Below the pieces are notes generated by a model, which worked only from the letters and a program-made list of their open reading frames with translations, made no database searches and was not told the DNA's origin. Positions 1-64,000 of a stretch of 64,000 nt of DNA are shown piece after piece. Every line of letters begins with the position of its first letter. Within the stretch, counting starts at the first letter, position 1. The translations under genes were made by a program, and so were the position numbers. The stretch comes from Haliclystus octoradiatus. Taxonomy: Eukaryota; Cnidaria; Staurozoa; Stauromedusae; Haliclystidae. The stretch lies in assembly GCA_916610825.1 (NCBI GenBank), contig OU744454.1, positions 2,958,501 to 3,022,500 of the forward strand. The letters are read 5' to 3'.

Positions 1-504
1 TCATTAATGTTTGGATGGAAAGAAATTAAAAGCGCTAATGCTATTACTAAAATAAATAATGAACATTATAATGATATTAAATCATATATGGAGAGAACAA
101 AAGGTTAATATGAATCAAATTCAAGTATATTTTTCTACATTAATTTTTGTTCTGATTGCTTTGAGATAATTATTGTTGTTGATGTCATGCCTCTTCAGCA
201 GTTATTAATTGTGAAACTCATTTCCTCAATTTCGTGATATGTTTTTGATTTGTGGCGTTCCTTTATGTAGTAAATATGTTAGGCGAAAGAGGGATGGCAC
301 ATTCCTATAATGTGACTGTCGATACTACTGTACTAATATACAGAACCTGTTTCTAAGAGCCCCAGCTTTATGGCCCACGAAAAGCACGTAACAAGAAATC
401 GAGAAGGCATCAGAAAATCAGATGCTGCCGCGCCGAGTCATTTGCGTCTCTTGTGTGTCCTAAAACTATATGGCTTATATAGATACTGTTCACCGATTGA
501 CTTA

Positions 505-705
505 TACAATAACTAGCACATTACCAGAATTTTTTTGGAAAGTTTCTGATCAAATTTGAAATTCTCATTCGCAATATCATAGATCGATTTGAGCTTTGTT
601 TGAAACATGCAATTTTCGACCCTGGTTCAACTTTGCGTCGAAATGCTGATTTTGCGTTATCTTATAGTTTTCAACCAATCAGATTGATTGAATCAATTTA
701 TCCAT
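505..705. repeat. Dispersed repeat family R1, copy 1 (diverged)
   Basis: Shares ordered blocks with copies at 18937-20095 and 28305-28575, including ATAACTAGCAC, GAAATTCTCATTCG and AACCAATCAGATTGATTGAA. This copy is the most diverged of the three. No coding capacity was seen. Confidence 0.6.
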
Positions 706-735
706 TATACAATGTACATATATCATTATTATTAA

Positions 736-906
736 AAATTGAGACAAAGATGAGGCAAAGCCTTTCCGTAACTCTAATTTTCACGTGTTTATTTCACGAT
801 CATCAGACGGTATATGGATGACAATATTACCGTCTGATGATCGTGAAATAAAAACATGAAACTTAAGAGTTACGGAAAGGCTTTGCCTCATCTTTGTCTC
901 AATTTT
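736..906. repeat. Long hairpin (palindromic MITE-like element)
   Basis: Two arms of about 75-78 bases (736-810 and 830-906) are near-perfect reverse complements around a 19-base loop at 811-829. The inner ends read CATCAGACGG and CCGTCTGATG. It looks like a young foldback MITE, and transcription through it would give a nearly perfect hairpin RNA. Confidence 0.8.
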
Positions 907-1314
907 ATATTATGCTCTGTTTTAACAAACATTGAGCACTTTCACATATATGTGTTTTACCTCATATTACATTATTATTATACCATTGTTATTATGTAAA
1001 TGAAATTCCCAAAGAAACACAAACAAACTTAAATGAAGTACGAAATATACCAACACACAGATAAAAATCGATAAGAATCCAGTTGCAATATATTCACATG
1101 ACACGAGAATTACAAAGAATTTTAAAAATGTATAAATGTGAAAACAACAACAGAAAACTTCGATCTATATAATCCTCTAAATTTTATAAACACTAGTATA
1201 TAATGTTGTGGAATGGAAAAAATGTTTGTTTACGAAAACAAAATAAATCTCTGTGTTGATGTATGATGATTTTTAAGTTCGATGAAGTCTGCAAAATGAA
1301 CTTTGATGATGTCT

Positions 1315-4300
1315 TTAAGTAGGTTTTTTCTCCTCATAGTCAGTAAGAGGTAGACGTGATAACGATGTATTTATTGCTTTAGGATTAGTTTGTAATTCTT
1401 TTTCAGCCTCATCACCATTTAAATCAATAGTATCGTCATGCGATCTCAAAGGGAATAAATCAAATTTCTTCAAAAGTGCAACGACTGGAATAAACACGAC
1501 AGAACTTAGCACCAGTATGAAACATAGAGCCTCGCCCCATACAGGATAAACGGTGTTGACCATGACTTTGTACTGAAAATGAAAACAAGTTTCAAGAAAT
1601 CTTTAAAAACCGCCATGTTACAGGTCTTAAAATATTAGAATTTTCTATAAACATGCAATATTACCCTATCGAGTCAGCAGACGTCAATATCAATATTCTA
1701 AGGTATGGTTTGAGATGATTTGGTATGTGACGGAGGCTACTTTCCCTTCAATGAGTGGTATCTATCTAATAAATACTATAAAAACAAAACAATCCTTGTG
1801 GGCTCTTGTGCTTCGTTTCACTTAAAAAAAATCAATACCTCTACTATAATGCACACTCACAAAAACCAGAAAATGTTTTTATCGAAATAATTATATTTTT
1901 ACTTGAAAATCGAAATAAAAACTATATATGCACAACTGGTCCACATAACCAAATAAATTTCTTATTTTAAGTACAAATTTTCTTAAAATCTCACTATTTA
2001 GATGAAACAATTTCTCAAACGAAGAGAATAAATCTATACGACGCATCTTCCTGTGTGCTTGCATTACAAACTATTTTACATGCACGTGGGATTTTCTGAG
2101 AAGTTACACTTTAACTATATTGACCTAATTAGTACGCAATTTTGATGAGCAAATGGGAGAAAATATACTGTATGATGAATTTTGAAAGTTTTCAAACGAA
2201 TTTATTCTGTTTTTAATTTCCAATGTTTATAGATAGGGCTTTTTCACGTCAGCCATATTGACGTTACTTAAAGGCATAAAATTGACCGCGACATTTGCAC
2301 TCGGTCTTCGAAAATGCACTGATTTATCACAATCTTTGTTGTCTTGAAAAGTGGCATTCACTTTTCAACATCTAGCCTGCAAGGCGCGATGGTCTATTTT
2401 ATGCCTTTATCAATAGATCCTAAGGTTACTGTATTTTCAAAGTAAAACACCAAGGCTATTAATTTCTCTTTTAATAATTCTCCAGGGACTAATTGGGGAT
2501 GAGTAAATTCATCATCATTGTCAATTTCAAAAGTTGTCACTCGAATGATGCACATTTCAATCTCGACTGTTGTCATTGTTGTCTAAAGTATTCGTTGCAA
2601 TTTGCAATGGATTAATGAATCGATAACCAATGTTTCGACTGTGACAGATTTTCAAATGACACTAATATAATTAACTCATCCGCAATAAGAACTTGAAACA
2701 TTTAAAATTGATTTGCACACAATAATAAAAGTTTATGATATTACTTTTTCATTTAATGGAACTTTATCAAGGGCCATCAAATTCATTTGCCATGTTGGTA
2801 GTAATAGTAATGAACATGACGATTATATCCTATTTCTAGAGGAGTGCCCTTTCACCTGAGCTAATCCTCTACAATTATTGCCCATTGCCATTGCATCGTA
2901 TTATCCATTTTCAATTTTCGATAACCTTACCTTCGTTGAGCTCCATGCCTCGTATCCAATTTCATTTCGAAAAAGTTCAACAACGCTAAAAATCAAAATG
3001 GCGATCAAAAGGAAAGGCGAAATATAGCGCCACGTTGTTCGCCAATAAATATTTGGTCTTTTTCCCAACATGAAGTAAATGTCATCTTCAAATCTAGAAG
3101 GTATGAAGATAGCTTACGTTATTCAAGCTCTAATTGTTCAATTCAGGGTTTGACAAAAGTTGCAATTCTAGATTAAGGAAGGCAGGCGCAGAGGGGGGTA
3201 ACTCCAGCTCTTCAGGGACAGGAGTGGTGCCACTTTGGAAAAAGGTACCCAAAAAGTTCCAAAAATTCTGTTGATGCTTCCCAAAAAATTCCAAAATTTA
3301 AAAATGCTACCCAAAAAGCTCCAGCAGGTTGATTGATTTTAAGTAAATGACACAAAATGATGGAAAAAAATTTCAAAAATTCTTGAAAAAAGTCAAAAAT
3401 AGGATACCCAAAACTTTCAAAACTTCGAAATCTCATACCCAAAAAGGTGGCACGTCCCTGTATAGCCGTAATATGGGAGTGTAGTGGTTTAATATTGTAT
3501 TGACGTCATTGTATTATTGTCTATTGTTATTCATTTCCTGTAAATCTATATGTATGTAAACTGTACCACGTAAACGCTCTCTTTCGCCTCTTAGTGTACG
3601 GTCGTGTCTGTTGTATCAAAGAGCTCTGACTAACGGCCATAGTAGCCCTTAGCATCTCTCCCTGTAATGTCAGCAGACACGGCCTACCATTATCATAATA
3701 AAGAGTGTCAACATTATATGGATTGTATCGTTATTTAAATCTCTCACAAGACAGGAGTTACCCCCGGGAAGGCAGGAGCAAAACCAGGAGGCTGCATTGT
3801 AGAGTTCTGAATTAACTAGGTAGCCTGAGAATGGCAACAAGAAATCAAAATATAAAGTTCAATGGATATAATTAATAATAATTAAAATGCATTTGAAGAA
3901 AACTTAGTCTAAAGTTATGTCTAATGAAGCTATTTATATTTAACGATTACGAGGTTACATGGTGAAGAGGTTAATAACTAATTATGCTAATTAGTACGAA
4001 TACTTCATAGTACAGTATATATAACACATGACGTAAATAGTTCAAATTGAATTGCAATCACTCTAGCTTTGTGGGGTTTACATCATCAACCTTATTTGCT
4101 CATGGAAAAATAATACCTCGAATATTTTGAAAATTCTGAAATAGATACGGCCCCAAAAATTTTCGCAGACCATGAAAACATATCCTCAATAATTGACACG
4201 TCCCCGCATACAAACCATTATAAGTTACCCCCGGGCTTTTGAACTAGACTTTTGGATTAGACAACGAAAAAATAATTAATTGAAGAGGATATTCTGAATC

Positions 4301-7300
4301 AAAAAATTTTGAATAGTAAAAGCTTGTAATACCCTGGTTCTACTCAAGAATCATTAGGTGGATCAAACGTCGTGCTGCGCATGAGCTGCGCCAAAGTTTT
4401 GACTTTTGAGGCATAATTAGTGTTTCATTAATCCCGGCTGTCATAGCCTGCGTCCAGACTAAAACGTTTCTGAAGTAAAGTGTAAAGTCTGCATAGTAAA
4501 GTTTGTACAGCTTAGTCTGGACGCAGGCTAGGCTGTCGATGTGGAATATATTCCAATCAATAACAGGATTTGTCGTCTCGTCTCATGAGAAATGGAAAGT
4601 CAACGACAAAAACATCTATGCAAATAATATAAATATCATAGTGAGTTCAAACGTCAGTGTAAAACGTTAACCTTAACAGTTATAAGGTCAATATGAGTAA
4701 GTTTTTACTATTGTGACCTGTATGGAGCCAACGGAAGCTGCTAGATTAGATAAAATGGATTCTATAGCAATGTTATCAAACATGCCGACTGCATTTGAGT
4801 AGATTATCCACGGGATTTATGCCAATTCAATATTGATGATTATATTTGAATATCTCTGATGAAGATCTCACGGACACATATATAGCGACACTACTTTTAA
4901 AATCTCAAATAAAAGGGCAGTGACATGCACAGTTGCTTTTATCATAGATCAATCGTCTTGGCTGAAATAGTTTTTTGAATTGTCAGAGATTTTCCCTCAC
5001 ATATAGAGTCTTTTATAGATGTGACGTTTATCAGAATATCGTAAGTAGTAGACTATAGTTTATTATTCTCCGATAGCAATGAAATACTGGCGAAAGATTA
5101 CGTCAAGACGTTGTATAGAATTCTACATTCTTTTTAAAAACGATGCTGCTTATATCAATAAGAAATAATTGATTGATTAAACGAAATAAGTACACACGAT
5201 CCAAATTACATACGAACTAAAATACGATCCACATAACTGATATCGTCTGCCTGTATTATCCCGGGGGAGGAGAGGTAAGCTCAAGACATTTCAGGGACGG
5301 CGGGGATGTCAATTTGAATTCAGAAATTTTCTTTCAAAAATACATTTTTTTTCCAAAATCGATACATTAAATATTTTATTCAGGCCCAAATGTAATATTT
5401 CGAACAATTAGAATATTTAAAAAATTCTGAAATGGATATTTACCCCAAAGATTTTAATTCTAGCATGTTTCATATTTGACTCTCATTCTATAAATGCTCT
5501 GATTAATTTCATTGAGCACTATATACCAAGAACTGATCTGAAACAATCCCACTATTCTTACTATTATTATTATTATTAATAATATTATTAATATTATTAA
5601 TATTATTATATTATTATTATCATATTGTACCTGTTGTATCCATACACATAGCAGACAATGATGAGTTCAGTTAAACCAATCACAAGTAGACCGATTGTTC
5701 CAGAATACGAATCAAACATTTGTAGCCAATATTCACCAGATCGTTGACAGAACAACAAACCAAATAGATAAGATATGATGCATAAAATAGCTGAAATGAA
5801 ATACATGCATATTAACATCAGAATTAATTTGAATGGCATTACTAGAGCTATTTCTAGACTGATGTAACTCAAGAAATGCCAGGAGCGGGGGGCTGCCAAT
5901 TTGAATAAAACATTTTGCCCTCCAAAATTTTGTTTTTCCGAAATCGATACCTCAAATATTTTATTCAGACCAAAATTTATACCACAAATATTTTTTGTTG
6001 AAGCATATTTGAAAATTGATTACAATTTCCTGGGTTTACATCAACATTTTTTGCTTACTGAAAAACAACACCTCGAATATTTTGAAAATTCTGAAATAGA
6101 TATCTCAAAAATTTTCCAAGACCATGAAAAGGTACCCTCAATAATTGGCACGTCCCCGTATACCAACTATTTGAAGTAACCCCCCCCGGGGGATTTTTTT
6201 ATCTCTCTAGATCTGTAAAAATTGCTTTGTAAGGTTATCGCTCATTAAGAATCACAAGCTTTCTCTAAAATAAAAATTACTTGCAGTTAGTCGCTACAAC
6301 TTTGTTTTTACCTCCAACAATTTCTTTTCTAAACGGTAATAATTTCAAATCAACAACAGTTGTACGAACACATTCGAATGTTCCAATCATACTGCCGATA
6401 CCCAAGGAGAGAAGCATTGTAAAAAATAATATGCTCCAAATGTAAGGTGCATCCATACGGGATATTGCTTCAGTGAAAGCGATGAATGTTAAACCAGGTC
6501 CTTGAGCAACCTAGACACAAATACATAGCAATATTGAAATACTTAGAAACTCAACTCAATTCACATCATCGCTATATACAGAAGAACGTCTCGATTAGAT
6601 ATGTTTCTTGGGATTTTACATTCGTAAAATTACGTAAGTATACGATCCAATTAAAAATTATTTGCAGGGAATATTAAGAGTGCATATAGCTGTGCGTGTG
6701 CAGTATCATAAACGTAATTCCGTAGAAATAATTCTCTCGAAAGTATCTGCTTAATTTTGATACCCCACAACATATATATTATAGTTACGTGCAGTGAGGT
6801 TTCAGTGTCTGAACTGTATAGATTACGAAAGTAACATTCTAAAACATGACATTATATTCGAACGTAATTCTGCAATTTGATTCGTTGGATCATGTGCTTG
6901 GAAATACAAGGTAAACATTTTTTCGAAAATTCCCATCGAGATTTGTCGATAAAACTTTGTCAGATTCTCCAAAGCTGAAGAAGAATAGGAAACTGCAATG
7001 TATTACTAAAAAAATAATATCAATAACGCTATCTCTATTTAAGAAACACTAACGTTTTGAAGTTTGAATTTGATCCAAGGATATTTTAGTAAGTGGAAAC
7101 ATTGAATTTAAATTAGCATTAATTCGAGATTCGAGCGACCTTCCGCAATATAAACAAACTTGATTATGAAATTTGTTTTATTTTAGAAAAGGGTTACCAA
7201 CACACTTTTGCAGCGTTTGTATTCATATTTACTACATTTGGAAATGGCTGAAGAAACTAGTGAGGTGTGGAAAGCACGAGCCGGCAGGCAAGTGTGTGCT

Positions 7301-10300
7301 GGTAACCCTTTCTTACAATTCAGGTCAAAGTTCAGAAGGTCAAAGTTCGATTATGCGTACTTCCTTAACGTGTTTGCATAATATGAGATTGTATTATTTT
7401 GTGAGCTTTTCACCATACTTTAACAATTTCGAAAGGATCGACGGGAGCCTGGATGCTCAACAAATTGCGAGGAGCAAGGCTCAATTTAGTTCTTCGGTTC
7501 TTGTGTTAGTTGCTACCCAGCATTTACATCTGACAAACATCTTCAAATAATATCACACGTAGATAGGGCGTACCTAATCCAATATAAATTTTTTGTTTAC
7601 ATCATCGCATTATTTACACAAAATATAAACCGTTACCTCGTTTAGAAAAGTATTCAAATCACATGATTGCTGCGTCGTTCCATTGGGGGCAGACACCAAT
7701 GCGTTTACGAGAGATGAAGAATTATTTGTCATATTCAATTTTTGAGAGTTAAGACCTGTCAGACAATCATTGTAGTTTTGAGTAGCCTAAAATACAAACA
7801 CATAATAATAAAAGGTTATGATATCACTTTTTCAATTTATGGAAACTTTATCAAGGGCCATCAAATTTAGGATGGAAATTTACGTGGCATATAGGAAAAC
7901 TTTAATTCTGGCAAGGACATTTTTCTTCATTTAATTCGCTTGTTTTAATGAAAACAAACTTTCTTTATTTGATTTTTCATGTTCAATTTCCATGCGATTT
8001 TGACTTATAAGACGCTTGATAGTGACTATAAAATTGGACAACCATTATAAATAAAATTAATTTAATTTTTATTTCTTACAAGAATATTTTCAAATTCATT
8101 CAAATTGTTTTGAGCAAAATATAAATCTTGCTCAATATATTTAGCTTGAACCAAATATACTTGTCCCGACATTCTTCGTATGTATTTTATCTTAGCCAAT
8201 CAGTTACGCGGTTTATCAGTTTCTCATATGTGAAGCAAACGATACGTTCAATCAAACGTGTCCTGTGTACAGAAAAGTCTGCACGAAGGCTAGTCAGATG
8301 CCGCATACAATGTTTTCCACTTGTAAGAAAAGTCATACGTTCAATCACAATTCACTCCTTTTCCAGGCACCAAGAAAATAAATATTTCACGAAAGGGTTT
8401 GATTATTATGATGCTTAGCCATTTGGGATTTAATTGATTTGAAAAGAAATTGAGGATATTGAGATAATGATGACCTCCGCATTAACCTTATATCATCTCG
8501 AGGTTAAACATCAAAGTTTTGGAATAATTGCCAGATTCATATTATCCATTGCTCAATCCTGAGGGGAAAGTCACCATCCACAGCAAAACAGACCCTAAGG
8601 TGTTATTCCCCCACCCTTCACAGAGATTGGATATCATACCTTGAATCCTAAAATTGAGAATACAACAATCGAAGCAAACAATGACGTTCCACAATTTATA
8701 AGTGAAACCATGACAGCATCTCTTTGGGCATTGTTATTGATTGGGTTATAACTAGCCATGGCTATGAGGCCACCAAACGCCAAACCGAGAGAGTAGAATA
8801 TTTGAGTTGATGCCTCAAGCCAAACCTCTGCACTCGCTAACCGTGAGAACTATAATGACAAGAGAGAGAATTTAATTTTGACATTGCTGAAATGCTGAAT
8901 TAAAAATGTCCTTGTAAAACACTTAAAATAAATTTTATCGACAACAAATTACATTATATTGGTAAAACGTTTCGGTTTAATTCTTCAAGCCATCGTCAAG
9001 TTCAAATCTAACACAAAATTGAATTACAAATAATTATATAGAAATTCAGTGGATCACGCACATTTCAAATATCACTTTCGGCACAGAAGATTGGAAGTAA
9101 GAGTATGTTCTGATGTTAGTGTGTAATAATCGTATAATCAGTATTTTATAATGTTGGTAGATATTGTTAATGTATATTGCTCGTATTTAATGTATGATAT
9201 AGTCTGATTGTTCTGTGATATTTCTGCTGCCCGACTGGGCAGTACCGTTGTTTTACAGATATTAAAATAGTCTCCCAAAAGTACAGCGCGGTTAATGGTT
9301 TGTTGGCTCCCGTAAATTTTGGAGACAAAAAATTACATTATATTGGTAAGATCGTTTCGGTTAACTTTATTACCATGTACTACAAGGGCTACGAGCGATG
9401 ATCCATATTTTATTTTGTTTTTGGAATCCACGCGGTAATGCATGCAATGTTAAAAATAGCCGAATTCACTGATTTCGTTCCAAACGTTTTGGTTCCTTCT
9501 TCATGTCATCATCAGTTCAAAAATATTAAAAAATTGAGTTACAAACTATTTGATAGGCAATATAGGTTTGAAACAAGAATATTCCGCAAATAAATATTCC
9601 AATATGGAGTAATGGAGATGATATTCTGTTCTGATGCTTGCGCTTAGTAGTCTACGATCGAGCAACCACATACGATTCTATTTTTGGAATCCAAGCAATA
9701 GTATAGCCTGCGGGCAGACATTCTTTTCCTTCGAACAGTCCTATACGAAGAAAACGTCTGCATGCAGGCTAGCTATAGTGGTGATTGGATGTTGAAAAGT
9801 TTTGGATTCACTGATTTCGTTCTCCTACTTACATCTGGAGTAAACATGTGACTAACTCCATTCCAGGCTCCATCCAATGTGACTCCACGAAAGAAGAATA
9901 TGATTAATACAACATATGGGTAGATAGCAGTGAAATAGACAACCTGAAAACAAACAATTACCAGTATATGATTATATTGAAGGCAATATCACTTAGTTTT
10001 ATATACAGTTAGGCTAATACTGTTTCCAGCTTTCATTCCGAAAATGAATAGCACGATATATCATTGTACTTTAGCATGTCATCTATGTAATTTATTCTCT
10101 ATATATTCCTTTTGAACTCGTAAATATCCGCATTCCCATTTTGTTTAGTTCAATACTATATACCATACCACACATTATAATAATAATAATAATAATAACA
10201 CACATACCACACATTACATTATATTACATTCCAGCTACATCTCGACATTCATAGATTCTATAGCTTTGTCATGGTAGATGACACGAAAAAAATCACAGAT

Positions 10301-13300
10301 CGATGCAGAACTTCACAAACTTGTATGCTCGGGTGCATGCTAATTTGCTTTGCTTTGCTTTCTCTCTCTATACACTACTACACAGACTATAGATTTGCGG
10401 TTCTAAAAATTCATACACTTAATTACACAGACGTACCTTTCCTACAGATTGCACCCCTCTGAATACAATACCAAAAACAATAATCCATGCTAACAATAAA
10501 CACAATGCTAACTTCCAATTAACTCCACCACTTTCTTCAATACTATCAGTTGTTTCCAATGCTTTACGATACCAATAATATTGTGTTGACCCTGCAACGC
10601 GGCATTCCTCTACAAACGTACCGTTACTAGTAGTAGGGCATTTAATAAATGGAGGTTCTTTTTGAAATGATATGAACAGGTAATACAGACACCAAGCAAC
10701 AATCATGTTATAGTATATTCCAACAAGAAATGAAACAACTACTGACGAAAAACCTAGGCCAGATAATTTAGGCGAGATTTCATCCCACACACCATATGGC
10801 CCCTTACGAAGGCGCTGTCCAATACCAAGTTCAAGATAGAATACGGGGATGCCTATTAACACCAGTGAGATCACGTACGGGATCAAAAACGCACCTATAA
10901 AAGATAACAATAAACAATCATGGCAAAAACGATATATCGAAACGAATGCGATATCACGATAAAAATTAAAAGTGGCATAGGATGACCACGACCCCGTAAC
11001 CGTGCATGCTTCTGACAGTGAGCGTTTTTGCCGATTTTACCAGGAAAAAGGGCGTGGCATTTACATGTTTGAGAGCTTCAGTGCTGACATTCCTTCAAGA
11101 TTACACGATTTTTAATTTTTCCTTACAAATATTTATAGGACTGTCGGACCCCCACATGATGCACGGGTATGATCGAAATATGGGCATACCATCAATGAAT
11201 CGATCAACAAACTATATATTTAAATCAAAATTTGATTTTGCAGTAATAGCTCTGGTAATGATGACAAGTGACAACTCAACTGACAAGAGTTATACGTTTA
11301 GTTGACTCTTTTGACATTAGTTTCAAATATTCCAAATACAAGAGGAAGATAATAAAAGTAAAGTATGTGACAAACATTTTGATTAAGTAGTAGTTAATCG
11401 GAATGCCGCATAATAATATTGTTAACACCAGGTAGTAAAATAGGTCTTAAAACACTCCTTTACAAACCATTAAAGTATAGAAATGTGGTTTTGTACGTCA
11501 ATCAATTAACTGTAATTCGTGCGGTACGAAGACATTTATTATCAAGTACAGCTACTGTATTAATATTCATATAAGCGATGATGAGTTGTTAGAAATCCTA
11601 AATCATTAATATCAACCACATGATTGGGTAGGTAGAAATTTATGCCTCTTCATATTTCATAACCTGTATGGTCGGTAATAACGGTACGACACTTCCGAGC
11701 TAGCTGTTATAGCCTTAATTACTTGTCAGTCCGCCCACCGCTACCGCATAGAGAATATAGATAGATAGATAGATAGATAGATATTAGTATATTTAAAGAC
11801 ATATAAACAACTTGATACAGGGATTTCGAGGCTAATTAACAAATTTTACAGTTTATAAGTATGATTCATGTTAAGGGAAGAAAATTTAACGGATAATAAT
11901 CGAACTTCAATAATCTGCTTTATACATATATATATTTAAAGAGGAAACCTCACTCATCTTAGATGGTTTTTTTTATAAATAGAAATGCATGGAAATATTG
12001 CGAAAAATAAATATAACTTTTCTTTTTTAAATTTAAAACCAGCCTGAGATTGTTTCATCGTACCACATATTCTGTTTACTGTCCAAAAAAATATGGCCCT
12101 AGTCAAACCTATAAAAGAGGATTATCCCAGATAAGCCTATTATAATAAGCTCGGATTGAGCAACAAAAACGATTTTTCAAACGAAGAAAGTTGTTTTAAA
12201 TCGCTGAGCAATACAAGCAATTTTTTAAAGGAAGAATATATGTTGAATATTGTATTGGGTGTTCCGAATAGATCCCAAATAATTAAGATAAAAAATATCA
12301 AGTTTGAAAAACGATCAAAGATTTAAATCATGGAGTAAAATCTTGTTTCGTCAGCAGGTTACACATTCAAAGTTCTGCTTTAAAGGTCTTTTAAGTATTA
12401 TTAGAAATTAGGAAACAATTTCTATACACATGCATGCAGTGATTATATATTATACATAATCCATATGGGCCTAAATGAATCTTGACAATGAAAATTAAAC
12501 ATATCGGCTTTAAAAAAAAATAGCTTCTTACACCTATATTAGCCTGTTGATTAGAAATATCTTCAAGACATAATTAATTCAACATCTATTCAATTTCAAT
12601 TATTTTTAAATTGCATAAAAGAGTTTTTTTTAAATTGTGTTAACTTTATTTGAACTTCATATTATTGTTTAAAGAAGCAACAGATTGCTTTTGATTAAAT
12701 ACTGTAAATTATTAAATGTATATATCATTTGTCAGTCAGGCAAGCAGTATACAACCTAGCAAACAACGATTTTACCCTGGACGTCAAGGAAACGTTCAGC
12801 GAACGTTCGAGTGTAGATATCAAATAACGTCCACGGAACGTCCGCTGAGCGTTTGTTGTTTGACGAGAATACCACGAAAGTAAAGAGAAATAAAATTATT
12901 TTTACTAACGATAATAAAAAGGAAATAAATAAATAATGAGTTCACACATAGTGCGCACCAAATTCAAGAAAAGTTAGATGCCATTCGGGTTATTCTATTA
13001 CAACGAAACTTGACTATTTCATAATCGTACAGCTGTTGTTTTCGAATTGCCAACATTTTCATCTTATATCGGATGATCGACTCCAAACAGTTGGGTTTAT
13101 TATTTTTGTAACGCTCTCAATAATTATATTCCTCGTGTTAATTTTTAAGAAATTATCACGAAAAAACAACATTCTATTAAAGCTATAAAGTTGTACAAGC
13201 AACACATAATTAACGAGATTTAAAAATTTCTGCTGAGATCTATCAGCACTCTCGGATTAAAAAGATGATTTGTAAAGATTATAAGCTCACAAAAAATGAG

Positions 13301-14130
13301 ACATTTATAGTAGTGGCCTTTGGTATATATTCATAAAACCCGTGACATGTATTAACGACAAGAAATTTGCAAAAACAATTAATGCAGATTTAATAAATTA
13401 AATCTGTTTTATTTTTTGGTTGTAAAATCTAGACATAAAAAAGTTTATTTACAATTTTAATGTATTCACGAATGTGTCAAAAACCCTTCTATTGAATATT
13501 TGAGATTTTATAAACCCCACGATATCACAAGCGGATCGTTTTACAAAACCTTTCATATATTTCGAAGTGGTTTTTAAATCAATATGAATGAGAAAGCAGA
13601 AAAATTCAAGTGATTTTTTGCACAGTCAATCATTGAAAATACAACACAGAAAATGGGAGGCGTAAAAAGCCACGTGCTATCGAATTTTTCCGTTACAAAT
13701 GGTTAATCCCTTATATCTACTATGTTTTATATGAAATACAATATACCAAACTCTATACATTTCAATATTTGACATTTATATACTACCTATAAACATTTCC
13801 TATAAACACGCTCTTGAGGTGTCAAAAACAGAATTATGAATGAGATAAGGGTATATATATATACAGTAGATACATACCGCCACCGTTCTTGTTACATAAA
13901 TATGGAAAACGCCAAACATTTCCAAGACCAACTGCATAACCAATAATAGCTAAAACAAATTCAACTTTATTGCCCCAGCCGTCTCTTTCTTCAACTTTTG
14001 CTAAAATTTCTTCATTGTCATCATTTCCAGACAGAGTTACAATTTCACCGTTGATGTTTACCTCCACTTGTTGTTCATTTTGTGAATAACTATCTCGTTT
14101 TTTGAATTTAACTGCAGTTACCTCACCCAT
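1315..14130 (-). CDS. SLC6 sodium-coupled neutral amino acid transporter, B0AT/SLC6A19-like
   Basis: Nine exons, all GT-AG and in frame: 14130-13878, 10894-10437, 9943-9833, 8849-8640, 7786-7637, 6510-6312, 5853-5631, 3093-2931, 1572-1315. Together they encode about 674 residues, close to the usual length of the family. Exon 1 gives a cytosolic N-terminus and TM1 with the Na+/substrate motif [14 protein letters not shown]. Exon 2 carries [18 protein letters not shown], then [14 protein letters not shown]. Later exons match the SLC6A15-20 branch and best B0AT1: the block ending SILGFK followed by ATQNYNDC, an extracellular loop with several NxS/T sites, [32 protein letters not shown] and GKRPNIYW. 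Family knowledge says such proteins carry neutral amino acids across the plasma membrane with Na+; the exact substrate here is inferred. The first intron (about 3 kb) is the longest. The start is the only in-frame Met before TM1. Confidence 0.95.
3195..3768. repeat. Dispersed terminal-inverted repeat rich in TTGGGTA/TACCCAA words, interrupted by a solo LTR
   Basis: The left end reads GGTAACTCCAGCTCTTCAGG and the right end GGAGTTACCCCCGGG. An inverted uninterrupted copy lies at 59536-59841. Related pieces with the same GTAAC/CCCGGG ends occur near 4050-4235, 5262-5460, 5880-6190 and 34540-34720. The interior repeats words such as TACCCAAAA. It lies in SLC6 intron 8 territory, upstream (in gene order) of the 2931-3093 exon. 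Confidence 0.7.
3480..3753. mobile_element. Solo LTR of an LTR retrotransposon, 274 bp
   Basis: Begins TGTAGTGG and ends CAAGACA, so it has the canonical TG...CA ends. It is flanked on both sides by the 4-base direct repeat GGAG (3476-3479 and 3754-3757) and has an internal AATAAA near 3698. The repeat copy at 59536-59841 passes through the same site without it, which defines the insertion. No internal retroelement genes are present, so this is a recombined solo LTR. The family was not identified; a Ty3-type origin is a guess. Confidence 0.75.
4050..4235. repeat. GTAAC/CCCGGG-ended dispersed repeat, partial copy
   Basis: Shares the blocks CCTCGAATATTTTGAAAATT and CAATAATTG.CACGTCC with the copy at 5880-6190, and ends AGTTACCCCCGGG. 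It lies inside an SLC6 intron. Confidence 0.6.
4444..4530. mobile_element. Small MITE with TAGCCTGCGTCCAGACT inverted ends
   Basis: Begins TAGCCTGCGTCCAGACTAA and ends TTAGTCTGGACGCAGGCTA, giving terminal inverted repeats of about 19 bases. A second short element with TAGCCTGC ends is at 9714-9771, and a larger one with related ends is at 52580-53136. Confidence 0.7.
5262..6190. repeat. Two copies of the GTAAC/CCCGGG repeat flanking an SLC6 exon
   Basis: Partial copies at about 5262-5460 and 5880-6190 share CCAAAATCGATAC, ATATTTTATTCAG and AAATTCTGAAAT.GATAT. They sit on either side of the SLC6 exon at 5631-5853, whose acceptor is only tens of bases from the second copy. The open frame 5901-6179 is repeat, not gene. 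Confidence 0.6.
7187..7312. mobile_element. Short MITE with AAAGGGTTACCA inverted ends
   Basis: The left end AAAGGGTTACCAACACAC is mirrored by GTGTGCTGGTAACCCTTT on the right, 126 bp in total. It lies in an SLC6 intron. No clear target duplication was seen. Confidence 0.5.
8160..8455. repeat. Dispersed repeat family R2, copy 1
   Basis: Shares TTTTATCTTAGCCAATCAGT and the end block GATTTAATTGATTTGAAAAG with the copy at 30440-30695. The open frame 8128-8418 belongs to this repeat. Confidence 0.65.
8940..9580 (-). repeat. Probable Penelope-like element remnants with hammerhead-like motifs
   Basis: On the minus strand, 9000-8967 reads TTGACGATGGC...CCGAAACG and 9515-9471 reads CTGATGATGAC...GGAACGAAATC. 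These resemble the CTGANGA...GAAA cores known at the ends of Penelope-like retroelements. The block ATTACATTATATTGGTAA also occurs twice (8949 and 9333). No reverse transcriptase is visible here, so the assignment rests on the short motifs. Confidence 0.4.
9714..9771. mobile_element. Tiny TAGCCTGC-ended MITE
   Basis: Begins TAGCCTGCGGGCAGAC and ends GTCTGCATGCAGGCTA, so it is essentially a hairpin of two terminal repeats. It is related by its ends to 4444-4530. Confidence 0.55.
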
Positions 14131-16713
14131 AATTTAAACACTATGTTTTGATAATTAACAAGATATTATATGATTGTTATAGTTATTGAAACAATTTGAC
14201 ACACATGTGGGATATTTTTGTACTGGCGATTACGAAAAACATGGGAATAAAATATACACATGTGTACTAGTAAAAATAAATGCTCACGTGACTAAATCCG
14301 AAATCAGACACATGTCAATCAAAAACAGTCGAGCATCCCAGTACTAGATCATAGTAGCAATCTGAAAATCACGAACAGTGAGTTACGTTTCTTGGATTAA
14401 TTCGGGTTATTAATTTATTGTGACAAGCGAAATAAAGATGGTCAAATTTACGAATAAGCCATAAACCGGATATATCAAAGAATATCCCACTCGGGGTATA
14501 GCATTTTGCTCCTATTATCTGACAGAATTCATGAAATGATTATGAATTTATACTACTCTTCAAAACGGGCACAAAAGATATGATATTTTCAATTTTGCTC
14601 TCAACGCCCTGACGGAGTCTTGCCTTCCCTATATACCTTCCATAAATACCTATATATGTTTATATAGCTATCTATATAATCGAGAATGAAACCAAGTTAC
14701 CCCTTGTTAGATATGTTACCCCTACCCGAGAATCCCTCCCCTAGTGTTAGATTTTTTCGTGTATATATAAACATTGGAAATTGTAAGTCATAACATGTAA
14801 GTCATAATAACAAGCCTATCTATATACAGACAGACAATTTGACATCGCAAATTTCATATGGTTTTCTAGCGTCTTACCAACACCTATTTAATAGTAATAT
14901 TTACCAATAACACGTATGCAAAAAAATAGGAAAGAGAAATATGTTAGTGATATGCAGGGATAAGTTACAATGAATTTGCGGGTTTTATAAGTAAACATCT
15001 TTTTGCAGAAGAAGGTCACCATGATCTAATTTTAACATCATATCTTCCAATGTTTGTTATCTCGAGACAGTTCAGTCTTCTTTTTTTTTCGACGGGTCAT
15101 TTTTCTTGAAGACACCGGTTTGCTCAGCTGATCTCAATAATAAATACTAAATTTTAACAGTTATTTTCAAGGTAATTATAAATAGTAACGATTGTAAGTG
15201 GTAGGAATATCATGCCATCATTTTGAAATGTGTTAAAGTCAAGGTTAGAAGGTTTCGCGCAAAGGAAATTCTTCATATATATAGTTGTCACTGATCAAGT
15301 TGAGCTACTTTATTCATTTCACCCTTCATAAACGATGGGTCACTTGGTTTTCAATCTTATTTGTTAAGAGTAGGATTAACAAGTATTTAGTTTCAGCACG
15401 CAATCAATATCTAAACAAAAATAAATAGTGTCTCAAAATCAGATTAGTAAACACGTAAAGAAATTTGAAAATATTATTACTGAGGTTTTGTGTCAAGATT
15501 TGGCTAAATTATGTCGAACTCAACATTGTAAAAATAACGTGCTGAGCTCGAAAGGCCTCGAAAATTTACCTCAACATTCTATATTGTTCCCGGCCGTATA
15601 GAAGGGGGATGTAGGGGGATGGAAGCTGATGCTGCGTGGATGGAACTTGATTGAGTTCCATTATTGATTAATCCCAATTATAGACGCAAGGAGCAGATAA
15701 CAACAACAGGATATTATCTTGATTTAATTATAATTATGTAGTGGACTCTTCGTGCATAGAGGATTGTCGGGGAATTCTTGTTTACTCATTAATTCAAAAT
15801 TAATTGATTAATTCAATATATATTTTTAAATAAAGGTGGGTTACCACTTGGCCTAATTATATCAGCTGTAGCGATGTTATTACAGTGAATGTAAAATTCA
15901 ATTTTTTTCTTCTCACGATTTGGATATTTGTCCCAACCCCCCTCCATTGTCAACATGTCATTTAAATATTTTGACCCAAAACGTGACCTTTACGAATGGT
16001 ATCAAGATGAAGATATGGTAATTAGAACCCAGAGAGTAGAAATAAGATAGTGCAGCTCGAAACGTAAACACTAAACTAGCTCTACCTGCTCTAATTATAA
16101 ATATCTTGATGGTATCTAACTGGTCTGGCATTCATCTAGAATCAATCGGCACAATGTAACCCGCAAGTCCAAGTCAAAATTGCCAAACATTTCCGTTGCA
16201 TTTATCCGAAGTTGTCCAAGAACGACTTGACAAGAAAACAGTTTGTTATGGTGCAGATTTCCAGATTGAGATTGCGCATAAGCGGGGATTGCACTCAAAC
16301 GGTACCGGGTACGCCATGCCAAAACTTATCAGAGGTAGATTAGTAGAACATCAGAACGTGTACTAAGGTTTTAGACTCCAAATGAATTTTGAAAATTGTT
16401 TGAAGTAAAACTTACATGACGTTAATCACACAGGACAAAGTATGTAACATAACGCTTAGCCAATATTGTATAGGCTGCCACACGTTTCCTGATATTTACC
16501 ACAAATATTGTACAGCATAACGTAATAACTGTAATTATTTGTAGTTAACGTAACCACGCATCTTGTATTATTTGTTAACCTTTTAATATTCATTCATGTA
16601 CATTATAATTCATTTTCATTTATCCAGAAAATTGCCAAAACTGCACATTTTAAATATTTGCTAAATTTCGAGGGCACATGGAAAGAAAAGCCATTGACTT
16701 AAATATGAAGATA

Positions 16714-16752
<39 letters not shown>

Positions 16753-16820
16753 ATAAACCACGTTGGATAATGTAAATTGGGGGTTGGAGGAATCTGACGA
16801 CATTCACAAGCGATTCTATC

Positions 16821-17611
16821 TCATTCCATCACGGCCTCATTTCCGCGAGGCGCTCTAGTGAGGGCTAATAAAATTTAAGGTTAAAAAGTGTGCCAGAAAC
16901 CAAAAATATGGTGTGCCCAATCACAGTGCACCTTGGTATCACGTAAAGTTTTATCGAGTGCTGGTTGGTGAATAAAATACTAAAAATGTAAACAAACTTG
17001 CTTGAATCATTCTCAAAGGTTATATTTCGATCGTTTATTCTATCATATATTCAATTTTGAATTATATATTTACGGAGAAGTGGAAGTCGGAATTAGAGCA
17101 ATGCTGTATATTGGTGAATCGATCTTAAATTTTAAATATTTCTTTGATTTTGATTATTTAAATCAGGATTCAAAACGACGGAAGTGCTTACAATTTTCCA
17201 ACGATGGCGATCCTCCGTCAAAACAAGATGTTTTCTCCTTTTATTTTGTATTCTACGCCCACAAAAAATCTTCATAATGTTCATACAATCCTTCGAGATA
17301 AATGTAATATCTTATTTCTACTTTCGTTACTCCAATTGGATTCAAAAATAGCCCCGTAGACTTGGTGTTTTAGGTTTTCTTCGACAGTTTGTTTACAAAA
17401 TGTTGAAATTCAAAACAGTTGAATTCAGCAAATTTCAATTTCTGTTCACACCTCGTTGTATTGTTTTTCTATGGGCTGACCAACCAACACCTGGCTGCAA
17501 CTCAAATGACATCAAGGTGCGCTGTGATATATAGTGTGCACCATATTTTTGGTTTCTGGCACACTTTTTACATTGGAGCGCCGCGCAGAAATGAGGGCCG
17601 TGATGGAGTGA
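16821..17611. repeat. Long inverted-repeat element, about 0.8 kb
   Basis: The left arm (TCATTCCATCACGGCC, then AGTGTGCCAGAAACC near 16887) is mirrored on the right (GGTTTCTGGCACACTT near 17550, then GGCCGTGATGGAGTGA). The arms are about 110-130 bases, around a 600-base centre. Small open frames here are repeat-derived. Confidence 0.65.
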
Positions 17612-18233
17612 GGCTAATGCATTATAGCCCTTATTACCCGATTTGAAATTCGCGCCTTGCGGACTCAAAATTTAAAAATGAATACCACATGAGGTGTGAA
17701 CACGCACCATACAGTATTCGAAGACCGAGCGCAAAGGCCGCCAGTCAATTTCATGCCTTTAAATCTTTGATATTTGGGCGTTATAAATAAATAAATCCGA
17801 ATTTTTCTTTTTTTTTTTTTATCCAAGACAGTCATCTTCAAACAAATCTTGTAAACTTCATTAAATACAAGTTATTATAACAACATTATATATATATAGT
17901 TTGTACAATAAGCATAATTTAGTTTTACTAATTATTGCTATAATTTATACATTGTCAGAAACATATTTACATAAGTATTAATGATATATTTATTTGACGA
18001 TTTAAAATCCAAACTGTATATATTTGCAATAAATTAACTCCCAATAATTGAATAATTAAATCTGAATTTGAAAGATACATACACGGTAGCGGTAAAAAAA
18101 TCACAATTTAATTTTATAGACGTTTCGACTTGCTCTTGTGAGATTGTTTTAATCATCCTGGTTAAAAAGAAATATTTCATGAAGCTACAAAGATAGGTAG
18201 AACCATAAAAAATATATTAAATAAATGTGTAGC

Positions 18234-18262
18234 CTTGATGATGACAATAGTTTGTCGAAATG
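18234..18262 (+). ncRNA. Hammerhead-like motif, Penelope-element relic
   Basis: Reads TTGATGA, then a potential stem GACAA/TTGTC closed by TAG, then GAAAT. This matches the order of a hammerhead core (CTGANGA, stem II, GAAA) with one mismatch at the first base. A second degenerate copy is on the minus strand near 18115-18160. Catalytic activity is unlikely given the mismatch and cannot be judged from sequence alone. Confidence 0.35.
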
Positions 18263-18387
18263 TCAACAAAATTACATTGTGATTTTCATCTTTTACATTG
18301 AAATATATTTCAACGAATACTTTCAAATGTATTAATTGCATCTCAATAACAGATATTTCAGTGTACAATAGTATAAATTATTTGATC

Positions 18388-18541
18388 AAAAACGTCAGTG
18401 GCAATGAATTTTTATTTTTAACAACGTTTGGCTACTTTCGTTAGCGATTTTCGAGTTACGGTTTACAAAACGAGGCTAATGGCTAACGAATGTAGCCAAA
18501 ACGTTGTTAAAATAAAAATTCATTATTGCCACTGACGTTTT
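18388..18541. repeat. Hairpin MITE
   Basis: The arms AAAACGTCAGTGGCAATGAA and its near-complement (TTCATTATTGCCACTGACGT) are about 60 bases each and surround a short centre with GGCTAACGAA. It sits directly 3' of the NEK9-like stop codon, so it may be in the 3' UTR. Confidence 0.65.
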
Positions 18542-18588
18542 AGTTCAAATGTTTCACCAAAAAGCTTTTAAATTATTTATTCGTTTAT

Positions 18589-49055
<30,467 letters not shown>

Positions 49056-50235
49056 CTGAATGCAAACAAATGCAGTATTAAACAAACATTGAACACATTC
49101 TGTGCAATATGGGTTATAATAAACACAAGTGCATTAAAGCGTTGTTACAATAATAACCTTTTATAAATGATATATTGGGTTATTCATGTATTTTCATGAT
49201 AGGAGTAATTGAGCAATTTTTTAGTATCATTGTCTGAAAATTGCAAATAAAAACAACTCCTAGTAAAGGGGAAAGAATTTTGCCTCCTCTTTGTTCCTAT
49301 TCTAAAATATCTACTTTTAAATTTACGCTATTTCCATTTTATGTAAGGCGGGGATTCACGGTTCCATTTTTGATGCAATCGACTTGAAACACATATCAAT
49401 GGATTCGTTATTAACCAGAGGCGTACATGGCCGGCTTCATTTCTTAAATAAATACATCGAAGTTGATAAAAACCAATGAAAACTGTTTCCATTTTCAACA
49501 ACAATGCTTTCTCAGACTGAAGCGCTAACTAAGCAGTTTCGCACTTGAATGACTTTCTATTGTCTCTGAGCAACAGTGCAGATCGATCTTTTGTTTCCTG
49601 TATGGTCATGCGTCAGAATGGAAATTATATAATCAATGTTTTTTGAAAATTATTTATAAACTGTTCGGATAGGAACGATATCACATTTGTAAACAAACCC
49701 ATGCTGGGGAAATTCTTATTTATTCAACATAATCTCACATGTCTACTGATAATGATAGCCGGCAATTTTACTGCAATGAAAAGACATTAATATAGAAAAC
49801 AATATACATGCAAACTTCCTCTTCATCATCGACAACAAATTATTAATATTATTATTATATATGAGCGATCACATATATAGATTTAACGAGGATTCAAATG
49901 CGATGAAACTCGATTGAACAGTTTGATGGGATCAGTGTATTTAACTAAAAAATGTAAACAATAATAAATAGTTTTTTCTTTCGGGAAAGTGGATTGAATC
50001 AATTATTGAATAATCAAATCGATGGATTTATAAATGTTGCCATGATGTGAGTGTTGTTTTACAATGTTTAGTGATGAAGCTAAATAAAATGCAGACAAAC
50101 CCGGGAGTTGTAATAATGGCCCTAAGATCAATTCAAATGTGAATATTGCTTCACTTTCGAGAGTCGGCGAGTCGTTTACACAGGACTATGTAATAATCTA
50201 CTTTTAAATAAAACCAGTAATCATGCTATTAAAGA

Positions 50236-50312
50236 TAGGACTGTTTCATGCGTATGAAGCTGAATTAGGGTCAAACTCGATTCACACGTATGAAGCTGAA
50301 TTAGGGTCAAAC
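50236..50312. repeat. Short tandem duplication
   Basis: The block CGTATGAAGCTGAATTAGGG with TCAAACTCGATTCACA occurs twice in tandem with a period of about 38 bases. Confidence 0.7.
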
Positions 50313-51232
50313 TCGATTCACACGGCGATGATATATTTCACATGGTGATGATGTGTTTTCACATGGCGATGATTTATACTGAATCAGTGTAGTGTTCAAG
50401 CAAAATCACCCCCTTCGTACTGTGGCAACGAAATGGCGTTATTTGGCACGTTGTTTAGTGTTTTTAAAAGTAGATAAAATTGGAAAAGTATTTAGCTAGC
50501 ATGATTATCGACACCACCTTGCCTATATGACTTGGACTATGTAGAAAGTACTGTTCATGGCTGAAAATAATTGATGAAATAAGGTGTAAAGAAGTAATAA
50601 ATAGTTTTCCCATTCTATATACTTATTCAAAAGTCACTTGAATCAAATGTTGAATAAACACGTTATGAGTAGTGAACAATTATTAGTATTTCTCCGGGCT
50701 ATGCCGGTGTTGTATAGGTGAAACACAATTTAATTTAGAAAAGCCCCCGACAAATTGTTACCTTGCAACTTGAACTTTATGACATTCAGTATGATACTCG
50801 GGTTTGTGATGTTTCTTGAGTTTTTTTAGGGGGCTATGGCTACTACTTCCACGTGCTTTGGGATAAACTAGATAGTACCAAATTTTGTAAATTTCTCAAT
50901 TAAACTGCGGCTTCGATCGGCTTTTCTACATAGATTTGTTCATGCATTTATTTTGAGCCAGTTAAACCAGATGATTCACAACTCAATATAAGCATGCATT
51001 TGCATGCAACTCGAAGTCTAGTCACTTAAATATACCCAAGGGATTTAGCTGGGAATAATAGGGGGAATGATAAGGGGTCAACCCTTATGGAACGCAGCAT
51101 AATGAACAACAAAAATAGCCTACTTCCTTTTAATGAACTGTTAAAGAATTGAAATACGAAAAGTTTCATAAAAAGCAAGCACATTTAACATTCATGGAAT
51201 TTTTGGAAATGTTCCTTCGTTCTCCTGAACTG

Positions 51233-51418
51233 CCCCCTGCGAAAAACAGTTCAGGAGTTCATGAACAGTTCATGAACAGTTCATGAGCGTTTAAATGGCT
51301 CCAATCTTCCTGAATTGTTCATGAACAGTTCGTGAACCCTGACAGACAGTTCATGAACAGTTCATGAAAATTTGGGGCCATTTGAGCTTCATGAACTCCT
51401 GAACTTTTTTCGCAGGGG
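51233..51418. mobile_element. TTCATGAA-family palindromic element, full form
   Basis: Left CCCCCTGCGAAAAACAGTTC, mirrored right CTGAACTTTTTTCGCAGGGG. The inner pair is TTTAAATGGCTCC and GGGGCCATTTGAG. About 186 bp. The smaller piece at 51535-51610 has the same units. Confidence 0.75.
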
Positions 51419-51820
51419 TGTTAATGACGTCATGAAATTTTATGATTTTTCCTTTAACTTCATAAAGTTGTCACAAATGAATGGAATTGTTTCAGAGGGC
51501 CCAAGCAAAAACTTCAACGTTACAGTTAATCCACGAACAGTTCATAAACATTAAATAGTCTTTTTCAATGAACCGCTCAGAAACAGTTCATGAACAGTTC
51601 ATTGAATGATGCCCTTTCACAATCATCAACTGTTTTAACCCGGGGGAAAGGAGGATGAAAAGTCACTTCACATTGCATGTACTTTTACAGATATTATGCT
51701 AACGTATTTGTATGTTCACTGTTGTACAGTAGTTGACTAATTAAGTGTGTTAACGTATGTGCTATGTGATCTTGGGATCAGGTAGGGATGTATGATTTGT
51801 TTGTTTAAATATGTCCCTTC

Positions 51821-52320
51821 NNNNNNNNNNNNNNNNNNNNNNNNNNNNNNNNNNNNNNNNNNNNNNNNNNNNNNNNNNNNNNNNNNNNNNNNNNNNNNNN
51901 NNNNNNNNNNNNNNNNNNNNNNNNNNNNNNNNNNNNNNNNNNNNNNNNNNNNNNNNNNNNNNNNNNNNNNNNNNNNNNNNNNNNNNNNNNNNNNNNNNNN
52001 NNNNNNNNNNNNNNNNNNNNNNNNNNNNNNNNNNNNNNNNNNNNNNNNNNNNNNNNNNNNNNNNNNNNNNNNNNNNNNNNNNNNNNNNNNNNNNNNNNNN
52101 NNNNNNNNNNNNNNNNNNNNNNNNNNNNNNNNNNNNNNNNNNNNNNNNNNNNNNNNNNNNNNNNNNNNNNNNNNNNNNNNNNNNNNNNNNNNNNNNNNNN
52201 NNNNNNNNNNNNNNNNNNNNNNNNNNNNNNNNNNNNNNNNNNNNNNNNNNNNNNNNNNNNNNNNNNNNNNNNNNNNNNNNNNNNNNNNNNNNNNNNNNNN
52301 NNNNNNNNNNNNNNNNNNNN
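51821..52320. other. Assembly gap, 500 N
   Basis: Exactly 500 unknown bases, which suggests a placeholder rather than a measured length. Open frames drawn through it are meaningless. It is the likeliest position of the missing NEK9-like kinase exons. Confidence 0.99.
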
Positions 52321-52419
52321 ATGGGCAACTGCGGAGAAAATAATAGGTTTTGAAGAAGTAAAAGTTAGTTTGCTCTACATTATGAAGCCCAACATAGGAG
52401 TTAAGGATTTTTTGTTGAG

Positions 52420-52580
52420 ACAAGGGATTCTAAAATCCTAGATTCCGGAAGGTTAGAGGAAATTCAGAAGAAAATTGATATTTTTAATGATTTATTAGTC
52501 AAAATCAACCAAAGAATACAGAAGAAAATGTTGAAATGCCTAGCTAGGATTCCAGAAGGCTGAACCTTTTGTCGGACACT
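52420..52580. repeat. Dispersed repeat R4, uninterrupted copy
   Basis: Matches the flanks of the interrupted copy at 35990-36490: AATCCTAGATTCCGGAAGGT, AGAAGAAAATGTTGAAATG and CTTTTGTCGGACACT. Confidence 0.6.
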
Positions 52581-53136
52581 AGCCTGCGTACCAGCCCCAA
52601 GGGCTTTCTGAAAATATAGGGTCTGTGAACTAATGTGTGATTTTCCACCCAACAAGATCCCATGAGTTTGGGATATAATGTATCGGTATGCACTACGTCA
52701 TATCATCATCAAGATGATTGTTCCGGCTGACAACTATATGACGTGTTTGACAAAGACCTGAGATTTTATGACAATCTATGTTTCGTGACAGTGTGAAGAG
52801 GGGTGTGAATAATTTACCAAATTTATATAGGTGTTCTTTCAGATGGGCTGAAAAGCCCACATGATTAGTTCACAGATCCCAGTTGCTACATGTCCCAGTT
52901 CAGGAGTTCATGAACAGTTCATGAATAGTTCATGAACGTTAAATGGCTCCTATTTTCCTGAACTGTTCATGAACTGTTCATAAACTGTTCATGAACAGTT
53001 CATGAACCCTCACAGACAGTTCATGAACAGTTCATGAACAGTTAATGAAAATTTGGGGCCATTTAACGTTCATGAACTCCTCAACTGTTCGCAGGGGTGG
53101 TTTTAGAAACAAACTTTGGGGCTGGTATGCAGGCTA
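52580..53136. mobile_element. TAGCCTGCGTACCAGCCCC-ended element with a nested TTCATGAA element
   Basis: The ends TAGCCTGCGTACCAGCCCCA and TGGGGCTGGTATGCAGGCTA are inverted. The inside contains a complete TTCATGAA-family element at about 52893-53097. The outer element has no coding frame. The ends resemble the smaller TAGCCTGC elements at 4444 and 9714. Confidence 0.7.
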
Positions 53137-53287
53137 GTTTAACACTGATCACAACTAGTGCACGCATCTCACACCATATTAGAAAAGGCTAGCCTAACGA
53201 TTGCAAAGGTCTCTGTCAATTTTATCCCTATTTAGGAACTAATGATCTAATAATTTTAAACATTCAGGTCTCCATTATTCCACATAC

Positions 53288-54765
53288 CTCAAACTGTTCC
53301 TGAATCTTGACAAAACAATTAATTCCTTGTTTTGTTTGAGCCAGAGGACAATAAAGGAAGTCAACACGGGCATTGTGAGAACTGTTGAGGTGACATATTA
53401 CCGATAATTCCCGTAGAAATGATAGTATCTTACTATTGTCATCCACTGAAGATCCTTGATTCTGAATAACAAAATGGATAAGACAGGTTTTTGAAAATAC
53501 GCACATGTAAAAAATAGGCTACATAACTGCAACTAAATGCAAACAGTTTTCCCAAGTTCAAGAGCTGCCCCTGCAAAAAACAGTTCAGGAGTTCATGAAC
53601 AGTTCATGAACAGTTCATTAACGTTAAATGGCTCCAATTTTCCTGAACTGTTCATGAACTCCTGAAGTGTTTTCGCAGGGGTGGTCCTGAACCGTTATAA
53701 TGAACCTTGTGAACTGTGCAAGAAAACTTTATAAACAGCTCATGAACTCTACATAGATCCATGAGCTGTGCATGGACACCTTCTCAAACAGCATGTTAAA
53801 TTACATGTTTTCCGTTGACTTTTCATATAGGCTAAAGGTGCCATATTCATATCGTATTTGGAAATACGATATAAAACGTTGGTCTACATTGAGAAATTAG
53901 TTAAAGTATTTAAATTTTGAGACGCTGCTTCGTTGCATACTTAAAGGGGAAAATCGACCGAAGGCTGCTACGAGCTCCTGGTCATGTTAAATGAAGGCAA
54001 CATCTTCAAAACCGCTAAGCTTGTTTCAACTTGAGCTCGTAGCAGCCGGTCCATTTCACTCTTCTAACAACTTCCTGTTACTTTATGTTATAAGGTCATC
54101 AACACTTATATTTGTATGCGTAAGTGTGTCTAGCTTGTAATATCAATCAGCGTCATATATGTTGTGTAAAGTCATAAAGACGGCCAGAAATCATGGGGAT
54201 GAGGAGTGTAACACCCAATCCCTCCAATAATAAATTTTGACAAATATTTCGGGCAATTCTGAGACGAACCATTGCAAAATTATGCAATTTTTTGATGGTA
54301 TTACAACTGGTGCTGAAGCTCCCAAATATGCAAATGTCATGTCTTTTTTTTAGGGTATCACTGACAAAATCCTCCCGGACTAAAGCATGTAGTTACCACC
54401 GTACTCATAAATATCACGTCCAGTAGAAATTCCTGTAAACAATTCATTAATCAAACAAAAAAGATTACCTCCTCTTTTTGAAATAAACAGATTGTTCCTG
54501 CATGGCCATGACAAATTATACCAATCTTTTCAATTTGAAAATGGTGTAGTTCTTCTTTGACAAAATTTAATATATCATCTGTCGTTGATTCTGAAGAGTA
54601 TTGTCTCGCGATGACATTAGGTAAAAGTGCTTTCTCGATAGACGAAAAACGTCTCACCTTCCAACATGCAAGAAGTAACATCTTTGAGGATTTGTTGTTT
54701 TTATTTTCAGAATGCACATTACTTAAAACGTTTATGGGTTCATTTTCTGTTAAATCTGAAATCAT
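53288..54765 (-). CDS. DUF4347-like domain, two exons; possible N-terminus of the NEK9-like protein
   Basis: Exons 54765-54469 (99 codons, Met start) and 53461-53288 (58 codons) join in phase 0; the second ends in phase 0 at a GT donor. The product has a 28-residue polar lead, then KMLLLACWKV, LNFVKEELHHFQIEKIGIIC-HGHAGTICLF, and DFLYCPLAQTKQGINCFVKI. The HG.AG...L block and the later LY.C-like strand with a Gly-Phe pair follow the layout of bacterial DUF4347 (ISHG.PG.L.L, then YGC...G..F). I infer homology from this pattern only. No stop is seen, so coding continues toward the gap and the kinase, in the same direction. It could be a separate gene. Confidence 0.6.
53571..53688. mobile_element. 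TTCATGAA-family element, short form
   Basis: Left CCCCTGCAAAAAACAGTTCA, right CTCCTGAAGTGTTTTCGCAG-GGG. It lies in the intron between the two DUF4347-like exons. A degenerate tail of the same type follows to about 53770. Confidence 0.7.
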
Positions 54766-56797
54766 TTTGAAGAGGAAAAGAAGCTGATAGGCCTACAAAT
54801 ATTATTGTTATCCTACATCACAATTTACTTTAGTTGAGTTTTGCAGCAACAGCATTTGTTCGTATAATGTGTTTTTATGTCCAATCGATTTTCATTTCTC
54901 TGTTTACGACACACGCACACGCTGAGGTTTGTGATAAACTCTTCTCCTTTGCTAACATAATAGTAATAATACGTCGTTGATACTTTGTACAAGAAGAAGA
55001 AAGCCACAATATAGGCTACCGCTACATAATAGAATAAATATTGACAAACTTACTATACAAGAACTAAAAATATTAAAAATCATAAACAGAAATGCACTTT
55101 ATTGGAGGTGCCTCGTGTTAAAATTGTTTAATTAAAGAGGGAGTGCTATCGAAACACAAGAAAAACAAATAATATAAAATTATTGGATACGCTTGAAGAA
55201 AAATAAAAGGTTTGAAATTCTATCAATTGAAAAACTACAGCGAAATATTTCTCTTAGTGGTTTAGTATTTAATTTCAAGATGAACACAAGTTTAATTTTG
55301 TCTTATTTCTTTTCTGCTGGCATCTTTACCCCCCTTGCATAAACAATTGTTATATAGAATGACTCTGTAAAGGCTAGACTTGGTTGCCATAGTTTCGTAA
55401 CCCCAAACAAAAAACATCAATACACGGAGAGGACTCAAAGAGAATTGCAAATTCCGATTCCGATATATGTCACGGTGTTTCTATTCGTCATTTCAAACTT
55501 GAAGGCGAATACAGGCAAACCTTAGGCTCCCACTTACGTACTACTGTCCTTGATTACATGTGATATATAAAGTGTAATGATTGAATTTAAACTATGCAAG
55601 TAAATACCATATATAATTATACTAAACAGTAGTTTGATCTTCATTATTAAACTTATTATTGAAGTGCGTTTACAAAAATGTGATATGACTTGTTAATTTG
55701 AATAATTATGAATAATAATACATGCTCAACGAGATCTATATGCCAGAGCCATGCGTAAGAATCATACGTAGGTTCGACGGACCATGTAAACTCATAAAAG
55801 CGTGTCAATTTAACGAGCACCTCATCAATGAAATATTACTTGGAATTACTTACAATGGAATTTTGAAATGTTTGATCTTGAATATATTTGGTCTGAAAGT
55901 GATGCAAAATTGTTCGGATTGCGATTGTATCGCTGGTAGAGAAAAATATCGAATGTAATTCAACCAGAAATATAGTGCCAGGCCCAATTCGTCAAAACAT
56001 CATTGGTCATCTTAAATAAATCAGGTGTAGAATTGCTTTGCATAAATCAAAAATTTTCGGTTGATTAAGTTGTACCTTGACATATTTGCTTGGATTCTAC
56101 CGGGTGCTTTTTTGATAGCAGAAGACTCAATGGCACTAAAATATTGGACTACTATGCTCTAACTGTTAGTAACTTAATTGCAACAATAAACTGTTCCAAA
56201 CGTATATTCTTTGACAGGATCATTTCCGAGGACTTATCTCCCTAAACAAACCCTACCCCCGTTCGACCTTGTCATGCAGCTAGTTTGGCTGTGTTCCCAC
56301 TATAGCTCTTGTAAAGTATGATAGGTAACATAACAGAATAACCATGGGTCAAAAATAACTACAATAATTGAATCACACGCAAAGTATATATCTGTAAATA
56401 ATCTATGATATAATTATTTATTGATTCCGCATAAAAGTAAACTTTCCTATCAGATCTAAATTCTTCATCCAGCGAGAATATCCATAACGCCTTCGTTGAA
56501 ACGATTGGTTAATGCCATATACTATATAGTATAGAATCATTTTCTGCTTGATTTGTTGCCATTATTGAATCTAAATAATAAGCGATACGAAGTACAACCT
56601 CGCGTTTATGGAAACTTAAACTGCATCAAAATGGACTCATTGCAGCTATATATTAAGAATCTGAGACAAACGTCCGAATAAATTGGACTTTCTACAACAT
56701 TGATTTGGTGTCTCAGCTATCGTGAAAGTTTTGCTGCCAGCATGTCCCACAGTAATAAAATTTCAATATTGGAAAGGTATTAAGGATCCATCATTCT
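54766..56797. other. Intergenic region, no gene seen
   Basis: Lies between the stop of the PAN/fibrinogen-like gene and the Met of the DUF4347-like exon. It is AT-rich, with no credible exon and no clear core promoter. The small frames at 54825-55007 and 55722-55958 have no recognisable content. Confidence 0.5.
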
Positions 56798-59700
56798 TTA
56801 AAATTCACAATACAACGGACCAAGAGTATGATAGCCGTATTTACCCATTCCACTGACCTCCCAAAATGTCAATCTAGCAACAGGCAATGCAATTTTGTTT
56901 GAAAAATACCCTCTTTGATTCCTCAACGAAGTACCAGCCAAATCACATTCACAATTTTCTTCATCTTTATTTCGATCACAACAACAACTTTCTGTGCCGC
57001 TACAAAAACACATGTTACCAAATAAGTCATCATTGAGAGTAGTTGGAAAATAGCCATATTCTTTAGAGTCAAACCCTCTCCATGTTGCCTTATCACCTTT
57101 AATAACACTATCATAACATTCAAGATAAAGCTCTTGATAACAATTTTGTGATACAGATTTCAACCATGTTATTTCTTCATTATTCAATTCGTAAATCAAA
57201 TTGGTTTGGTAAGGAGGATCGCCATAGTATCTAGTACGGGTCATGGCATTGTGTTCAACTTTGACAACTGCTTTACCTTCTAAACGTAGACATTCCAATT
57301 GTAAATTACTTGTAGTACCACTGGGTAATACAGTATTAATTTGAATTACAGATGAGTTGACGTTTGAATCCAATAAGGCTGATGTACAAGAGTCTAAGCA
57401 AAAAACATCCGCATTACAATTACAAACTAGAGAGAGAGCAACATTAAAAACAAATTATAAAATTAAAATGTGAGTGGCATTTATGCTGAAATGAGATGAA
57501 AACGACGTCATTCGGTCGAGAATTAGTTCATATGACAGCTAATAATTTTGATATAAAGCACACGTATGCTTCATGTCTATATTCTATGCTTAAAATCACC
57601 CGTAAGTCAACTCCGTATGTATGGAGACATTGATCGCGTCACTACGTCACCTTGCCAATTGCCCGTATTAAGAAAAAGTGGCGGTTTACTGCTGAGCCTT
57701 TTCTGATAAATGAATCTGTATAGTATTGTACCTGAAATTTAATAAATAACAATACCATCTAATTACCATATTGGTTTGAGTCCATGAGTTTGACTCCTTG
57801 AGTTGCTTCAAGCATATGGATTATCGATGTTTCCTCGAAGTTGTACATAATATTGTGATAGCTAGAATTACGTTCTCGTTAGTGTTTGCAGGAACAGTCA
57901 TATATTCATGATGATGATGATGATCATCATCATCATCATCATCATCCCGCTCTATTGTTATTATGCCTTTTGTTTAAAAAGGTGACTCCGACAAGGACAG
58001 CTTTGGTGTAGAATGATCATTCTTCTATCAAGGACGGATGATCCCCCTACCCGAAAGTGATTCTCTATTGTCTTCATGTCCTGTCGCCCTGTAGTACGCA
58101 CTGATCTATAAATAGAATATTTATATAGATCGGTGGTAGTAGCCAGCACAATTTTTTGTGGAACCAAGATCCTTTCCCGTATATTTCGCATGTACTGCGC
58201 TTGCGTGAAAAGCTATTCCTCCCATTGACACAAATCGTATTCCAGGTTGTAAACAAAAAATATTTTCTTTGTCGCTTAAGATCTTCCTTCTTGTAAATAG
58301 GGCCTTACATTGGGTGGGTTTTAGAAAAATATTGCATACCTGCAGGTGGTGCGACTGATGTTGTTTGTGATGTTGCTGTAGCTGCTGCAACCATAGGCAC
58401 TGATGATATCATTGTCGCTGTTGTTTGTATTGATGAGGATATTGTTGTTGATAATATTGGCACTGAGCTTGCTAGGATAGGTGTGGCTGCTGTTGACATT
58501 GTCTGTGATACTGTTGGGTTATTTGTTACTGGCGTGCCTGAAAAGAAATACATTCAAGTTTATATACAGTCAAACCTGTTATAACGATCACATCTATAAA
58601 GCGGCTACCTGTCTATAGTGGTCACTCTTGCAATGTCTATAATAGTATTTTCTATTGAATCAACCTGCGTATAAAGGCCACCTAGGTGTCTATAATGGTC
58701 AATTTATCTACCTCTCGTAGCTGGTTGTTATATGCAGGTTTCACTGTATTAGATATATGGGGAGACGAAAAGTCTGTCTGCAAAAGGAGGCGTTTACTCT
58801 GGTTTAATTTCTGAGGCTGCTATATTCGTTAAATTATGACTAGTGTGAATTACGAAAGGGAGGTGGTTAAATCGTGTTTGTTAAGCAGTTATTACGTACG
58901 CAGTTGCTAATGGGGAATCAGAATATGATATTACGTACCTGTACCTATTTCTGTACCATCCTAATGAACAAACAAAATCATAATCACATATTAATCAATG
59001 CGGGCAATAAATAAATAAAATAAACACCTGATGCCTCTATGGGGATGTGGATACTGTCATATAGGTACTATATACGGTGATATATATGTGCCATTTTTAC
59101 AGAATACTGTTTTCGCATCATGCTGTCAAATATTTGGATATCAAATTCTCAAATTTGGCTTCTTGCTTCGAAATTTCAGGTTTGATCCGGTATACGTCCT
59201 CCCGTATAAAGATGTAATTATGCAGATTGTTTCGCGATCTATAAGTGGAGCGGATGATGGACCTTTTGATATTATTTCAGGTTTTTGTCAAGTAAATTGT
59301 TATCGATAGAATAGGTAATATTTTGATTATATTTCATCATGTAGATCAACGATTTATCGCTGACCTACATGATGAAATAAAGTGTTATCAGAGAATATTT
59401 TCTCATATTTTTCTGTAAGACAGAGATCACGCATCAATTCGTAATTAATAAGCTACAGACGGTACATGGCAGTTAAACAGACAAGTTATTTCATTGATAA
59501 GAAGCTTTGTCTGAGTTTTTAAATGTTAGTATCCCGGGTAGGGTAACTCCACTAGGGCGGCTATACGGAGACGTGCCACTTATTTTGGGTCCATATTCCA
59601 GCTGAGAAATAACTTTTTGGGTATGAGATTTCAAATTTTGGAGCTTTTGGGTATCCTATTTTTGACTTTTTCAAGAATTTTTGAAAAAATTTGCATCATT

Positions 59701-62272
59701 TTTTTGTGTTTACCTAAAATTAATCAACCTGTTAGAACTTTTTGGGTAGCATCAACAAAATTTTTGGAACCTTTTGGGTACCTTACCTTTTTCCAAAGAG
59801 CTTCCTCCCCGTCCCTGAAGAGCTGGAGTTACCCCCCGGGGTTATTATCTTATGTAGACTGGCGTTGAATAATGCCAAAATTTTAAAGCAAAAGCCAAAA
59901 ACACTCAAGAGGTTGACAGCAAATTAAACCAACGACAACTTCATGTCAATAATAATAATTTTTTTTTTTTGGTTTATAGAATAATTTTTATTTGAAAATT
60001 CCATATAACGTAACAAAAATTACCGCGTACAACTAATTTGTTTTTCCGTTATGCTGTAGATTGTAAGAGCAAAGAAGGATATAAAGATCGACCACTGCAG
60101 ATGAGAAGAACCTTATCGTTTCTTGCTTCAGTTCTAACTCGGCTTAATATAGAGTCAATCATCATTTTCTTTATGCATGATCGTGCCCATGATTGCAAGT
60201 CTCATTTACCCTTTGGATGGCCATACTGATTCGTTTTAAGAGAAACTGAGATGCTTGAGGATCATTTGTTGATATTTTTAATCTTTTCCAAGAGAGTCCA
60301 GAAATATTGACGATGAGGGGTCTATTGGTCCTCGTAATATCTCAATAATAAGAACAACTGGCTGATTTATGTGCTCAGTTGCTAAGCAGTTGAAATGATG
60401 AAATGTTTTCTCATTTGCCTCTTCTGTGGCCTCTTCTGCAGCTGCTGCAGACCTTGTTGATGTTTTTGGGAGATGGGAAGGGACAGGGTGTCAACGCAGC
60501 TGAAATTTTAGACTAAGAATTTCTCTGTGGACAAAGAAATTTGGGTTAAGCCATCTGGTCTAGGTCTTCTGCCATCAGATATGTGAAGTTCTATTGGTTC
60601 GTAGATGGATGGGATATTAGCGGACGATAAAGCTCTTTTCAAAAGATCGTTAACAGCTTCATGACGTGCAAAGCGACAAGCTGCTTTGCTACATGATAAG
60701 TGTTCATTTTGCGTCCTGTTTGGCACCACGTACAGACACAACACGTGGCTGACATTTGGTGGCTCTAAGGTGAAGGGCAATGGCTTTGTTTAGATAAAAT
60801 CATATCTTATCTTATTAGAATATAAAAACAGAATTTCGTAAATTATTCATAGAAAGATGTTTCCATTTTTTAAATGTTAAAAAATATTCTTGCCTTATAC
60901 CGTGAAAATGGTTTACCATTACCAAAATTATGCATGCAAGAGCACGTCCACAGATCTAAAATGGCAGGTTTTCCGAGCAACTTGAAATTTACATCCATAT
61001 AAAAACACGGGCGGGTGAGAAAAGTCAACTTACGGACTTGCCGACTCTGTAAACTTTAGTTTTTCGATCGAATTAAGGCAAGATTCACGAATGCTCTGCC
61101 TTGCTTAGCCTTTATATGGGATGACGAAAATCTTTGCTGTGTGCTGTGAACTTCGATCGAACTCATGGGCATCAAAATATCTCAAAAATGTTAACAAGTT
61201 GATAAATCTATCACGAAAGAGCAGAGTTAATAATTGATCAAAAGCAGTGATGACGTCGGAAAAATCGCCTCTTTCCCTTCAGCCTCCATTCTTTTTTGCA
61301 ACAACGCAGAGCTTCTCAAACAATAATTTTAATTTGGACCATGTTTGGATTGTTTTGGTCAAATCAGTCTGTTTTGAACAACTGTTTTTATGATAAACAT
61401 ATGGGAGATTCAGATCTATAATGTAATAAATAAGCATTTTATTCTAGATTATTTGCAATTACAGTGGAACCCGCTTATGTGCAATTCGGATAAGTGAAAT
61501 TCCCGCTTATCTGCAACCTGGCTTTGAAACCCGCTAAATAATTTTCTGGCCAAGTCCTATGTAAACGATTTCGGATAACTGCAAATTCGGATAAATGCAA
61601 TGAAAATCGTTGGCAATTTTGACTTGCACTTGAGCGGGTTACACTGTATTGCAAAATAAATTCTACTCTAGAAAAGTCACGTACGATCAAAAATGAAAGA
61701 AAAGAGGCAGAGTGTGTAGAGTTAAAACAGATAAATGAGGAAACTGGGATTTTGTTTTCATTCCAATAATTCCAAAATAATCCGTTGGAAATATGATAAA
61801 TTCGTCGAAGGACGATTCCAATCCATGTTTCTAATCTATACAGCTGTTGCACAGAGCATCACACAAATCCAAATTTAAGTTTGGAATATAGTCTACTTAC
61901 ATTATTATTCGTCAATGAAACATTGTTAATTTTCAAAGCCATTATCCACTTTTCTCCATCGAAAGCATCTGGAGGAGCACCTTCAATTTCACTTGCTTCA
62001 AAAAGATAACAATTTGATTCAAAATTATTGAAATTCATTCCAATAACATTACATCTACTCAAATTAACACAATAATGCATGCATTGTGCACGTGTTGCTG
62101 CTCTTCGATTTCCAATTTCTTCAAAACTAAAACCATTGGATATTGACTGCGAAGACAAGGGAAGAAATATACGTCCATTTTTATTACATTGCAATGATAG
62201 TGTTGATGTGAATATATGTATATATATGGCAACCCATGTTAATATACCCATTTTTGCATTAAATTTATTCAT
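56798..62272 (-). CDS. Secreted protein: signal peptide, PAN/apple, Ser/Thr linker, CNTNAP-like fibrinogen-related domain
   Basis: Four exons in frame: 62272-61901, 58960-58939 (22 bases), 58537-58340, 57426-56798; 406 residues. Residues 1-29 form a signal peptide (hydrophobic WVAIYIHIFTSTLSL); an in-frame Met at residue 8 is an alternative start. Residues about 55-95 carry the PAN/apple spacing (QCMHYCVNLSRCN...NFESNCYLFE). The micro-exon adds DGTEIGT, and the next exon is a Ser/Thr/Ala/Val stretch likely O-glycosylated. The last exon is Cys-rich, with NCYQELYLECYDS, WRGFDSKEYGYFP, CFCSG...CCCDRN and LPVARLTFWEVS then LGPLYCEF. That order is the fibrinogen-related domain of contactin-associated proteins. 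No transmembrane segment follows, so secretion is expected. A role in adhesion or recognition is inferred from the domains. Confidence 0.85.
57909..57950. repeat. Inverted ATG/CAT microsatellite
   Basis: (ATG)n switches directly to (ATC)n through GATGATC, forming a self-complementary tract of about 40 bases. Confidence 0.85.
58567..58746 (+). mobile_element. Tigger/pogo-like MITE, 180 bp, complete
   Basis: CAGTCAAACCTGTTATAACG at the left, TTATATGCAGGTTTCACTG at the right, TA on both sides. It lies just upstream, in gene order, of the 58340-58537 exon. Same family as 37591-37769. Confidence 0.75.
59030..59200. repeat. Dispersed repeat family R3, copy 3
   Basis: Carries GTGCCATTTTTACAGAATAC, TCGCATCATGCTGTCAAATA and TTCTCAAATTTGGC in the same order as 32390-32700. 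Confidence 0.55.
59331..59378. repeat. Small near-perfect hairpin, 48 bases
   Basis: The arm ATTTCATCATGTAGATCAAC-GAT pairs with ATCGCTGACCTACATGATGA-AAT, with two mismatches and a two-base loop. Confidence 0.75.
59536..59841. repeat. TTGGGTA-rich inverted-end repeat, uninterrupted copy
   Basis: Starts near GGGTAACTCCACTAGGGCGG and ends CTGGAGTTACCCCCCGGGG. It is the reverse orientation of 3195-3768 and shows that locus before the solo LTR inserted. The interior repeats TTTTGGGTA about every 30-50 bases. Confidence 0.7.
60225..60780 (-). pseudogene. Retroelement polyprotein C-terminal remnant
   Basis: Minus-strand frames read HLSCSKAACRFARHEAVNDL, then LKRALSSANIPSIYEP, and SDGRRP-RPDGLT, followed after a frame break by AAAAEEATEEANEKTFHHFN and SSSIFLDSLGKRLKIS. 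This is the layout of a C-terminal segment common in animal retroelement polyproteins (C..H...RH...ND...RAL..A..P...EP.GL...DG.RPDG, then FLD.LG.RL). It is decayed, and lies in the long intron of the PAN/fibrinogen-like gene. Confidence 0.7.
61462..61646. mobile_element. Tigger/pogo-like MITE of a second family, 185 bp
   Basis: The ends CAGTGGAACCCGCTTA and GAGCGGGTTACACTG are inverted with TA on both sides. The inside repeats GCTTAT.TGCAA and CGGATAA words. It lies about 250 bases downstream, in gene order, of the first exon of the PAN/fibrinogen-like gene. Confidence 0.75.
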
Positions 62273-64000
62273 ACAGTAAAATATACAATCGGTAAGACAA
62301 AATATATAGTCTATAATTGTATTCTATATATTGCAATTCAGTCCTATGAAACAAAAGACGTCTCCAGGAAGTCTTCACGACGTCGTACTTCGGTCTTATT
62401 TAGGTACCGTGCGAACTATATGTTGTATTTGCTTGAATGAAAGCTACTTTAATAGGTGATTATAACATAACATTATAATTCTATTATACACGTTAATATT
62501 GACTTATATAGCTCATGCCCAGACTTTTTTATGTTGTTTTTCAAATCGTTATTGGACGCATCAAGATTGTGACATGAGCCGGATGGTTGCAATGCTTCAA
62601 AAACAGTGCGTATATATTTTGCAGAAATGTGAAAACAGTGAAATCAAACCTGCAGTGGTTCACTGATACTAATATCTATTAATGATATGGGGACTGATAA
62701 TGCTTAAAAAACATCAGAAAAGATAAAAATGACGGATACGAAATTGAAACTGATGTTAAACATACACCTTAATCATCTTTATATACGCGTGTATGATATT
62801 TAATCAGATATATATTATTTTGATCAACGCATATTAAATATGCGTTTTATGGACTTCTCTATAAGCAGCTGGAGTTAGAGATTATAAGCCTATTTACAAT
62901 AATTATGTGTATATAGTACTAATAACATTACCTTCTGCAGCTTAATTGTAAAATCTCAATATTTTTGTGCTAGCCAACATTGCCGGACATCATATATTAA
63001 TCAGCAAATACGACATGAATGTTTCATTAAATATTGTGTAACAGCATATTTAATTATTTACATAATAATAATTATATTAAATTAGCTGGTGCCATCTTTA
63101 CACATCCAGCTGTTCATTAGACTTGTCCAAAAAAATGAAAGTCTGAAAGTTGGATTGAATTCTTGATTTTATTGTTCTAGGGGTAAGAAAACCATAATTT
63201 CAATATTTGAGTTTAAAAAAACATTATGAAATGGGCGGTCAATTCTCCTCTAAATCAATACACAAAGTCAATGGGAAAAACGCTCAAAAAATAAAAAATA
63301 AAAACATAATTTAATATCAGGAAGGTATTTTTCAATCATTTTTTTATGTCTATGGAGGTAACAATCTCAGAAATATTACCGTATGTGGCAATTAAAAGTC
63401 TATTGGATGAGAACCTATATTGAAAATTTGTGTTTCAAAGTGATGAATTTGAATGTATGGCTTCCATTGTGATTTTGACAGACTTCGGCAAGATTTCAGT
63501 TCTCTAATGAATATCATTTCAAATATTAAACAATCAAATTTGTCTTTGCAACGGCGTAGAATAGAAAATTGATCATTGATTTCCTATAGGGCGAGACCGT
63601 CTGCATTTTTCTAATGTTGACCAACAGCAGAAGATTGTCTTTGAAGCTCTTAAACTCGTTGATGTAGATGCCGAAACCGATAAAGTTTGCCTCACACAAA
63701 CCACACTTAACTGCTCGTTTACTGTCTACATTGCTACTGTATTACATTTGTTTGAAATTTGTGATTGAATTAACAGTCGTTCTCTATGGGAAAATAGTAC
63801 TGTGACATTACCAGTTAACCAATCAGAATGTAGATCATCAAAATAGTACCCATTGGTTTCGACTAAATGGAAATACATAGAAATATTTCTTTGTTTTTAG
63901 TTTAATTGTGCATTTTCTATATGAAATGCTTCCAAGTTTTTTCAAATGAAAAATTGAAGTAGGTAAGATTCTCCTTTATCGACAACAAAATGCTGATTAT
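62273..64000. other. Upstream flank of the PAN/fibrinogen-like gene
   Basis: AT-rich, with no confident exon. Should hold the promoter of the minus-strand gene. The only coding-like trace is at 63465-63590. Confidence 0.5.
63465..63590 (-). pseudogene. Possible GIY-YIG/retroelement tail remnant
   Basis: The minus strand gives INDQFSILRRCKDKFDCLIF then EMIFIRELKS. It resembles the KFDCL.YEM.FI..L.P tail found after GIY-YIG nuclease segments of Penelope-like and related retroelements. The match stops after about 30 residues. Confidence 0.4.

Follow-up and report, generated by a model that had tools for sequence, protein, structure and literature searches.

NEK8 and NEK9 are kinases with roles at cilia and during mitosis, and we found no open-access literature on NEK9 together with RCC1 domain architecture in invertebrates. 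The DUF4347 family (PF14252) is itself nearly without open-access literature: in the excerpts retrieved, it appears in connection with a snail protein, a T6SS effector, and protein tables from an alga and from Burkholderia, and none of these accounts, as excerpted, concerns NEK. The bacterial member, which was only lately interpreted as a putative cysteine protease, is Tce1 (PA0256, PDB 9qpe), a solved protein recently published in that role. In addition, a model of bacterial DUF4347 compared through VIA-align is predicted to fold like caspase-type peptidases, and several of eight plasmid copies of the domain lie inside very long coding sequences, up to ~48.7 kb. The family is not only bacterial, since a segment of ECT2L (PDB 11xu chain A1, residues 290-427) is DUF4347 by Pfam, with E 1.1e-12. 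Zebrafish ect2l is not described as a kinase: in the excerpt available its putative role is that of a guanine nucleotide exchange factor, and it is needed in motile cilia, which are affected by its knock-down (PMC4199137). ECT2L goes unmentioned in the excerpts of the axoneme-structure literature among the matches listed.

Here we report on a 64,000-nucleotide stretch of the Haliclystus octoradiatus genome (C11:2958501-3022500 of a 262 Mb assembly in 33 contigs), hereafter the window, the minus strand of which carries two DUF4347-like exons upstream of a NEK9-type kinase gene. Our best overall explanation, to which we assign a probability of roughly 0.48, is that these exons encode a DUF4347-type domain, constitute the 5' part of that kinase gene, and would supply its product with a docking or regulatory module.

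Exon 1 (54469..54765, minus strand, 297 bp) extends from an ATG to GAG/GTAATC, and exon 2 (53288..53461, minus strand, 174 bp) extends from TTCAG/AAT to GAG/GTATGT and carries the LYCPLA....GI motif. Reading the sequence directly, the two exons join in phase 0 to give 157 codons, all their splice sites are canonical, and the 3' end of exon 2 is an open phase-0 donor; if this donor is left unused, a stop follows 7 codons further in frame. The original prediction of two in-frame exons ending in an open phase-0 donor thus holds in coordinates, splice sites, phase and length, and the HG.AG motif that it named is present in the 157-codon product together with an LYC..A....G motif. A pyrimidine tract and a TTTCAG acceptor overlap the proposed ATG at 54765, and therefore exon 1 may be internal instead of first. 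An open reading frame of 113 aa is in itself commonplace here, occurring 3.5 times per random window. The evidence set out below supports the reading of both exons as genuine coding sequence, specifying a divergent domain of DUF4347 type.

DUF4347 is the sole Pfam family matched by the 157-aa product in hmmscan up to E 10, as expected from the proposed homology; residues 62-150 of the product align to profile positions 30-111 of 164, at 18.9 bits and E 0.0013. The score lies below the curated cut-off of the family, the PF14252 gathering score (18.9 versus 24.6 bits), and for this reason we term the exon pair a divergent relative of DUF4347 and not a member. Since the match stops at profile position 111 of 164, the domain is incomplete in the visible sequence; the C-terminal TGA.VAAS and G..W.LE segment of DUF4347 was not found there, and may sit in the assembly gap that follows exon 2.

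A score under the cut-off would also be compatible with a chance resemblance and no kinship to DUF4347, and two further results point the same way. First, a phmmer search of the PDB with the 157-aa product alone returned no DUF4347 chain up to E 10. Second, a profile of 60 bacterial sequences (52 of 80 genome loci, plus 8 plasmid loci chosen from 30 listed) did place the spliced product (12.6 bits) and exon 1 on its own (8.8 bits) above all other ORFs among the 2027 of the window, but exon 2 alone stayed at noise level (1.3 bits), and of 100 random windows, generated from a first-order Markov model that disregarded the microsatellite and the N, 4 equalled the 8.8 bits of exon 1, so the bacterial sequences alone are not decisive. 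The prokaryote, viral and plasmid collections contained no close relatives of the 157 aa. Against chance stands the result obtained with a second profile, built from 38 sequences (36 of 80 genome loci and 2 of 2 viral loci, the window being excluded) together with ECT2L: among the same 2027 ORFs the top rank went to exon 1 at 9.4 bits and the third rank to exon 2 at 5.0 bits, and the score of exon 1 was attained in none of the 100 random windows, the best of which reached 8.3 bits. ECT2L was first detected via a profile containing the window, a caveat on this comparison; Pfam assigns it to DUF4347 independently.

The relation to ECT2L is reciprocal. When the window product was added to the 38-sequence profile, the ECT2L score rose from 16.6 bits to 29.2, whereas none of 40 shuffled versions of the product brought it above 18.0; when ECT2L was added, the score of the window product rose from 10.0 bits to 18.7, and 40 ECT2L shuffles gave 11.1 at the most. 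This gain over the shuffles makes a chance resemblance very unlikely, and we consider it highly probable, judging from these scores, that the exon pair is homologous to DUF4347. In searches of the PDB up to E 10, the 38-sequence profile without the window listed Tce1 and not ECT2L, which ranked first (E 4.2e-5) once the window was included; with the speed filters off, ECT2L became visible to the 38-sequence profile at 16.6 bits. In the alignment, the IGI, VDF, PL and GI positions are common to ECT2L and the window copy. We take these results to mean that the window copy shares extra signal with ECT2L, and is probably closer to ECT2L in type than one would judge from bacterial profiles. Therefore, the layout originally described as that of bacterial DUF4347 is upheld as regards DUF4347 homology, by Pfam, motifs and profiles, while the qualifier "bacterial" proves too narrow, given the ECT2L segment.

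As to the residues themselves, in a 39-row alignment (the window, 36 of 80 genome loci and 2 viral loci) G87, C137, A140 and G145 are invariant and H86 is at least 90% conserved, and the HG..G and C..A....G motifs of the window product fall on conserved DUF4347 columns. By sequence alignment, His86 and Cys137 of the window product correspond to the conserved His/Cys pair of clan CD. ECT2L differs at exactly these points, having an Asp where the window product has His86 and no Cys at the position of Cys137. With bacterial DUF4347, Tce1 included, the window copy has in common the His and Cys motifs and the order of secondary-structure elements, but it is only 12-22% identical over the 38 aligned sequences, is below the gathering cut-off, and consists of spliced exons in a eukaryotic genome. 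For the window model, VIA-align gave RecA-like matches, which we set aside as reflecting a common alpha/beta layout; the 50 matches listed include no caspases, which excludes nothing. The domain appears to belong to a family whose fold is caspase-like (clan CD), and it keeps the His and Cys that presumably make up the catalytic pair. Protease activity is possible because both residues are retained; that the domain is in fact active as a protease seems to us doubtful.

Downstream on the same strand lies the kinase gene. Two phase-0 exons, GTYTPIKETFSVEFRTL (49005..49055, minus strand) and VRDMLEKEPSSRPSAQELLQYRLPE (48214..48288, minus strand, the end of the Pkinase profile), cover Pkinase profile positions 227-260 of 263 (E 2.1e-4, 21.2 bits versus a cut-off of 31.7). 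The best solved relatives of this kinase tail in the PDB are of STE20 type, with STK10 at E 0.0052 and, outside that type, NEK1 at E 0.33, and the tail alone is not NEK-specific in sequence. The assignment comes from what follows it on the minus strand between 38.7 and 33.1 kb, namely an RCC1 repeat exon (38508..38663), further RCC1 repeats (36526..36852), an RCC1-like segment matching NEK9 (35713..35820), and RCC1 repeats with the subsequent linker (33089..33544), the coordinates being ORF limits except for those of the NEK9-matching segment. The best match of the window RCC1 segment elsewhere in the genome is the organism's own NEK9 on C7 (38% identity, E 3.6e-14), compared with 34% identity (E 5.0e-7) to an RCC1 exon at C2:11647501, ~10 kb from kinase exons that we take to be NEK8-like. 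The claim of a NEK9-type gene on the same strand as the DUF4347-like exons is borne out by the RCC1 repeats, the kinase tail and this difference in identity. Further along the minus strand, a C-terminal ORF (29798..30280) contains WLQNEL, a weak counterpart (E 0.22) of WLQHEL in the genome's own NEK9, and the ORF ends CSVM, near 18589, and CLMM, near 29180, fit the CaaX pattern; these features would be consistent with the outline first proposed.

The window gene resembles NEK9 and NEK8 in having a kinase tail and then RCC1 repeats, and differs from them in being spread over many exons, in having DUF4347-like exons upstream, and in that most of its kinase is not visible. No kinase N-lobe was found in the window by tblastn, and no further kinase exons were found on the minus strand of 46000-51820 and 52321-64000, in a scan that also missed the 49055-49005 exon. 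Because the genome has a separate NEK9-like gene, a single open frame of 851 aa on C7 (L093 2015-4567, plus strand) that is possibly a retrocopy, the window gene is an additional one of NEK9 type. These facts also bear on the view that the gene is broken, with the DUF4347 exons, alone or along with the kinase, in decay and much of the kinase truly absent instead of hidden in the gap. The visibility of only 34 of 263 kinase-profile positions, the NEK9 with an open frame elsewhere and the repeat-rich introns all fit such decay; open frames and canonical splice sites in all four exons examined (two DUF4347-like, two kinase-tail) and the retained motif residues speak against it, and we hold it to be improbable.

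Between the two sets of exons lies an assembly gap (51821..52320) of exactly 500 N, presumably a placeholder. About 50 DUF4347 positions and 226 Pkinase profile positions are missing, and are either in the gap or absent. One gap edge is a high-copy repeat of ~104 bp (51709..51812), present in at least 39 other places at 91-97% identity, with 40 of 124 candidates scored; 14 of the 39 other places listed form seven same-strand pairs with spacings of 0.75-1.27 kb, which in six of the pairs are 1.1-1.3 kb. This suggests that the repeat is the end of an element with terminal direct repeats, and from the spaced same-strand pairs the break in the assembly probably fell at an element exceeding the run of N in length. 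The other flank carries, at ~52579-52880, a dispersed repeat with 79-83% identity to no fewer than 38 places (40 of 3496 candidates scored). We also considered filling the gap from elsewhere in the genome: the 157 aa had no match besides the two exons of the window itself, and a NEK9 probe gave no match on contigs beyond C11 among the matches listed.

Several other features of the neighbourhood were recorded. A palindromic 11-base unit, AGTTCATGAAC, forms many short dispersed arrays (36101-36924, 39480-40706, 45924-46072, 47946-48872, 51257-51605, 52906-53049 and 53591-53659); when two mismatches at most are allowed, a 20-base version of it occurs 77 times, and not once in 100 shuffles. A perfect ATA microsatellite of 591 copies and 1.8 kb (44037-45809) creates long, meaningless poly-Ile/Asn/Tyr/Leu ORFs, and a tandem array at 46382-47626 consists of 17 copies of a 73-base unit with 96% matches. 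Between the gap and the kinase tail, the minus strand at 50461-50634 weakly resembles the Pfam family AAA-ATPase_like, with 16.8 bits (E 0.006) versus a cut-off of 26.1. Upstream of the DUF4347-like exons, a neighbouring ORF (56798-57454, minus strand) ends in GYHTLGPLYCEF, which presumably resembles fibrinogen-like or contactin-associated domains, and had no Pfam hit in a whole-frame scan. In the next 10 kb upstream (L099), the minus strand carries a reverse transcriptase fragment (RVT_1, E 3.2e-8) and a SduA_N match slightly above its cut-off (E 1.9e-6, 28.4 bits versus 27).

The domain, the strand, the order and the open donor are observed directly; the question is whether the DUF4347-like exons and the kinase exons form one gene or two. 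Continuation is favoured by the common strand, the open donor, the incomplete domain, and the first AATAAA past exon 2 appearing only after ~790 bp. Room is left for two genes by the kinship to ECT2L, the repeat-rich gap, a TATAAA at 52827 and the AATAAA at 52496. Under the two-gene reading, a DUF4347-like gene, which could be independent of ECT2L or else its paralogue or a remnant of it, would end in or before the gap, where the kinase gene would have its own start. The domain having more in common with ECT2L, which is not described as a kinase, than bacterial profiles explain agrees with that arrangement, as does the AATAAA, and a gap bordered by a high-copy repeat may be long enough for one gene to finish and another promoter to follow.

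ECT2L carries an F-box and a RhoGEF domain, and an ECT2L gene at the locus itself was considered as the source of the shared signal; no F-box or RhoGEF was seen on the strand. Specifically, neither family appeared in the minus-strand frames of 45901-51820, 52321-56250 and 54793-64000 or in the next 9.9 kb upstream, an absence that counts weakly against two genes because one scan also missed the DUF4347 and kinase-tail exons, and the RhoGEF matches listed on the window's contig are more than 1 Mb away. Genome-wide, 51 RhoGEF matches were reduced to 27 loci, with 9.9 kb scanned at 20 of them and 4.9 kb at the other 7; no second DUF4347 upstream of these loci was accepted, at low sensitivity for short exons. 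Besides the window exons, the best results were E 2.2 in the 9.9-kb set with the full profile, E 0.025 with a two-sequence window/ECT2L profile (26 residues at L116, on the strand opposite to the RhoGEF match), and E 0.6 in the scan of the 4.9-kb set. The genome also yielded nothing to the ECT2L segment as query or to the PF14252 profile, negatives which say little because PF14252 missed even the window's own exons. All together, we regard two neighbouring genes as a credible alternative that is rather less than evenly likely, and continuity through the gap into one protein as an even chance.

In the reading that we prefer, the DUF4347-like exons would be the 5' part of a minus-strand gene that spans the gap and takes in the exons of the NEK9-type kinase, and the predicted protein would have the order DUF4347-like domain, kinase, RCC1, C-terminal tail. 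The open-access accounts of DUF4347 offer no example of a NEK with this arrangement, in line with the original remark that none was recognised. By analogy with the degenerate copy in ECT2L, the DUF4347-like domain would most likely serve the kinase as a module for docking or regulation at its N terminus; a protease activity, such as cleavage of the linker that joins it to the kinase, is possible.

In conclusion, our data point tentatively, at somewhat short of even odds, to a NEK9-type kinase with an N-terminal caspase-fold (DUF4347-type) domain, with its His and Cys kept and with kinship to the degenerate domain of ECT2L, of which the window copy would be the active-looking counterpart. A eukaryotic copy that keeps these residues, beside or inside a NEK9-type gene, would be a candidate protease-like regulatory module on such a kinase; if this is true, a protease-like module and a kinase would be combined within one animal protein.
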